Assembly: GCF_000487995.2 (NCBI RefSeq)
Contig: NZ_CP097562.1
Span: 865,001 to 929,000 of the forward strand
Direction: 5' to 3'
Source: Mucispirillum schaedleri ASF457
Lineage (GTDB): Bacteria > Chrysiogenota > Deferribacteres > Deferribacterales > Mucispirillaceae
DNA: 64,000 bases
Positions 1 to 64,000 of this stretch are shown piece after piece. Both the position numbers and the translations under genes were made by a program. Below the pieces are notes generated by a model. It did no database searches. It worked only from the letters and a program-made list of their open reading frames with translations, and was not told where the DNA came from. Numbering within the stretch: the first letter of the stretch is position 1; every line of letters begins with the position of its first letter.

Positions 1-2
1 CT

Positions 3-1079
3 GCATTAAATGATACAATAGAGCTTTATGAATGCAGCAGGGAAATGTTAGTCTATCTTGATTATTCAAACAGTCCTGCAAATGCTGCAGCTGCTCAAAA
101 ACTTTCTGTTAAAGGAAACAGGCTTTATTGTGCAAATAATTATGGCATGTATTATGTTGACATTTTACCATCAGATGAAAATATCCCATGTCTTTTAGTG
201 CAGAATGGCAGGCTTATAGTGCCGCAGAACTCTAATTTATATTTCAGTGGTGCAGGTGATTTTTATAACTGGTCATGGAATACTGACAGTGACGCACAGT
301 TTATAGAAATTGGATATAAAGACGGCGGCAGAATAATTTATACTGCCCTTGTGCTTGACAGTATTATTGTTTTTAAAGATAACGGCAGTATATACAGGCT
401 TGCAGGCAGTTATCCTTACTGGACTGTATCAAAACTTGGCGAAATAGATAAACTTACCACAAAAGCTATTGTATATGGCTCTGAAATCATTTTTGGAGCA
501 TCTTTTGGCATAAAAAAAATAGGAGTTACAGAATATTATGGTGATTTTTTCTTATCTGATTACCAGCAGTATATTCATGACAAAAATATATCAGATGTAA
601 GCCTGTGTTCAGAAAGAAACACTATTATTTTTATAAATAATGAATATATTTTTGAATACAGCAGTATTTTAAAAGGATTTACTGTTTATAAAAATAATTT
701 AACAGATAAATTAATGCAGATTATTGAAATATATGAAAATAATAATACATATTCCAGCTATGGATTAGATATAAATGGCAGGCTTTATAAAGCAGATAAA
801 AATATGCGTAACAGCATAGATGTAAAATATAAAGAAATTAAAAACAATCAAGATATTTTAATTAAATCAATTACTGTTTTTACACCAATGTTAAAAACTA
901 ACAAAATATTTAAATTAAGTATAAATGAATATAATAACACATTTACTTTAAAGGCTGATAGAATACGCCATAAATATTTTATTTTAAAAAGATTAAATAA
1001 CTTGCAAATAAAATTATCCCATAATGGTGATTTTTTTATAGATAATATTTTTATAGAATACTCCACTATTGGAGAATAA
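3..1079 (+). CDS. Phage structural protein, 5' end outside window (possibly P22 gp10-like)
   Basis: The reading frame is open from the first bases of the window, so the apparent ATG at 45 is probably internal and the true start lies to the left. The visible ~358 residues are rich in beta-strand patterns with repeated aromatic and glycine motifs (NRLYCANN, LIVPQNSNLYFSG, AGDFYNWSW), the kind of sequence seen in phage head-completion or tail-hub beta-propeller proteins such as the P22 gp10 class. The next gene downstream also looks like a small virion protein, which supports a phage morphogenesis module. No lysogeny genes are visible, so it could be a prophage edge or a remnant. The phage assignment is an inference from sequence style; the exact family is uncertain. 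Confidence 0.45.
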   Translation, partial: ALNDTIELYECSREMLVYLDYSNSPANAAAAQKLSVKGNRLYCANNYGMYYVDILPSDENIPCLLVQNGRLIVPQNSNLYFSGAGDFYNWSWNTDSDAQFIEIGYKDGGRIIYTALVLDSIIVFKDNGSIYRLAGSYPYWTVSKLGEIDKLTTKAIVYGSEIIFGASFGIKKIGVTEYYGDFFLSDYQQYIHDKNISDVSLCSERNTIIFINNEYIFEYSSILKGFTVYKNNLTDKLMQIIEIYENNNTYSSYGLDINGRLYKADKNMRNSIDVKYKEIKNNQDILIKSITVFTPMLKTNKIFKLSINEYNNTFTLKADRIRHKYFILKRLNNLQIKLSHNGDFFIDNIFIEYSTIGE

Positions 1080-1096
1080 ATGAACGGAGAAAAATT

Positions 1097-1432
1097 ATGA
1101 GTTTTTGGGAAGGATTTAATAAACTTCTTTTTGGAGAAAACAAGGCAGGCTCAAAACAGAAAGAGCAGTATGATAAATTAGCAAATTATGATAACAGAGT
1201 GGAAGATTTTGAAAGTTTAAGTGGAAATGTTATAAATGAAATGGCAAACCGTGGAATAATCAATTCTTCTGTTACTGGAAAAGCCTTAGGCAGTGCTGTG
1301 GCAGAAGCTGAAAATAATTACTGGAACGACCAAATGAAATTATTAGGTTACAGCTATGGCACAGATAAAAAAGGTATAGCAGAAGATTTATCATCAACTT
1401 TTACAAAAAGCTTTGTAAAAAGCATATTTTAA
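1097..1432 (+). CDS. Small phage virion-type protein
   Basis: A 111-residue protein starting 17 bases after the preceding phage gene, with GGAG placed before the ATG. It begins MSFWEGFNKLLFG and has a central alanine- and asparagine-rich helix with the pattern NRGIINSSVTGKAL followed by AVAEAENNYWNDQ. In phage proteins this 'newly made, small side chain, then long amphipathic helix' layout is common among podovirus internal virion or injection proteins and some tail-assembly proteins. It has no signal peptide or membrane segment. Both phage genes are read on the plus strand and stop before a strong hairpin at 1450. Function cannot be fixed beyond 'phage structural or ejection protein'. Confidence 0.4.
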   Translation: MSFWEGFNKLLFGENKAGSKQKEQYDKLANYDNRVEDFESLSGNVINEMANRGIINSSVTGKALGSAVAEAENNYWNDQMKLLGYSYGTDKKGIAEDLSSTFTKSFVKSIF

Positions 1433-1449
1433 AGCATTTCATAAAAAAA

Positions 1450-1476
1450 TGTCCGCCCTGCAATGCAGAGCGGACA
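1450..1476. terminator. Strong hairpin after the phage genes
   Basis: TGTCCGC and GCGGACA form the outer stem, with CTGC/GCAG inside and a short AAT loop. It starts 18 bases past the stop codon at 1432. The run of seven A on its left becomes a T-run on the minus strand, so it fits best as an intrinsic terminator for leftward transcription. It could also protect the 3' end of the phage mRNA. Confidence 0.55.
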
Positions 1477-1525
1477 ATATATCAATGCAGTTACTTCACA
1501 GTATGGCAGTAAATATTCCAGTAAT

Positions 1526-1863
1526 TTACTTTCAGACGGGACTTCCTGTCCCTACATTAGTCTTACTGAGCCTAAAAGGCGAAGTATATTGATTTATCCT
1601 TTATTTTCAAATTCGTCCATGAATTTGAAAAAATACGCTTGGTCGCAGTAAATGCTCCCGTCGCTTACTTTCAGACGGGACTTCCTGTCCCTTACATTGT
1701 CATACCGAGCCAAAGGCGAAGTATATTGATTTATCCTTTATTTTCAAATTCATCCATGAATTTGAAAAAACACGCTTGGTCGCAGTAAATGCTCCCGTCG
1801 CTTACTTTCAGACGGGACTTCCTGTCCCTTACATTGTCATACCGAGCCAAAGGCGAAGTATCT
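1526..1863 (+). repeat. Family B structured repeat: two tandem units plus a partial third
   Basis: CAGACGGG occurs at 1533, 1672 and 1809, giving periods of 139 and 137 bases. Each unit holds a GGGAC/GTCCC hairpin with a TTCCT loop (1538-1552, 1677-1691, 1814-1828), then a GTCAT-type core with GCC/GGC arms, then TATCCTTTATT. Next comes a long hairpin (12 bp in the second unit, 1741-1768, loop TCCA), and finally a spacer running into CGCTTACTTTCAGA. Short ORFs across it change frame between units and are not genes. Related units lie at 53082-53252 and 41275-41447, with a reversed fragment at 42934-43000. Confidence 0.8.
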
Positions 1864-2011
1864 ATAATAGTAATGTTTTATAGTTCCTTTGTTCGTTGAT
1901 ACTCACTTAGGAATACATATTTTAGTATTTCAAAAATGTATGCAGTATAAAAATGTTACTTCATTAAAAAATATACAAAGTTAAATAAAGTATTCATACA
2001 TTTCAATTTAT

Positions 2012-2139
2012 GTCTTACTGAGCTTGATTTTTAAGCGAAATATCTAAAAGAAAAGATAAGATAAAATAATTTAAATATTATGCTGATGTAATAATAGATG
2101 ATTTAGATTTTTCGCCTTTAAAATCAGGCTCAAAGCGAC
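2012..2139 (-). repeat. Family A MITE-like element (reverse orientation)
   Basis: Left end GTCTTACTGAGCTTGA with AAGCGAAATATCT, right end AGATTTTTCGCC with GGCTCAAAGCGAC. The two ends are imperfect inverted repeats of about 33 bases around an AT-rich centre. In the left arm the usual GCCT/AGGC hairpin is GCTT/AAGC, a paired change that keeps the stem. It sits in the gap just past the 3' end of the CheW-CheZ gene. Confidence 0.7.
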
Positions 2140-2242
2140 TGCTGAACAGAATGATTATAAGTCCACTACTGCACTTGTTTCACTCTATCATGAAGAAATA
2201 TTTTATTTTAAGCTGTATGGCATAACTGCAATGGTTTTATAA
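2102..2242 (+). pseudogene. Possible 3' gene fragment beside a repeat
   Basis: From 2141 a 33-codon open frame reads like protein (AEQNDYKSTTALVSLYHEE, then a hydrophobic end) and stops at 2240-2242, four bases from the convergent CheW-CheZ stop. Upstream of 2140 the frame runs into a family A repeat and a stop at 2099. It looks like the last part of a lost gene whose front was replaced by the repeat. It is too short to identify and could be chance. Confidence 0.25.
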
Positions 2243-2245
2243 CTC

Positions 2246-3964
2246 TTATGCTAAACCATAATCTACAAGAAGCTGTTCTCTATTTCTTCTAAACTCACTG
2301 CTTGATTTACTATCACTAACCTGTAGAAAACCAACTATTGTGCCTATTCTTGAACCCATATCTTCAATAGATTTGATTACTTTGCGAAGTTTCTGCTCTG
2401 TAATATCTTGAAACTCAAGTGATTCTAATATTTTAAAGCCAAGTGATTCTGCTTCAGAAAGATTATTTACTATTTTTTCATAAAGAGCCATAAATTCATC
2501 TTCATGTTCTTTATTAGCAAGTTTTTTCAGTGCTGCAATATCAGAAATAAATGACTTATAAAAATCAGCCATACTGTCTGATGCTTCCATTAAGTTAATA
2601 GTTGCTTTCTCTGTATCATCATTTACACCTTCAAGCATTGATGTTACATTTGGCAGATTTTCTTTAGATTTTTCAATCAGAGGGTCTATTTCATCAACTC
2701 TATTTTTAGTATCTAATATAAGCCTTAAAAGCTCTCCTATCTCACCTTTTATATTTACACCAATTTTACTTCCAGTTTCATCACCAGAGATAATTTTATC
2801 GGCAATTCTTTTTAACTCTTTTATTGACACTTGAACAGATTCTCCATCACTTGTTGGGTTTGCAGCAGGGGATGTATCTATCCCTACTTCTGGTGTCAGC
2901 CTTTCTTCCTCATACTGTTCCTCTACTGGATGAGTAATAATTTCAACCATAGGAACAGCATCTGGGTCTACAACAGAAAGGTCTATGTCTATATCAGTAT
3001 TTTTTTTTTCCTCTCTGTGCTTTTTATTAAGCTCATCAGTTTCCGCTTCACGCATAGCCAGCTCTTTAGCAATTAAGCTGTCTAAATCATTCTGCTCTAT
3101 CTGATCACTTGAATCTATTTGAAAGATAGCATTACTTTGCTCTAATGCATCTTTCAGCACATCATCTGGATTTAGCTGCGGCTTCCTTTTTTTTTTATTC
3201 AATTCGTCAGTTTCAGCTTCTCTCATAGCTAATTCTCTGGCTATTAATGCATCAATATTGTCTTCAATATCAGAATCTGCACTGCCAGTTTCTATTGCAC
3301 TATCTCCCTCATCTGCTTCTGCACTGATAACTGGTGTTTCAACACTATTTGCATCTGGAAGCATTGTATCTTCAGCATGCTGTTCTTGAACAGGTGCCGG
3401 TGCTGCTGGCTCTGGTGCTGCAATAGGAGCTAATACTGTCTGTTTAGTTGAACCAAGCATTTTTTTACGAAGTTCACTTTCACTTGCTTCACTTTCATTA
3501 ATAACTCTATCTATATCTAAAAGCATAATTAATCTAGAATCATATTTACAAATACCTAAAATATATTCTTGACCAATAGAGCCAACTAATGGCGGAGTAG
3601 GCTCAACCATAGAGCGTTTAATACGCATAACTTCTGTTACTTCATCAACAACAAAACCTATATTTTCATTATTAATGTTCACCACAATTATTCTAGTTGC
3701 TTTATCAAAATCATTTTTTGCAAGATTAAAGCGAACTCGTAAATCAATAACAGGAACTACCTTGCCACGAAGGTTCATAACACCAAGTATGTATGATTCC
3801 ATACGAGGAACAATTGTGATTTCAATAGACCTGATGATTGTATTGATTTTCAGAACATCAATAGCATATTCTTCATCACCAAGTTTAACTCCAACAAGCT
3901 GGATTTGGTCCATCTCTTCTGCATATTCACTTTGTTCAACATCATCAAATAATTCTTCACTCAT
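2246..3964 (-). CDS. CheW-CheZ fusion chemotaxis protein
   Basis: A 572-residue soluble protein with three parts. Residues ~20-160 are a CheW domain (VGVKLGDEEYAIDV, NLRGKVVPVIDLR, GFVVDEVTEV), which couples chemoreceptors to the kinase CheA. Residues ~165-385 are an acidic, proline/alanine-rich linker with two copies of ELAMREAETDELNKK (about 244-258 and 301-315). The C-terminal ~190 residues are helical and end with the CheZ signature FQDITEQ at 518-524, which keeps the Asp and Gln used by CheZ to dephosphorylate CheY-P. The start is ATG at 3964, preceded by AGAGG at good spacing; the longer TTG start lacks this. The gene follows the FlhG-like ATPase by ten bases and is probably co-transcribed with it. 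Domain calls are from motifs; phosphatase activity is inferred. Confidence 0.75.
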   Translation of the reverse strand: MSEELFDDVEQSEYAEEMDQIQLVGVKLGDEEYAIDVLKINTIIRSIEITIVPRMESYILGVMNLRGKVVPVIDLRVRFNLAKNDFDKATRIIVVNINNENIGFVVDEVTEVMRIKRSMVEPTPPLVGSIGQEYILGICKYDSRLIMLLDIDRVINESEASESELRKKMLGSTKQTVLAPIAAPEPAAPAPVQEQHAEDTMLPDANSVETPVISAEADEGDSAIETGSADSDIEDNIDALIARELAMREAETDELNKKKRKPQLNPDDVLKDALEQSNAIFQIDSSDQIEQNDLDSLIAKELAMREAETDELNKKHREEKKNTDIDIDLSVVDPDAVPMVEIITHPVEEQYEEERLTPEVGIDTSPAANPTSDGESVQVSIKELKRIADKIISGDETGSKIGVNIKGEIGELLRLILDTKNRVDEIDPLIEKSKENLPNVTSMLEGVNDDTEKATINLMEASDSMADFYKSFISDIAALKKLANKEHEDEFMALYEKIVNNLSEAESLGFKILESLEFQDITEQKLRKVIKSIEDMGSRIGTIVGFLQVSDSKSSSEFRRNREQLLVDYGLA

Positions 3965-3974
3965 TAGCAAGCCT

Positions 3975-4859
3975 CTATAATTTAGCTATCATCTGGTCTC
4001 TGATATCGTCTATGCAACCAACTGTTTCACTATCAGGAAAACGCAGATAATAAGGTTTTAATAATTTTATACATTCACTTACCTTTTCATCATAAGGTAA
4101 AAATCCTAATTTTTCAATATCTATACTTAAATATTTTTTAACAACACTTTCAAAACCATAAAATACATTAAGCTCTCTTTTAAATTTAACCTGATTTAAT
4201 ATCATACCGGGTTTAAATGCTGCAACAAATGTTGTTATAGTTGCAGCAATGTCTTTATCTATCTGTGCAGTTGCTTCTATAATTGATTCAACATTAGGAA
4301 AATTCATACTTTTGCTGCGGAGTTTTTTATTAATATCTTCAAAATCCCACCTTTTAGAAAGAAAACGCTCAATATGTCGGTATATTGCAACTTTTAAAAA
4401 ACCATAGGCATTTTCAATAGATGTAGGCTCTCCACTCATAACAACTATTTTTATATCAGCAACATTAAATAAATCAACCATATTAAAGCTGGTGCCTGCA
4501 CCTAAATCTAAAATAGTGTAGTCATAATCCAGCTCTTGAATATTTGTAAGTATTTTAATCTTTTCAAACTTAGTAATATGAGCCATGCCAAGCACATCAC
4601 CAGAGCCGCCTATAAAATCAACACCAGCTGGAGATTTAACTATAACATCTTTTAGCTCACTGCGTTCACGAATAAAATTATATAAGCCGATACCAGGGAC
4701 TTTAAGCCCTACAAAGTTATGCAGGTTTGCCCCGCCTAAATCCGCGTCAACAAGTAATGTTCTATAACCTGCCGCACTTAAAGATAAAGCAAGACTTGAT
4801 GAACAAAAACTCTTTCCTACGCCGCCTTTACCGCTTGCGATTGATATTAACTTTGACAT
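3975..4859 (-). CDS. flhG: MinD/ParA-family ATPase, FlhG-like
   Basis: A 294-residue P-loop ATPase. It has the deviant Walker A GKGGVGKS near residues 10-17, the switch motif LLVDADLGGANLH (~34-46) and a Walker B-like YTILDLGAGTSFN (~113-125). This is the FlhG/FleN (YlxH) branch, which sets flagellar number and placement at the pole together with FlhF. It lies immediately upstream of the CheW-CheZ gene, and motility genes commonly cluster this way. The C-terminal third is longer than in MinD and lacks a clear amphipathic membrane-targeting helix ending. A chemotaxis-array-positioning ParC role is also possible, since ParC-type ATPases sit beside chemotaxis genes. No flagellar structural genes are in the window. 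Confidence 0.65.
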   Translation of the reverse strand: MSKLISIASGKGGVGKSFCSSSLALSLSAAGYRTLLVDADLGGANLHNFVGLKVPGIGLYNFIRERSELKDVIVKSPAGVDFIGGSGDVLGMAHITKFEKIKILTNIQELDYDYTILDLGAGTSFNMVDLFNVADIKIVVMSGEPTSIENAYGFLKVAIYRHIERFLSKRWDFEDINKKLRSKSMNFPNVESIIEATAQIDKDIAATITTFVAAFKPGMILNQVKFKRELNVFYGFESVVKKYLSIDIEKLGFLPYDEKVSECIKLLKPYYLRFPDSETVGCIDDIRDQMIAKL

Positions 4860-5018
4860 TATCAGCCCTTTAATAATTTATAAATATAAACTCTTATATT
4901 ACCATCTATTATATCTATACAATGTTATTTAAATAAATACAAGATAATTTTTATATTTTTATGTATATAAAATAAAATTTTTTATAACACCTTATTTTTT
5001 TCCAGTAATTTTATATAT

Positions 5019-6266
5019 TTAATGTTTTTCAAATTCCTGCCATACAGGCTCTAATTCCTTATTAACTCTTTTAAGCCTGAAACCAAACACTATGGCAGAA
5101 ATAATCATTATGCTGCACCATACAACCACTGTAATTTGCGGTGAAAAATGCTCTGTCATGATACCTGCAAAAAATGCTCCAAGCGGACCAAGACCATAAA
5201 TGCCTATGGAATAAAGGCTTGCTGCCCTGCCACGCATATCACTTCTTACTGCTGACTGAAGATAAATATTTGTTGCAATAAGGGATGATATAAGACCAAA
5301 TCCAGCAGGCACCATCATAACAAGTGAAAAATAGTGATTAGTGCTTAATCCAAAAATTATCATACATATACTATGCAGTAAAACAAGAGTAAATATTGCA
5401 TTAGGCAGTTTTCTCATAGTGATAAATGCAGCTACTGCAAAAGCACCTGTCATTGCTCCAAGACCAAAAAAACCCTGCAGGAAACCTAAAAGCTGTGATG
5501 AACCATGCAGAACATCTTTTGCATATATTGGAAGCATTACAGAATAAGAATATGAAAAAAATCCAACTACTATAAAAAATGCAAACATTACACGCATATA
5601 GTATACATTTTTAGAATATTTTACTACTTCTACTATATCCTGAATAATACTTTGTTTTTTTGCCACTTTATTTTCTCTTGCTCTAAATTTTATGATAAAT
5701 AATGCTGCAATTACAGGTATATAGCTTACTGCTGTTATTGCAAAACAAATTGCCTCATCTGTGATAAAAATTATAAATCCTGCAGCAGTAGGACCAATAA
5801 GCCTTGATAAATTAAATATTACAGAATGTAGAGCTATGGCACTTTTTAAATCAGAGTTTTTATTTACCATTAAAATAAGTGAAGCCTGTCTTGCCGGCAT
5901 ATCTACTGCAAATACTACTCCTAAATAAAAACTTAAAAATAAAATATGCCACATCTGAATTGTATCAGTAAAAATCAGCAAAGCCATTATTAAAGCATGC
6001 AGTAAAGTTAAAATCTGGGTAGCAATTATAAGCCTGCGAATATCATGCTTTTCAAGCCATGCCCCTGCAACTAATCCAACAATAAATATAGGTGCATTTG
6101 ATAAAAGCTCCACAAGACCCAGCAAAAAAGCTGATTCAGTAGTGCGATAAACAAGCCATGATGCAGCAAGCTTCTGCACCCACATACCAGTTAAAGCCAC
6201 AGACTGACCAGCCATATATATTGAAAAATTTTTTGATTTTAGTGCATCAAAAGTATGGACAACCAT
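5019..6266 (-). CDS. MFS exporter (MFS_3 / EntS-like)
   Basis: A 415-residue membrane protein with about 12 hydrophobic segments. The N-terminus (NFSIYMAGQSVALTGMWVQ, SWLVYR, SAFLLGLV) matches the MFS_3 group that includes the enterobactin exporter EntS and many drug or siderophore exporters. The central loop at ~residues 195-215 is basic (RARENKVAKK), as expected for the cytoplasmic loop between the two six-helix halves. It stands alone on the minus strand, 107 bases downstream of the DUF2062 gene, with AAGG before the ATG. The substrate cannot be told from sequence, and no siderophore or resistance genes flank it. Confidence 0.7.
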   Translation of the reverse strand: MVVHTFDALKSKNFSIYMAGQSVALTGMWVQKLAASWLVYRTTESAFLLGLVELLSNAPIFIVGLVAGAWLEKHDIRRLIIATQILTLLHALIMALLIFTDTIQMWHILFLSFYLGVVFAVDMPARQASLILMVNKNSDLKSAIALHSVIFNLSRLIGPTAAGFIIFITDEAICFAITAVSYIPVIAALFIIKFRARENKVAKKQSIIQDIVEVVKYSKNVYYMRVMFAFFIVVGFFSYSYSVMLPIYAKDVLHGSSQLLGFLQGFFGLGAMTGAFAVAAFITMRKLPNAIFTLVLLHSICMIIFGLSTNHYFSLVMMVPAGFGLISSLIATNIYLQSAVRSDMRGRAASLYSIGIYGLGPLGAFFAGIMTEHFSPQITVVVWCSIMIISAIVFGFRLKRVNKELEPVWQEFEKH

Positions 6267-6373
6267 ATATTTTACCTTAAAAAATATGCTTATTCACTGC
6301 ATTATAATTTATCAACAAATAATAAGCAATAAAATAATGTAAAATATAAGGATAAATGAAATTTTGAAATAAA

Positions 6374-6889
6374 TTATTTTATACCATATTTTGCTTTGCC
6401 GCTTTCATCACTGCCTTTATACACTTTATACCGTGCAGCTATAAAATATATAATAAAATATGTCAATACTGCACAAATTATACCTACAAAATGAGTTCCT
6501 ACAATAAAAGGTATAAAAAGAGTTTTACCTGCTTCAAAAAGTGAAGATAAAGTTACATTATTCCAGTCAAAAGTAAAGGTGCTGTCCATACCAAGCAATA
6601 TAAGACCTACTTTTGTTGTAAAAGCAAAAATAAATGGAATAGTAACAGGATTAGTAATATATACACCTATCATTAAAGGATATACAGGCAGATTAAAATA
6701 GCTTGATACAAAAAGTGCTATATAAGTTTGAGTGCCAACATAGGGAGAAATACCAATTAATGCACCAAGTGCAGATGATTTTGCAAGCACTCGTGGTGAA
6801 ACATCAAGTGAAAGCATCATTTTCAGTTTTAATCTTATTCTAGCGATAAAACGAAGCCTTGATGTTCTATTTTTAAAAATTTTCAGCAT
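6374..6889 (-). CDS. DUF2062 membrane protein
   Basis: A 171-residue protein with a basic N-terminus followed by about three membrane segments. The block ALGALIGISPYVGTQTYIAL and the later ITNPVTIPFIF are the hallmarks of DUF2062. This domain occurs alone or attached to family 2 glycosyltransferases and is found near cell-envelope polysaccharide genes. It starts seven bases after galU ends, so the two are likely one transcript, which fits a role in sugar-nucleotide or envelope metabolism. The biochemical activity of the family is not known to me. Confidence 0.7.
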   Translation of the reverse strand: MLKIFKNRTSRLRFIARIRLKLKMMLSLDVSPRVLAKSSALGALIGISPYVGTQTYIALFVSSYFNLPVYPLMIGVYITNPVTIPFIFAFTTKVGLILLGMDSTFTFDWNNVTLSSLFEAGKTLFIPFIVGTHFVGIICAVLTYFIIYFIAARYKVYKGSDESGKAKYGIK

Positions 6890-6896
6890 TCAGCAC

Positions 6897-7763
6897 CTAG
6901 AAAATATTTAAAGCTGATACTGCATCTTTTAAAACACTTTTTAGTTTTTCATTAGATGCTGCAAAATTAACAGTAGCTTCTAAAAGACCTTCTTTTGTGC
7001 CACAGTCAAAGCGTTTGCCTTCAAATTCATAGCCATATACATCATGATATGTAGCAGTATATTTCAGTGCATCTGTCAGCTGAAGCTCACCGCCTGCACC
7101 TTTTTCTATTTTACTTAATGCACTTATTACTTCAGGGGTTAAAATATATCTGCCAATAATTGCCATATTAGATGGCGGATTTTTTTCAGGTTTTTCAACC
7201 ATATCTTTAAGACGAGAAAATCTGTCTGTTATGTTTTCTTTTATCTCAACAATGCCATATTTAGATGTTTCACCTTTTTCAACAGGCATAAGAGATATTA
7301 CTGGACGCTCTACTTTATCATAACATTCCATTAACTGCTTTGTAACTGGTATTTCAGACAGGATAATATCATCTGGAAGAATAACTGCAAACGGCTCATC
7401 TTTTACAATATCTTTAACACACATTATAGCATTGCCAAGTCCAAGCATATACTTCTGGCGGACATATATAATATCCACCATTTCACTTATCCGTTTCATA
7501 TCTTTTAAAATATCTTTTTTGCCGGATAACTCAAGCTGACTATTAAGCTCAACATTAACATCAAAATGGTCTTCTAATGCTTTTTTTGTGCGGCCGGTAA
7601 TAAAAATAATCCTTTCTATACCCGCATCAATAACCTCTTCTACTGCATACTGTATAAGGGGCTTATCTATTAATGTTATCATCTCTTTTGGTATAGCTTT
7701 TGTTGCAGGAAGCATACGAGTGCCAAATCCAGCAACAGGAAATACTGCTGTCCTTATATTCAT
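6897..7763 (-). CDS. galU: UTP-glucose-1-phosphate uridylyltransferase
   Basis: A 288-residue cytoplasmic nucleotidyltransferase that makes UDP-glucose from UTP and glucose-1-phosphate for envelope polysaccharides. The N-terminus FPVAGFGTRMLPATKAIPKE is the nucleotide-binding signature. DKPLIQYAVEE, IIFITGR, AVILPDD and the C-terminal FDCGTKEGLLEA are also typical of GalU. The length matches the family. It heads a short minus-strand unit with the DUF2062 gene. FDCGTK includes the conserved residues after the sugar-binding strand. Related RmlA-type enzymes differ in the N-terminal motif, so GalU is the firm call. Confidence 0.93.
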   Translation of the reverse strand: MNIRTAVFPVAGFGTRMLPATKAIPKEMITLIDKPLIQYAVEEVIDAGIERIIFITGRTKKALEDHFDVNVELNSQLELSGKKDILKDMKRISEMVDIIYVRQKYMLGLGNAIMCVKDIVKDEPFAVILPDDIILSEIPVTKQLMECYDKVERPVISLMPVEKGETSKYGIVEIKENITDRFSRLKDMVEKPEKNPPSNMAIIGRYILTPEVISALSKIEKGAGGELQLTDALKYTATYHDVYGYEFEGKRFDCGTKEGLLEATVNFAASNEKLKSVLKDAVSALNIF

Positions 7764-7826
7764 AATACCACCAAATAATGTATATCGCTTAAACTAAAAT
7801 AGCATATAAAGAATTATAGTCAATAC

Positions 7827-8669
7827 TTAAAAATCCTGCTTTTGTTTTTTATCCATAGTATGACTATTAATAAAATTTGCAAACCTGTCATACCATGCAG
7901 AAGGCATTGATACAGAAAGATGCCCAAAACTGTAATCATTAATTAAATAACCAGAAGCACCAGAAACAGATACTAACCACGGATTAAAATTACGAAGAAC
8001 TGATTTTTCTGACTCTTTTTTAAAAGAAAACTTGCTAATCATAGGGATAAGTGCTGTAAGTGCTTCCAAATGTTTATCACCGCTCCCCCTGCCTATTGTA
8101 ACAAGTTTATCACCTGCTGCATAAGCCTCTATTCTTCTGTTGTTTGCAAAGAAAACAAAATAATCTTTATTAAAAGTAGATGCTAAATCAAAATCAGTTT
8201 CCCAGATACAGACAGATTCACTGCCCTGCCCGACTATCCTGCTTGTAATAATAAAGCTGTCTCTGTTATTAGCAAGAACATCATTAAAAGATGTATATTG
8301 AATCATGCCCACATGCTCTTGAGACTCATCATTTCTTAAAACACTTCTTTTAAACAGCAAAAGGTCAGTAAAAGTGCCAACTGAAAGTTCTGGATAAGAC
8401 ATTTCCATATTTTTTTTAAAGCCCATAATTTTAAACCTTGAAAAAATATTCCGCTTAAAAAGATAAACTCTGTCTTCCCTTTCCATTTCGCCCTGTATTT
8501 CTGTGGTAAAGCATATATTTACACTGGATAAAAAGTAAAATACTCGCTCAGCAGAGCTTGCAGGAATATCTGAAGAATAAGCAAACTTGACATTTGCTCC
8601 ATACATTTTCATTTCCATAGCCGCAAGACGCATATTAACTGATGGGTTTACTATCAATATATTAACCAT
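7827..8669 (-). CDS. Unknown protein, overlaps and follows mqnE
   Basis: A 280-residue protein I do not recognise. It has no signal peptide or membrane segment and begins MVNILIVNPSVNMRLAA, a strand-turn-helix start reminiscent of a Rossmann or receiver-like fold. There are no clear catalytic motifs; a glycine stretch VTIGRGSGDKH (~190-200) and an aromatic, serine-rich C-terminus are the main features. Its ATG overlaps the last eight bases of mqnE, so translation is probably coupled and a role linked to menaquinone synthesis or its regulation is conceivable. It does not resemble MqnA, MqnC or MqnD. Function is left open. Confidence 0.55.
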   Translation of the reverse strand: MVNILIVNPSVNMRLAAMEMKMYGANVKFAYSSDIPASSAERVFYFLSSVNICFTTEIQGEMEREDRVYLFKRNIFSRFKIMGFKKNMEMSYPELSVGTFTDLLLFKRSVLRNDESQEHVGMIQYTSFNDVLANNRDSFIITSRIVGQGSESVCIWETDFDLASTFNKDYFVFFANNRRIEAYAAGDKLVTIGRGSGDKHLEALTALIPMISKFSFKKESEKSVLRNFNPWLVSVSGASGYLINDYSFGHLSVSMPSAWYDRFANFINSHTMDKKQKQDF

Positions 8670-9687
8670 ATATTTTCACTTCCCTGTAAAATGAATCACG
8701 CTCAACTGCAACCATTCCTGCTGATTTTACCATAAATACAAGCTGTTCTGCTGTCATTGCATTATCAGTATTTTTCCCTGCTGCATACGCAATATTTTCT
8801 TTTACTATTGTGCCGTCTAAATCATCAGCACCAGCACGGAGAGCTGTTTGGGCTGTTTTATGACCAAGCATTACCCAGTATGATTTTATATGTGGTATAT
8901 TTTCAAGCACAATTCTTGCACAAGATATAGTTCTAATATCTTCTATACCTGTTGCATGAAATTTTCCATGCAGAAATGTATCGTCTGGCTGGAATGAAAG
9001 CGGAATAAATGCAGAAAAACCAGTCAAACCGCGGCTTAATGATTTTTCCTGCAACTCTCTTAATAAAAGAAGATGCTGAAATTTATCGTCATCATTTTCT
9101 AAATGACCATAAAGCATAGTTGCATTAGTAGTAAGCCCAGTATTATGTGCTGTTTCATGAATTTCAAGCCATCTGGAAGCTGGTATTTTTTCTGGACATA
9201 TCTGTTTTCTCACATGGCCTGCAAATATTTCTGCACCACCGCCCGGCATCATTTCCACCCCTGCTTTTTTTAATGCTTCTAAAACTTCTGATATGCTTTT
9301 TCCTGAAATACGGGAAAAATAATCAATCTCCACTGCGGAAAATGCTTTTATAGTTTTCTCTGGAAAGTTAGTTTTTAAAGCATGCACCATATCTATATAA
9401 TATTCAAACGGATAATCAGGGTGTAAACCGCCAACAATATGTATTTCACAAGCATCACTGCCTTTTTGAGAAACATATTTTACAGCATCATCAGGTGTCA
9501 TATTATAAGAGCCATCTTCATTTTTATTCTTAGCAAAAGCACAAAATTTACAGTGGCTTACACATATATTTGTATAGTTTAAATGCAGATTGCGGACAAA
9601 AAACACTTTTTTTCCCCATTTTGACTGCCTTATTTTATCAGCTTTTTCTAAAAGACTGTGAAATTCTAACTGAAATGGATTTTCCAT
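8662..9687 (-). CDS. mqnE: Aminofutalosine synthase (radical SAM)
   Basis: A 341-residue radical SAM enzyme of the futalosine menaquinone pathway. It joins the MqnA product, 3-[(1-carboxyvinyl)oxy]benzoate, to SAM-derived adenosine to give aminofutalosine. The iron-sulfur motif is CVSHCKFC (Cx3Cx2C, ~residues 45-52) in the context NLHLNYTNICVSHC. HIVGGLHPD, GAEIF, TNATMLYGH and ISFxPL-like FIPLSFQPDDT segments match MqnE, and they set it apart from MqnC. The start is ATG at 9687 with AGGGAG upstream; the longer TTG start at 9720 has no such site. The overlapping unknown gene follows. The other mqn genes are not in the window. Confidence 0.88.
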   Translation of the reverse strand: MENPFQLEFHSLLEKADKIRQSKWGKKVFFVRNLHLNYTNICVSHCKFCAFAKNKNEDGSYNMTPDDAVKYVSQKGSDACEIHIVGGLHPDYPFEYYIDMVHALKTNFPEKTIKAFSAVEIDYFSRISGKSISEVLEALKKAGVEMMPGGGAEIFAGHVRKQICPEKIPASRWLEIHETAHNTGLTTNATMLYGHLENDDDKFQHLLLLRELQEKSLSRGLTGFSAFIPLSFQPDDTFLHGKFHATGIEDIRTISCARIVLENIPHIKSYWVMLGHKTAQTALRAGADDLDGTIVKENIAYAAGKNTDNAMTAEQLVFMVKSAGMVAVERDSFYREVKIYG

Positions 9688-9812
9688 ATTTCTCCCTGTA
9701 ACAATCACTTTTCTTATCAAGTTTAGTATTATATCATATTGTAAAAACTATTGCAAAGTAAAAAATACTCTGACTTACTTTTTATATTATATTGATTTAA
9801 ATATAAAAATTA

Positions 9813-9842
9813 TTGACATTTTACATTATTATACATTATCCT
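9813..9842 (+). promoter_or_regulatory. Possible promoter for the Sel1 lipoprotein gene
   Basis: TTGACA at 9813-9818 is a perfect -35 box, followed after 18 bases by TATCCT, a weak -10. It lies about 75 bases before the ATG at 9920. The surrounding sequence is very AT-rich, so the -10 is uncertain. Confidence 0.35.
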
Positions 9843-9919
9843 GAATAAACTATTACAAAGAGAATATGCTTATATGATTAACAATATTTTAGAAAACTTT
9901 ATAAAACTTAAAAAATCTT

Positions 9920-10738
9920 ATGATGAAAAAAAATAATAAGTATTTTATTATAATTATTGTAATTACAGCTTTATTTGGCTGCTCTAAAACACATGATGAA
10001 TATTTATCAGAAGCAGCAGCATTTTATGAAAATAAAAAATATGATAAGGCTCTGTATATGTATGATAAAGCATGCGAAAAAGGAAACCTAAAAGGCTGTA
10101 TGTTTTTAGCGGATGTTTACAAAAAAGGCACAGCAGCAGCTGTTGATAACAATAAGTCTTTAAATTATTATAAAAAATCATTTCTTTTAGCAGATATTTA
10201 CTGTCAGCAGAATAGTAAAGATGCCTGTAAAACTCTAAGTTTTTTATATGAAAACGGTTTAGGTATAGAAAAAGATTTAAATGAGGCAGACAGTGCTTCT
10301 GAAAAATCATGTGATTTAGGTGATGCTGCAAGCTGCTATTATTTAGCAAGAATTAATGCTGATAATATAACTGAATTTCTATCATATACTGATAAAGCAT
10401 GCCAGAATAACCTTGCTTATGCCTGCCTTGTGATTGGTAATACTTATCTGACAGGTTTTAATGAAAATATGGCAGAAGTCAAAAAAGATACAGAAAAAGG
10501 TATATTATATATTAATAAAGCCTGTGAAATAAATAATGAAATATGTGCAAACCTCGCTGATATTTACATAAGTGGTGATGATATAGAGCAGGACTATAAT
10601 ACAGCTGTTACATATTATAATACCGCATTAAAACATTATGAAATGCTGTGCACAGAAAAAAATAATAATAACCCTGCATGCAGAGCCATAGATATTATAA
10701 AAGCAAAATATTCTTATGATAATAATACTATTTTTTAA
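9920..10738 (+). CDS. Sel1-repeat lipoprotein
   Basis: A 272-residue protein with a lipoprotein signal peptide (hydrophobic stretch then LFGC, so Cys ~22 would be lipidated). The rest is made of Sel1/TPR-like helical repeats with regularly spaced cysteine pairs (ACEKGNLKGCMFLADVY, KSCDLGDAASCYYLARI, ACEINNEICANLADIY), as in the cysteine-rich Hcp proteins of Campylobacterota. Such proteins act in the envelope as protein-protein interaction scaffolds, and some are secreted or immunogenic. It is the only plus-strand gene among minus-strand neighbours. Its last 11 bases overlap the 3' end of murB. The start could be either of two adjacent ATG codons; neither has a clear ribosome site. Confidence 0.75.
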   Translation: MMKKNNKYFIIIIVITALFGCSKTHDEYLSEAAAFYENKKYDKALYMYDKACEKGNLKGCMFLADVYKKGTAAAVDNNKSLNYYKKSFLLADIYCQQNSKDACKTLSFLYENGLGIEKDLNEADSASEKSCDLGDAASCYYLARINADNITEFLSYTDKACQNNLAYACLVIGNTYLTGFNENMAEVKKDTEKGILYINKACEINNEICANLADIYISGDDIEQDYNTAVTYYNTALKHYEMLCTEKNNNNPACRAIDIIKAKYSYDNNTIF

Positions 10739-11597
10739 ACCCTATCATTCTTACTTCAGGTTCTAATTTTATACCTGTTTTATCATATACTGTGTTTTGA
10801 ATATGCAGTATCAGGTTATATATATCAGAGCTTGATGCATTATCTTCATTTAAAATAAAATTAGCATGCTTTATACTGACTTCTGCTCCACCTATGCGGC
10901 AGCCTTTCAGCCCGCATTTTTCTATTAATGTGCCGGCATAGTTTCCCGCAGGTCTTTTAAATACTGAGCCGCAGGAAGGCTTATGCAGCGGTTGTTTTTC
11001 TTTGCGTTTTTCAAGAATTTCTTTTCTTATATTTAAAAGTTCTTCACTTGTTTTTCTGCCATATAAAAACTCTGCCCATAATACAATACAGTCATTTGTT
11101 CCTGAGCTTAATCTGTAACCATAGCCTATTTCTTCATTAGTTTTTATTACTATCCTGCCATTTTTATCCATAAGAGCAGCTTTTATATTTGTATCTTTTA
11201 TTTCCTGATTATATGCACCAGCATTCATTTTAACTGCTCCGCCAGTGCTTCCGGGTATACCAGCCATTGATTCCATACCAGAAAACCCATGACTGCATGT
11301 GTAATAGACTAAATCAGCTAAACTTATGCCAGCTCCGCACTTTATGATATTATTACCATAGTTAATAATATATCTGTTTAATTTTGCTGTGCATATAATC
11401 AAGCCATTATATCCACCATCACTGATTAATAAATTTGAGCCGCCGCCTATTACTTCATAATCTAGATTATTACTGTGTGCAAAATCCAGTGCCTGCCTTA
11501 CATCATCATTATTATAACACACAGCAAAATATTTTGCCATGCCGCCTGTTTTATAGCTTGTATATTCTTTTAAAAACACATTTTTTTCTATTATCAT
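10728..11597 (-). CDS. murB: UDP-N-acetylenolpyruvoylglucosamine reductase
   Basis: A 289-residue FAD enzyme that reduces UDP-GlcNAc-enolpyruvate to UDP-MurNAc in peptidoglycan synthesis. Recognisable segments are SYKTGGMAKYF, the FAD-binding IGGGSNLLISD (~50-60), GIPGSTGGAVKMNAGAY (~110-126) and the active-site region KPSCGSVFKRP near residue 205. The C-terminal GGAEVSIKHANFILN is also diagnostic. It belongs to the short type II form lacking the extra loop. It overlaps the MTA-phosphorylase homologue by four bases and sits at the 3' end of a lolC-lolD-TRIC-mtnP-murB run, which is probably one transcript. Confidence 0.93.
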   Translation of the reverse strand: MIIEKNVFLKEYTSYKTGGMAKYFAVCYNNDDVRQALDFAHSNNLDYEVIGGGSNLLISDGGYNGLIICTAKLNRYIINYGNNIIKCGAGISLADLVYYTCSHGFSGMESMAGIPGSTGGAVKMNAGAYNQEIKDTNIKAALMDKNGRIVIKTNEEIGYGYRLSSGTNDCIVLWAEFLYGRKTSEELLNIRKEILEKRKEKQPLHKPSCGSVFKRPAGNYAGTLIEKCGLKGCRIGGAEVSIKHANFILNEDNASSSDIYNLILHIQNTVYDKTGIKLEPEVRMIGFKK

Positions 11598-12394
11598 ACC
11601 TGTTTATTTATCTCTGCACCCTGTAATATATTTTTACAGTTACATTCTTCCCTTTTATCATATTTTAAATACTGCTCTATTATTTTTGATATTTTTAATG
11701 TATTTCTTTTTGCTTCTTCTATTACTTCATCACTTGTAAGTTTCCTGTTTTCTTCAACACCTGCTGCAGCATTAGTAACAAGTGAGATATTTGCATAACA
11801 TATTCCCATTTCCTTTGATAAAGTAACTTCTGGAAACAATGTCATACCTACCATATCTGCACCCCAGTTTCTATACATTTTTATTTCTGCAGGTGTTTCA
11901 AACCGTGGACCATTAGTGCATATATATATGCCTTTATCTATTAAATCAATGCCGCATAAATCTGCACTTTCTTTTAACTTTAATCGTAATGATGGACAAA
12001 ACGGCAGGCTCATATCAATATGCACCACATAACCTGTTCTGTCATAAAAAGTAACATTTCCCCTTACAGTATTATCTATTGCATCATCTGTTAAAACTAA
12101 ATCACCATTTTTATAATTTAAGTTTATGCCACCAACAGCTGAAAATGATAATATTTCCTGCACCCCTGCCTGATAAAAACCATAAATATTTGCTTTATAG
12201 TTTATCTGATGTGGAGCAAACCTGTGGTCATCGCCATGTCTTGATAAGGAATAGACTATAACATCGCTGTTTTTATATATTTTATATTTACAGCTTGGTC
12301 TGCCATAGGGTGTTTCTATAAATTCTTCCCCATAAAACTTAAGAGATGTAATATTTTCCAGTCCACTGCCGCCTATTATGCCAATCTTTTTCAT
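11594..12394 (-). CDS. mtnP: MTA/MTI phosphorylase family
   Basis: A 266-residue purine nucleoside phosphorylase-family enzyme. Evidence includes the N-terminal IGIIGGSGLE, SRHGDDHRFAPHQINYKAN, SAVGGIN, GPRFETPAEI and the specificity region DMVGMTLFPEVTLSKE followed by VTNAAAG. The family phosphorolyses methylthioadenosine or methylthioinosine. MTA is a by-product of polyamine synthesis and other SAM-consuming reactions, and this enzyme salvages it. The MTLFPE segment suits the bacterial MTA/MTI branch, and adenosine versus inosine preference cannot be decided by eye. Its stop lies next to the murB start with a four-base overlap, and it begins one base after the TRIC gene ends. Confidence 0.75.
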   Translation of the reverse strand: MKKIGIIGGSGLENITSLKFYGEEFIETPYGRPSCKYKIYKNSDVIVYSLSRHGDDHRFAPHQINYKANIYGFYQAGVQEILSFSAVGGINLNYKNGDLVLTDDAIDNTVRGNVTFYDRTGYVVHIDMSLPFCPSLRLKLKESADLCGIDLIDKGIYICTNGPRFETPAEIKMYRNWGADMVGMTLFPEVTLSKEMGICYANISLVTNAAAGVEENRKLTSDEVIEEAKRNTLKISKIIEQYLKYDKREECNCKNILQGAEINKQV

Positions 12395-13012
12395 TTAATT
12401 TCTCACTTTGAAATGTGGCAGATGCCAGTTTTTATATATTGCTAATATCCTTATAGATGTTACTGCAACAGAAGTTATGAAAATATTTATATTTAAACTT
12501 ATGTTCATCTTATATATTATAATAAATATTATGCCGCCAATAATAGATGCTGATGCATACACTTCCTTTTTTAATACAAACGGCACTTCACCTGCCAAAG
12601 TGTCCCTAATCATACCGCCTGCTGTGGCAGTCATAACACCAAAAAATACTATGCCGTATAATTCTACATTGTATGAAACTGCTACACTTGCACCTATACT
12701 TGTAAAAACACCAAGTCCAATGGCATCTGCAATATTTAATGTTTTCATTGGAATGCTTTTTTCCACTACTGAATTTAAGAAAAATACAAGCAGTGTTGCC
12801 ACAGCTATTACAATCATATAATTTGCATCAGTTAAAACAAATGGCGGTATTCTGCCAAGCATTATATCACGCATTGTGCCGCCGCCTGCCCCAACAGATA
12901 TGGCAAGCACAAACATTCCATATATATCCATATCCTTTTTTACACCAAGCAGTGCACCAGATATTGCAAAAGCAAATGTTCCAAATAAATCAAAAAAATA
13001 TAAAACACTCAT
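12395..13012 (-). CDS. TRIC-like channel (UPF0126, YadS-like)
   Basis: A 205-residue inner-membrane protein with about seven hydrophobic segments arranged as two similar halves. Each half has the family's glycine motif: AISVGAGGGTMRDI (~35-48) and MTATAGGMIRDT (~125-136). This is UPF0126, shown for some members to be trimeric intracellular cation channel relatives. The N-terminus FDLFGTFAFAISGALLG is characteristic. It lies between lolD and the MTA-phosphorylase homologue with gaps of only 7 and 0 bases. Ion selectivity and physiological role are not evident. Confidence 0.8.
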   Translation of the reverse strand: MSVLYFFDLFGTFAFAISGALLGVKKDMDIYGMFVLAISVGAGGGTMRDIMLGRIPPFVLTDANYMIVIAVATLLVFFLNSVVEKSIPMKTLNIADAIGLGVFTSIGASVAVSYNVELYGIVFFGVMTATAGGMIRDTLAGEVPFVLKKEVYASASIIGGIIFIIIYKMNISLNINIFITSVAVTSIRILAIYKNWHLPHFKVRN

Positions 13013-13019
13013 TTTATCC

Positions 13020-13676
13020 CTATAATTTTTGCATAACTATATGCTTTTTACATTCTGTGGCAATATATTCATCATGTGTTACTATAATAACACATACACC
13101 ATTTTCTGCCTGCTGTTTTAAAATATCAAGCACTGCTAAACTGTTAGATTTATCAAGATTTCCAGTAGGCTCATCAGCAAGTATTATTTCAGGCTTATTA
13201 GATAATGCTCTTGCCACTGCTATTCTCTGCTGTTCGCCACCAGAAAGCTCTGATGGATAGTGATTTCTTCTTTCATAAAGGCATACACTTTTAATAAGTT
13301 CTTCTGCCCGCTTTTCTGCATCGCGTTTTGAAACATTATGTATAAGCATAGGTATCATAATATTTTCAATTGCTGTAAAATCATCAAGCAGATAATGAAA
13401 CTGAAAAACAAAGCCCATATTTTTACCCCTGTAAACATTAAGCTCTGTTTCTTTCATATTATAAATATCTATATTATTAAAAATTACATTACCTTTTGTA
13501 GGCTTATCAAGTCCGCCTATAATATGCAAAAGGGTTGACTTGCCTGCACCCGACGGACCTGTTAACGCTATTAAATCACCTTTTTCTGCTGTAAAATTAA
13601 AGTCATTTATTACATTCAGAGAGCTGCCTTTCATATCAAAACTTTTTGAAACATTTTTTATTTCCAGTAAACTCAT
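13020..13676 (-). CDS. lolD: Lipoprotein-releasing ABC transporter ATPase
   Basis: A 218-residue ABC ATPase of the MacB/LolD group. It shows Walker A GPSGAGKST (~39-47), the Q-loop FQFHYLLDDFTA, the signature LSGGEQQRIAVARAL (~144-158), Walker B IILADEPTGNLD and the switch histidine VTHD. LolD powers extraction of outer-membrane lipoproteins from the inner membrane to LolA. FQFHYLL is the LolD-type Q-loop. It follows the LolC-family permease by ten bases. Several predicted lipoproteins in this window would be clients. Confidence 0.85.
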   Translation of the reverse strand: MSLLEIKNVSKSFDMKGSSLNVINDFNFTAEKGDLIALTGPSGAGKSTLLHIIGGLDKPTKGNVIFNNIDIYNMKETELNVYRGKNMGFVFQFHYLLDDFTAIENIMIPMLIHNVSKRDAEKRAEELIKSVCLYERRNHYPSELSGGEQQRIAVARALSNKPEIILADEPTGNLDKSNSLAVLDILKQQAENGVCVIIVTHDEYIATECKKHIVMQKL

Positions 13677-13686
13677 TGTTATATCC

Positions 13687-14922
13687 TTAATCGTTCCTTA
13701 TGCCGTCTACAATATTCATTTTAGCACTTTGGTTAGATGGCAAAAGGCTTGCTAAAAATGTAACTAAAACTGCACATACTGAAACCACCAAATATACATG
13801 ATAATCAATATTTAAAGGCAGACTATCCATAAAATATATATCTTCAGGAAGTTTTATCAGTTTATATTTTGTAACAAGCACAGAAAGCAGTAACGCTGCA
13901 ATATTTCCTAATGCTGTGCCTAATATACCAACAATTAACCCCTGTCTTATAAATATACTTCTTATACATGATGAGCCTGCACCATAAGCTCTGAGTATAG
14001 CAATATCTTTCTGCTTATCCTTTACAGTAATTGCTATCATTGAAACAATACTAAATGATGCAACTATAATAATTAATGTAAGCACAATAAATAGTGCATA
14101 TTTTTCAAGCTCTAGTGCAGAAAAAAGACTTTGATTCATAGAAAGCCAGTCTCTAGCCCAGTATTTATTTTCTATTTTCTGGTTTATTGTATATACTAAA
14201 TCAATAGAATTTATACCACTTTCTACAGCAACACTTATGCCTGTTACACTGTTTTCTTTTAATCCAATAAAATCCTGTGCAGCTTCTATGCTGATATAAG
14301 CCATACTTGCATTATATTCATATACTCCAGTATCAAAAATACCTTTTACTATAAAGCTGCGCATTTTTGGATTTAAACCAAAAGGTCCGCGGTTTAACTG
14401 TGGGCTGATTAATGTGATAGTATCACCAATACCAGCCATTAATGAAAATGCTAAATTTTTACCAAGAAGTATGCCATAAGGCTCCCCTTCCTGCCTGTTT
14501 TTCAAATCATCAATAGTGCCAAAAGTGATAAAAGAAGATATTTTTGAAACAGTTTTTTCCAAATCTGCATCAATACCTTTTATAATAATGCCTGAAACTC
14601 CACTGCCGCTCATAGAAACTGCCTGAGTGTTTACAAAAGGTGCTGCTGCTTTTACACCTTTTATATTCTCCACTTCCTTTATCAGTTTGTCATAATCTCT
14701 AACAGGCACAGTAGAAAAATCTGTTATAATAATATCGGAATTTGTCCCCATCAGCTTTTCTTTTAAATTGTTTGTAAATCCAGACATTACACTAACTACA
14801 AGTATTAATGTGGCAGTGCCAAGCATTAAACCTATAATAGATGTAATAGAAAGAAATGAAACAATACTGTTTCGTTTATGGCTTTTAAAATATCTTAATG
14901 CAATAAGATTATCTATTTTCAT
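13687..14922 (-). CDS. lolC: Lipoprotein-releasing permease, LolC/LolE family
   Basis: A 411-residue permease with the LolC/E layout: one membrane helix at ~residues 20-45 (IVSFLSITSIIGLMLGTATL), a large periplasmic MacB-type domain, then three C-terminal helices (FIVLTLIIIVASFSIVSMI and two more). MSGFTNNLKEKLMGTNSDI and the C-terminal DIAILRAYGAGSSCI are typical. Only one permease gene precedes lolD, so this may be the single LolF-like subunit that works as a homodimer, as in organisms without separate LolC and LolE. Its start lies 33 bases from a family A repeat. Confidence 0.8.
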   Translation of the reverse strand: MKIDNLIALRYFKSHKRNSIVSFLSITSIIGLMLGTATLILVVSVMSGFTNNLKEKLMGTNSDIIITDFSTVPVRDYDKLIKEVENIKGVKAAAPFVNTQAVSMSGSGVSGIIIKGIDADLEKTVSKISSFITFGTIDDLKNRQEGEPYGILLGKNLAFSLMAGIGDTITLISPQLNRGPFGLNPKMRSFIVKGIFDTGVYEYNASMAYISIEAAQDFIGLKENSVTGISVAVESGINSIDLVYTINQKIENKYWARDWLSMNQSLFSALELEKYALFIVLTLIIIVASFSIVSMIAITVKDKQKDIAILRAYGAGSSCIRSIFIRQGLIVGILGTALGNIAALLLSVLVTKYKLIKLPEDIYFMDSLPLNIDYHVYLVVSVCAVLVTFLASLLPSNQSAKMNIVDGIRND

Positions 14923-14954
14923 TAAAAATCAACACCTTTTGTTATTTTAAATAA

Positions 14955-15075
14955 GTCATTTTAAGCCTGATTTTAAGGCGAAAAATCTAAATCATATATA
15001 TATTACAGCAGTGTATAATATATTTAAAGTATCTTGTCTTTTAGATACTTCGCTATATTTCAAGCTCTGTATGAC
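14955..15075 (+). repeat. Family A MITE-like element, copy 1 of a tandem pair
   Basis: A 121-bp element starting GTCATTTTAAGCCTGA with AAGGCGAAAAATCT and ending AGATACTTCGC with TGTATGAC, so its ends are imperfect inverted repeats of about 33 bases. The centre also holds an ATATATTA/TAATATAT inverted repeat. A nearly identical element follows after 20 bases. Short ORFs spanning it are not genes. Confidence 0.85.
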
Positions 15076-15095
15076 ATGCAGTTTTAGCATTATAA

Positions 15096-15216
15096 GTCAT
15101 TTTGAGCCTGATTTTAAGGCGAAAAATCTAAATCATATATATATTACAGCAGTGTATAATATATTTAAAGTATCTTGTCTTTTAGATACTTCGCTATAAA
15201 TCAAGCTCTGTATGAC
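15096..15216 (+). repeat. Family A MITE-like element, copy 2 of a tandem pair
   Basis: A 121-bp near-identical direct copy of the element at 14955-15075, offset by 141 bases. It ends 16 bases beyond the guaB stop codon, so its hairpin-forming end would be transcribed with guaB. Apart from this pair, the 309-base gap between lolC and guaB holds nothing else I can recognise. Confidence 0.85.
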
Positions 15217-15231
15217 ATGCTGATTTCATTA

Positions 15232-16755
<1,524 letters not shown>

Positions 16756-16826
16756 CTATAATACATAATAAAAATTTTATTCAGTCCAAAATTATATCTA
16801 TCATTTTATTATATGATAAACCTTTA

Positions 16827-17633
16827 CTATTTATCAAGATTTAAAAAAATATTTTCATCAATAACACTTCTTTTATATATACCACTTTGGCATATAAATG
16901 GTGTATACCTTTTAAAACTGTTAGAAACTACACGCTTTATTATTTTATCCACACTTTCTTTGTCATACTTTTCATAAAGTTCATTTCTGCATAAATGCTG
17001 CTGCTCTATATCATATAAAATATTATCTATTAGTTCATAAGTAAAACCTAACTCTGCCTCATCAGTCTGACCCGGCCACAAATCTGCAGTAGGTGCTTTT
17101 TTAATAATACTTTCAACCATTTCAGCAGCATTACTTACTCTATAAACTTCCCTTTTATAAAGTTCGCCAATAATATTTATACTTGAAGCAGTATCTCCAT
17201 ACCATGTTCCATATCCTAAAAGCAGCTCTGTTCTGTTGGTTGTGCCAATAACAATTCCTTTATTTTCTGCAGCTTTATCAAACAGTATAATCATTCTACA
17301 GCGAGCCATAATATTGCCTTTTCTAAGTGGTGTAGTATTTTCACATATTTTAATAAAAGCATCTGCTGGTGCAGAAATATCCACAATATCAAGTTGAAAG
17401 CCATATTTTTCTGATAACTTTAAAGCATCATTATAAGAATGTTCTGATGAAGTTTTATAAGGCATAAAAAAGCCTTTTACTCTGTCTTTACCAATAGCAG
17501 CACAAGCAATACTAGATACAAGGGCAGAATCTATCCCACCTGATATACCTATAACGGCATTTTCTGCACCTGTTTTATTAAAAGCATTTTTAAAAGATAA
17601 TGTTAAGTTATTAAATATATCAGAATAATTCAT
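16827..17633 (-). CDS. nadE: Ammonia-dependent NAD synthetase
   Basis: A 268-residue ATP-pyrophosphatase-family enzyme that amidates deamido-NAD to NAD. The P-loop is GISGGIDSALVSS (~29-41). GTTNRTELLLGYGTWYGD and KKAPTADLWPGQTDEAELG are the substrate-binding signatures. There is no N-terminal glutaminase domain, so this is the short form that uses free ammonia or a partner. It starts three bases after moaC ends, suggesting co-transcription with moaC, the SH3 protein and ychF, although their roles differ. Confidence 0.93.
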   Translation of the reverse strand: MNYSDIFNNLTLSFKNAFNKTGAENAVIGISGGIDSALVSSIACAAIGKDRVKGFFMPYKTSSEHSYNDALKLSEKYGFQLDIVDISAPADAFIKICENTTPLRKGNIMARCRMIILFDKAAENKGIVIGTTNRTELLLGYGTWYGDTASSINIIGELYKREVYRVSNAAEMVESIIKKAPTADLWPGQTDEAELGFTYELIDNILYDIEQQHLCRNELYEKYDKESVDKIIKRVVSNSFKRYTPFICQSGIYKRSVIDENIFLNLDK

Positions 17634-17636
17634 AAA

Positions 17637-18125
17637 CTATTCCTGTATGCTGCTTTTGCGTATATATTCGCCACTTTTACCGCCTGATTTATGCTGAAGC
17701 ATAATATCACTGATTATCATATCTTTATCTACTGCTTTGCACATATCATATATTGTAAGTGCAGCAACAGAAACACCTGTCAATGCTTCCATTTCCACAC
17801 CTGTTTTATCATCAAGCCCGACAGTTACTTCAATATCAACCTGACCTTTATCAATATTATAGCTGAATTCTACATTAACCTTACTGATTGCAAGAGGATG
17901 GCATAATGGTATCAAATGGGGTGTCTGCTTAACTGCCATAATAGCTGCAATTCTTGCTACTTCAAATACATTGCCTTTTTTAATACTCATATTTACAATC
18001 TTCTGCAAAGTTTCCTTATTCATTGTAACTCTGCCTGTTGCTGCTGCTTCTCTTTTAGTAGGAACTTTCCCGCTTACATCTACCATACGGCTTGCACCCT
18101 TTTCATCAAAATGAGTAAATTCCAT
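17637..18125 (-). CDS. moaC: Cyclic pyranopterin monophosphate synthase
   Basis: A 162-residue molybdenum-cofactor enzyme that, with MoaA, turns GTP into cyclic pyranopterin phosphate. Signature segments are MVDVSGK, AAATGRV, IPLCHPL (~75-81) and VEMEALTGVSVAALTIYDMCK, with the catalytic lysine region KSGGKSG near the C-terminus. Molybdenum cofactor would be needed by nitrate reductase and similar enzymes, which fits the NIT-domain receptor elsewhere in the window. It is the only mo-cofactor gene here. Confidence 0.95.
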   Translation of the reverse strand: MEFTHFDEKGASRMVDVSGKVPTKREAAATGRVTMNKETLQKIVNMSIKKGNVFEVARIAAIMAVKQTPHLIPLCHPLAISKVNVEFSYNIDKGQVDIEVTVGLDDKTGVEMEALTGVSVAALTIYDMCKAVDKDMIISDIMLQHKSGGKSGEYIRKSSIQE

Positions 18126-18142
18126 TTATACAACCCCTTTTA

Positions 18143-19054
18143 TTATTTTGGAAAAACTTTAAATAAATCTTTCACAAGTATATTACATTCAGCAAGGCTT
18201 AATAATGATACATTTTCTTTGCGGATTTTCTCAATATTCACCTTATTAGGTGTTAATACAATATTTGCATATTCTTTTTCAAAATCAACCACATTGCCGA
18301 TTTCATCATAAGTTGGAATTTTGATAACTATATTTAAACTTTCTGCATTTGTTAATACAAGCCTGCCTAAAATCAAATCTAGAAGCTGCTGCATATAAGC
18401 ATATAAATCATTATCATTATATGATGGTATAGGTCTGCCTTGCAAATCTGCACAGGCATAATGAAAAACAAGTGTTACATTATTTTTTATATTTTTAGCA
18501 TCAACAAGCTCAAATATGGGACGAATTTGATATTTTTTTGCATAGCTTGAATTTTCAAGTGTATCATCAAATTTATTTAACAAATCTTCAAGCTCAATAG
18601 AAATCGTTTTATTCATCTGATTTTTTGCAACAGTTTCATCCATAAAAAGTTTAGTTGTTCTTACATATTTTTTCTGGATATAAGCTTCTTCATTATTATA
18701 CATAATGACCCTGTACCAGTCATCAGTTTCCCCTATTAAAATAACTTTTTCAGCACCTGATGAATACCTTAAAATTCTTGATTTAAGGGATGGAGCTGCA
18801 CAAAAAGGCACTCTATTATAAGGAATATGACCAACACCTTCCACCACTTCCACAATCTGTTTTTCTTCACTAATGCCTATATTTGGCATACCTGCACCTG
18901 CTTCATCAGGGTTATCCGCCTCTTCATTAGGTGCAAACTGCTCATTAGCTGCTGCATTTGCATTAGTATTTACAGCACCATTTACTGCAGCTTGAGCAAA
19001 TACATAAGATGAAAAACAAACTGTAATAATTAAAATCAATACTGTTTTATACAT
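18143..19054 (-). CDS. Secreted SH3-domain protein
   Basis: A 303-residue protein with a signal peptide (MYKTVLILIITVCFSSYVFA, cut after ALA-like FAQA). It then has a low-complexity Ala/Asn/Glu stretch to ~residue 60, and a bacterial SH3 domain at ~75-135 (VPFCAAPSLKSRILRYSSG, DDWYRVIMYNNEEAYIQKKYV). The remaining ~165 residues are an alpha/beta domain I do not recognise. SH3_3 domains bind peptidoglycan peptides or proteins in the periplasm. The gene overlaps the end of ychF by eight bases and precedes moaC by 17. A wall-sensing or wall-binding role is plausible but unproven. Confidence 0.65.
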   Translation of the reverse strand: MYKTVLILIITVCFSSYVFAQAAVNGAVNTNANAAANEQFAPNEEADNPDEAGAGMPNIGISEEKQIVEVVEGVGHIPYNRVPFCAAPSLKSRILRYSSGAEKVILIGETDDWYRVIMYNNEEAYIQKKYVRTTKLFMDETVAKNQMNKTISIELEDLLNKFDDTLENSSYAKKYQIRPIFELVDAKNIKNNVTLVFHYACADLQGRPIPSYNDNDLYAYMQQLLDLILGRLVLTNAESLNIVIKIPTYDEIGNVVDFEKEYANIVLTPNKVNIEKIRKENVSLLSLAECNILVKDLFKVFPK

Positions 19055-20147
19055 TAAATCTAAAATACATTATATCGCCATCCTGAACAACATAATCTTT
19101 TCCTTCAAGTCTTAATCTGCCGTTTTCTTTTGCTGTTGTAAGGGATTTATATTTTTCAAAATCAGCATAAGAACATACTTCTGCTCGGATAAAGCCTCGT
19201 TCAATATCAGAATGAATTTTACCTGCAGCCTGTGGAGCAGAAGCTCCGTTTTCAACAGTCCATGCACGGACTTCTTTTTCACCTGCTGTAAAAAATGTAA
19301 TTAATCCAAGCAGGTCATAGCCGCTTTTTATAAGACTGTCAAGCCCGCTTCTTTCCATTCCAAGAGTTTGTAAATATTCTTTTGCTTCTTCTTCTGATAA
19401 ATCCTGAAGCTCACATTCTGTTTTACCGCATATTTTTACAACTTCCGCACCTTCTGATGATGCAATCTGGCGGACAGTTTTAACATGCTCATTATCTTCT
19501 GCTAGTGCATCTTCATCAACATTTGCCACATAAAGCACTGGTTTTATTGTAATAAAGTTATATTCTCTAATTTCATCAATATATTCTGGATGCTCTTTAA
19601 GTAATGCTCTTAAAGGCTTACCCTCATCTGCACATTTTAAAAACTCTTCTAACACTTCTACTTTCTTTTTTAAAGCCTTATCACCGCTTTTTGCTGCCTT
19701 TTGGTGTTTTGTAACAGCTTTATCTAATATTTCCATATCAGCAAGCAAAAGCTCTGTATTAATTATTTCTATATCATTAGCAGGGTCTACTTTATTTTCT
19801 ACATGAACGATTTCATCATTTTCAAAACAGCGAACAACATGTGCAACAGCATCAGTCTGCCTGATATGAGTTAAAAACTGGTTGCCCCTGCCTTCCCCAT
19901 GACTTGCACCTTTTACAAGTCCTGCAATATCCACAAACTCTACAGTTGTAGGAACAATAGATTTTGGCTTAATATACTGAATAATAAAATTCATTCTCTC
20001 ATCAGGAACAGGAATAACCCCCCTGTTTGGATCAATAGTACAAAATGGATAGTTTGCACTTTCTGCATTCTGTGCTTTTGATAAAGCATTAAAAATAGTT
20101 GATTTACCTACATTTGGCAGGCCGACAATACCACAACTGAAACCCAT
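19047..20147 (-). CDS. ychF: OBG-family ATPase YchF
   Basis: A 366-residue P-loop NTPase of the OBG family. G1 is GLPNVGKST (~8-16), followed by YPFCTIDPN, and the G3 DIAGLVKGASHGEGRGNQF. YchF prefers ATP because the usual NKxD motif is altered, seen here as NVDED in VLYVANVDEDAL. A coiled coil follows at ~130-180, and the C-terminal TGS domain has the ARAWTxxxG-like VRAWTVENGASAPQAAG and FIRAEV. It binds ribosomes and is linked to stress responses. It leads the ychF-SH3-moaC-nadE run. The 708-base stretch beyond its start is gene-free. Confidence 0.95.
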   Translation of the reverse strand: MGFSCGIVGLPNVGKSTIFNALSKAQNAESANYPFCTIDPNRGVIPVPDERMNFIIQYIKPKSIVPTTVEFVDIAGLVKGASHGEGRGNQFLTHIRQTDAVAHVVRCFENDEIVHVENKVDPANDIEIINTELLLADMEILDKAVTKHQKAAKSGDKALKKKVEVLEEFLKCADEGKPLRALLKEHPEYIDEIREYNFITIKPVLYVANVDEDALAEDNEHVKTVRQIASSEGAEVVKICGKTECELQDLSEEEAKEYLQTLGMERSGLDSLIKSGYDLLGLITFFTAGEKEVRAWTVENGASAPQAAGKIHSDIERGFIRAEVCSYADFEKYKSLTTAKENGRLRLEGKDYVVQDGDIMYFRFNV

Positions 20148-21956
<1,809 letters not shown>

Positions 21957-22065
21957 TTCTGCCCCCATTGATTTTATATTTATTTTTATTGTATTTATAG
22001 CCATTATTCAATATCTTATACTACTTTATTATTGCCTAAAATTCTCATTTATAGTATATAAGTAT

Positions 22066-22950
22066 ATGGACAATAAATTACTTGAAGAAATAAAATCAAA
22101 ACTGATTAACATTCTACCAACTGAAAGCGAGATAGATACAGGTTTTTATGGAGTAAAATTTTACAGAAGAAATAATGCAGAAAATACTCATACTTGCATA
22201 CAATGCCCATGCATTATTTTTGTTGCAAATGGAGAAAAGTATACTCATATAAGTAACGAAAATTTTATATTTAAAAAAGGATATTACAATATTACATATA
22301 TTGATTATCCAGTATCTTCTCATTTTTATAATATTTCAAAAGATAACCCATATCTTTCTATTTACATGCCTGTTGATAGAAATATAATTACTGAAATAAT
22401 TCAAAATATTCATCATATTCCAAACACAGTTTTTAAGGGAATATCTGAAAACAAAGCAGATAATAAGCTGCTTGCTGCATACAGCAGGCTTATTGATTTG
22501 TATAATAAGCCTGATGAAATAAGCTTTATGGCACAGTTAATTATTAAAGAAATATATTACAGAATATTAAGCGGTCCTGTTGGAGCAGATTTAAAAGCAT
22601 TATACACTTTTGGCTCGCAAAGCAATAAAATATATCAGGCTGTAGAATTTATAAAAAATAATTATAAAGAATACCTGCATATAGATGATATTGCATCAAA
22701 AGTAAATATGGCACCATCTACTTTTTTCAGGAATTTTAAAGCAGTTACTATGATAAGCCCACTGCAGTATCAAAAAAAATTAAGGCTTTATGAAGCTCAA
22801 AGATTAATGCTTTCCAAAAAATATACAGTATCAGATGCTGCATATACCGTAGGTTATGAAAGTATTACCCAATTTACAAGAGAATATAAAAAATTATTTC
22901 ATTCATCCCCTGTAAGAAATATAAAAGAAATTATAAATGGAAAAGTATAG
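22066..22950 (+). CDS. AraC-family transcriptional regulator
   Basis: A 294-residue regulator with an N-terminal AraC_N-type sensing domain (~1-160; CPCIIFVANGEKY, YLSIYMPVD) and two C-terminal helix-turn-helix motifs (LHIDDIASKVNMAPSTFFRNF, VSDAAYTVGYESITQFTREYKKLF). The class often regulates the neighbouring aldo/keto reductase or alcohol dehydrogenase gene, and here the reductase is divergent. I use the ATG at 22066 (MDNKLLEE). The longer frame from 21892 would add a hydrophobic run that overlaps the reductase's own coding sequence. Ribosome site is weak. Confidence 0.8.
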   Translation: MDNKLLEEIKSKLINILPTESEIDTGFYGVKFYRRNNAENTHTCIQCPCIIFVANGEKYTHISNENFIFKKGYYNITYIDYPVSSHFYNISKDNPYLSIYMPVDRNIITEIIQNIHHIPNTVFKGISENKADNKLLAAYSRLIDLYNKPDEISFMAQLIIKEIYYRILSGPVGADLKALYTFGSQSNKIYQAVEFIKNNYKEYLHIDDIASKVNMAPSTFFRNFKAVTMISPLQYQKKLRLYEAQRLMLSKKYTVSDAAYTVGYESITQFTREYKKLFHSSPVRNIKEIINGKV

Positions 22951-22974
22951 CCTGCACAATAGTTTATATATCTT

Positions 22975-23844
22975 CTATTTATATGGAATATCCAGTTTTG
23001 ACAGAATTTTTTTAAAGTTTTTCAAAATAACATCAGTAGAATTATTTTTTAATTCCAACCATTCACAATTCCACTGTTCCGCCTGCTCTTTATTCATTTT
23101 TGATAAAGTGTCTGCTATAAAAATTTTAGATTCACGGGCAAAAATTGCATCTGCTGATTCAGGATTACCTTTTCCCATCAATTTTACTTCACATCTATTC
23201 CATACTCCACTATTAGATTTTATCTTAAAATCAACTTCTCTATCAAACAAAGTATTTTTTTTAAATATATCTGAATTTATATTTTCCATTGGTACACCAC
23301 ATAATTCACATAATTTCAGCATTAAAGGTTTTTCGCATTTTTTACCTATTGAACTCCAGGCTCCACCTCTAATTGCTATTTTTTTAGTTGCAAGGGCATT
23401 TATAACAATCAAACTCTCTGATAAAGATAACTCTACTGATACACCATTATATGAAAGTTTTATAACTACATCAAGACCTGAGAAAGCTTCATCTTCTAAT
23501 TCTTTTATCATTAAAGATAAATATTCAAAATTTTCACTAGCAAAATCCAATACAACTTCCTTTGTTGCTGAACCTTTAATATTATGAATCGTTTTCTTAT
23601 TAATTCCTGCATAAATTGCAATATTATCTGTGGAAATCAAATCATTGTTAATAAAGTTCTGCTTATACCAATTCAAACTAATATCAGTACTATCACATTT
23701 TGCTTTTATTATGTCTTTGAAAAAATCTATTGCAAATTGTAAAAAATCAGCATTTATCTTAGATACTACAATACTTCTATAATCTTCACCTTTTAAAAGT
23801 TTATCTACTGTCTGTTTTATTATAATTTCATCAAATGTTACCAT
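22975..23844 (-). CDS. Type II restriction endonuclease, possibly CfrBI-like
   Basis: A 289-residue protein with no signal or membrane segment. Its start overlaps the end of a DNA methyltransferase gene by 14 bases, the typical type II R-M layout. Residues ~200-225 carry a plausible PD-(D/E)XK nuclease core: FDREVDFKIKS, then CEVKLMGKGNPESAD with E-x-K. KNTLFDREVDF and GKGNPESADAIFARE resemble my recollection of the CfrBI restriction enzyme family, whose partner is also an N4-cytosine methylase. Recognition sequence cannot be read from protein. Assignment is mainly from context plus the catalytic pattern. Confidence 0.6.
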   Translation of the reverse strand: MVTFDEIIIKQTVDKLLKGEDYRSIVVSKINADFLQFAIDFFKDIIKAKCDSTDISLNWYKQNFINNDLISTDNIAIYAGINKKTIHNIKGSATKEVVLDFASENFEYLSLMIKELEDEAFSGLDVVIKLSYNGVSVELSLSESLIVINALATKKIAIRGGAWSSIGKKCEKPLMLKLCELCGVPMENINSDIFKKNTLFDREVDFKIKSNSGVWNRCEVKLMGKGNPESADAIFARESKIFIADTLSKMNKEQAEQWNCEWLELKNNSTDVILKNFKKILSKLDIPYK

Positions 23845-24997
23845 AATTATATCCTTGCTTTATAATTTCTATATATGATTTATTCTGTTCGCATAGTATT
23901 GGAATTCTCCCCATTTGCAATGCGACTCTACCAAATGTTCCACTACCTGCAAACATATCAAGAACAACATCGTTTGGAAAAGAATAATAAGTTAAAACTT
24001 TTTCACATAGTTCATCAGGAAAAACAGCTGGATGTTCTTTATGCGATTTTGGATTAATATACCAGCAATTAGTAGTATCATATTTCTCACTGTCATTAAT
24101 ACCAAATTTTTTAGGGTATTTACTTATATTTTTATCTAATAAAAAATCTACTTTTTTTCTATAAACTAGAAGAGATTCCGTTATGCAATTAGGTTTATAG
24201 CTCAATGGTTGTCGTGTTTGATGATATCCTCCAACTCTATTAGGAACTGAATATTCTGGTTTAATCCAAATAATCTCATCAACAAAATAAAATCCACTTT
24301 CTTCTAAAATTTTATGAAAATCAAAATGAATAGGATAACGAGTACTTTCAAATTCTCTCCCTGGTCTTTTAGTTATTATAGGAGATACATTAATAATAAT
24401 AAATCTACCATCTTCCAATACTCTATAACATTCAACAAGTGTTTGTTTCATCATGTTCATATAGCTTTTATATGAAGTATAAACACTATAATCCCGTGCA
24501 TTATAATAAGGTGGTGAACTAAATATTAGCTGCACCTGTTGGTCTTTTATTTTTTTCAGTGTTTTTGTATTATCACCTTCTAATAATATGGGATATTTAA
24601 TTTTATCTATATTTTTTTTACTGTGTGTCGTATGCCTATAATCGTAGTATGCTTTCATTTTATAAAGTATTTCATTATCAAAGTATTCTAAAATTTCTCT
24701 TTGTAATGATAAAAATCTATCATCATTACTATTATAAAGGCAGGTTCTAAACATCTGATAAACTAATTCCATAATTCCACAATTATAAATGTTATCCTTT
24801 ATAAATATATAAATCTTATCTTTATTACTCTGCCTACCAATAGATGAAACAATTTCTCTTCTGACATTAATGCTATTATTTTCCGCATAAAGCAATATTA
24901 ATTTATCTAAAATATCTTCGCTAGTATCTACACCAAGTTTTTTTATAAAATCTACTGATAATTTATCATTGCTGAACGATAGTAAATCTTTTTCCAT
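23831..24997 (-). CDS. DNA methyltransferase, N4-cytosine type (type II R-M)
   Basis: A 388-residue DNA methyltransferase with permuted motif order (beta class). The catalytic motif IV is FSSPPYYNARDYS (~165-177), ahead of the SAM-binding motif VLDMFAGSGTFGRVA (~350-365). SPPY favours N4-cytosine methylation over N6-adenine. The first ~100 residues are helical with HEAT-like repeats (NSINVRREIVSSIGRQSN) and may aid target recognition. The start is ATG at 24997, four bases after the binding-protein stop; a TTG start would overlap it. It protects DNA from the nuclease encoded next. Confidence 0.82.
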   Translation of the reverse strand: MEKDLLSFSNDKLSVDFIKKLGVDTSEDILDKLILLYAENNSINVRREIVSSIGRQSNKDKIYIFIKDNIYNCGIMELVYQMFRTCLYNSNDDRFLSLQREILEYFDNEILYKMKAYYDYRHTTHSKKNIDKIKYPILLEGDNTKTLKKIKDQQVQLIFSSPPYYNARDYSVYTSYKSYMNMMKQTLVECYRVLEDGRFIIINVSPIITKRPGREFESTRYPIHFDFHKILEESGFYFVDEIIWIKPEYSVPNRVGGYHQTRQPLSYKPNCITESLLVYRKKVDFLLDKNISKYPKKFGINDSEKYDTTNCWYINPKSHKEHPAVFPDELCEKVLTYYSFPNDVVLDMFAGSGTFGRVALQMGRIPILCEQNKSYIEIIKQGYNYGNI

Positions 24998-24998
24998 G

Positions 24999-25745
24999 TT
25001 ATTTATCAAAATATTTTGAATATATTTTATCGTATGTGCCGTTTTCTTTCATTGTTTGTAATGCTTTATTGATTTCATCTAATAAAGCAGTATTATCTTT
25101 TGGCAGAGCAATAGAATATTCTTCTTCAGCCAGTGCAGTATCAAGTACCTTAAGCCCTTCATTATTTGCAACATATTCTTTTGCAGGCTCCATATCTAAT
25201 ACAGTCGCATCAACTTTTTTTGCTGATAATGCCATAATCGCCTGACCTGTTGCTTCATATCTTGTAATAGATGATGTGTCTTTATACATATCTGTTACAA
25301 CCATATCACCAGTGTAACCTATCACAACACCAATTTTTTTGCCTTTTAAATCTTCAAACTTTTGAATATCTGAACCATCTGGCACAATAACAGCTTGTTT
25401 TGATACAAAATAAGGCATGCTGAAATTTACATGCTGGCGTCTTTCGTCAGTTGCAGTCATACCGGAAATAATACAGTTGATTTTACCTGTCTGCATAGCT
25501 ATTAAAAGGCTGTCAAAAGCCATATTTTTAAATACTACTTTTTTGCCAATGATTTTTGAAACTTCATTCATTAAATCTACATCAAAACCAACAATATTGC
25601 CCTGTTCAATATATTCAAATGGCGGAAATTCTGGGTTTGTCCCTACAATTAATGTATCAGCAGATGCTGCATCATTTTTCTTACAGCCAAAAAGCATAAC
25701 TGATGATAATACTGATACTAAAATTAATAACAATACTTTTTTCAT
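24999..25745 (-). CDS. Amino-acid ABC transporter substrate-binding lipoprotein
   Basis: A 248-residue periplasmic solute-binding protein of family 3 (ArtJ/HisJ/GlnH type). The lipobox is MLFGC (Cys ~21). Family segments are LIVGTNPEFPPFEYIEQG, VGFDVDLMNEVSKIIG, CIISGMTATDERR, FSMPYFVSKQ and IGVVIGYTGD. It captures a polar or charged amino acid for an inner-membrane ABC importer, but no permease or ATPase lies nearby. Downstream is the R-M pair, read on the same strand, which may have been inserted between it and its partners. A clear promoter lies upstream at 25778. Confidence 0.88.
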   Translation of the reverse strand: MKKVLLLILVSVLSSVMLFGCKKNDAASADTLIVGTNPEFPPFEYIEQGNIVGFDVDLMNEVSKIIGKKVVFKNMAFDSLLIAMQTGKINCIISGMTATDERRQHVNFSMPYFVSKQAVIVPDGSDIQKFEDLKGKKIGVVIGYTGDMVVTDMYKDTSSITRYEATGQAIMALSAKKVDATVLDMEPAKEYVANNEGLKVLDTALAEEEYSIALPKDNTALLDEINKALQTMKENGTYDKIYSKYFDK

Positions 25746-25777
25746 ATCTTCTCTCCAAAATTTTATTTTAAAAGTAA

Positions 25778-25806
25778 GTAATACATTAATATTGTAATTA
25801 TGTCAA
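25778..25806 (-). promoter_or_regulatory. Promoter for the binding-protein gene
   Basis: On the minus strand TTGACA (25801-25806) is followed after 17 bases by TATTAC (25778-25783). It lies 33 bases before the ATG at 25745 and probably drives the binding protein and the R-M genes behind it. Confidence 0.6.
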
Positions 25807-25941
25807 AGAGTAAATGAATAAAAGAGAATATAATCAAATTTAGAATACAGCTGCTTATCTCATAATAATCTTTATTTATAAGCAAAGTATATAAATAAAT
25901 AATCTAAACATATTATGTTCTGCTGTAACAAGAAATAACTT

Positions 25942-25973
25942 AGATTTTTCGCCTTTTAAAATCTCAAAATGAC
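25942..25973 (-). repeat. Family A end, solo or decayed element
   Basis: AGATTTTTCGCC with CTCAAAATGAC is one end of the family A element. To its left (from about 25875) the AT-rich centre and a degraded second end (AAGCAAAGTATA) may be present. It lies between coaD and the binding-protein gene. Confidence 0.6.
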
Positions 25974-26003
25974 TGATACATAAAATTTCTGGGTAAATTC
26001 ATT

Positions 26004-26480
26004 TTAACTGCTGTATTTTTCCTGTAATTTTTTGCATACTATTTCTGGCACGAGTTTAGATACATCACCTTTATTATATGCTATATCACGCACTATTGTT
26101 GAGCTTAAAAATAAATATCTGCTGCCTGGCACCATAAAAATAGTTTCCACATCATTATTTATACTTCTGTTAGCAAAAGCCATTTGAAACTCATATTCAA
26201 AATCTGAGACAGCTCTTAATCCGCGGATAATATACATTGCATGCTTTGATTTCATATAATCTACTAAAAGTCCATTAAATGATTCTACAATTATGTTTTC
26301 ATTTCCTGCAAATACTGCACTTATCATATCTACCCTTTCTTCAAGAGTAAATAAATGCTTTTTATTAATATTTTCTGATACTGCAATATAAAGTTTGTCA
26401 CAAAATTTTGCTGCACGCTCCACAATATCTTTATGTCCTAATGTAAAAGGGTCAAATGAACCCGGATATATTCCCGTCAT
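26004..26480 (-). CDS. coaD: Phosphopantetheine adenylyltransferase
   Basis: A 158-residue nucleotidyltransferase that makes dephospho-CoA, the penultimate step of coenzyme A synthesis. The N-terminal GSFDPFTLGHKDIVERA contains the TxGH nucleotide-binding motif, followed by SENINKKHLF, RGLRAVSDFEYE and the C-terminal LSSTIVRDIA. Length is typical. It follows rsmD by four bases, a pairing seen in many bacteria. Confidence 0.95.
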   Translation of the reverse strand: MTGIYPGSFDPFTLGHKDIVERAAKFCDKLYIAVSENINKKHLFTLEERVDMISAVFAGNENIIVESFNGLLVDYMKSKHAMYIIRGLRAVSDFEYEFQMAFANRSINNDVETIFMVPGSRYLFLSSTIVRDIAYNKGDVSKLVPEIVCKKLQEKYSS

Positions 26481-26484
26481 ATAC

Positions 26485-27018
26485 TTACTCCTTATTATAA
26501 TGCAGAAATCTTATTATAGTATCTCCATACCTGCGTTCATCTATTATCTTAAATTTATCATGATTTATAAATTCTGTTTTATAAAATTCTTCATAAAGTA
26601 TTATGCCATCTTTTTTTAAAAGATTACTGCTGCTTACTGCTGCAAGTATTTCATTAGTCTTATAAATATTATACGGCGGGTCAAAAATAATTAAATCATA
26701 CTGTTTGTTTAATGTGCTGCATATTTTTAAATAATCGCCTTTATATATATTATAACTTCCTTTTTCCATTAAAGCAGTGTTTATTTTTAATGAAGAAATA
26801 TCTTTATCTATAAAATCAATATGCAACGCACCTCTGCTGTATGCTTCTATGCCTAATGCTCCAGTGCCTGCAAAAGCATCTAATATTTCAGGATAGCACT
26901 GCATATCAGATATTATGGAAAATACTGCGGAACGAAGTTTATCTGTTGTTGGTCTCACTTTTGAGCTTACAGGCGAATGAAGCTGCCTGCCCTTTAATAA
27001 ACCGCTTACTATTCTCAA
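26485..27018 (-). CDS. rsmD: 16S rRNA G966 N2-methyltransferase
   Basis: A 177-residue SAM-dependent methyltransferase modifying G966 of 16S rRNA. It starts MRIVSGLLKGRQL and RPTTDKLRSAVF, exactly where RsmD proteins begin. The SAM loop is LDAFAGTGALGIEAYSRGA and the catalytic motif is IIFDPPYN. Keeping this start means the gene overlaps the preceding radical SAM gene by 80 bases in another frame, which is longer than usual. Both ends are supported by family conservation. Confidence 0.93.
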   Translation of the reverse strand: MRIVSGLLKGRQLHSPVSSKVRPTTDKLRSAVFSIISDMQCYPEILDAFAGTGALGIEAYSRGALHIDFIDKDISSLKINTALMEKGSYNIYKGDYLKICSTLNKQYDLIIFDPPYNIYKTNEILAAVSSSNLLKKDGIILYEEFYKTEFINHDKFKIIDERRYGDTIIRFLHYNKE

Positions 27019-27946
27019 GATAATTTCTCCTTACTTCTATACATATATCTTTAAAGTCACTTTCTTTTATATCAGAATATAATTCATAATTTCTGCTGAA
27101 TAACTTTCTACCTGTTTTTTTAAAGCCTGAATACCGCACATGACCGCCCATATCCATATATAAAAGCATAATAAATGTTTTTACAATATCGCCAAATGAT
27201 TTATGATATGCCCCAGCTGCAATCTGACTATTTTCTGCTGCATTAACTGGCAGCCCCATACGGATAACCTGCACATTTTCTGCTGTAAAATGAGCATACA
27301 TTCCACCTGCTGCTAAAATCATATCTGCTAAATCTGCTGCCTTATATTCTCCACTTAAATACATACCATAAAGGGCAGTATTTTTAAACACCTGAGTTGG
27401 ATATATTCTTGCTGTTTTTATATTTTTTTTAGCAAGCAGTGCAGCATCATCAATGCAGGAATATAAGCTCTGTTTATACATGCCTGCCATAAGCTGGACA
27501 CCACATTCTGTAATATTTAATATATCATCTACTGCTTTTTCTGCCTGTATGTTTGTATAAGGTCTGCCGTTTGCTTTTAATACTTTATCATCAAGGCTTT
27601 GTATTCCAAGCTCCACAAGAGATATATTATAATCTTTTATCTCTGCAAGTGTTTCATTATTTATTGTATCAGGTCTTGTGGAAAATCGGATTTTACTAAA
27701 CCCATTATCATAAGCCAGCCTGTAAAGTTTCTGCCTTTCAAAACTTTTGATTGCTGCAAAGTTTCCACCATAAAATGCTATCTCATCATAAGATGTGCCA
27801 TAGGAAAGCCATGTTTTTATTTGATTTTCTGCCAGTATTATTAAATTATTTTCTGCTTTAACACCGCTTATTGCCTGCTGGTCGCAGAATATACATTTAT
27901 TACCACAGGAAGCAAAAGGAAGAAAAACTGGTAAAATTTTAGCCAT
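26939..27946 (-). CDS. Elp3-like radical SAM protein
   Basis: A 335-residue radical SAM protein. The iron-sulfur motif is CGNKCIFC (~14-21), followed by the glycine motif AFYGGNFAAI and the SAM-binding segment LVELGIQSLDD. The order matches the radical SAM part of Elp3 and the bacterial relatives often found between rnc and rsmD, but there is no acetyltransferase domain. Its substrate is unknown to me; a tRNA or porphyrin-type role has been suggested for relatives. Start overlaps the rnc stop by eight bases. Confidence 0.78.
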   Translation of the reverse strand: MAKILPVFLPFASCGNKCIFCDQQAISGVKAENNLIILAENQIKTWLSYGTSYDEIAFYGGNFAAIKSFERQKLYRLAYDNGFSKIRFSTRPDTINNETLAEIKDYNISLVELGIQSLDDKVLKANGRPYTNIQAEKAVDDILNITECGVQLMAGMYKQSLYSCIDDAALLAKKNIKTARIYPTQVFKNTALYGMYLSGEYKAADLADMILAAGGMYAHFTAENVQVIRMGLPVNAAENSQIAAGAYHKSFGDIVKTFIMLLYMDMGGHVRYSGFKKTGRKLFSRNYELYSDIKESDFKDICIEVRRNYLENSKRFIKGQAASFACKLKSETNNR

Positions 27947-28649
27947 TGTTACTTTGATACTGCTTTAAAGCCAGCGTTGCTGCCTGCTTCTCTGCTTCTT
28001 TTTTACTTCTGCCCTGACCTTGTGTTTTCATAATGCCGCATACATCTACTTCAACAAAAAATGTTTTGTTATGCTCTGGACCTGTTGCAGAAATTAAAGT
28101 ATATTCTGGAAGTCTGCCAAAATCACGCTGGCATATCTGCTGCAGCTGAGTTTTTGCATCACGAAAAGAGTTGCTTTGCACTGCTTCTATTATAAACTCT
28201 TCAAGTAGATTTAATACTATTGATTTTACTTTTTCATAACCGCCGTCTAAATATACAGCTGCCATTACAGCTTCAAATATATCTGCTACAATAGCTTTTT
28301 TAATGTTATCAACACCATTAAACTCACTTTTGCCTAATAATATGTTGCTGCTTAAATCAATCTTTTTAGATATTTCAAAAAGAGCTGATGAATTAACTAT
28401 ATAAGCCCGCAGAATAGATAAATCACCTTCTTGAAATTCAGGATACTTTTTTACAAGATATTCTGTTATAACAAGCTCCACTACTGCATCTCCTAGAAAT
28501 TCAAGCCTTTCATAGTTGTAGTCAAGATTATTATCATGAGAATAAGAAGAATGAGTAAGGGACCGTAAAAGAAGCCCCTTATCTTTAAATGTATAATTTA
28601 TTTTTTCTTCAATATTTGTAATATATACAGCAGAAATTTTATTCAACAT
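27939..28649 (-). CDS. rnc: Ribonuclease III
   Basis: A 236-residue double-strand-specific RNase for rRNA processing and RNA decay. The catalytic signature is [15 protein letters not shown] (~44-58), with the second acidic site in [16 protein letters not shown]. The C-terminal double-stranded RNA-binding domain ([12 protein letters not shown] to [12 protein letters not shown]) covers ~160-230. It overlaps the end of fabF by 11 bases. Structured repeat RNAs of the kind found in this window could be substrates, which is only a suggestion. Confidence 0.95.
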
Positions 28650-29880
28650 ATTTTTTAAATACTAATGATGCGTTTGTGCCGCCAAAGCCAAAAGAGTTTG
28701 ATAAACCATACTCCATTTCACATTTAACAGCTTTATTTGGTGTATAGTCTAAATCACATTTTTCATCCTGATTATCTATATTAATAGTAGGTGGAACAAT
28801 ACCTTCATTTACAGCCATCATTGTAATAATACCTTCTACAGCACCAGCTGCACCAAGAAGATGACCTGTCATAGATTTAGTAGAGCTGATTTTTACTGTT
28901 TTTGCATACTCACCAAATACATCTTTAATTGCCATGCTTTCTAATACATCACCTGCTGGAGTAGATGTGCCGTGAGTATTAATATAGCCAACTTTATCTG
29001 GAGTAATGCCTGCATCTTTTACAGCTGCCGCCATACATCTTCTTGCACCGCTTCCATCACTTGCAGGAAGTGTAATATGATAAGCATCACTGCTCATTCC
29101 ATAGCCAACTACTTCACCTAATATTTTTGCACCCCTTGCTTTTGCATGCTCTAAACTTTCAAGCACAAGCATACCACCGCCTTCACCAATTAAGAAACCA
29201 TCTCTGTCTTTATCAAATGGACGGCTTGCTTTTTCAGGCTCATCGTTGCGTCTAGATAATGCTCTCATATTAGCAAAACCAGCAACAGCAAGTGGAGTAA
29301 TAGCTGCTTCTGAGCCACCTGACACCATAATATCAGCATCGCCCCTTTCTATAATGCGTGCAGCATCACCTATTGAGTGAGTGCCTGTTGCACATGCTGT
29401 TACTATGCTTATATTTGGTCCTTTAAGTGAATATTTTATAGAAACAAGCCCATTTGCAATGTTAATAATAGCTCCCGGAATAAAGAATGGAGATACTTTT
29501 TTATAACCGCCTGCAAGGTATGCTTCCTGAGTATCTTCAATCACTTTAAAACCGCCAATACCTGCACCTATGCAGCAGCCTGCTCTATCATGGTCAAATT
29601 CATAAGCATCAAGACCAGCCTGTTTTATAGCTTCTTCTGCTGCTGCAAGTGCATAAAAGCAGAAATAGTCATATTTTTTAATATCTTTTTTATCAACATA
29701 ATTTTCTGGATTAAAATTTTTAACTTCAGCTGCAATTTTTACAGGGAATGTAGAAGCATCAAATTTTGTAATAAGACCTGCGCCGCTTTTACCAGCGATT
29801 AAATTTTCCCATGTTTCTTTAACTGAATTACCTAATGGAGTTACACACCCCATACCTGTTATAACAACTCTGCGTTTCAC
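28639..29880 (-). CDS. fabF: Beta-ketoacyl-ACP synthase II
   Basis: A 413-residue condensing enzyme that elongates acyl-ACP with malonyl-ACP. The catalytic Cys lies in [15 protein letters not shown] (~163-177), and the two His in [12 protein letters not shown] (~303) and [13 protein letters not shown] (~340). [15 protein letters not shown] is the typical start. It is separated from acpP by 133 bases that include an intrinsic terminator, so it is transcribed either by read-through or from its own promoter. Confidence 0.95.
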
Positions 29881-29984
29881 GACTCCTCCAAATAAAATAA
29901 TAAAGAATAAGACTTATATATTACAATTATAAATTGAAAACTATAATATATAAAACTTATTTTAACGATTTCTCATGATATGAT

Positions 29985-30009
29985 AAATAAAAGGGCGGAT
30001 ATACCGCCC
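29985..30009 (-). terminator. Intrinsic terminator between acpP and fabF
   Basis: On the minus strand GGGCGG, loop TATAT, CCGCCC, then TTTTATTT. It begins four bases past the acpP stop. It would stop most transcripts from the fabD-fabG-acpP side before fabF. Confidence 0.85.
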
Positions 30010-30013
30010 ATAA

Positions 30014-30253
30014 CTATTTTGCGTTAGCTTTAATAAAATCAATTGCGTCTTGAACTGTTTTGATTTTAGTAGATTCCTCATCAGGAATTTCAATATCAAA
30101 TTCGCTTTCAAGTTCCATAATAAGCTGAACTGTATCAAGAGAATCAGCACCTAAATCATCAATAAAAGATGCTTCATTTGTAACATTAGCTACATCATCA
30201 ACTTTTAACTGCTCTGCAATAATTTCTTTTACTCTTGTTTCAATATCTGCCAT
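30014..30253 (-). CDS. acpP: Acyl carrier protein
   Basis: A 79-residue acidic helical protein that carries growing acyl chains on a phosphopantetheine arm. The attachment serine is in [11 protein letters not shown] (~37). VKEIIAEQL and [19 protein letters not shown] complete the fold. CoaD, needed to make the precursor of the arm, is encoded about 4 kb away in the same block. A strong terminator follows directly. Confidence 0.97.
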
Positions 30254-30305
30254 TTTATTCCTCCTTACAGAAATAATATTTTATCCCCTGCGGGTTTATT
30301 TTGCA

Positions 30306-31055
30306 TTATAAATACATACCGCCGTTTAAATGCAGCGTTTGACCTGTCATATAATCAGAAAGCGGGCTTGCAAGATAAATTACAGCATTTGCTATATCTT
30401 CAGGCTTACCCAATGATTTTAAAGGTATCTTTTCCATATATGCAGCTTTCATATCATCAGAAATTGACGCTGTCATATCAGTTTCTATAAACCCCGGTGC
30501 AACAGCATTTACTCTGATACCACGAGAAGCACATTCTAATGCTGCAGATTTTGTCATGCCAATAACACCTGCTTTTGTTGCAGAATAGTTAAACTGACCT
30601 GCATTGCCAGAAAAACCTACAACACTTGATATATTTATGATTTTGCCGTAACGGTTTTTCATCATACCTTTTAATGCTCTTCTTGTGCATAAGAATGCAC
30701 CTTTTAAATTAACATCAATAACCATATCCCATTCTTCTGTTTTCATACGCATAAGAAGGTTATCTTTTGTTATACCTGCATTATTAACTAAAATATCTAC
30801 AGGTCCAAGTTTTTTTTCAACAGCAGAAAACATTTCTTCAACTTCTGCTTCCTCATTAACTCTTGCTTTAAAGATTTCTGCTTTGCCGCCGTTTTTTCTG
30901 ATTATTTCAGCCACTTCCAAAGCAGATGACTCACTGCTTGAATAGTTGACAGCAACAGCCGCACCATTTTCTGCCAAGCCTAATGCTATGGCTTTACCTA
31001 TACCACGAGATGCTCCTGTTACAAGTGCAACTTTACCTTTTAACATATCTTTCAT
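30306..31055 (-). CDS. fabG: 3-oxoacyl-ACP reductase
   Basis: A 249-residue short-chain dehydrogenase that reduces 3-ketoacyl-ACP with NADPH. TGASRGIGKAIA binds the cofactor, LVNNAGITKDNLLMRM is diagnostic of FabG, and the catalytic Tyr and Lys are in FNYSATKAGVIGM. The C-terminal YMTGQTLHLNGGM is standard. Its ATG follows the fabD stop by one base, so the two are translationally coupled. Confidence 0.95.
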   Translation of the reverse strand: MKDMLKGKVALVTGASRGIGKAIALGLAENGAAVAVNYSSSESSALEVAEIIRKNGGKAEIFKARVNEEAEVEEMFSAVEKKLGPVDILVNNAGITKDNLLMRMKTEEWDMVIDVNLKGAFLCTRRALKGMMKNRYGKIINISSVVGFSGNAGQFNYSATKAGVIGMTKSAALECASRGIRVNAVAPGFIETDMTASISDDMKAAYMEKIPLKSLGKPEDIANAVIYLASPLSDYMTGQTLHLNGGMYL

Positions 31056-31056
31056 A

Positions 31057-31971
31057 TTATAACTTACCTAAATCATCTACAGTTGATATATTTATAGTTT
31101 CAACTGTTTTATTAATTTTTTTAATCAAACCTGTTAATACAGAGCCTGCACCTACTTCTATAAACGAAGTAACTCCTGCTGCAATCATATTTTCAACTGA
31201 CTGTGTCCATTTAACTGTGCCTGCAACTTGACGAATAAGTGCATTTTTAACATCTGCACCAGATTTTTCAACTGCTGCATCAATATTATTAATGATAGGA
31301 ATATTTAAATCATTTATTGTAATGTTGTTTAAATATTCTGCCATAGCCTCTTTTGCAGGCTGCATAAGTGAGCAGTGAAATGGAGCAGAAACAGGCAGCG
31401 GCACAACTCTTTTCGCACCTGCTGTTTTAAGCTCAACATCTGCTGCAGCAACAGCATCTGCACTGCCTGCAATAACTACTTGACCGGGACAGTTAAAATT
31501 TGCTGGCTCTACCACATAATCAGCTTTTGAAATACCAGCACATACTTTGCTGACAGTATCTTCATCAAGACCAAGGACAGCACTCATAGCACCAGCACCA
31601 ACAGGAACAGCACTTTGCATAAATTTACCTCTGTTATGCACTGCTTTAACAGTCTCCTCAAATGATAAACCACCCGAAGCATATACCGCACTGTATTCAC
31701 CTAAAGAATGACCAGCAAAAAATGCAGGCTGAACTTTATCTTTTATAAGCGACCATATAGATGCACTCATTGTTACAAGAGCAGGCTGAGTGTTCTGAGT
31801 AAGTTTTAAATCATTTTCAGGACCATTAAACATAATATCAGACAGGCTGTAACCTAATGCCCTGTCTGCATTTGAATAAAAGTCCCTTATGTTTGAAAAC
31901 TTATCATAAAAATCTTTACCCATACCTACAAATTGTGCCCCTTGTCCGGGAAATACAACAGCTACTGACAT
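31057..31971 (-). CDS. fabD: Malonyl-CoA:ACP transacylase
   Basis: A 304-residue enzyme loading malonate onto ACP. FPGQGAQFVGMG opens the protein, the nucleophile is in AGHSLGEYSAVYASG (~90), and FHCSLMQPA carries the catalytic His. The start is the ATG at 31971, six bases after GGAG; the in-frame ATG four codons upstream would contain that site. A promoter 214 bases upstream leaves a long leader with paired palindromes. Confidence 0.95.
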   Translation of the reverse strand: MSVAVVFPGQGAQFVGMGKDFYDKFSNIRDFYSNADRALGYSLSDIMFNGPENDLKLTQNTQPALVTMSASIWSLIKDKVQPAFFAGHSLGEYSAVYASGGLSFEETVKAVHNRGKFMQSAVPVGAGAMSAVLGLDEDTVSKVCAGISKADYVVEPANFNCPGQVVIAGSADAVAAADVELKTAGAKRVVPLPVSAPFHCSLMQPAKEAMAEYLNNITINDLNIPIINNIDAAVEKSGADVKNALIRQVAGTVKWTQSVENMIAAGVTSFIEVGAGSVLTGLIKKINKTVETINISTVDDLGKL

Positions 31972-32047
31972 AAGTTTCTCCATTAATATGGCTTACAAGA
32001 TAAGATAGAAATAATATAATAATTAAGACTAGAAAAACTAGAATGGT

Positions 32048-32060
32048 GGCATTATCTGCC
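32048..32060. promoter_or_regulatory. Palindromic site 1 in the fabD leader
   Basis: GGCATTATCTGCC: GGCA and TGCC-like arms around five bases. A near copy lies 97 bases away at 32145. Possible repressor operator or RNA element; no regulator identified. Confidence 0.3.
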
Positions 32061-32144
32061 GTATAAAGACGAAAATTGTTTTCCTATAATGTAAGCGTAT
32101 TTTTTTCTTATTTAATTTTACAAACAACATTTTTGGCATAATAT

Positions 32145-32159
32145 CTGCCGCATTTTAAG
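32145..32159. promoter_or_regulatory. Palindromic site 2 in the fabD leader
   Basis: GGCATAATATCTGCC, the same arms as the site at 32048 with two more bases between. It lies about 25-40 bases downstream of the predicted -10 box at 32185, where a bound repressor could block transcription. Confidence 0.3.
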
Positions 32160-32184
32160 TTTTATTCTTTATATATACATTAAT

Positions 32185-32213
32185 ATTATACAGTAAAATT
32201 TATATAATATCAA
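32185..32213 (-). promoter_or_regulatory. Promoter for fabD-fabG-acpP
   Basis: On the minus strand TTGATA (32208-32213), 17 bases, then a perfect TATAAT (32185-32190). It lies in the gap after plsX where fabH would usually be encoded. Confidence 0.65.
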
Positions 32214-32247
32214 TAATTCATTTTATTTATAACATTAATAATAGTAA

Positions 32248-33273
32248 TTAATAGTTTAATATACTTGCAAGGGAATCTTTTACATCTCCAACAATAGCTT
32301 CATTCATCCTGCTTTCTGCGGCATTCATAGCAACCCTTATACCATTTGCCACTGCTGTATCATTAGATGAACCGTGACCTATAACACATATACCATTAAC
32401 ACCAAGCAGCGGTGCACCACCATACTGAGCACTATCTGTTTTTTTCTTTAAATTGTTATATGCTTTTTTAGAAAGTAAGGCACCTATTTTAGATACAGTA
32501 GATGATAAAAGCTCCTGTTTAAGCATAGATGTAATATATTTTGCAACAGACTGGCTCACTTTTAATGCAATATTGCCTGCAAAACCGTCACATACTACAA
32601 CATCAGCTTCGCCTTTAAATAATGCTTTACCCTCTACATTTCCAGTGAATTTGATAACATCAGTTTTTTTAAGGATAGGGTATACTGCTTTTGTAAGCAT
32701 ATCGCCTTTACCTTCTTCTTCGCCGTTACTTAAAAGACCAACTGTTGGGTTATCTATATGAAGAACTTTTTTTGCATAAGCTGAGCCCATTATTGCAAAT
32801 GTAACTAAATGCTCAGGACGGCAGTCTACATTTGCACCAACATCAAGCATAAAAAAAAAGCCTCTTTCATTTGAACAAGGAAGTATTGTTCCTATAGCAG
32901 GACGGGCAACCCCTTCCAGCAGACCTAACTCTACCATTGAGACAGCCATAGCTGCACCGCTGTTGCCAGCTGTAAAAAAACCGGCAGCTTTCCCGCCTTT
33001 TACAAGTTTCAAACCTATATGCATAGATGATTTGCGTTTACCACGAACTATTTCTGACGGATGGTCATCCATAGTAATAAATTCATTAGTATGTTCTATC
33101 TGTATTTTAGACTGTTCCTGTTTAGAGCAGGCAGCAAGCTCCTTTTCAATAACAGCTTGATTACCTACTAAAATCACTTCTAAATTTGGTGTTTCATTAA
33201 CAGCCTTAACAGCACCTTTTACAACTTCGCTTGGGGCATTATCACCACCCATAGCATCAACAGCGATAACCAT
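32248..33273 (-). CDS. plsX: Phosphate acyltransferase PlsX
   Basis: A 341-residue enzyme that converts acyl-ACP to acyl-phosphate, the first step toward phosphatidic acid with PlsY. AVDAMGGDNAPSEVVKGAV is the family start. FFTAGNSGAAMAVSMV, MLDVGANVDCRPEHL, CDGFAGNIALK and YGGAPLLGVNG also match. It follows rpmF by two bases; plsX-rpmF-yceD is a common unit in Gram-negatives. Confidence 0.95.
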   Translation of the reverse strand: MVIAVDAMGGDNAPSEVVKGAVKAVNETPNLEVILVGNQAVIEKELAACSKQEQSKIQIEHTNEFITMDDHPSEIVRGKRKSSMHIGLKLVKGGKAAGFFTAGNSGAAMAVSMVELGLLEGVARPAIGTILPCSNERGFFFMLDVGANVDCRPEHLVTFAIMGSAYAKKVLHIDNPTVGLLSNGEEEGKGDMLTKAVYPILKKTDVIKFTGNVEGKALFKGEADVVVCDGFAGNIALKVSQSVAKYITSMLKQELLSSTVSKIGALLSKKAYNNLKKKTDSAQYGGAPLLGVNGICVIGHGSSNDTAVANGIRVAMNAAESRMNEAIVGDVKDSLASILNY

Positions 33274-33275
33274 GA

Positions 33276-33461
33276 CTATACTTCTTTAGTTTCAGCCAAT
33301 ACTTTACGGCCTTTGTAAGTTCCGCAGCTAGGGCATACTGTATGAGCCTGCTTTAACTCACCACAGTTTTCACATTTAGCACCAAGAATAGTAGATGTAT
33401 GATGATGTGACCTTCTCATACCTACTTTGCTTTTTGTTGTCTTGTGTTTTGGATTAGGCAT
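33276..33461 (-). CDS. rpmF: Ribosomal protein bL32
   Basis: A 61-residue protein starting MPNPKHKTTKSK. Two CxxC pairs (CENC and CPSC) form a zinc ribbon, so this is the zinc-binding form of L32. The start is ATG at 33461 behind GGGAG; the earlier in-frame codon has no site. It lies between yceD and plsX as in many bacteria. Confidence 0.96.
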   Translation of the reverse strand: MPNPKHKTTKSKVGMRRSHHHTSTILGAKCENCGELKQAHTVCPSCGTYKGRKVLAETKEV

Positions 33462-33531
33462 TTTTGCTCTCCCTGTTTTTACCAAAATGGTTATTATTAT
33501 TTTATATCGTATACCAAAAATGGTTTATTTA

Positions 33532-34032
33532 CTATTTTAATTTATCAAGTGCAGCCCAGCGTTCATCTTTATGCTTTGTGCATGTGCATTTTTCAGTATT
33601 CAGTGATGCACCGCAGCCCTGACATATACCTTTACAGTCCTGCCTGCAAAGCCTTTTTTCAGGAACTAAAAGCAGTGCTTCTTCCCTTAAAAGCTCATGT
33701 ATATCAAAGTGGTCTTTTGGTGTAACATACATGCCAGCTTCTTCATCTGATAAACCATCTTCCCCGTCTGCTTCCATTGGCGGATATTCACCAAGTGGGG
33801 AAAGAGTAAGTATTAAATCTTCCACAATGTCCATATTAACAGGCTCTAAGCACCTGTCACAAGGGCATGAAAAATGCAGATTAAGTTTTCCTGTAACCAC
33901 ATAAGCATCACCTGCCTTATCTATGCGGCCAGAAAAAGATTTAATGTCAAATTTATCATCACCTTCAGTGAATGAAAATGCTTCATTTATAATAAAGCCT
34001 TCATCATGCACCTGCTCATAATATATAATCAT
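33532..34032 (-). CDS. yceD: DUF177/YceD family protein
   Basis: A 166-residue protein of the YceD family, encoded just before rpmF almost everywhere it occurs. Family members help 23S rRNA processing or stability in some species. CPCDRCLEPV (~55-64) and CRQDCKGICQGCGASLN (~128-144) give two cysteine clusters that could bind zinc. WAALDKLK is the typical C-terminal end. It is the first gene after a strong promoter and leads the yceD-rpmF-plsX transcript. Confidence 0.88.
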   Translation of the reverse strand: MIIYYEQVHDEGFIINEAFSFTEGDDKFDIKSFSGRIDKAGDAYVVTGKLNLHFSCPCDRCLEPVNMDIVEDLILTLSPLGEYPPMEADGEDGLSDEEAGMYVTPKDHFDIHELLREEALLLVPEKRLCRQDCKGICQGCGASLNTEKCTCTKHKDERWAALDKLK

Positions 34033-34071
34033 TACTAACTCATCTTATAAAATCATAAACATTTGCCCGTG

Positions 34072-34100
34072 ATTATAATAAATATAATAATAATCGTCAA
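34072..34100 (-). promoter_or_regulatory. Near-consensus promoter for yceD-rpmF-plsX
   Basis: On the minus strand TTGACG (34095-34100), 17 bases, perfect TATAAT (34072-34077), 40 bases ahead of the yceD ATG. Confidence 0.75.
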
Positions 34101-34241
34101 GAGAAAAAAGCATATACCACATTTTCTATAAGTTGTAAATAAAAAAATGTAAAATATAAAAGCAGCTGCACCAATTTAAGCAAAAGTTATTAAATATAAA
34201 AATAATACACATTATAATTAATGATATTTTTATGCAATTTT

Positions 34242-34271
34242 ATGACATTTTTGCATATTGAAAAATATACC
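34242..34271 (+). promoter_or_regulatory. Possible promoter for the secreted hydrolase gene
   Basis: ATGACA (34242-34247), 18 bases, TATACC (34266-34271), about 30 bases before the ATG at 34303. Both boxes are imperfect. Nothing else is recognised in 34101-34241. Confidence 0.35.
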
Positions 34272-34302
34272 CTTACTTATATAATTACACACGAGGTGTA
34301 TA

Positions 34303-35334
34303 ATGAAAAAATTATTATTATTTTTAACTATACTTATTATTTCTATTACGGAGGTATATGCAGTGGAAGCAAAAAATAATGAAAGCTGGGATAAAACATT
34401 TAAAAAAAGTGATAAGGTGATTACCCAAAAAGTATATTTTAAAAACAGATACGGTTTTAAATTAGCAGGCGATTTATATATACCTGAAAATCTTGATAAA
34501 TCAAAAAAATATCCTGCAATTGCAGTAAGCGGACCTTTTGGAGCTGTTAAAGAACAGGCTTCCGGGCTTTATGCACAGCGAGTGGCAGAAAAAGGGTTTA
34601 TTACTCTTGCTTTTGATGCGTCATACACAGGCGAAAGTTCAGGTGAACCTAGAAATACTTCTTCACCTGATATAAATACAGAAGATTTTAGTGCTGCTGT
34701 TGATTTTTTAAGCAATTATAAATATACAGACCCTGAAAAAATAGGCATTATTGGTATATGCGGATTTGGCGGTTTTGGATTAAATGCTGCTGCTATTGAT
34801 ACAAGAATAAAAGCATCTGTTATTTCAACAATGTATGATATGAGCCGTGTTACAGCAAACGGCTATTTTGACAGTCTGGATGAAAAAGCAAGATATAAAA
34901 TAAAAGAAACATTAAATAAACAAAGAACAGAAGATTTTAAGACAGGCAAATATAAAACAGCTGCAGGACTTCCTGATAAACTTTCAGGCGATGAAGAACA
35001 GTTTATAAAAGATTATTATGGTTATTATAAAACACCAAGGGGCTATCATAAACGCTCTTTAAATTCAACAAGCGGCTGGAATATGACATCATCACTTTCT
35101 TTGATTAATATGCCTATACTTTCTTACAGTAATGAAATACAAAGTGCAGTATTAATTATTCATGGAGAAAAAGCTCACAGCAGATATTTTAGTGAAGATG
35201 CTTTTAAAAAATTAAAAGGAAAAAATAAAGAGCTGCTTATTATTAAAGGTGCAAACCATGTTGATTTATATGATAATATGGAAAAAATACCATTTAATAA
35301 AATAGAATACTTTTTCAATACATACCTAAAATAA
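34303..35334 (+). CDS. Secreted alpha/beta hydrolase with Cys nucleophile
   Basis: A 343-residue protein with a signal peptide (cut near VYAVEA, ~residue 22). The fold is an alpha/beta hydrolase (YPAIAVSGPFGAVKEQ, TLAFDASYTGESSGEP). The nucleophile elbow is GICGFGG (~148-154), so the usual Ser is Cys, as in dienelactone hydrolases. Asp and His candidates lie in IIHGEKAHSRYF and GANHVDLYD. The substrate is not evident. GAGGTG precedes the ATG. It is the first of two plus-strand genes and is not obviously co-regulated with the next one. Confidence 0.72.
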   Translation: MKKLLLFLTILIISITEVYAVEAKNNESWDKTFKKSDKVITQKVYFKNRYGFKLAGDLYIPENLDKSKKYPAIAVSGPFGAVKEQASGLYAQRVAEKGFITLAFDASYTGESSGEPRNTSSPDINTEDFSAAVDFLSNYKYTDPEKIGIIGICGFGGFGLNAAAIDTRIKASVISTMYDMSRVTANGYFDSLDEKARYKIKETLNKQRTEDFKTGKYKTAAGLPDKLSGDEEQFIKDYYGYYKTPRGYHKRSLNSTSGWNMTSSLSLINMPILSYSNEIQSAVLIIHGEKAHSRYFSEDAFKKLKGKNKELLIIKGANHVDLYDNMEKIPFNKIEYFFNTYLK

Positions 35335-35422
35335 TAAACCTGTTTATATAATGATTGATATTTTACATATAAATTGATATAGTAAACGATAATTGATATG
35401 CGAAAAAAATAAAGAGGTCAAA

Positions 35423-36487
35423 ATGAGTGCAAAAGTTTATTATTCAAGTATGAAATGCAATATGAACCAGTCTCCACTTAATAAGATTAAAAAACTTATT
35501 AATAAATGCGGTATAACAGATATTTATGGCAAAAATGACATTACTGCTGTGAAACTCCACTTTGGAGAATATGGCAATACAGCCTTTCTTCGCCCTGTAT
35601 ATCTTCGTCCTGTATTAGAAACACTTAACAGAATTGGTGCAAAGCCATTTTTAACTGATACAAATACTTTATATATTGGTATGAGAACAAACTCTGTTGA
35701 CCACCTGCATAATGCAGTTTTAAATGGTTTTGGATATTCTACTCTTCAAACACCTATTATTATTGCAGACGGATTAAAAGGTGAATCATATACTAATTTG
35801 GAAGTGCCTAATGGAGAAATATATAAAAGTGCAAAAATTGCTTCAGTAATTGCAAATGCAGATAAATTATTTGTAATAAATCACTTTAAAGGTCATGAAA
35901 TGACAGGCTTTGGCGGTGCAATGAAAAATCTTGCTATGGGATGTGCCAGCCGTGCAGGTAAAAATGAAATGCATTCAAGTGTCCGCCCCACAGTTGACCC
36001 AGAAAAATGCACTGCATGTGGAAGATGTAAAATGGCATGCGATGCTGGAGCCATTACAATATCTAAACATGCTTCTATTAATGATAAATGTGTAGGCTGT
36101 GCAATGTGTATATCAGCATGTCCAAAACATGCTGTTGATGTTGATTACAATGTAGCATGTGATACTCTGCAGCAGAAAATTGTAGAATATGCAGCAGCAG
36201 TTCACAGCCATTTTAAAGAAGTTGTATATGTAAGTGTGCTTACTTCTATTGTGCCAGCCTGCGACTGCCATGGTGGAAACGACGCTCCACTTATTCACGA
36301 CTTAGGATTTATGGCTTCAACTGACCCTGTTGCCATTGATAAAGCAAGCTATGATTTAGTTGTAAAAACAGCAGGAAAAGATGTATTTCAGGAGGCATGG
36401 CCGCATTTAAACCCACAAGACAGCTTTGCACATGCAAAAAAAATCGGCTTTGGAAATACTGAATATGAGCTTGAAATAATTAAATAA
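35423..36487 (+). CDS. DUF362 domain protein with two 4Fe-4S clusters
   Basis: A 354-residue protein. Residues ~1-175 and ~235-354 form the split DUF362 domain (VKLHFGEYGNTAFLRP, HFKGHEMTGFGGAMKNLAMG, STDPVAIDKASYDLV). Between them is a two-cluster ferredoxin insert, CTACGRCKMACDAG and CVGCAMCISACPKHA. The family is widespread in anaerobes and thought to be redox-active; no reaction is established to my knowledge. The start is ATG at 35423 after AGAGG; the upstream ATG has none. Confidence 0.85.
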   Translation: MSAKVYYSSMKCNMNQSPLNKIKKLINKCGITDIYGKNDITAVKLHFGEYGNTAFLRPVYLRPVLETLNRIGAKPFLTDTNTLYIGMRTNSVDHLHNAVLNGFGYSTLQTPIIIADGLKGESYTNLEVPNGEIYKSAKIASVIANADKLFVINHFKGHEMTGFGGAMKNLAMGCASRAGKNEMHSSVRPTVDPEKCTACGRCKMACDAGAITISKHASINDKCVGCAMCISACPKHAVDVDYNVACDTLQQKIVEYAAAVHSHFKEVVYVSVLTSIVPACDCHGGNDAPLIHDLGFMASTDPVAIDKASYDLVVKTAGKDVFQEAWPHLNPQDSFAHAKKIGFGNTEYELEIIK

Positions 36488-36553
36488 TAATATATCAAGA
36501 TATATGGGAATAGTGTTTTAAAAAGTTTGTAATTTTAACTACAAGAGAAATAA

Positions 36554-36673
36554 GTCATAATGAGCTTGAAATATAGCGAAGTATATAAAAGAGAAGACAA
36601 CTTAAATATATTATACTCTACTGCAATATATATAATTTAGATTTTTCGCCTTTAAAATCAGGCTCAAAATGAA
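36554..36673 (-). repeat. Family A MITE-like element (reverse orientation)
   Basis: A 120-bp copy. Left end GTCATAATGAGCTTGA with GCGAAGTAT, right end AGATTTTTCGCC with GGCTCAAAATGAA. The centre is the shared AT-rich segment with CTACTGCAATATATA. It lies between the convergent DUF362 and chemoreceptor genes. Confidence 0.85.
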
Positions 36674-36691
36674 TTCAATGTGAAAGCTATA

Positions 36692-36721
36692 GTCATACTG
36701 AGCCTAAAAGGCGAAGTATCT
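36692..36721 (+). repeat. Solo family core
   Basis: GTCATACTGAGCCTAAAAGG with CGAAGTATCT: a single 30-base core 18 bases after a full family A element. The GCCT/AGGC arms pair. Confidence 0.75.
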
Positions 36722-36746
36722 AAAAATAATAACTGAAATATAAAAG

Positions 36747-38111
36747 CTAATTTTTGTTGGCAAGCTGCTCTGAAAGTCTGTTATTTTCCTGCAGCATTTC
36801 ATTAATCTGCTTTGTAGATGATGCAGTTTTTTCTGCCAGTTTTCTTACTTCATCTGCAACAACTGCAAACCCTCTGCCATGCTCTCCTGCTCTTGCCGCT
36901 TCAATAGCTGCATTTAAGGCAAGCAGATTAGTTTGATTTGCAATATCGTCAATAACTTTAATAATACTTGTTATATCATTTAAATTTTTAGCTGCAAGTT
37001 CTGACTGAGATTTTTCAATTTCTCGCATACGCTCTTCATTTTTTAATGCTTCTATATTACTTAATACACCTACAATTCTTAATGGACTGCCGTTTTCATC
37101 ACTCTGCCTTTTGCATTGAAGTCTAAACCATTCATAATTATCACTATTTGCAGTTTTCATTCTGCATTCTATATCAAAATAATGTTTAATATCACTGCTG
37201 TGTAAAAGAGTTTCAAAGGATTTTTCCACAAGCGGCAGTTCTTCCCTGTGGATAACACCAAATAATGTTTTAATATGATTATCAAGGGTATCTTCCGAAG
37301 AATAACCTAAAAGCTCTTTAAAACGCATAGACCACCAAAACTTGTTCTGGCTGTCTGTAATATTTTTTGAATTATCATAAAGTCTGGCACTCCAAACACC
37401 ATCACTTACCATATTTTGCGAATAATTAAACCTGACAAGCGTTTTTTCAAGCTCTATTTTGTTTGTTCTATCTTCATCAATATCTGTTAAAGAGCCGCCA
37501 ATCATTAATGGGTTGCCTGCTGCATCTCTTTTTACAGTTCCTATTGCCTTAAACCATTTATATTCACCACTTTTTAACTGCAAACGATATGTTACATTAT
37601 AAGGTGTTTTGTCTGTTTTATCTGTGAGAGATGCACAAAAAGCTGCAAATATGGCATCATGTTCTGCTGGATACAGTTTTAATGACCAGCTGCCTAAAAC
37701 ATTAGGAAAATCTTCTTTATCATTATAACCTAACATTCTTCTAAATTTATCCGACCACACAAAAGGAGTGTCTTCATTGATTTTACCATCTTTTGGATAG
37801 TGCATATACCATAAGCCGTCATTAGATGAATCTACCATTAACTGGTTTTCTTCCAGGGCAGTCCTTACTTCATCAAGCTCTTTTCTAAACTCTTCTTCAA
37901 CTGCTTCAATCTGCTGCACACTAACACTTTCTCCCTGCTGGTCAGATTTACTTAAAATAGAAGACAAAAGTTTTGGTATAGCTTCATATTTACCAAGAAA
38001 TAAGTGCTTATTTTTTTCAACTACATTTGAACTGCCTGTTTTATTAACATCTTCCAAAATATTAATAATATCATCAAGTATTTTTTCTTTATATGCACCG
38101 CTGCCAAACAT
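36747..38111 (-). CDS. Soluble PAS-PAS chemoreceptor with a short signalling domain
   Basis: A 454-residue cytoplasmic protein with no membrane segment. Two PAS domains of the PAS_3 type occupy ~95-240 ([42 protein letters not shown]) and ~240-375 ([35 protein letters not shown]). The C-terminus carries the receptor hairpin tip [20 protein letters not shown] and continues only ~45 residues beyond it, so the second coiled-coil arm and methylation helices are mostly missing. The start is ATG at 38111 after AAGGAG. It likely senses an internal redox or metabolic cue through a bound cofactor and signals to CheA. Confidence 0.82.
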
Positions 38112-38235
38112 AAACTTATCTCCTTTTTGCAGAAATATAATCAACAGGATAAAACACACATTTAATGTTTTATTATATAGAAAATATACTTATTTGTCAA
38201 TCATAAACAAATATAGAATATAACATCGTTAGGAA

Positions 38236-40056
38236 TTATTTATTTTTTTCATTAATAATATATTCATAGACTTTTTCTGCCAGTTCCTGTGGCAGCTTGC
38301 CGTAATCCCTTATAATATTAACTGATAATTCTTTTCTGGTATGTATATCTGGTATTGCTGTTAAAAGATGTTTCAGCCTTTTTTCACCCATTCCAGCAAT
38401 ATTTAAAAGCGGTGATTTAGAAATATTTTTTAAAGCAAGGTTTCTAGAATATGTTATTGCAAAGCGGTGAGATTCATCTCTCAGCCTTTGTATAAAATGT
38501 AAAAGCGGGTCATTTTTACGCATAATAACAGGATTTTTTCTATTTAAAAGATGTATCTGCTCAATAGTATCTTCAAAATCATGCTTTAATGGACGCAGAG
38601 ACCTGCTTTTACTAATTGATATAAAAGGTGCAGTAATACCAGCATTTTCTGCTGCTTTCACAGCAGAATTAAGCTGACCTGTGCCACCATCTATAATATA
38701 TAAATCTGCCTCATCGTCGCTGCCTTCTCTGATATTTTCACCTTTTCTGCTGAAAAGTTCACTCATAGATTGAAAATCATCATTTTCAGCAGACTTAATT
38801 CTATATTTTTTATAATACTGTTTTGCAAACTCTCCATTTACTGCCACAACAGACACCCCAACAGTAAAGCTGCCGCCTAAATGGGAAATATCCACACATT
38901 CTACTCTTGATACTTTTTCCACACCAATTAACTCTGCAAGCCTGCTGGATACATCTTTTCTTTCCCCTACTTTTAAAAGATACTGCTCTGTCTGCAGCTC
39001 TGCATTTTTTTGAGCAAGGTTTATGAGCCCCTGTATACCCCTTTTTCTTATATGCACCTTTTTACCTGCCATTTTAGAAAGAGCCTCTTCTAATGTTTCA
39101 TTATATTCTTCCCCATCACCTTCTAATGCAATAAATTCTGGAAACTGCCTTGTATTTGAATAAAACTGCATAACAAATCTTTCTAAAAGCTCATCTTCTG
39201 TATCTGCAAAAAAGTGAGTAGATACACCAATCATTCTGCCGCTGCGGACAAATATCTGAGTAATACCTGTTACTCCAGAAATAGAATGCTTGTAAAATAC
39301 ATCAATATTTCTTTCATCGCTTATATTTGTAACAGATTGTTTTGAAAACAGCTTATCAAGAGATATTATTCTATCCCTTATTTTTCCGGCTTCTTCAAAG
39401 GCAAGGTTTTTTGCATATTCTTTCATTTGTGCATTCATCATATCTTTTACTTCATCTACATTTCCTTTAAAGAAATTTTTGATAGACTGGACTGTTTTCA
39501 TATAATCTTCACGGCTGATTAAATTTTCACAAGGTCCAGAGCATTTTTTTATCTGGTATTTTAAGCAGATTTTACCTTCTTTTAAGCGAAATGATGAACA
39601 AGTTCTTAATGGAAAGGCAGATTGCAGCATTTCAATAATATGCTTTAAATCTCCTACATTTACAAATGGTCCAAAATATACAGCATTTTCATCCTGAGTA
39701 TTCCTTGTCAAAATAAGGCGTGGATATTCTTCATGAGTTAGTTTTACATACGGGTAGCCTTTAGAATCTTTTAGAAGAATATTGTATTTAGGCATTTCTG
39801 TTTTTATAAGGTTAGCTTCTAATAAAAATGCTTCTACTTCATTTTCTGTAATAATTGTTTTTACAGAAGAAGCATGAATAAGCATTTTTTCAGTTTTTAT
39901 AGTTTTCTCCCCAGCATTAAAGTAAGAAGAAAGCCTGTTTCTTAAATTTTTTGCTTTGCCTACATATATTACTCTGCCCTTAGCATCCATAAACATATAG
40001 ACACCGGGTTTTTGAGATATATCTGAAAGATTAATTTGAAATTTTGGTTTTGCCAA
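38236..40056 (-). CDS. uvrC: Excinuclease ABC subunit C
   Basis: A 606-residue repair nuclease that makes both cuts around UvrAB-marked lesions. Domains in order: GIY-YIG nuclease (KPGVYMFMDAKGRVIYVGKA, ~11-30); a cysteine cluster near CSSFRLKEGKICLKYQIKKC; a UvrB-interacting UVR segment (~200-235); the RNase H-like domain (SRVECVDISHLGGSFTVGVS, YIIDGGTGQLNSA); and a C-terminal helix-hairpin-helix (NIAGMGEKRLKHLL). It follows argJ by five bases and may share its transcript. Confidence 0.96.
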   Translation of the reverse strand: MAKPKFQINLSDISQKPGVYMFMDAKGRVIYVGKAKNLRNRLSSYFNAGEKTIKTEKMLIHASSVKTIITENEVEAFLLEANLIKTEMPKYNILLKDSKGYPYVKLTHEEYPRLILTRNTQDENAVYFGPFVNVGDLKHIIEMLQSAFPLRTCSSFRLKEGKICLKYQIKKCSGPCENLISREDYMKTVQSIKNFFKGNVDEVKDMMNAQMKEYAKNLAFEEAGKIRDRIISLDKLFSKQSVTNISDERNIDVFYKHSISGVTGITQIFVRSGRMIGVSTHFFADTEDELLERFVMQFYSNTRQFPEFIALEGDGEEYNETLEEALSKMAGKKVHIRKRGIQGLINLAQKNAELQTEQYLLKVGERKDVSSRLAELIGVEKVSRVECVDISHLGGSFTVGVSVVAVNGEFAKQYYKKYRIKSAENDDFQSMSELFSRKGENIREGSDDEADLYIIDGGTGQLNSAVKAAENAGITAPFISISKSRSLRPLKHDFEDTIEQIHLLNRKNPVIMRKNDPLLHFIQRLRDESHRFAITYSRNLALKNISKSPLLNIAGMGEKRLKHLLTAIPDIHTRKELSVNIIRDYGKLPQELAEKVYEYIINEKNK

Positions 40057-40061
40057 AGAAA

Positions 40062-41273
40062 TCAGCTCCTGTAATCAGCATTGATTTTAATATAATCCTG
40101 AGTTAAATCGCATGTATAAAATTTTGTCATACTGCTGCCAGCATGCAAATCTATTGTAATTGTATACTGCATTTCCTGCATGATATTATATGCTTTTTCT
40201 TCTAATGAATAGTCTATAATTTTACCACCTGAAACATAGTGCATATCATTAAAATAAATATCTGTCTTATCTGGGTCAAATTCAGCACCGCTTGCACCCG
40301 CCGAAGCCATAAGCCTGCCCCAGTTTGGGTCGCAGCCTGCAAACATTGTTTTTACAAGTGGTGAATTGGCTATTTTTGATGCACATAATTTTGCTTCTTC
40401 AAAATTAGCAGCATTTTTTACTTCAATAGTTATCATTCTGCTGGCACCTTCTCCATCAAGAGCAATCTGTCGTGCAAGATAATCCATAATATCAAGAAGC
40501 CCTGCTTTAAAATCTTCATAATTATTTTCATCTACTTTTGTGCCACTCATACCATTTGCAAGTAAAAGAATGGTATCATTTGTGCTCATATCACCATCAA
40601 CAGTGACCCTGTTAAAAGTTACATCTACACATTCATTTAATGCAAGCTGCAAAAGTTTTCTATCAATTAAAGCGTCTGTCGTAATGAACGAAAGCATTGT
40701 GGCAAGGCTTGGAGCTATCATACCTGCACCTTTTGTGCAGCCGCCGATAGTAAAAAGCCCTGCTTTTGTTTCCACACATACTGCTGTTTCTTTTACAGTA
40801 GTATCAGTTGTCATTATTGCTTTTGCAAAATTAATACCATTATCATCTGCAAGACTGTCTATTAAAACATCTTTTAAATCTATAATTTTTTCAACAGGTA
40901 AAGGCACCCCTATTACGCCAGTTGATGCTATTAACACACTTTCACTTTTTATTTCTAATCCATCTGCATAAACTTCTGCTATTTTCTGGCAGTTTTTATA
41001 TCCATCTGCCCCAGTGCAGGCATTAGCATTGCCAGAGTTTGCAAATACAGCTGAAACTTTGCCGCCTTTTTTTAATATTTCCATATCATATAAAACTGGT
41101 GCAGCTTTTACTACATTGCTTGTAAAAACAGCAGCAAATTCACAAGGCTCATCGCTGCAAATTAATCCACAGTCATCTCGCTCTGCTTTTTTTCCTTTTA
41201 TATCTCCACTAGCAGAAGCTGCCCTAAACCCTGCTGGTGTTGTTACCCCGCCATAGCTTACTTTACCTAACAT
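40062..41273 (-). CDS. argJ: Bifunctional ornithine acetyltransferase / N-acetylglutamate synthase
   Basis: A 403-residue Ntn-type enzyme that recycles the acetyl group in arginine synthesis. It is made as a proenzyme and cut before the Thr in GCTKGAGMIAPSLATMLSF. Other hallmarks are VTVDGDMSTNDT, DGEGASRMITIEV and the C-terminal DPNWGRLMASAGASG. A perfect AGGAGG lies five bases ahead of the ATG, inside a 66-bp repeat. Whether it can also make N-acetylglutamate (bifunctional form) is not certain from sequence. Confidence 0.95.
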   Translation of the reverse strand: MLGKVSYGGVTTPAGFRAASASGDIKGKKAERDDCGLICSDEPCEFAAVFTSNVVKAAPVLYDMEILKKGGKVSAVFANSGNANACTGADGYKNCQKIAEVYADGLEIKSESVLIASTGVIGVPLPVEKIIDLKDVLIDSLADDNGINFAKAIMTTDTTVKETAVCVETKAGLFTIGGCTKGAGMIAPSLATMLSFITTDALIDRKLLQLALNECVDVTFNRVTVDGDMSTNDTILLLANGMSGTKVDENNYEDFKAGLLDIMDYLARQIALDGEGASRMITIEVKNAANFEEAKLCASKIANSPLVKTMFAGCDPNWGRLMASAGASGAEFDPDKTDIYFNDMHYVSGGKIIDYSLEEKAYNIMQEMQYTITIDLHAGSSMTKFYTCDLTQDYIKINADYRS

Positions 41274-41274
41274 A

Positions 41275-41447
41275 ATATCCTCCTTATTAAAAAATACATC
41301 CTGTATTTTTTAAAACACGGAAATGCCCGAATAAATCGGTCATTCCTTACGCTTCGCGTCGCTTCGTCCTGAAGCTCCTATATATCCTCCTTATTAAAAA
41401 ATACATTCTATATTTTTTAAAACACGGAAATGCCCGAATAAATCGGT
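41275..41447. repeat. Duplicated 66-bp leader segment between argC and argJ (family B-like)
   Basis: 41275-41340 and 41382-41447 are direct repeats differing at two positions. Each holds TATCCTCCTTATT (on the minus strand the argJ ribosome site) and an A/T-rich hairpin; in the first copy TTAAAAAATACA, loop TCC, TGTATTTTTTAA pairs over 12 bases. A CCGA/TCGG hairpin follows. The order matches the family B unit at 53082-53252, where the corresponding hairpin has different arms that still pair. Confidence 0.75.
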
Positions 41448-41507
41448 TTTCCAAGCCACTTTTTCTTTCTACTCATCTGGAAAAAGCAGCTTCATCTTAT
41501 TAATTTA

Positions 41508-42509
41508 TTATATTAATCCAGTTGTTTCTTCAATATTCTGCATTATATTAAAACACTGCACAGCCTGACCAGATGCACCTTTTAAAAGGTTATCAATAGC
41601 AGAAACTATTATAGCTGTATCATCTTTTTTATATACTGCAATATCTATAAAGTTAGTGTTTGCCACATACCTTATAGCAGGTATTGTATTTTTAATCCTT
41701 ACAAAATATCTGCCTTTATATTTTTCTTTTATAGTATTTTCAAGCTCATCTTTTCCTGCTTTTGTTTTAAAATAAATAGTAGATAATATACCGCGGTTTA
41801 CAGGCAGCAAATGTGGTGTAAATATTACATGAGTATTTTTCTGTGCTTCTGAAAGTATAAAATCAATTTCAGAATTATGGCGGTGAGAAAATATACCGTA
41901 TGGTTTTAAATCTTCATTAGCTTCACAAAATATATTAGTAAGGCTTGGTTTTCTGCCTGCTCCACTTACTCCTGATTTGCTGTCTGCTATAATAAACGAA
42001 TTATCATCAATTAAGCCGCTTTCAAGCAGTGGATAAAGTGGGGTAATAATAGATGTAGGATAGCAGCCTGCACCTGCAATAAGTGAAGTTTTTTGTATTT
42101 CTTTTGTATATATTTCTGCCTGACCGTAAACTGCCTTTTCTAAAAGATGACTTGCAGTATGATCTGTGCCATAAACTTCTTCATAAATATTTTTATCTTT
42201 TATACGGAAATCAGCACTTAAATCTATAACAATTTTACCTTTTTCATATAAAAATTTTGCTGATTCCATAGCTGTTTTATGTGGAAGACATAAGAAAAAA
42301 ACATCTGCTTTTTTTGATACTTCTTCTAAATCATTTTCTACAAGTATCATATCACATACACCCTGCATTAACGGATATATTTCAGAAAACGGCTTTCCTG
42401 CATAACTTTCTGATGTGATAACTGACAGCTCTAAATGGCTGTGCCTTGCAATTATTTTTACAAGCTCCACACCTGTATAACCTGTTGCACCAATAATACC
42501 TGCACGCAT
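41508..42509 (-). CDS. argC: N-acetyl-gamma-glutamyl-phosphate reductase
   Basis: A 333-residue NADPH enzyme, third step of arginine synthesis. GIIGATGYTGVELVKII binds the cofactor, the catalytic Cys is in AGAGCYPTSIITPLYPL (~148), and HLLPVNRGILSTIY and GTDHTASHL fit the family. It is upstream of argJ on the same strand, separated by 234 bases of repeat. Confidence 0.95.
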   Translation of the reverse strand: MRAGIIGATGYTGVELVKIIARHSHLELSVITSESYAGKPFSEIYPLMQGVCDMILVENDLEEVSKKADVFFLCLPHKTAMESAKFLYEKGKIVIDLSADFRIKDKNIYEEVYGTDHTASHLLEKAVYGQAEIYTKEIQKTSLIAGAGCYPTSIITPLYPLLESGLIDDNSFIIADSKSGVSGAGRKPSLTNIFCEANEDLKPYGIFSHRHNSEIDFILSEAQKNTHVIFTPHLLPVNRGILSTIYFKTKAGKDELENTIKEKYKGRYFVRIKNTIPAIRYVANTNFIDIAVYKKDDTAIIVSAIDNLLKGASGQAVQCFNIMQNIEETTGLI

Positions 42510-42643
42510 AACTTCTCCCTTAAAATAAAATGATTACTTTGTTACTTATATAATTTATTTCAGCAAAAATAAATAGAAATATTTATAAAACTTATTTATA
42601 ATTGTAAAAAATGGATAATTAATTAACGAAATTTTTAATAAAT

Positions 42644-42772
42644 GTCTTACTGAACCTGCCAGACAGACGAAGGAACTAGATTGTAAATACTGCATATAAT
42701 TATTACGCTATAATTTGCTGCTGGCAGTAGAAATTTGTATATTCTAGATTCTTCGCTATGCTCAGAATAGAC
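42644..42772. repeat. Diverged family A element
   Basis: Left GTCTTACTGAACCTG, right AGATTCTTCGC with CTCAGAATAGAC, 129 bp apart. The right end closely follows the GTCATTCTGAGC...GCGAAGAATCT type repeat common in many bacterial genomes (recollection, not searched). Confidence 0.5.
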
Positions 42773-42815
42773 ATTGTGCAGCGGTAACTCCGAATAATAA
42801 AACTATTACAATCAA

Positions 42816-42933
42816 GTCATTTTGAGCCTGATTTTAAAAGGCGAAAAATCTAAATTATATATATATTACGATAGTGCATAATATATTTAACTTGTATATT
42901 TTTTAGATACTTCGCTTAAACACTTAGTAAGAC
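42816..42933 (+). repeat. Family A MITE-like element
   Basis: A 118-bp copy with ends GTCATTTTGAGCCTGA and CACTTAGTAAGAC around the shared AT-rich centre. The bases after it (ACAGAAACAGGCTC) also follow the copy at 46054, so the repeated unit may extend beyond the inverted ends. Confidence 0.8.
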
Positions 42934-43000
42934 ACAGAAACAGGCTCAGGATGAGCCATCTGAAAGCGAGCGATAGACGAACTTGTTTCAGCAGAGCATG
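42934..43000 (-). repeat. Family B fragment, reversed
   Basis: GGCTC (42943-42947), loop AGGAT, GAGCC (42953-42957), then ATCTGAAAGCGAGCGATA and GAACTTGTTTC. Reverse-complemented, this lines up with the 53170-53220 part of family B, but the hairpin arms are GGCTC/GAGCC instead of GGGAC/GTCCC. Confidence 0.6.
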
Positions 43001-43069
43001 ATTAAAAAAATACATATTATTAGCCAATAATTTCTATAAATATTAAAAATATAATCAATAAAATTAAAG

Positions 43070-43477
43070 TTAAAATTTTATTTTTAAATCTCTTTCTAAA
43101 TCAGATAATACTCCATTCTCTATTTCAATATAGAAAACTTTTACATTTTCTTCTGTTTCATTTTTATTTTTATAAAATTTATCTGTTATATCTGAATGCT
43201 CTAAAACATGTGTAATAATTGATTTATCATACTCAAAAACAGCTTTTCCTTTTATCCTTATCCATCTGCCTAAAATAACTGAGCACAGCTCTAAATTATT
43301 ATCTTTTTGAAGCTCCTGATATACAAGTTTACTTTCAGTAACTGCAAACCATAATGTTTCTCTAAAAAATCCAAGAGTTATCATAGGTCTTATTTTAGGA
43401 AGTCCATCAAGCCCTATATTTGCAAGCATTAATATAGAATTATGCTCAATAAATTTCTTAATTTCTTTATTTATCAT
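43070..43477 (-). CDS. Pyridoxamine 5'-phosphate oxidase-like flavin protein
   Basis: A 135-residue split-barrel protein. ILMLANIGLDGLPKIRPMI and ETLWFAVTESKLVYQEL follow the pattern of small FMN-binding PNPOx-like proteins, which in many anaerobes act as flavin reductases or F420/heme-binding relatives. KTVKxG-like specifics for a PLP pathway role are missing. It stands alone among repeats. Confidence 0.65.
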   Translation of the reverse strand: MINKEIKKFIEHNSILMLANIGLDGLPKIRPMITLGFFRETLWFAVTESKLVYQELQKDNNLELCSVILGRWIRIKGKAVFEYDKSIITHVLEHSDITDKFYKNKNETEENVKVFYIEIENGVLSDLERDLKIKF

Positions 43478-43641
43478 ATATTTATCCTGTCAGTTATAAG
43501 TCATTAAATTTTATTAATGAAAGATTTTATTATATATAAATTTGAATATATATTATTATAACTTTTTTTATAAAAAAAGATTTAGTTACTTTTTAAATAT
43601 ATTAAGGTCTCAATATAAAAATGAGACCTGTATATTTCAAT

Positions 43642-43671
43642 ATCTTACTGAGCCTGAAAGGCGAAATATCT
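43642..43671 (+). repeat. Solo family core beside the NIT chemoreceptor gene
   Basis: ATCTTACTGAGCCTGAAAGG with CGAAATATCT, ending four bases before the receptor's stop codon; GCCT/AGGC arms pair. Confidence 0.65.
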
Positions 43672-43675
43672 AAAA

Positions 43676-45724
43676 CTATTTACTAAGTTTAAACACAGAT
43701 AAAGCATTTCTTAATTCTGTAACATGGTTTTCTATTTCATCAGCATAAGAATGCATACTTGTCATTTGCTGACCAATTTCTGCAATAGCTCCATTGATTT
43801 CACCAAGACCTTCTATCATATCTTTTGATTTACCATCAATACTATCAGAGCTTTCCATAGAAGATTCTGCTACTTTTGCTACTTCCTGCATACTTCCAGC
43901 CATTTCAACGGCACTTCTGCGAACAACATCAGCAGTATCAACCATTTTATATATTTCTTTGGAATTTGCAGTAATAGTTTTACTAGCATTAACAATACCC
44001 TGCAAAACTTTATTAATAATATTATTAATTTCTCCAAGTGAGGACTGTGTTTTTTCAGCAAGTTTTCTCACTTCATCTGCAACTACTGCAAACCCCCTGC
44101 CATGTTCACCTGCACGAGCTGCTTCAATCGCTGCATTAAGTGCTAAAAGATTTGTCTGGTCTGCAATTTCATCAATAACTGTTAAAACAGTTTTAATATC
44201 TTCCGCTTCTCTTACAAGCTCGTTAATATCATTTGCTATTTCATTTTCCACTTTACTTTCAGCTTCAACTTCCTGACTTAATGTATCAATAAGTTTCTGC
44301 ATATTTGTAAGTTCGTTTTGAGTTGAAAGCATTAAATCCATAGTTCGTTTTGATTCTTCAATATTATCTTCAGATATTCTGCCAATATCCATACCTATAT
44401 CAATATTGCTGTGTGCAAGCTGCTCGCTGTTTGTAAGAGTGTTTGTAACTGCATTTGATGCTTCCACAAGTTTTCCTGCAATATTCATATTAGCTTCACT
44501 CTGGTCTTGCAGTGAAAGTAATATTTTCTTAATGAAAACAATAAAATCATTAATGGAAGCAGCAATATGACCTATTTCATCTTTTGAAGATAATGCTAAT
44601 TCTTCTGATAAATTTTTATGCTCAGCAACATTTGTAAGATATTTTTTTATTCTATCTATTCTAATAATAAAATCAGATGCTATTATAAGTGCAAAAGCAA
44701 CATTAAATATTAAGCCAAATACAAAAAATACTATCAAATATATTAATTTAAGATTACCTTTATGAATATTAATATACAATACTTCGTTTACAAGTTCGCC
44801 AATAATTTCTTCAACCAAATACATGTTATCAATATGTTCTGTTATATCTGAAAACCATTGTGAAGCTTCAATAGAAAAATTTAAACTTTTTGCATTAGTC
44901 ATAATATCTTTTTCATATTCCTGTATTACAACCCCTGTTTCTTCAACGGTTAAATGATAATTTTCAATAATTTCTTGAGCTTTTGAGTAATTATGAGGCA
45001 GTAGTTGAAAAAAGTAGTTCATATATACATCTTTTTTAGCGATAGTTGCCACAAACTTTGCATACTGCACTTCAGAAAAAACATTTGACCTTAATATAAT
45101 ATTTCCGTTTGCTCTTTCCTGACCAGTATATTCTTTTGCATACATAAAGTTTAAATATGCTATTAATACTTTTGTAATATCGTTATCAGGGCTTATTTTT
45201 GAGGCAATAACTACAGATTGAAGTAAGTCACCAATTAAATTGGTATAAAAATTTACTACTTCAGGACCATTTACTGAAAAATTATTGATTTTATTCCTAA
45301 ATTCGCTTATTGTTTTTAGATTACTGCTTATTTTATTTATCTGCTCCATATATATTTTATCATATTTTTCCACATCCATAGTGTTTACAAATTCATAATA
45401 TTCCTGTATAGCTGAGTCAGATGCTTCTCTTTGTTCGTCTAACAATGCTCTTGTATCGTCAAGTCTATCAGTCATATATCCTGCACTCATACCGCGTTCT
45501 ATTTGCAGATTATGTGCAACAAGCGATACTTTATTGGAAATATTGATAATACTTGTCATATTTTTATTAAAGACTAAATAGTCGTATGTATCATAAAATA
45601 CCAGAGAAAAAAATGCAATGATGCCAACTGCTGGGAAAAAGACAAGCAGCACTATCTTAACTTTTATACTGATACTGCGGACTATTGTAAATACCCATCC
45701 AAATAATAAATTTAGCAACTTCAT
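43676..45724 (-). CDS. NIT-domain methyl-accepting chemotaxis protein
   Basis: A 682-residue transmembrane receptor. A membrane helix at ~20-42 ([18 protein letters not shown]) is followed by a periplasmic NIT (nitrate/nitrite sensing) domain at ~50-320, with [17 protein letters not shown] and [11 protein letters not shown] as its markers. A second helix at ~330-352, a HAMP linker ([20 protein letters not shown]) and a full signalling domain with [20 protein letters not shown] follow. It should direct movement in response to nitrate or nitrite, though NIT ligand specificity is not certain. Start: ATG at 45724 after GGGGG. Confidence 0.88.
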
Positions 45725-45912
45725 CACCGTACCCCCAATAAACTAACTCTATACTATATATTTATAACATAATTATAAAAATTGTCTACATCTTTTTATA
45801 ATAAGTATTCGTGGAACTTTTTGATAAGTATATATTATATAAGAAGTTGCTTTGAAAATTTGACTATGAGAAAAAATATAAACAATACTGATTAAAAATA
45901 TATTAAAATTAC

Positions 45913-46020
45913 TAAACTTATCCAAAAAAAATGATGCATTCAGACCAGAGCATATTATATCAGGCTAATGAGTTTAGAAATTTGTTCAGTGGCTTAATCC
46001 AAAATTTTTGGATAAGTTCA
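45913..46020 (+). mobile_element. Internally deleted IS3-type relic (108 bp)
   Basis: Ends TAAACTTATCC and GGATAAGTTCA form inverted repeats like those of the full element at 53314-54765. The inside keeps a piece of orfB (MHSDQSILYQANEFRNL) joined directly to the last bases of the element (AGTGGCTTAATCC). The apparent 61-residue frame is not a gene. A family A element starts 33 bases further on. Confidence 0.7.
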
Positions 46021-46053
46021 AAGTCTATAAAGAATACTGATAAGCTCAACTAT

Positions 46054-46173
46054 GTCATTTTGAGCCTGATTTTACAGGCGAAAAATCTAAATTATATATA
46101 TTGCAATAGTGTATAATATATTTAAATCATTTGTTTTTTAGATACTTCGCTTAAAAATCAAGCTTAGCAAGAC
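46054..46173 (+). repeat. Family A MITE-like element
   Basis: A 120-bp copy, ends GTCATTTTGAGCCTGA and CTTAGCAAGAC. It directly follows the IS3 relic. The rest of the 566-base gap between the receptor and kinase genes holds nothing else recognised. Confidence 0.85.
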
Positions 46174-46293
46174 ACAGAAGCAGGCTCAGGTAATGGTGCA
46201 AGTCCATACTAATATTTTATAGTTATTGTTCTTGTATTTCAAAAATCTGTGTGTTACTATGTATTTGAAATATTACATATATAGGAGGCAGAT

Positions 46294-46896
46294 ATGGCTG
46301 GCTGTATTATCACTATAAGCAGGGAATATGGTTCTGGTGGCAGAATTATTGGTCAGGCACTTGCAGAACAGTTAAATATTCCTTTTTATGACAGAGGCCT
46401 TGTTGAAATGATTTCTGCAAAAAGCGGTTTATCAGAAAAGTTTATTAATGAGGCAGAGCTTTATAGAGAAGAAGCTATAAAATATGCAGGCTATGATGTA
46501 ACACTGCAAATGCCTTTAACTCATGTGGTATTTCATGCAGAATCAGAAGTTATACAGAAAATAGCTGATGAGGGCGACTGTGTCATAGTAGGAAGATGTG
46601 CTGATTATGTGCTGCAAAATAGAAAAGATGCTTTAAATGTTTTTGTCTATGCTTCTATTGAAAACAGAATAGAAAGAGTTAAAAAACTATATGGTGATAA
46701 AGTAAACAATGTTAAAGCATTTATTAAAAGATATGATAAAGACAGAGCTGCATATTATGATTACTATACTGATAAAAAATGGGGTGATTTACGCTCATAT
46801 CATTTAAGTGTAAATAGTGATATGGGTATTGATTCATGTGTAGAAATAATAAAAACAGCATACAACAAATGGAAAGATGGAGTTCAGCTTATTTAA
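46294..46896 (+). CDS. Cytidylate kinase-like protein
   Basis: A 200-residue P-loop kinase of the cytidylate-kinase-like family. ITISREYGSGGRIIGQALAE is the nucleotide-binding start, PFYDRGLVEMI the substrate region, and DCVIVGRCADYVL and RKDALNVFVYASIENRIERV follow. It is distinct from canonical Cmk and its substrate is unsettled. AGGAGG precedes the ATG. The MFS gene starts 44 bases downstream. Confidence 0.78.
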   Translation: MAGCIITISREYGSGGRIIGQALAEQLNIPFYDRGLVEMISAKSGLSEKFINEAELYREEAIKYAGYDVTLQMPLTHVVFHAESEVIQKIADEGDCVIVGRCADYVLQNRKDALNVFVYASIENRIERVKKLYGDKVNNVKAFIKRYDKDRAAYYDYYTDKKWGDLRSYHLSVNSDMGIDSCVEIIKTAYNKWKDGVQLI

Positions 46897-46940
46897 GTCA
46901 TATCTTCTTAATCTGCATTATATAATATGCAGGTGAAAAT

Positions 46941-48317
46941 ATGAGTAATTTATTTTCAGCAAGGCTTATTGTAACAGTAATATCACTTGCTGTCCTTACT
47001 TTTATGGGAATTTTTTCAGAAACAAGTTTAGCTATTGTATCTCCCCATTTAATGGAAGAATTTAATGTGTCTGCTGTTGCTGTTCAATGGCTTACTTCTG
47101 GATTTCTGCTGCTTTTAGCTGCTGCTATTCCGCTTTCCCCTTTTTTAATAAAAACAATATCTACCAAGCTGCTTTTTAAATTTGCAGTTACTATATTTAT
47201 TGCAGGAACTATCATAGGAGCTTTTGCCAGTAATTTTGCAATGCTGCTTGCAGGCAGGCTTATTATGGCAATAGGCACAGGCTGTTCCCTGCCGCTTTTA
47301 ACAAATATAGTTCTTGAAGAAACAACACCTTATCAGCGTGGCACACTGCTTGGTATTGTAGGGCTTGTTGTAAGCTTTGCACCAGTATTAGGTCCTGTTT
47401 TAGGTGGATTAATAGCAGAATATCTTGGCTGGCGGTGGGTATTTCTTTTTATGCTGCCTATTCTTGTTGTTTCATTTATTATGGGCAGTGCTGCTATAAG
47501 AGATATTAGAAAAGGTGAAGTATATCATCTTGATATAAAATCTTTTTTTATAAGCAGTGCAGGGCTTATATTATTTATTATGGGATTAAGCAGCCTTTCT
47601 GCAAAATATGGCATACTGCTTATATTTATAAGTTTAGTATTTTTAGTTATTTTTATTCTACTGCAGCTTAAAGTAAAATATCCGCTTATAAATATAAGAA
47701 TATTAAAATATAAAATGTTTACATTAGGTCTTATAACAGTATGTATGCCAATGGCATCTGTTCTTGCTCTTGCTTTTTTAATACCAATACTTGCACAAAT
47801 GGGATTAGGGGAAAATGCATTAAAAGCATCATTTATTCTGCTTCCGGGCACATTGCTTTCAGGGCTTCTTGCACCTTTTATGGGTGCAAAATATGCAAAA
47901 TTTGGTGTTCGCAGGCTTATTATACCCGGCTTTATTATTATGAGCCTTGCAATGATTTATCTTTTGCTTGTAGAAGTATCATTTAGCACGACTTTAATAG
48001 GTTATATATGTTTTATGACAGGAGCAGCATTTTGTCAGGTGCCTGCACAGACTAATGCATTAAATGCACTGCCGCAGAAATATAATGCAGACGGCATTGC
48101 AATACTCAGCACTTTGCAGCAGACAGCAGGGGCAGCAGGCACAGCACTTGCTTCTGTATTATTATCTTATGGTGCCAAAAAGGCATATAATGCAGATATT
48201 GATAATATATATGTTTATGGCATTAATTATGGTTTTATGCTTTGCCTTGTGTTTGTGTTGACTGGGTTATTTGCAGCTTTGCAGATAAAAACTACACTTG
48301 AAAAAGAAAATGAATAA
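46941..48317 (+). CDS. MFS multidrug transporter, DHA2 type
   Basis: A 458-residue membrane protein with about 14 predicted helices. ETSLAIVSPHLMEEFNVS and VQWLTSGFLL match the EmrB/QacA (DHA2) start, and the antiporter motif C appears as GLVVSFAPVLGPVLGG (~148-163). It probably exports drugs or fatty-acid-like compounds with proton antiport. No membrane-fusion or outer-membrane partner is adjacent. Confidence 0.82.
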   Translation: MSNLFSARLIVTVISLAVLTFMGIFSETSLAIVSPHLMEEFNVSAVAVQWLTSGFLLLLAAAIPLSPFLIKTISTKLLFKFAVTIFIAGTIIGAFASNFAMLLAGRLIMAIGTGCSLPLLTNIVLEETTPYQRGTLLGIVGLVVSFAPVLGPVLGGLIAEYLGWRWVFLFMLPILVVSFIMGSAAIRDIRKGEVYHLDIKSFFISSAGLILFIMGLSSLSAKYGILLIFISLVFLVIFILLQLKVKYPLINIRILKYKMFTLGLITVCMPMASVLALAFLIPILAQMGLGENALKASFILLPGTLLSGLLAPFMGAKYAKFGVRRLIIPGFIIMSLAMIYLLLVEVSFSTTLIGYICFMTGAAFCQVPAQTNALNALPQKYNADGIAILSTLQQTAGAAGTALASVLLSYGAKKAYNADIDNIYVYGINYGFMLCLVFVLTGLFAALQIKTTLEKENE

Positions 48318-48332
48318 ATGATACAAAAAAAT

Positions 48333-48360
48333 ACCCCATTTGTTTATTTTAAAATGGGGT
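48333..48360. terminator. Bidirectional terminator between convergent genes
   Basis: ACCCCATTT and AAATGGGGT pair over nine bases, with A-runs on the left and T-rich sequence on the right. It separates the MFS gene (stop 48317) from ccmF (stop 48371). Confidence 0.85.
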
Positions 48361-48370
48361 TTAATATATA

Positions 48371-50335
48371 TTATATATGTGAATTATTTTCAGCTACAAA
48401 ATAGCTTTTTTTATTGACAATATCCTGCTCTTTTCTTTTAAATACAAATGCTCCAAAGAAAGCACCAATTACCATTATAAGACAGCCTGCCCAAATCCAT
48501 GAAACAAATGGCTGATGTATAAAAAGTATAACCATAGATAAATCATTATGGTTAATATTATAAAGAGCAAAGTATAAATCACCAGTCAACTGTGAATAGT
48601 ATGCAACTTCTCTAAATTTTTCAGTAGAATGACGGTTATATGTTCTTATTTCAGGGTATGCTGTTGTAATAAGTTTATCATCTTTATATATTTTTATAGG
48701 CACAAACTCAGAAATATAGTTTTTCTCTTGAAGATTTGAATAAGAGCCGACCTGAAATACATAGCCTTTATAATCTAAAACAAATTCAGGTTTCACACTG
48801 TATTCGCCTTTAAACATATAAAATGATGACATTACTATGCCAAAAGCAATAATAACAAGTCCAATGTGTATAATCATAGCTCCGTAAAATCTATTTGCCT
48901 GCAAAATAGATTTTAAACCGCAGCTTTTAAGTGATGTAAATGTGCGGATAAGAACTGCAGCTGCAGAAAAGAATATTGTAAAATTTAATGCTAATGACAT
49001 TTTATTATTATATCCAAAAGCTGCCATAATGATTACTCCAATAACTGCGGCAGCAAAGGAAATTATTAATCTTATTTTATATTTTTTCATATTTGATATT
49101 TTAAAGCCAGTTAAAAGTCCATAACCGCTGGTTAAGAAAATCAACATAAAAAATGGTGCAGTAGCTCTGTTATAGTATGAAATTGCATAATTAGCACCTG
49201 TAAATAAAGGTGTTAATGTGCCAAAAGCAATAGCTAATGATATTGCTAAAAACAGCCAGTTAGATATTAATACAAAGCCAGTTCTTGATAAAAATTTAAA
49301 TTCTTCTTCATCTGCTTTAATAAGCTCTTTAAATTCTTTGTTAGAAATGAGTGTAACAATATATACAACTAATGATATTACAATATATACTAAAAAGTAG
49401 TAGCCGATAGGATGTGGTGCAAAGCTGTGCACAGAGTTTATTAAACCGCTTCTAGTAATAAATGTTCCTAAAATAGTAAGTTCAAAAGTAATTATTAATA
49501 ATATAAATGTCCAGACTTTTAATTTGCCAGTTTTTTCATAAACATAAGCAGAATGTAAAAATGCTGTAGCTGTAAACCAAGGCATAATAGAAGCATTTTC
49601 AACAGGGTCCCATGCCCAGTATCCGCCCCATCCAAGCTCTACATAAGCCCACCATGCACCAATAACTATACCTACAGTTAAAAATGCCCATATAATCATA
49701 GACCAAGGTCTAGCCATTTTAATCCAAGTGGCAGAAAAATCTCTTGATAAGATTGCACCAAGAGAGTGTGCTGCAATTACAGTAAAGCCAACATAACCAA
49801 CATATAAGGTAGGCGGGTGAATAACCATGCCGGGATTTTGAAGCAGCGGATTTAAACCAGAGCCATCACTTGGCACTATTCTTGTAAGCTCAAATGGATT
49901 TTGTAAAAATGAAACAAGAAGTGTAAAAAATAATGTTGTCCCAGCCATAATAAGCATAACACCAAGCTGATATGTATCATTCATATTTTTTATGCGAAAA
50001 AGCTCAATTGTCCCAAAAATAACAAGTAAAAGCACCCATAAAAGCAAAGAGCCTGCCTGACCACCCCAAAATGCACTGATTTTATAAAACATTGGAAGTG
50101 AGTTATCACTGTAACGGGCAACATAGTCAATAGAAAAATCACTGATTGCAAAAGCCATAAAAAGCACTAATGATGCAATGATTATGGCGATTGTTGTGCC
50201 AATAAATAACCAGTTACCTATAGATTTTATATTGTAAGATTTTGTTATGTAAGCATATATATATGCTGCAACAGAAGCTAAGCAAAGTATGAGAGCGGAT
50301 ATTTGAAAAAACATCCCAATAGAGCCTAATTCCAT
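48371..50335 (-). CDS. ccmF: Cytochrome c heme lyase subunit CcmF
   Basis: A 654-residue inner-membrane protein with about 14-15 helices. The heme-handling WWD segment is WGGYWAWDPVENASIMPW (~235-252), followed by LGTFITRSGLINSVHSFA. FWGGQAGSLLLWVLL and NPGMVIHPPTLYVGYVGF are further CcmF marks. It ligates heme to apocytochromes c in the system I pathway. Other ccm genes are absent nearby, so they must lie elsewhere. Confidence 0.92.
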   Translation of the reverse strand: MELGSIGMFFQISALILCLASVAAYIYAYITKSYNIKSIGNWLFIGTTIAIIIASLVLFMAFAISDFSIDYVARYSDNSLPMFYKISAFWGGQAGSLLLWVLLLVIFGTIELFRIKNMNDTYQLGVMLIMAGTTLFFTLLVSFLQNPFELTRIVPSDGSGLNPLLQNPGMVIHPPTLYVGYVGFTVIAAHSLGAILSRDFSATWIKMARPWSMIIWAFLTVGIVIGAWWAYVELGWGGYWAWDPVENASIMPWFTATAFLHSAYVYEKTGKLKVWTFILLIITFELTILGTFITRSGLINSVHSFAPHPIGYYFLVYIVISLVVYIVTLISNKEFKELIKADEEEFKFLSRTGFVLISNWLFLAISLAIAFGTLTPLFTGANYAISYYNRATAPFFMLIFLTSGYGLLTGFKISNMKKYKIRLIISFAAAVIGVIIMAAFGYNNKMSLALNFTIFFSAAAVLIRTFTSLKSCGLKSILQANRFYGAMIIHIGLVIIAFGIVMSSFYMFKGEYSVKPEFVLDYKGYVFQVGSYSNLQEKNYISEFVPIKIYKDDKLITTAYPEIRTYNRHSTEKFREVAYYSQLTGDLYFALYNINHNDLSMVILFIHQPFVSWIWAGCLIMVIGAFFGAFVFKRKEQDIVNKKSYFVAENNSHI

Positions 50336-50641
50336 AAAAGCACTCCGTTTGTTAATATTGATAATAATTTATAGCTTAAAATTATGTAAAAAGTATGTAA
50401 TACTTATAGAATACATATAAAATTGATATATAAGATTTTTAAGTGGCAATACATATTATTTGACATATCAGAAATAAAACATTATTGTTTTTTAGCTGGA
50501 TGATTTATTAAAATATCGGCATTGAATTATGGCAGCTCTTTTAGTTAAAATATTTTTAATTCCAGTAATGAATAATTAGTTATTATTGAAGATGTTAAAG
50601 CCATAATAGAAGCCACTTATAATAACCATTGAGGTATAAAA
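50336..50641. other. 306-base gap, little content
   Basis: Besides the candidate promoter at 50460, I see no repeats of families A or B and no terminator. Two short open stretches (one near 50530, one ending near 50632 with IIEDVKAIIEATYNNH) read like protein but have no start or homology I can name. Confidence 0.35.
50460..50488 (+). promoter_or_regulatory. Possible promoter
   Basis: TTGACA (50460-50465), 17 bases, TATTGT (50483-50488). About 150 bases ahead of the DUF6194-like gene. Confidence 0.3.
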
Positions 50642-51079
50642 ATGAAAGCTGATGATATTATTACATATTGTTTTGATAATTATGGTTATATAGACTATCG
50701 CCATACTTCTTATGGACAGGAGCTTTTTTACAGGCAGGGCAGTATAAGCACATTTTTCTTAAATATTTTGGAATTTGATACTGATGACGATAATTTTTCA
50801 GACCTTAACCACCCAGATAAATATAGAGTTTCATTGTGTATACCTTCTGAAGAATATAATAAATTATTCAGCCAGTTATGCCCTTATGATAAAAAGTATG
50901 TATGTTATAAGGGGTGTGATTATACTAAGCCTGATATAATAATGCCGCACCCTGTAAAAAGTAAAGAATATTTTATTCAGTGCATAAGCCCATCAAAACT
51001 AATATTTGAAAAAGTTTTAGACAATCTTATATCTCTAAGTTATAAAAGAGCAAGGCAGGAATATTTACTTAAAAGATAA
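50642..51079 (+). CDS. DUF6194-like protein
   Basis: A 145-residue cytoplasmic protein. The pattern 'strand FFLNILEFDTDDDNFSDL, DKYRVSLCIPSEEYNKLF, then IIMPHPVKSKEYFIQCISPS and a final helix FEKVLDNLISLSYKRA' matches what I remember of the DUF6194 family of small proteins of unknown function. GAGGTATAAAA precedes the ATG. It lies upstream of the sigma factor operon but is separated by a candidate ECF promoter. Confidence 0.5.
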   Translation: MKADDIITYCFDNYGYIDYRHTSYGQELFYRQGSISTFFLNILEFDTDDDNFSDLNHPDKYRVSLCIPSEEYNKLFSQLCPYDKKYVCYKGCDYTKPDIIMPHPVKSKEYFIQCISPSKLIFEKVLDNLISLSYKRARQEYLLKR

Positions 51080-51087
51080 TGTTCTAT

Positions 51088-51115
51088 GTAACTTTTTAAT
51101 TTTTTTTGCGACTAA
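51088..51115 (+). promoter_or_regulatory. Candidate autoregulated ECF sigma promoter
   Basis: GTAACTT (51088-51094) and CGACTAA (51109-51115) are separated by 14 bases. They resemble the GGAACTT / CGTCTAA boxes typical of ECF sigma factors and lie just before the sigma gene. Confidence 0.35.
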
Positions 51116-51145
51116 AACAGTGATAGGTAATTAAAGAGGGATACT

Positions 51146-51706
51146 GTGGAGATTAATGATATAGATATTATCATTGAAGTATTAGATGGTAATACTGATA
51201 AGTTTGCAATACTTATAGATAAATATAAAAATAAAATATTTAAGATAGTATCTATGCATGTTCCACAGGACTATGTGGAAGAAGTTGCAAACGATATATT
51301 TTTTAAAAGTTATAAATCGCTTAAAACATTTAAAAATGATTCTCCACTTATTAACTGGCTGACTGTTATATCTATTAGAACATGTAAAGATTTCTGGCGT
51401 AAAAAATATGCTCAGAAAGATATGCCGATGTCATCTTTTAGTGAAGAAACAGAGCAGACTATTGAGCAGGGTATAGATTACAGAACACCTGAAGATAATA
51501 TTTTAGGTGAAGAAAAGTATAAAATGCTTATGAAAGCAATGGAATATTTAAAGCCTGTAGAAAGAACTATTATTTCTATGATGTATGCAGAAGAAAGAAG
51601 TGTTGCAGAAATTGCTTCAATTACAGGCATGACAGAATCAAATGTAAAAGTAACAGCATTTCGTGCCAGAAAAAAATTATCAGAAATACTTAATACTATG
51701 ATGTAG
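51146..51706 (+). CDS. ECF-type RNA polymerase sigma factor
   Basis: A 186-residue sigma factor with region 2 (FAILIDKYKNKIFKIV, NDIFFKSYKSLKTFKN, INWLTVISIRTCKDFWRKK) and region 4 (EYLKPVERTIISMMYAEERSVAEIA, SITGMTESNVKVTAFRARKKL). There is no sigma 3 region. The start is GTG at 51146 with AGAGGG five bases ahead. The next two genes encode a membrane anti-sigma candidate and an exported LTxxQ protein, so the sigma factor should respond to an envelope or metal stress. Confidence 0.88.
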   Translation: MEINDIDIIIEVLDGNTDKFAILIDKYKNKIFKIVSMHVPQDYVEEVANDIFFKSYKSLKTFKNDSPLINWLTVISIRTCKDFWRKKYAQKDMPMSSFSEETEQTIEQGIDYRTPEDNILGEEKYKMLMKAMEYLKPVERTIISMMYAEERSVAEIASITGMTESNVKVTAFRARKKLSEILNTMM

Positions 51707-51717
51707 AGGAGTATGAT

Positions 51718-52257
51718 ATGGAAAAAAAATATACTGAAAAAGAAATTGAAAATATATTAAAATCATTAAAACATAAAGAAATATTGCCGAAATCTGATTT
51801 TACACTTAGTGCTATGCAGCGTATAAAAAATGACAGCAGTTTTGATGATGATATTATGAAATTAGACGAAACAGATGATATGCTTGAATGTCTTGCTTTT
51901 ATAGATGAAGTAAAACCAAGTGATAATTTTACAAATAATGTAATGGCAAAAATAAAAACAGAGCAGAATTTTAAATATGATGAAGAAAATATTGATAGTG
52001 TATTAAGCCTGCTTAGTAAACAGCCAGTTGTAACTCCGTCAAAAGATTTTACAAGTAAAGTAATGACAAAAATTGATGAAACTGATGTTAATTATAATGT
52101 TATATCCTTTGAAAAAGTATATAAAAAATTCTTAATAGTTTCAGCTGTTGCAGCAGCTGCTGCTGTTCTTTTAGCATTTAATCTTTTTTCAAATTATGAC
52201 CCTGCAATGGCAGAGTTTATGGTAACAGATTATTTTAATATGGGGTTGTATAAATAA
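51718..52257 (+). CDS. Probable anti-sigma factor with three internal repeats
   Basis: A 179-residue protein with one membrane helix at ~138-157 and a short periplasmic tail. The cytoplasmic part is three tandem units of about 43 residues, each ending in a motif of the form P-S-x-D/N-F-T-x-x-V/A-M-x-x-I-K (24-37, 67-80, 107-120). There is no zinc-binding HxxxCxxC, so it is not a standard ZAS anti-sigma. It lies 11 bases after the sigma gene and its stop abuts the next ATG. Role inferred from position and topology. Confidence 0.6.
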   Translation: MEKKYTEKEIENILKSLKHKEILPKSDFTLSAMQRIKNDSSFDDDIMKLDETDDMLECLAFIDEVKPSDNFTNNVMAKIKTEQNFKYDEENIDSVLSLLSKQPVVTPSKDFTSKVMTKIDETDVNYNVISFEKVYKKFLIVSAVAAAAAVLLAFNLFSNYDPAMAEFMVTDYFNMGLYK

Positions 52258-52926
52258 ATGACAGTTAAAAAATCTATTAAATTTATATTTGCATTTTTGA
52301 CTATATTTTTTCTAGGTGCATTAACTGGTGCATCTATTATGCCAGTTGTTTTTAATAAAGTAGGCGGCAACCCTTATTCTATTAATGTATTATCTGAGCG
52401 AATATATAATACCCACCTTTTAAAAAATGCAGGTCTTACACCAGACCAGAAAGCTGCTCTTGATGAACTTTCTGCAAAATATGTATTAAAATACACTGCA
52501 GAAAGAGATATGTTTATGGCAAAACGAAGAACATTATACAGTAATTTTAAATTTGATGTAGATAAAATATTAACACCTGCTCAGTATACCAGCTTTGTTA
52601 ATAAATCTGATGCTTTAATTAAAGAAAGAGAGCGTTATAATAAATCTGTAGAAGAAAAATGGCGTGCAGAAAGAGCCAAAAAAACAAATGCAAAATTACA
52701 GTCAGCAGGCTATGAGCAAAAACTGAAATATATAACTATTTCTGTGCCGACAGAAGATATTATTCCTAAAGATTTAAAAGATGCTGATAAGCAAAATAAA
52801 GCAGTTTTTGACTTTTTAAATAGATATATGATAGACAGAGTTAAATATAACTGGGATACATATCATGTGTATCATGAAGTAACAAATTATAAAGATATTA
52901 TTAAGACAGAAGATGTAGAGCCATAG
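52258..52926 (+). CDS. Membrane-anchored LTxxQ (CpxP/Spy-like) periplasmic protein
   Basis: A 222-residue protein with an N-terminal membrane helix (IKFIFAFLTIFFLGALTGA) and a helical periplasmic part. LTPDQKAALDEL (~60-71) and the later ILTPAQYTSF (~103-112) are two LTxxQ-type motifs, as in the metal- or stress-sensing CpxP, Spy and ZraP proteins and the heavy-metal-resistance family. It starts directly after the anti-sigma gene. It could tell the anti-sigma factor about envelope stress. A residual family A repeat follows. Confidence 0.65.
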   Translation: MTVKKSIKFIFAFLTIFFLGALTGASIMPVVFNKVGGNPYSINVLSERIYNTHLLKNAGLTPDQKAALDELSAKYVLKYTAERDMFMAKRRTLYSNFKFDVDKILTPAQYTSFVNKSDALIKERERYNKSVEEKWRAERAKKTNAKLQSAGYEQKLKYITISVPTEDIIPKDLKDADKQNKAVFDFLNRYMIDRVKYNWDTYHVYHEVTNYKDIIKTEDVEP

Positions 52927-52934
52927 GTAATATA

Positions 52935-53013
52935 GATAATTTAAATATATCATACACTACTGCAATATATATAATTTAGATTTTTCGCCTTAAAAAATCA
53001 GGCTCAAAATGAC
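52935..53013 (-). repeat. Family A element lacking its left end
   Basis: AT-rich centre (CACTACTGCAATATATA) and right end AGATTTTTCGCC with GGCTCAAAATGAC; the other end is absent next to the stop at 52926. Confidence 0.65.
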
Positions 53014-53081
53014 AATATATGAACTATTATAATAACTGTGACTATGAAAACTTATACAGAAATACAGCTTATTACAGTTAG

Positions 53082-53252
53082 GTCATACTGAGCTTGATTT
53101 TTAAGCGAAGTATCTTTATTTATCTTTTATTAAAAAATTCATCCGTGAATTTTTTAAACCACACTTTGCCGAAACAAGTTCGGATATCGCTTACTTTCAG
53201 ACGGGACTTCCTGTCCCTACATTGTCATACTGAGCCAAAAGGCGAAGTATCT
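53082..53252 (+). repeat. Family B structured repeat
   Basis: A core (53082-53115, arms GCTT/AAGC), TATCTTTTATT, a 12-bp hairpin with loop TCCG (AAAAAATTCA, TGAATTTTTT; extended to 53130-53157), a CCGAA/TTCGG hairpin near 53170-53182, CGCTTACTTTCAGA, the GGGAC/GTCCC hairpin (53203-53217), and a second core (53224-53252). Most positions match the tandem units at 1526-1863, and differing arm bases keep pairing. Confidence 0.78.
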
Positions 53253-53357
53253 AGAATATACAAACTGCAACAATGATAAAAATAGTATGTATAGTTATTG
53301 AAACTTATAATATTGAACTTACCCGAAAAAGTTGGACGAGCCATATAAGGAGTGTAT

Positions 53358-53915
53358 ATGGCAAGAAAATACAGCTATGAGTTTAAGAAATATCTAGTAA
53401 CAGTCTTAGAAAGCGGTATAATGAGTGCCAGTGAATTATCAAGATGCTGTAAAATTCATAAAGGAGTAATATGTAATATCTATAACAGATATAAGCATTC
53501 AGGCGAATCAAGTTTACATCATAGCTTTACCCGCAATGAATATAGTAGAGATTTTAAATTAAATGTGTTAACTTATAAGGCATCAAATAATTTAAGTTAT
53601 GAGCAGACAGCACTATATTTTAATATACCATCAGCATCAGTAATATATGACTGGAATAAGTTTTGCAGTAAGTTTATTGGAGATAATATGTCAGATAAGA
53701 ATATCCCGAACAGTAAAAAGAGTAAACACTCAAACTCTACTGATATTAAACTCACTAAATCAGATGATAGTGAAGAAGTAAGACAATTAAAAGAGAGAAT
53801 ATCAGAGCTTGAAAAAGAGCTTTATTACAAGTCAGCGGAGAATGCATATTTAAAAAAGCTGGAAGCCTTAATGCAGTCAAAGGAACAGAGAGTTCAACAG
53901 AAAAAGCACAAATAA
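53358..53915 (+). CDS. IS3-family transposase OrfA
   Basis: A 185-residue DNA-binding subunit with two helix-turn-helix regions (YSYEFKKYLVTVLESG with SASELSRCC, and YSRDFKLNVLTYKASN with SYEQTALYF) and a coiled coil (VRQLKERISELEKELYYKS), the IS150-group layout. ATG at 53358 with GGAG five bases before; a GTG two codons earlier is less likely. It ends in HK-stop after the A-rich run. Confidence 0.88.
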   Translation: MARKYSYEFKKYLVTVLESGIMSASELSRCCKIHKGVICNIYNRYKHSGESSLHHSFTRNEYSRDFKLNVLTYKASNNLSYEQTALYFNIPSASVIYDWNKFCSKFIGDNMSDKNIPNSKKSKHSNSTDIKLTKSDDSEEVRQLKERISELEKELYYKSAENAYLKKLEALMQSKEQRVQQKKHK

Positions 53916-53941
53916 TAACTGCATTAAGGCTGTATTACAGT

Positions 53942-54742
53942 TTGGATATCCTGTTGTCTGTGAGTAATATGAAAAGAAGCACTTACTATTATAATGTTAA
54001 AAAGCCTGCTGCATTAGATAAATATGCAGAAGTCAAGACATCTATATTAGAAATATATGAAAAATCTAACAAGACTTATGGTTATCCAAGAATATCAAAG
54101 GTATTAGAGAAACTGGGTTATACTTATGACAGGAAGACAGTGTATAAATTGATGAAAGAACTAAAAATTTCATCACTAATCAGGGTTAAGAAAAGGTATA
54201 AACAAGGCAGAGTAAGTCATATATGCAGCAATAAATTAAACAGAGCCTTTACAAGTGAGAGACCATGTTTAAAATGGGTAACAGATGTGGCAGAGATAAA
54301 AATTAATAATGAAAAGGTGTATTTATCAGCAATAATGGATTTGTATAACAGAGAAATAACAGCATACAGTGTAAGCAAATATAATAATGAAGAAATGGTA
54401 ATAGATAATTTAAAACAGGCAATAGATAAAACAAAAGATACAACAGGGTTAATGATACATTCAGACCAGGGTATATTATATCAGGCTAATCAATTTAGAA
54501 AGTTATTAAAGGAAAATAATATAGAGCAGAGTATGTCAAGGCGTGGCAACTGCTATGATAATGCTGTTATGGAAAGTTTCTTTGCTACTTTAAAATGTGA
54601 ATTGGTTTATATTAACAAATTCAAAAATATAGAACAGTTTAAATATGAACTTGAAAAATATATTGATTTCTATAATAATTACAGAATAAAAGCTAATGGA
54701 CTTACACCTTTACAGGAAAAAGAAATTTATTTAGTGGCTTAG
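53942..54742 (+). CDS. IS3-family transposase OrfB (DDE)
   Basis: A 266-residue integrase-core protein from a TTG codon; the frame is open back to about 53900, where -1 frameshifting would fuse it to OrfA (upstream residues read AQIITALRLYYSLDIL). The catalytic triad is in WVTDVAEI, MIHSDQGIL and NAVMESFFATL. All look intact, so the element may be active. Confidence 0.88.
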   Translation: MDILLSVSNMKRSTYYYNVKKPAALDKYAEVKTSILEIYEKSNKTYGYPRISKVLEKLGYTYDRKTVYKLMKELKISSLIRVKKRYKQGRVSHICSNKLNRAFTSERPCLKWVTDVAEIKINNEKVYLSAIMDLYNREITAYSVSKYNNEEMVIDNLKQAIDKTKDTTGLMIHSDQGILYQANQFRKLLKENNIEQSMSRRGNCYDNAVMESFFATLKCELVYINKFKNIEQFKYELEKYIDFYNNYRIKANGLTPLQEKEIYLVA

Positions 54743-54763
54743 TTCAAAATTTTTGGGTAAGTT

Positions 54764-54795
54764 CATACTTCGCCTAAAAATCAGGCTCAAAATGA
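54764..54795 (-). repeat. Family core abutting the insertion sequence
   Basis: ATACTTCGCC with GGCTCAAAATGAC. Its first two bases overlap the IS end, so the insertion appears to have occurred at or in the repeat. Confidence 0.65.
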
Positions 54796-54914
54796 CTTAT
54801 ATGACAAAATTTTTTGGACTAAATTAAAAGCCTTATCTAATAATCACTGGATGCACTAAACAGTAAATAATTACTGCAGTTCATTGAGACTGCATACTGC
54901 CAAAAGTATAAAAA

Positions 54915-54949
54915 ATTAAACCAAACTTATAATAAAAGTTTGGTTTAAT
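54915..54949 (-). terminator. Terminator of the gatCAB operon
   Basis: A perfect 14-bp stem (ATTAAACCAAACTT and its complement) with a seven-base loop; on the minus strand it is followed by five or six T. It lies 90 bases after the gatB stop. Confidence 0.85.
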
Positions 54950-55038
54950 ATATTAAATTATAATGCAAAAACACTACTTAATTTACACTGTTTAAGAAAA
55001 GTGATTTTATAATGTATGATATATTTATCAACACAGTT

Positions 55039-56505
55039 TTATTTTAACTTTTCTTTTAGTATATTATTAATAATTCCGGGGTTTGCTTTACCCTGTGTAG
55101 CTTTCATTGCCTGACCAACAAAAAAACCAAAAAGTTTTTCTTTACCAGCTTTATAGTCTTCCACATTTTTAGGGTTATCAGCAATAATTTTATCAATAAT
55201 TTTTTCTATTTCTTTTGTATCTGATACCTGTTTTAAACCTTTTTCATCAATAATAGCTTCAGGCTCTTTATCAGTTTCTTCAATCATAGGCAAAAGCTCT
55301 TTTGCTATCCTTAAACCTATTGTGCCATCTTCAACTAATGCTGTAATTCTGCCTAATCGGGAAGCAGTAGTTTTTAAATCTCTAATATTATCAACCTGTT
55401 TTTCACCCATAATGGCTGCAAGCTCTACAAGGATTAATGATGCAGCTTTCTTTGCATCACTGCCTTTTTCTCTAACTGCTTCTTCAAAATATTCTGCAAC
55501 AGATTTTTCTGCAACAAGCCTTTTAGCATCATCTTCACTTAATTTATATTCTGCCATAAATCGTTTTGATTTTTCATCAGGCATTTCAGGCATACTGCTT
55601 TTTACTGCTTCAAGAAGTTCATCACTAACTATTAAAGGAAAAGCTAAATCAGGGTCTGGAAAATACCTGTAATCATTAGCATTTTCTTTACCCCTCATAC
55701 TTCTTGTTTCTTTTTTATGTGCATTAAAAAGCCTTGTTTCCTGATATATTTCTTCTCCATTGTCATAAGCATCTACATGGCGGTTTGCTTCATATTCAAT
55801 AGCCTGCATAAGATAGCGGATAGAGTTTACATTTTTTATTTCGCATCTTGTTCTAAGCTCAGTAGAGCCAGCAGGTCTAACAGATACATTGGCATCGCAT
55901 CTCATAGAACCTTCATTCATATTGCCATCACATGTTTCAAGATAACGGACAATACTTCTTAATTTTGTAAGATAAGCACCTGCTTCATAAGGTGAACTCA
56001 TATCTGGTTTAGAAACTATCTCCATCAATGCAACACCAGAGCGGTTTAAATCTATACAGCTTTTGCCTGAAAGCATATCGTGTATTGATTTACCAGCATC
56101 CTGCTCTAAATGCAGCCTTTCAATACCTATTGTTTTAGTAGAGCCGTCTTCAAGCTCTATTTCAAGACTGCCGTTGCCAACTATTGGTTTATCAAACTGG
56201 CTTATTTGATAACCCTGTGGCAAATCTGCATAAAAATAGTTTTTTCTTGCAAAAACTGATTCTTTATTAATCACTGCATTTAATCCAAGCCCTGTTTTTA
56301 CTGCCTGCTCTACACAAAATTTATTTACAACAGGCAGCATTCCGGGAAACCCCGCATCAATAAATGCCACATTATCATTAGGTGTTCCACCGCTTGCAGC
56401 AGAAGCACCAGAAAAAAGTTTTGCATTTGATATAACCTGACAGTGAACTTCAAGACCTATTACAACTTCATAGTCGCATGTTCTTCCTTTTATTATGTAA
56501 CTCAT
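55039..56505 (-). CDS. gatB: Asp/Glu-tRNA amidotransferase subunit B
   Basis: A 488-residue subunit that phosphorylates and positions Glu-tRNA(Gln) or Asp-tRNA(Asn) for amidation. YEVVIGLEVHCQV, LFSGASAASG, FYADLPQGYQISQFD and SMRCDANVSVRP are signatures, with the C-terminal YqeY-like domain from ~400 (MKATQGKANPGIINNIL). ATG at 56505 overlaps the gatA stop (TAATG), indicating coupling. Confidence 0.95.
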   Translation of the reverse strand: MSYIIKGRTCDYEVVIGLEVHCQVISNAKLFSGASAASGGTPNDNVAFIDAGFPGMLPVVNKFCVEQAVKTGLGLNAVINKESVFARKNYFYADLPQGYQISQFDKPIVGNGSLEIELEDGSTKTIGIERLHLEQDAGKSIHDMLSGKSCIDLNRSGVALMEIVSKPDMSSPYEAGAYLTKLRSIVRYLETCDGNMNEGSMRCDANVSVRPAGSTELRTRCEIKNVNSIRYLMQAIEYEANRHVDAYDNGEEIYQETRLFNAHKKETRSMRGKENANDYRYFPDPDLAFPLIVSDELLEAVKSSMPEMPDEKSKRFMAEYKLSEDDAKRLVAEKSVAEYFEEAVREKGSDAKKAASLILVELAAIMGEKQVDNIRDLKTTASRLGRITALVEDGTIGLRIAKELLPMIEETDKEPEAIIDEKGLKQVSDTKEIEKIIDKIIADNPKNVEDYKAGKEKLFGFFVGQAMKATQGKANPGIINNILKEKLK

Positions 56506-57965
56506 TATTTTCTGCTCCAACTATTATTTTGTTCCAGCACATAAGCACCTTTAAAAAGAGTTTCTTCATCAAAGTCTTTACCAATAAGCTGTAAACCGAT
56601 AGGCAGTCCGTTTTCTGATGTTTTTAAAGGCACTGATATTGCAGGAAGTTTTGCTAAGTTTACTGGCACTGTAAAAGCATCCTGCAGATAGTTTGTTACT
56701 GGGTCAAATGTTTTACTCTCTTCTATTGTAAAAGCAGTTGTAGGTGCAACAGGTGTTAAAATCGCATCTACATCTTTAAATGCATTAATATAATCCTGTC
56801 TAATAAGTTTGCGGACATTTAATGCTTTTAAATAATATGCATCATAATATCCTGCTGATAAAACATAAGTGCCTATCATAATACGCCTTTTCACTTCTGC
56901 ACCAAACCCTGCACTTCTTGTATTTTCATACATTTCATCAAGAGATGAGCCTTCAACTCTTAAACCAAAGCGGACACCATCATATCTTGCCAGATTAGAC
57001 GAAGCCTCAGCTGGTGCAATAATATAATATGCAGCAAGAGCATATTTCATATTAGGAAGTGATATTTCTTTTACTTCTGCCCCTGCTTTTTCTAATATTT
57101 CTTTTCCTTCCTGCCATGTGGCAGCAATTTCTGCATTTAAGTCATTATTTAAAAATTCTTTCGGCATACCTATTTTTAAGCCTTTAACACCATTTTTCAG
57201 TGTGGCTTTAAAATCTGGCACTGCAATATTTGCACTTGTTGAATCAAATTCATCAAACCCTGCCATTTGTTCAAGCATTATTGCTGCATCTTCTACAGTT
57301 TTAGTCATAGGTCCTGCCTGATCAAGTGATGAAGCATAAGCAATTATTCCATAACGGGAACATCTGCCATATGTTGGCTTAATACCCACAATACCGCAAA
57401 ATGCAGCAGGCTGACGAATAGAGCCGCCTGTATCTGTTCCTGTTGCTCCTGCACACATACCAGCAGCAACTGCAGCAGCTGAGCCGCCTGATGAGCCACC
57501 TGTTACAACTTCTGCTCCATCAAGTCTTTTCACAGGGTTTACTGCCTGACCAAAATAACTTGTTAAGTTAGCTCCACCCATAGCAAACTCATCAAGATTA
57601 GTTTTACCAATAAAAACACTGCCTGCTTTTAAAAGTTTTGATGTAACTGTTGATTCATAAGGGGGAACAAAATTTTCTAATATTCTGCTTGCAGCAGTAG
57701 TTCTAATATTTTCTGTGCAGAATAAGTCTTTTATACCAAGCGGCACGCCATCTAAATCTGAAAGTCTTTTGCCACCAGATATTCTTTTATCGCTTTCTGC
57801 TGCCTGTCTTAAAGCATATTCTGCCGTTTCAGTAATAAAAGCATTATACTTTCTTCCATTTTCCATTTTTTCTATATATGCTTTTGTAACTTCTGTTGAA
57901 GAAAACTCTTTATTATTCAACCCTTTTGAAAGTTCTGCTATTGATAATGATGTTATATCTGCCAT
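56505..57965 (-). CDS. gatA: Asp/Glu-tRNA amidotransferase subunit A
   Basis: A 486-residue amidase releasing ammonia from glutamine. The Ser-cisSer-Lys triad appears in [10 protein letters not shown] (Lys), [16 protein letters not shown] and [19 protein letters not shown] overlaps the gatC stop (TAATG). Presence of GatCAB implies that glutaminyl- and/or asparaginyl-tRNA are made indirectly. Confidence 0.96.
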
Positions 57966-58240
57966 TATTCCACCACCTTAGGAACAGTAAAAAAATGCTC
58001 GTATGGCTCATAAGCATTTTTCATAAGTTTTTCTGACAAATTGCCAGTAGTAACTTTATCTTCTCTCTGCCTTAATGGTGCCGCTTCTTCTATACCATTA
58101 ACAGAAGATGTATCTGCACTTTGTAAAATATCCATCCACTTTAAAATGTCATTTAAGTCTTTTGCCATACTGTCTACACCGCTTTCATAAAATTTTAAGC
58201 GGGCAAGTTTGGCAATATGATTAATTTCTTTTGTATCCAT
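57965..58240 (-). CDS. gatC: Asp/Glu-tRNA amidotransferase subunit C
   Basis: A 91-residue small subunit that stabilises Gat[28 protein letters not shown] and PLRQREDKV fit the family. ATG at 58240 with AGGACAGG ahead; a longer frame from 58267 lacks a site. First gene of gatCAB. Confidence 0.92.
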
Positions 58241-58307
58241 AACCTGTCCTTTTATATTTTTTGTCAAAGTAATATTACATAAGTTTTTATATATTGAAAA
58301 GTAGAAT

Positions 58308-59672
58308 TTATCTGTAATACCAAAATCTTACTAATTTTTCTTTATTTCCTTTTGGAAAAAACCGTAACTTATTATCAAAAAAAGAATATTTTTTATATAT
58401 ATGCTTTTGGTGAGAAAATGTTTCAAAGCTGTATTTTCCATGATATGCACCTATACCGCTGGCTCCTACTCCGCCAAAAGGTGCATAGCTGTTAGCAATA
58501 TGCATTACAACATCATTTACTGCACCACCGCCAAAAGAAATATTACTGATTATTTTATTTTCAACTGTCTTATCTTTTGTAAAAATATAAAGTGCAAGTG
58601 GTTTTTCAAGAGATTTTAACTGGTCTATCACATCATTAATATTAGTGTATTCTATTACGGGCAGGATAGGTGCAAATATTTCTTCCTGCATTACTTTATC
58701 GCTGTATGTTACATTATCCATAATAGTTAAATCAATTTTTAATTTCTGCGGGTCAATTACACCGCCAAACACAACTTTTGAGCTGTCTATAAGACGGGCT
58801 GCCCTTTCAAAATGCTTTTTTGATATAATTTTAGGAAATTCTTCATGCTTTGATGAATGAGCACCAAAAATCATAGAACTTTCTGCTGTCATTGCTCCTA
58901 TTAATTCATTTTTTATTCTTGAATGGCAGAGAATATAGTCTGGAGCAACACAAGTCTGACCAGCATTTAATACCTTACCCCATATTATTTTTTTAGCTGT
59001 ATCTTTTATATCTGCACATAAATCAACAATACATGGACTTTTGCCACCTAACTCTAATGTAACAGGGGTTAAATTACTGCTTGCTGATTTCATTACTATT
59101 TTACCAACATTTTGGTTTCCTGTAAAAAATATATAGTCAAACCTTTCTAAAAGCAAAGCAGCTCCTGCAACTGCATCTCCCCTTACTGCTCTTACATACT
59201 CTCTTGAAAATGTTTCATTTATTATCTGAGAAAGTATTAAAGATGTATTTTCAGAAAATTCTGAAAGTTTAACTAATGCACAGTTGCCTGCTGCAATTGC
59301 TGCTATTAAAGGGGATAATGTAAGCTGCACAGGATAATTCCACGGAGAAATAATTAAAACTACACCATAAGGCTCATAGTGGATACTGCTTTTTGCAGGC
59401 TGAAGCGTTAGTGGAACTTTTATTTTTTTAGGTTTAGCAATTTTTTTAAGGTGTTTTATATAATAGTTAAGTTCTTCCATAACAATACCAGTTTCTGTTA
59501 TAATGGAATCAAAGGAAGATTTATTTAAATCATCATGCAAAGCCTGTAAAAGTGCTTCATCATATTTAAGCAGTGTTTTTTTCAATGCTTTCAGCTGTTC
59601 TAATCTATATTTTATGCTTAATGTCTCGCCACTTTTAAAAAACTCCCGCATAGCAGGCACAATATTTTTCAT
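58308..59672 (-). CDS. Aldehyde dehydrogenase, class 3-like
   Basis: A 454-residue NAD(P)-dependent aldehyde dehydrogenase. SPWNYPVQLTLSPLIAAIAAGNC, FFTGNQNVGKIVM (cofactor), VTLELGGKSPCIV (general base Glu) and NAGQTCVAPDY (nucleophile Cys) are intact. Length and C-terminal HIYKKYSFFDNKLRFFP resemble fatty or coniferyl aldehyde dehydrogenases. ATG at 59672 behind GGAG. It stands alone. Confidence 0.9.
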   Translation of the reverse strand: MKNIVPAMREFFKSGETLSIKYRLEQLKALKKTLLKYDEALLQALHDDLNKSSFDSIITETGIVMEELNYYIKHLKKIAKPKKIKVPLTLQPAKSSIHYEPYGVVLIISPWNYPVQLTLSPLIAAIAAGNCALVKLSEFSENTSLILSQIINETFSREYVRAVRGDAVAGAALLLERFDYIFFTGNQNVGKIVMKSASSNLTPVTLELGGKSPCIVDLCADIKDTAKKIIWGKVLNAGQTCVAPDYILCHSRIKNELIGAMTAESSMIFGAHSSKHEEFPKIISKKHFERAARLIDSSKVVFGGVIDPQKLKIDLTIMDNVTYSDKVMQEEIFAPILPVIEYTNINDVIDQLKSLEKPLALYIFTKDKTVENKIISNISFGGGAVNDVVMHIANSYAPFGGVGASGIGAYHGKYSFETFSHQKHIYKKYSFFDNKLRFFPKGNKEKLVRFWYYR

Positions 59673-59760
59673 AATATACTCCATACAAATTATGTATGAA
59701 TTATAAAATATTATTACTGAATAATCAAGCAATATAGAAAATGATACACCACTATTTTTT

Positions 59761-59828
59761 TAAACTTATACAAAAATTTTAGACTAAACCACTAAATAAA
59801 TTTATTTTTTATGGAAAATGTAAGTTTG
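59761..59828 (-). mobile_element. Second IS3-type relic (~68 bp)
   Basis: TAAACTTATACAAAAATTTT then AGACTAAACCACTAAATAAA is the reversed end of the IS at 54765 (AACTAAGCCACTAAATAAA), followed within 30 bases by TGTAAGTTT, the opposite end. All coding sequence is gone. Confidence 0.65.
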
Positions 59829-59835
59829 GTATTTA

Positions 59836-59921
59836 AAAGATAAGATAATTGAAATATATTATATGCTGCTGTAATATATTTAATCTAGATTTTTCGCCTG
59901 TAAAATCAGGCTCAAAATGAC
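59836..59921 (-). repeat. Family A element, left end degraded
   Basis: Right end AGATTTTTCGCC with GGCTCAAAATGAC at 59887-59921 and the AT-rich centre (ATGCTGCTGTAATATA) at about 59850. It lies eight bases beyond the IS3 relic. No other content is seen in the 59673-60000 gap. Confidence 0.7.
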
Positions 59922-60000
59922 TAATACATAAAATTTTTATAAATCCAAAAACTATCTATCTGGCTGCTTACCACAAAAAAACTATGTCAATGTGGCAGAT

Positions 60001-61128
60001 TTATTCAATTTCATCACTTTTTAAAGCCTCCAGCTTATTCATTGAAGATTCTAATTTATTATTTCTTGTAGTCCTTAAACTGTCATATTCTGAAGATACT
60101 TTGCCTATTAAATCACCAAGTTTTATAAAGCCGTCTGAATATTTTACCCATTCTTTACGAAAAGCACTCATTGCCTGCATTAATTCTTTTGCCCGCTTTT
60201 CCACAGCAAAATTTTCTGCTGCCTGTCTGATAACTGCCAAAACTGATATTGTTGTAACAGGAGAGCATATCATAATACCTTCTTTTGATGCCATATCTAA
60301 AAGTTCTGGTGCTGTTTCAAAAATAAATGAATATATTTTTTCATTAGGAATAAACATTATGGCACAGTTTACAGTGCCGTTTTCTGTATCAATATATTCT
60401 CTGCCAGAAATTGCTTTTATATGGTTTTTTACATCTTTTATAAACTCTTTTACATAAAGTGCTTTTTCATTTTCTGGAGCTTCTATATATCTTTTATAAT
60501 TTTCATAAGGAAATTTTACATCCATATTTAAAGTTGTGCCGTTAGGAAGTAAAAATGTAAAATCAGGTCTTTTTCCTGTAGCTTCACTTTTCTGCTGGCG
60601 GGTATAGTTTATGCCTTCTTTAAGTCCAGCATAGCTTAATACATCATCTGCCATACGCTCTGCCCACTGACCCCTGCACTGCTTTGATGAAAGTGTTTCT
60701 TTTAAACCGCTTGTAACATGGAAAAGCTCTCTTGTTTTAGCACGGCTGTCATCTATAATGCTTTTTAATTCACCCATCTGCATATTTCTTGCATTTTCCA
60801 TAGTATTAATAAGACCTGTTAATTTCAAAAGCTCACTGTTTAATGTTTCTATGCGTTTTTCTATAATCTCTTTCTGACCGCTTATTTCTTTTGCTGATAT
60901 TTCACACTCACTTTGGAGCCTGCCAGAAAGCATATCCGTAGTTTTTGATAAAGTATCAAGTGAGATTTCTGCAAAATTGCTTTTTAAAAGAGCAGTTGCT
61001 TCATCAAGAGCTGCATTAAACTTTTCATCACTGCGTTTAGATATTAGTCTTGTGATAAACCATACAAATAATGCACCAAATACCATACCAGAAATAAATA
61101 TACTAATAATATATACTGTATTTGACAT
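60001..61128 (-). CDS. rmuC: RmuC family protein
   Basis: A 375-residue protein with an N-terminal membrane helix (VYIISIFISGMVFGALFVWFI), coiled coil to ~130, and the RmuC core: RGQWAERMADDVLSYAGL, RPDFTFLLPNGTTLNMDVKFPYENYKRY and MFIPNEKIYSFIF. RmuC limits DNA inversions and has a predicted PD-(D/E)XK nuclease fold (the DVK and E residues fit). It starts three bases after smc ends. Confidence 0.9.
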   Translation of the reverse strand: MSNTVYIISIFISGMVFGALFVWFITRLISKRSDEKFNAALDEATALLKSNFAEISLDTLSKTTDMLSGRLQSECEISAKEISGQKEIIEKRIETLNSELLKLTGLINTMENARNMQMGELKSIIDDSRAKTRELFHVTSGLKETLSSKQCRGQWAERMADDVLSYAGLKEGINYTRQQKSEATGKRPDFTFLLPNGTTLNMDVKFPYENYKRYIEAPENEKALYVKEFIKDVKNHIKAISGREYIDTENGTVNCAIMFIPNEKIYSFIFETAPELLDMASKEGIMICSPVTTISVLAVIRQAAENFAVEKRAKELMQAMSAFRKEWVKYSDGFIKLGDLIGKVSSEYDSLRTTRNNKLESSMNKLEALKSDEIE

Positions 61129-61131
61129 TAA

Positions 61132-64000
61132 CTACCTGCCTGCTCTTGCCATCTGCTCTAATGTAACAGACAGTATTGTAGATACACCATATTCCTGCAT
61201 AGCAACACCATATATAGAGTCTGCTATACTCATAGTATTATGGTTATGAGTAATAAGTATAAACTGAGTTTTATCAGAGAGTGCTTTTACCATACCAACA
61301 TACCTTTCAACATTCGCATCATCAAGCGGTGCGTCTACTTCGTCAAGAAAGCAGAATGGAGTAGGTCTTTGTAAAAATAATGCAAATAAGAGTGTCATTG
61401 CAGTAAGAGCTTTTTCTCCGCCTGATAAAAGTCCCATGTGCTGTAATCTTTTGCCCGGAGGCTGGATATATATTTCCACACCACTTATAAGCATATTATC
61501 AGGGTCAGTTAATTTAAGCTCCGCCTCCCCGTTGCCAAATAATATATGAAATACTTCTACAAATTTATCTTTAACAGAGTTAAATGTTTCTTCAAACATT
61601 CTGACTGTTGCTTCATCTGTTTCATGAATGAATGAGTTTATATCATCAATAGAGCCTTCTAAATCATTTCTTTGGTCTGTTAAAAATTTATATCTTTCTT
61701 CTGCATCTCTGTAATCATTTAAAGCATTTAAGTTAATAGGTCCTAAATCATCTAAACGGCTTTCTATTTTATTCATTGCTTCTTTTATTTTTCTGGGCTC
61801 TCTTTCCATATCTGCATAAGTTAAATAATCATGGGATATTTCTAATCCATATTTTTCCATATACTGTGCTGCACTTGCTTCTAAAACAGAAGTAATACCT
61901 GCTAAATCAAGCTCATATTTACGGATTTCATCATCACCAGTTTTGATTTCTGCATTAATATTTTCTGCTTTGTTTCTAATATCTTCTATATTTTGACGCA
62001 TTTCATCAAGCATTAGGGAAGCATTTCGCACTTCATCTTCTAATGACAGAACATCTTTTGATAAATTATCAAGTTTTTCTTTCAAAAGCTCCAGTTCTTC
62101 ATTCCATTTTATTTCATCTATATTTAAAAGATGATGCAATCTTTCTTCAAGTTTTTCTATATTATTTTTTACTTCTTCCCTGATGCTTCTTTTACTTTTA
62201 AGCTCTCTTTTAAGAGAATTTGTCTTTTCTTCTTTCTGAGCATACTGTATTTTTATTTCTGTATGTTCCTGTCTTTTTTCATCTAAGTTATCTTTTATCA
62301 GCTCCAGCTTTTCTTCAAGACATGAGCGTTTTTCTTCTAACTCTGCCTGCTTTTGGCTTGCAATATTAATATTATCTTTCAAATTTCCTATCTTTTTAAT
62401 ATTTTCTGATAAAGTAATGTCTGAAAGCTCTATTTCCTTTGCAAGAGTGCTTTTTCTTTTTTCAAGCCTTTCATATTCCTGCAAAACACCAGTATATTCT
62501 GCTTCTTTTTTAAGAAAAGCATCTCTTGAATTATTATATACTGCCTGCATATCATTTAAAATATTTATCTGTTCTTCTAAATGATTATCTATATAGCCAA
62601 TAATTTTTTCTGTTTCATAAATATCTGCACCAAGCCTGTCTATTTCTCTTTCTGCATCTAGTATACTTTCTTTTAAAGATATAATCTGAAACCCTTTATC
62701 TTCTTCCCCTGCTTTTCTATAAATATTATTAACAAGATAAATATTTTTATAAACTTCATTTACCTGCATATTTTTAAGATTACTGCTTATATTTTCTATA
62801 TCACTTTTAAAAACAAATTTTACAGAAGAATTAAGTGTAGATATTTTTTCAAAAAGCTCATCTTTTCGTTCATCATTAAATACTATCACATCACCAATAT
62901 CTATAAGTTTTGTGTATTCCATATCCAATAAAAAATCAATTAAAAGCCCTGCAATATATGGCTTTAATACTGCAGTATCATCATTAAAAGAAGTAGCAGC
63001 CTCAAGCTGTTTATTAAAAAATGCTATATTATTTTCACAGCTTTTTATTTCTGCTTTTAATTCTCTGTTTTTTGCTTTTTCTTTTTCTTTCTGTTCTTTT
63101 AAATTTTCAGTATTTTCTTTTGCAGTATTTAAGTTTTCTTCATTCTGCATCATTTTAAACTTTAAGTTATCCATTTCCTGATAAAAACTATCTTTTTTAT
63201 AAGCAGCTTCATTAAAAGCATCATTTATAGACTGCTGCTCTTTTTTAAGCCTTTCTATATCCTGCTTTATATGTTCATAACCTGCTTCTACCCTTATAAG
63301 CTCATTCCGCTTATTTGTAACAGTGCCAGTATATTCTATATAAGCAGTATCTGTTTCCTGAAATTCATCTTCTATATCTTCTTTCTGGCTTATTAAATCA
63401 TCAATAATATCAGACAGTTCTGCAAGTTTATCTCCTACAAACTCTAAAGCATCACTTGCAGTATCAAGCTCATCTTCAAGGCTTTCTATACTTTCTGCCA
63501 TTTCTTCATATCTTGCACTTTCCTGTTTAATGCTTGCCTGTAAACTTGCTTTTATATCATCACTTGATGCAATTTTAGTTTCAAGAGCTTTAATATCGCC
63601 TTCTGTATTTGCTTTTTTTGTAGCAGTCTGCACTCTTTTTTCCTGCAAATGCTCATATTCTTCCTGTCTAGTGTTATAGTCATTATTTGCTACATTTTCT
63701 ATGCGGACAAGTTCTGCATATTTTGCAAGCATATTTTCTAAATTCTGCTTTTTCTCAATTAAAAAAGATTTTAACTTACTGCTGTCTTCTGCTTTTATGT
63801 AGTAAGATGTGCAAAGATATGACTGTTCAAGCCTTTTGAAATTGCTTTGCAGCTCTTCATAAATTTTCAGCTGCTCCACCTGAGATGATAATGACTGCAT
63901 CTGTGTAACAATTTCTTCAATAATATCTGTTACTCTGTCAAGATTATCCCTTGTCTGCTGCAGTCTTCTTTCTGCTTCTTTTTTCTTATCTTTAAATTTT
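61132..64000 (-). CDS. smc: Chromosome segregation protein SMC, N-terminus outside window
   Basis: About 955 residues of SMC are visible. The frame stays open through the right edge, so the N-terminal ATPase half and Walker A are missing. Visible parts are a long coiled coil, a region where the hinge should be (near FNDDTAVLKPYIAGLLIDF), a second coiled coil, and the C-terminal ATPase half (HMGLLSGGEKALTAMTLLFA, FCFLDEVDAPLDDANVERY, THNHNTM). It condenses and segregates DNA with ScpAB. The hinge is divergent. Confidence 0.93.
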   Translation of the reverse strand, partial: KFKDKKKEAERRLQQTRDNLDRVTDIIEEIVTQMQSLSSQVEQLKIYEELQSNFKRLEQSYLCTSYYIKAEDSSKLKSFLIEKKQNLENMLAKYAELVRIENVANNDYNTRQEEYEHLQEKRVQTATKKANTEGDIKALETKIASSDDIKASLQASIKQESARYEEMAESIESLEDELDTASDALEFVGDKLAELSDIIDDLISQKEDIEDEFQETDTAYIEYTGTVTNKRNELIRVEAGYEHIKQDIERLKKEQQSINDAFNEAAYKKDSFYQEMDNLKFKMMQNEENLNTAKENTENLKEQKEKEKAKNRELKAEIKSCENNIAFFNKQLEAATSFNDDTAVLKPYIAGLLIDFLLDMEYTKLIDIGDVIVFNDERKDELFEKISTLNSSVKFVFKSDIENISSNLKNMQVNEVYKNIYLVNNIYRKAGEEDKGFQIISLKESILDAEREIDRLGADIYETEKIIGYIDNHLEEQINILNDMQAVYNNSRDAFLKKEAEYTGVLQEYERLEKRKSTLAKEIELSDITLSENIKKIGNLKDNINIASQKQAELEEKRSCLEEKLELIKDNLDEKRQEHTEIKIQYAQKEEKTNSLKRELKSKRSIREEVKNNIEKLEERLHHLLNIDEIKWNEELELLKEKLDNLSKDVLSLEDEVRNASLMLDEMRQNIEDIRNKAENINAEIKTGDDEIRKYELDLAGITSVLEASAAQYMEKYGLEISHDYLTYADMEREPRKIKEAMNKIESRLDDLGPINLNALNDYRDAEERYKFLTDQRNDLEGSIDDINSFIHETDEATVRMFEETFNSVKDKFVEVFHILFGNGEAELKLTDPDNMLISGVEIYIQPPGKRLQHMGLLSGGEKALTAMTLLFALFLQRPTPFCFLDEVDAPLDDANVERYVGMVKALSDKTQFILITHNHNTMSIADSIYGVAMQEYGVSTILSVTLEQMARAGR

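Follow-up and report, generated by a model that had tools for sequence, protein, structure and literature searches.

The window analysed here is a stretch of 64,000 nucleotides (positions 865001-929000) from the 2.35 Mb single-contig genome of Mucispirillum schaedleri, a mucus-dwelling inhabitant of the gut that belongs to the phylum Deferribacterota. At window positions 51087-52926 lies a three-gene operon whose products are an ECF sigma factor, an anti-sigma factor that crosses the membrane once, and an anchored LTxxQ protein, an arrangement present in all ten of the Mucispirillum genomes searched (Table 1). The initial annotation had proposed an operon of sigma factor, anti-sigma factor and CpxP-like protein, and our analysis supports this, with the open reading frames as it described them; the start codon of the sensor gene abuts the stop codon of the anti-sigma gene. 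The same three genes are found together in sister genera, represented by genome G011 and by the g2 genomes G010, G012, G013 and G014, where the middle protein is 95-101 aa long, and the operon position of this protein is kept across three genera of the family. In a more distant genus (L024-L026) a sigma gene is accompanied by genes for a membrane protein of 92-95 aa, a length that depends on start codons picked by hand, and for an LTXXQ-like protein. Among viral contigs, none of 197 pattern stretches encodes a relative.

Table 1. Features of the operon and its promoter, in window coordinates.
Feature	Position	Strand	Evidence
ECF-type promoter TGTAAC-N16-CGAC, 5' of the operon	51087..51112	+	sequence; strict form in 10/10 Mucispirillum orthologues
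ECF sigma factor, 186 aa, GTG start, regions 2 and 4	51146..51706	+	Pfam; PDB profile match
Predicted membrane-anchored anti-sigma, 179 aa, three tandem units	51718..52257	+	ORF, repeat statistics, unit profile, RsiW match
Anti-sigma unit 1, residues 2-41	51721..51840	+	repeat statistics, unit profile; dN/dS 0.33
Anti-sigma unit 2, residues 45-84	51850..51969	+	repeat statistics, unit profile; dN/dS 0.42
Anti-sigma unit 3, residues 85-124, membrane-proximal	51970..52089	+	repeat statistics, unit profile; dN/dS 0.37
Anti-sigma TM helix (about residues 131-157) and short conserved periplasmic tail (...AEFMVTDYFNMGLYK)	52108..52254	+	hydrophobic stretch
Anchored periplasmic CpxP/CnrX-like sensor candidate, 222 aa	52258..52926	+	predicted-structure model, LTxxQ motifs

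The sigma factor scores above the Pfam cut-offs for Sigma70_r2, r4 and r4_2, and the region 3 family is absent among its eight Pfam matches; with regions 2 and 4 and without a region 3 domain it is an ECF (group 4) sigma factor. When a profile of 18 orthologues was compared with the PDB, the best match was Escherichia coli sigma-E (1or7, E=2.7e-28), followed by a sigma-H factor (6in7) and then SigW (1.4e-20), with CnrH at 1.2e-13. The superfamily model TIGR02937 is the sole NCBIfam model above cut-off among the best 25 of 94 matches. The gene has a dN/dS of 0.08 (this and all such values by NG86 among six close species). A search of the window genome with the sigma factor yields one other ECF-like sigma at E<=0.001; the third match in that search is a 237-aa protein that was judged by eye to be FliA-like.

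The candidate sensor is predicted to consist of an N-terminal hydrophobic helix and a long helical hairpin (residues 62-104 and 107-149; mean pLDDT of the model 62.6). All ten Mucispirillum proteins have a pair of LTxxQ motifs, one at residues 60-64 and the other at 105-109; the two lie 45 residues apart in each of the 11 sensors from Mucispirillum and G011, the pair is absent in the four g2 sensors, and two of the three g8 sensors have a single motif. Pfam returns no match for the window protein. The remote orthologue L024 passes the cut-off for LTXXQ (PF07813; 26.0 against 24.3) and scores below that for Metal_resist (PF13801; 22.4 against 29.2), and the L026 sensor, at 18.5, is below the LTXXQ cut-off. 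Foldseek with the sensor model gave nothing at E<=0.001 (best E 7.7), and a VIA-align comparison was rejected as a fold match, four chains reaching Z>=2 and the highest value among three of them (Z 5.4, rmsd 30.5) not being meaningful. No His or Cys is invariant across 18 aligned sensors, a point of difference from CnrX, and a metal site common to all is thus not supported. The sensor gene has a dN/dS of 0.13.

A repeated unit in the anti-sigma factor

The three repeats claimed for the anti-sigma factor are real. The best ungapped self-alignment of its cytosolic part scores 54, a value reached by none of 500 shuffled sequences (mean 27.3, maximum 46), so that a chance origin is rejected, and a profile of the 40-residue unit, to which the window's own copies contributed, finds three copies in the window genome, all of them within the anti-sigma gene. 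The F residues of the motif fall at positions 28, 71 and 111, a spacing of 43 and 40. The units have diverged to 26-34% identity with one another, and unit 1 is a diverged form (PKSDFTLSAMQRI) in which SAM replaces the VM of the motif. The pattern by which 34 Mucispirillum units were picked fixed the motif F and the last I, which are present in 34 of 34 by construction; the V/I and M positions had some freedom and are kept in 33 and 32 of the 34, respectively. The dN/dS values of the three units (Table 1) indicate that each is under purifying selection among the six close species. The membrane segment and tail (residues 128-178) are more constrained than the units, with a dN/dS of 0.16, and the constraint on the tail suggests that it has a partner, most simply the sensor. 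An AlphaFold model of the anti-sigma factor is uninformative (mean pLDDT 41.3), and at this low confidence depicts helix pairs together with a helix at the transmembrane stretch.

The repeat is similar to the terminal, sigma-wrapping segment of RsiW-type anti-sigma domains. A profile made from 30 of 39 units, including three from g2 and that of G011, was compared with 177,635 distinct PDB sequences and placed RsiW, from the SigW/RsiW complex, first (E=0.0045; next match about 1). RsiW was also first with a profile of 12 Mucispirillum units (E=0.05; next 1.1) and with a profile of the whole anti-sigma factor (E=0.14; next 0.46), which aligned over RsiW residues 40-77; the matched segment spans 15-17 residues, from the second half of the unit, in the unit searches and about 40 in the whole-profile search. 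We note that the RsiW match is borderline in two of these three PDB searches. The 30-unit profile pairs the unit with the end of the RsiW domain as PADFTANVMAKL against PKADFTSNVMARI, its alignment reading VEAPADFTANVMAKL against VKPKADFTSNVMARI, and from its position PADFTANVMAKL would correspond to alpha4 of RsiW. In the structure of SigW with RsiW, alpha3 occupies the sigma4 groove with its C-terminal half, and a third binding motif, comprising alpha3 and loop L4, is placed by the text in the sigma2 groove, the figure legend assigning the sigma domains the opposite way (PMC5358783, in the parts consulted). According to a coevolution study, class I domains contact sigma2 mainly through helix 4, and CnrY inhibits with two helices, the first on sigma4 and the second on sigma2 (PMC7406223, likewise in part).

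As a further test, a scan of 291 genomes from a different phylum with the unit profile gave three matches at E<=0.01, and all three directly follow an HxxxCxxC zinc motif in anti-sigma-like proteins; one (L257) is encoded directly downstream of an ECF sigma ORF, the contig of another (L258) begins inside the gene, and for the third (L259) no sigma ORF occurs in the stretch examined. The zinc-type anti-sigma factor (zf-HC2) of the window genome itself has a comparable segment by eye, PKEDIDLSKKIMANI. The window protein contains one cysteine and, by eye, no HxxxCxxC, as the initial annotation had stated, and this zinc motif is also lacking from about 44% of class I domains according to the portion of the survey used here (PMC7406223). 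At about 40 aa the unit is shorter than a class I domain, which has at least 50 aa and helices 1-4, and class II membership is not indicated by sequence, the PDB profile matches, taken up to E=10, including no CnrY chain. The window anti-sigma factor belongs to no Pfam or NCBIfam family at cut-off, and the units have scattered weak matches only; one protein in an alignment of 15 anti-sigma proteins matches RseA_N (E 0.00018), where unrelated families match equally strongly or more so.

The number of units varies among orthologous operons. Eight Mucispirillum genomes, the window's and seven others, have three; two (G001 and G006) have five; and each of the five sister-genus genomes has one, in a middle protein with a cytosolic part barely longer than a single unit. 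The unit profile has no match at E<=0.001 in the other 102 of 117 genomes, and its matches in g2 and G011 are partly by construction, because it contains three g2 units and that of G011. A leave-out profile of the 34 Mucispirillum units alone was run on 255 ORFs from eight loci, and its five best matches are exactly the sister-genus middle proteins, with E values of 8e-9 to 8e-4, the sixth ORF being at 0.85. A search with the whole anti-sigma factor at E<=0.01 found 11 of 50 phylum genomes, G011 among them at 9.2e-18, and missed the four g2 counterparts, which were assigned by operon position and later recovered by the leave-out profile. In the membrane protein of the more distant genus (L024-L026) no unit is detected.

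Units 1-2 and 3-4 of the five-unit proteins are offset by 81 codons, and the duplicated blocks share 97-100% DNA identity over 60-base stretches, dropping at the edges; this points to a tandem duplication of 81 codons that is either recent or has been kept alike. In a tree of the units, which rests on 40 columns only and whose deeper order lacks support, the copies of unit 2 from across the genus group in one supported clade and those of unit 3 in another, and the three-unit state therefore probably predates the sampled Mucispirillum genomes.

Promoter and predicted regulon

The promoter string proposed at the outset, GTAACTT-14-CGACTAA, is present at 51088-51115, and the conserved core proves to be the shorter TGTAAC-N16/17-CGAC. 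With a gap of 13-17 bases, a genome scan for the longer string finds two matches, and the shorter form was used to define the regulon. A promoter motif absent from orthologues would have counted against the circuit as first proposed; the motif instead precedes all ten Mucispirillum operons, 33-39 bp 5' of the start codon, with spacers that are 54% identical on average. The five sister-genus operons have, by eye, TGTAAC and a 16-base gap followed by a changed -10 element (CGTC, TGAC or AGAC), and TGTAAC is missing 5' of the L024-L026 operons. The second ECF sigma factor of the genome is an unlikely owner of this motif, because the sequence 5' of it is TGAACTT...TGTC and it comes with a zinc-type anti-sigma factor of its own (zf-HC2 by Pfam).

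Raw counts do not make a convincing case for enrichment of the motif, with 67 strict sites genus-wide against 54 for the reversed-pattern control, and position and recurrence were used instead. Sixty-one distinct sites were classified, the remaining six of the 67 being the operon promoters of six genomes: 12 are coding, 44 are non-coding and lie no more than 100 bp from an ORF start, and five are other. The 29 distinct control sites, a non-random draw from 30 loci of the 54 control matches, comprise 27 that are coding, none upstream of an ORF, and two others (44/61 versus 0/29, Fisher p 6e-12). Without four operon promoters the proportion is 40 of 57 (Fisher p 3e-11), and an ORF start lies within 100 bp of 51 of all 67 sites.

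Table 2. Genes preceded by strict TGTAAC-N16/17-CGAC sites in Mucispirillum.
Target	Sites	Genomes	Basis
Sigma operon	10	10	
PepSY-like genes	15	8	Pfam PepSY_like
Membrane protein, roughly 172 aa	8	8	
Secreted protein, roughly 180 aa	8	8	secretion by eye
OMP barrel	2		Pfam
Lipoprotein-like genes	2+2		label by eye
Secreted protein, 148 aa	2		secretion by eye
HlyD-type adaptor	1		
Likely chance site	1		

Besides the operon, three target families recur (the PepSY-like, membrane and 180-aa secreted proteins), each in eight of the ten Mucispirillum genomes (Table 2). The membrane protein gene was found in nine genomes and carries the strict motif in eight of these and a one-base variant in the window's genome. 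Among 28 PepSY-like copies, 15 have the strict motif, two more a relaxed form, and 11 neither; six of these 11 are distant paralogues. In G011 the motif occurs 5' of a gene whose product looks by eye to be orthologous to the 148-aa target. A looser pattern (TGTAACN16/17YGAC) is not enriched in the sister genera, with 33 sites against 34 in the control, and three of 29 sites examined there were called upstream of an ORF by a classifier that failed to pair the operon promoter of G012 (L237) with its start codon. A small regulon of cell-envelope genes thus appears, from the Mucispirillum sites, to be under the control of the operon's sigma factor, and the promoter before all ten operons, together with recurring targets in eight of ten genomes, is the sequence pattern of an autoregulated circuit.

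A proposed circuit and its alternatives

We consider it likely that the operon encodes an autoregulated envelope-stress ECF circuit in which the membrane anti-sigma factor carries tandem minimal sigma clamps. In unstressed cells the sigma factor would be held at the inner membrane by the single-pass anti-sigma factor, the cytosolic part of which would be a tandem array of three such clamps. Each clamp, some 40 residues long and made of two helices, would correspond to alpha3-alpha4 of RsiW-type domains; its first helix would contact region 4 of sigma, and the helix bearing P-x-x-DFTxxVMxKI would contact region 2. With clamps in tandem, a single membrane anchor could hold several sigma factors, or keep recapturing a single one at high avidity. 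The anchored CpxP/CnrX-like protein is probably the sensor of some periplasmic or envelope cue, and would probably act through the conserved periplasmic tail of the anti-sigma factor, by a conformational switch or by exposure to proteolysis, and sigma so freed would transcribe from TGTAAC-N16/17-CGAC promoters its own operon and a small set of envelope genes. Physical binding of sigma by each unit, the stoichiometry of the complex and the signal from sensor to anti-sigma factor are the steps of this scheme that we infer.

As to what the repetition does, we tentatively favour, at slightly less than even confidence, a polyvalent anti-sigma factor in which one anchor bears an array of complete clamps holding several sigma factors, and in which unit number (one, three or five) tunes the threshold and capacity of the circuit. 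The units might instead act jointly on one sigma factor, through helices of different units or through fast rebinding, to give a tighter 1:1 inhibition; the units fall short of a class I domain in length, and a single chain of another anti-sigma class extends its helices to two sigma factors (BldN/RsbN, as described in the part of PMC7406223 used), but in the sister genera one unit makes up nearly the whole cytosolic domain, so that one should suffice, and we regard joint action as unlikely. It is less likely again that a single unit, probably the membrane-proximal unit 3, binds sigma and that units 1 and 2 serve as spacers or make other contacts. MAFFT does place the single unit of the sister-genus orthologues at unit 3, beside the membrane, and the motif of the window's unit 1 is substituted; against this, the single unit in g2 is about equally distant from units 1-3, the V/I and M of the motif are retained and purifying selection is similar in all three units, and two genomes have duplicated a two-unit block and retained its motifs. 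That different units hold different sigma factors, integrating several sigma pathways, would fit the divergence of the units and the positional clades of units 2 and 3, but is very improbable given that the genome has one other ECF-like sigma at E<=0.001, with its own zinc-type anti-sigma factor and a different upstream sequence. That the middle protein is a membrane protein unrelated to sigma, as the lack of a Pfam or NCBIfam family at cut-off would allow, is scarcely credible in view of its matches to RsiW and zinc anti-sigma proteins and its conserved operon position in three genera.

The three-gene architecture is already known from CnrYXH and SigAb-AabA-AabB, and the promoter consensus from SigX. 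CnrH-CnrY-CnrX of Cupriavidus metallidurans likewise comprises an ECF sigma factor, an anti-sigma factor and a periplasmic sensor; the sigma-binding part of CnrY is two helices (class II), and CnrX is thought to signal through the anti-sigma factor (PMC4598750 and PMC7406223, both in the parts consulted). In Mucispirillum, by comparison, there are three or five copies of the predicted sigma-binding unit, the sigma factor is closer to sigma-E and SigW than to CnrH in the PDB profile search, and the predicted regulon consists mostly of envelope genes of unknown role. SigAb-AabA-AabB of Acinetobacter baumannii shares the gene order of sigma factor, small membrane anti-sigma factor and periplasmic protein, and its regulon is small and autoregulated; AabA, of 107 aa, is modelled like CnrY, with no repeats mentioned in the sections consulted, and the SigAb promoter differs (-35 GTCAAC, -10 CGTT), whereas the consensus quoted there for Bacillus subtilis SigX promoters (-35 TGTAAC, -10 CGWC) is shared with Mucispirillum (PMC12153292). 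In SigW-RsiW of B. subtilis it is the end of the RsiW domain that the unit matches; RsiW has one zinc-type domain of alpha1-alpha4 and forms a heterodimer with SigW (PMC5358783, as far as consulted), whereas the Mucispirillum protein is without alpha1-alpha2 and the zinc ligands and has the end segment repeated.

What stands out is this tandem repetition of a predicted sigma-binding unit. Among the papers listed from open-access PubMed Central, none describes tandem or repeated sigma-binding domains in its title or abstract, and 'tandem' does not occur in the searched portions of two reviews or surveys, a silence that is weak evidence of novelty rather than proof. The refined promoter yields a predicted regulon for the envelope circuit of Mucispirillum, and the series of one, three and five units in orthologous operons would make testable an otherwise theoretical question, namely how threshold, buffering and release kinetics in a sigma circuit depend on the valency of its inhibitor.

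Genes flanking the sigma operon

A gene resembling the DUF6194 gene occupies the same upstream position in six Mucispirillum genomes, the remaining four carrying an acetate-kinase-like gene upstream of the operon instead; these other copies were named by eye. On the downstream side lies an IS3-like transposase made up of two ORFs, whose second ORF matches rve and HTH_21 in Pfam and whose first ORF has no Pfam match.

Coordinates of the features discussed (G000:C1, single contig of the window's genome; L, loci)
Feature	Position	Remarks
DUF6194 gene (Pfam)	window 50642-51079	adjoins operon promoter on upstream side
Two-ORF transposase	window 53352-54742	426 bp downstream of operon
180-aa target and adjoining 181-aa protein	G000:C1:701000-706500	L127
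PepSY-like protein families	G000:C1:799500-804500	L128; also L100, L114, L116, L124-L126
Second ECF locus	G000:C1:2201634-2205164	L002; ECF sigma, zf-HC2 anti-sigma, third 295-aa protein

Second ECF locus

The second ECF is preceded by the sequence TGAACTT...TGTC, and the third protein of its locus contains an H/G/M-rich stretch.

Predicted regulon targets

Both PepSY-like proteins tested match PF11396 in Pfam. Across the nine genomes with a match there are 2 to 5 copies per genome, and the TGTAAC/CGAC promoter lies upstream of some copies and is absent from others. In a sister-genus genome, locus L236 (G014:C43) holds a tandem array in which a TGTAACGCAAAATCTAGCAAATTGAC-like sequence occurs four times, spaced by multiples of 122 bp; the array seems to have no connection with the regulon. 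The 180-aa target at L127 has no Pfam family, and its gene is followed by that of the diverged 181-aa protein, which, to judge from the shared NPLSFNGTY/NPVSLNGTY segment, looks like its paralogue.
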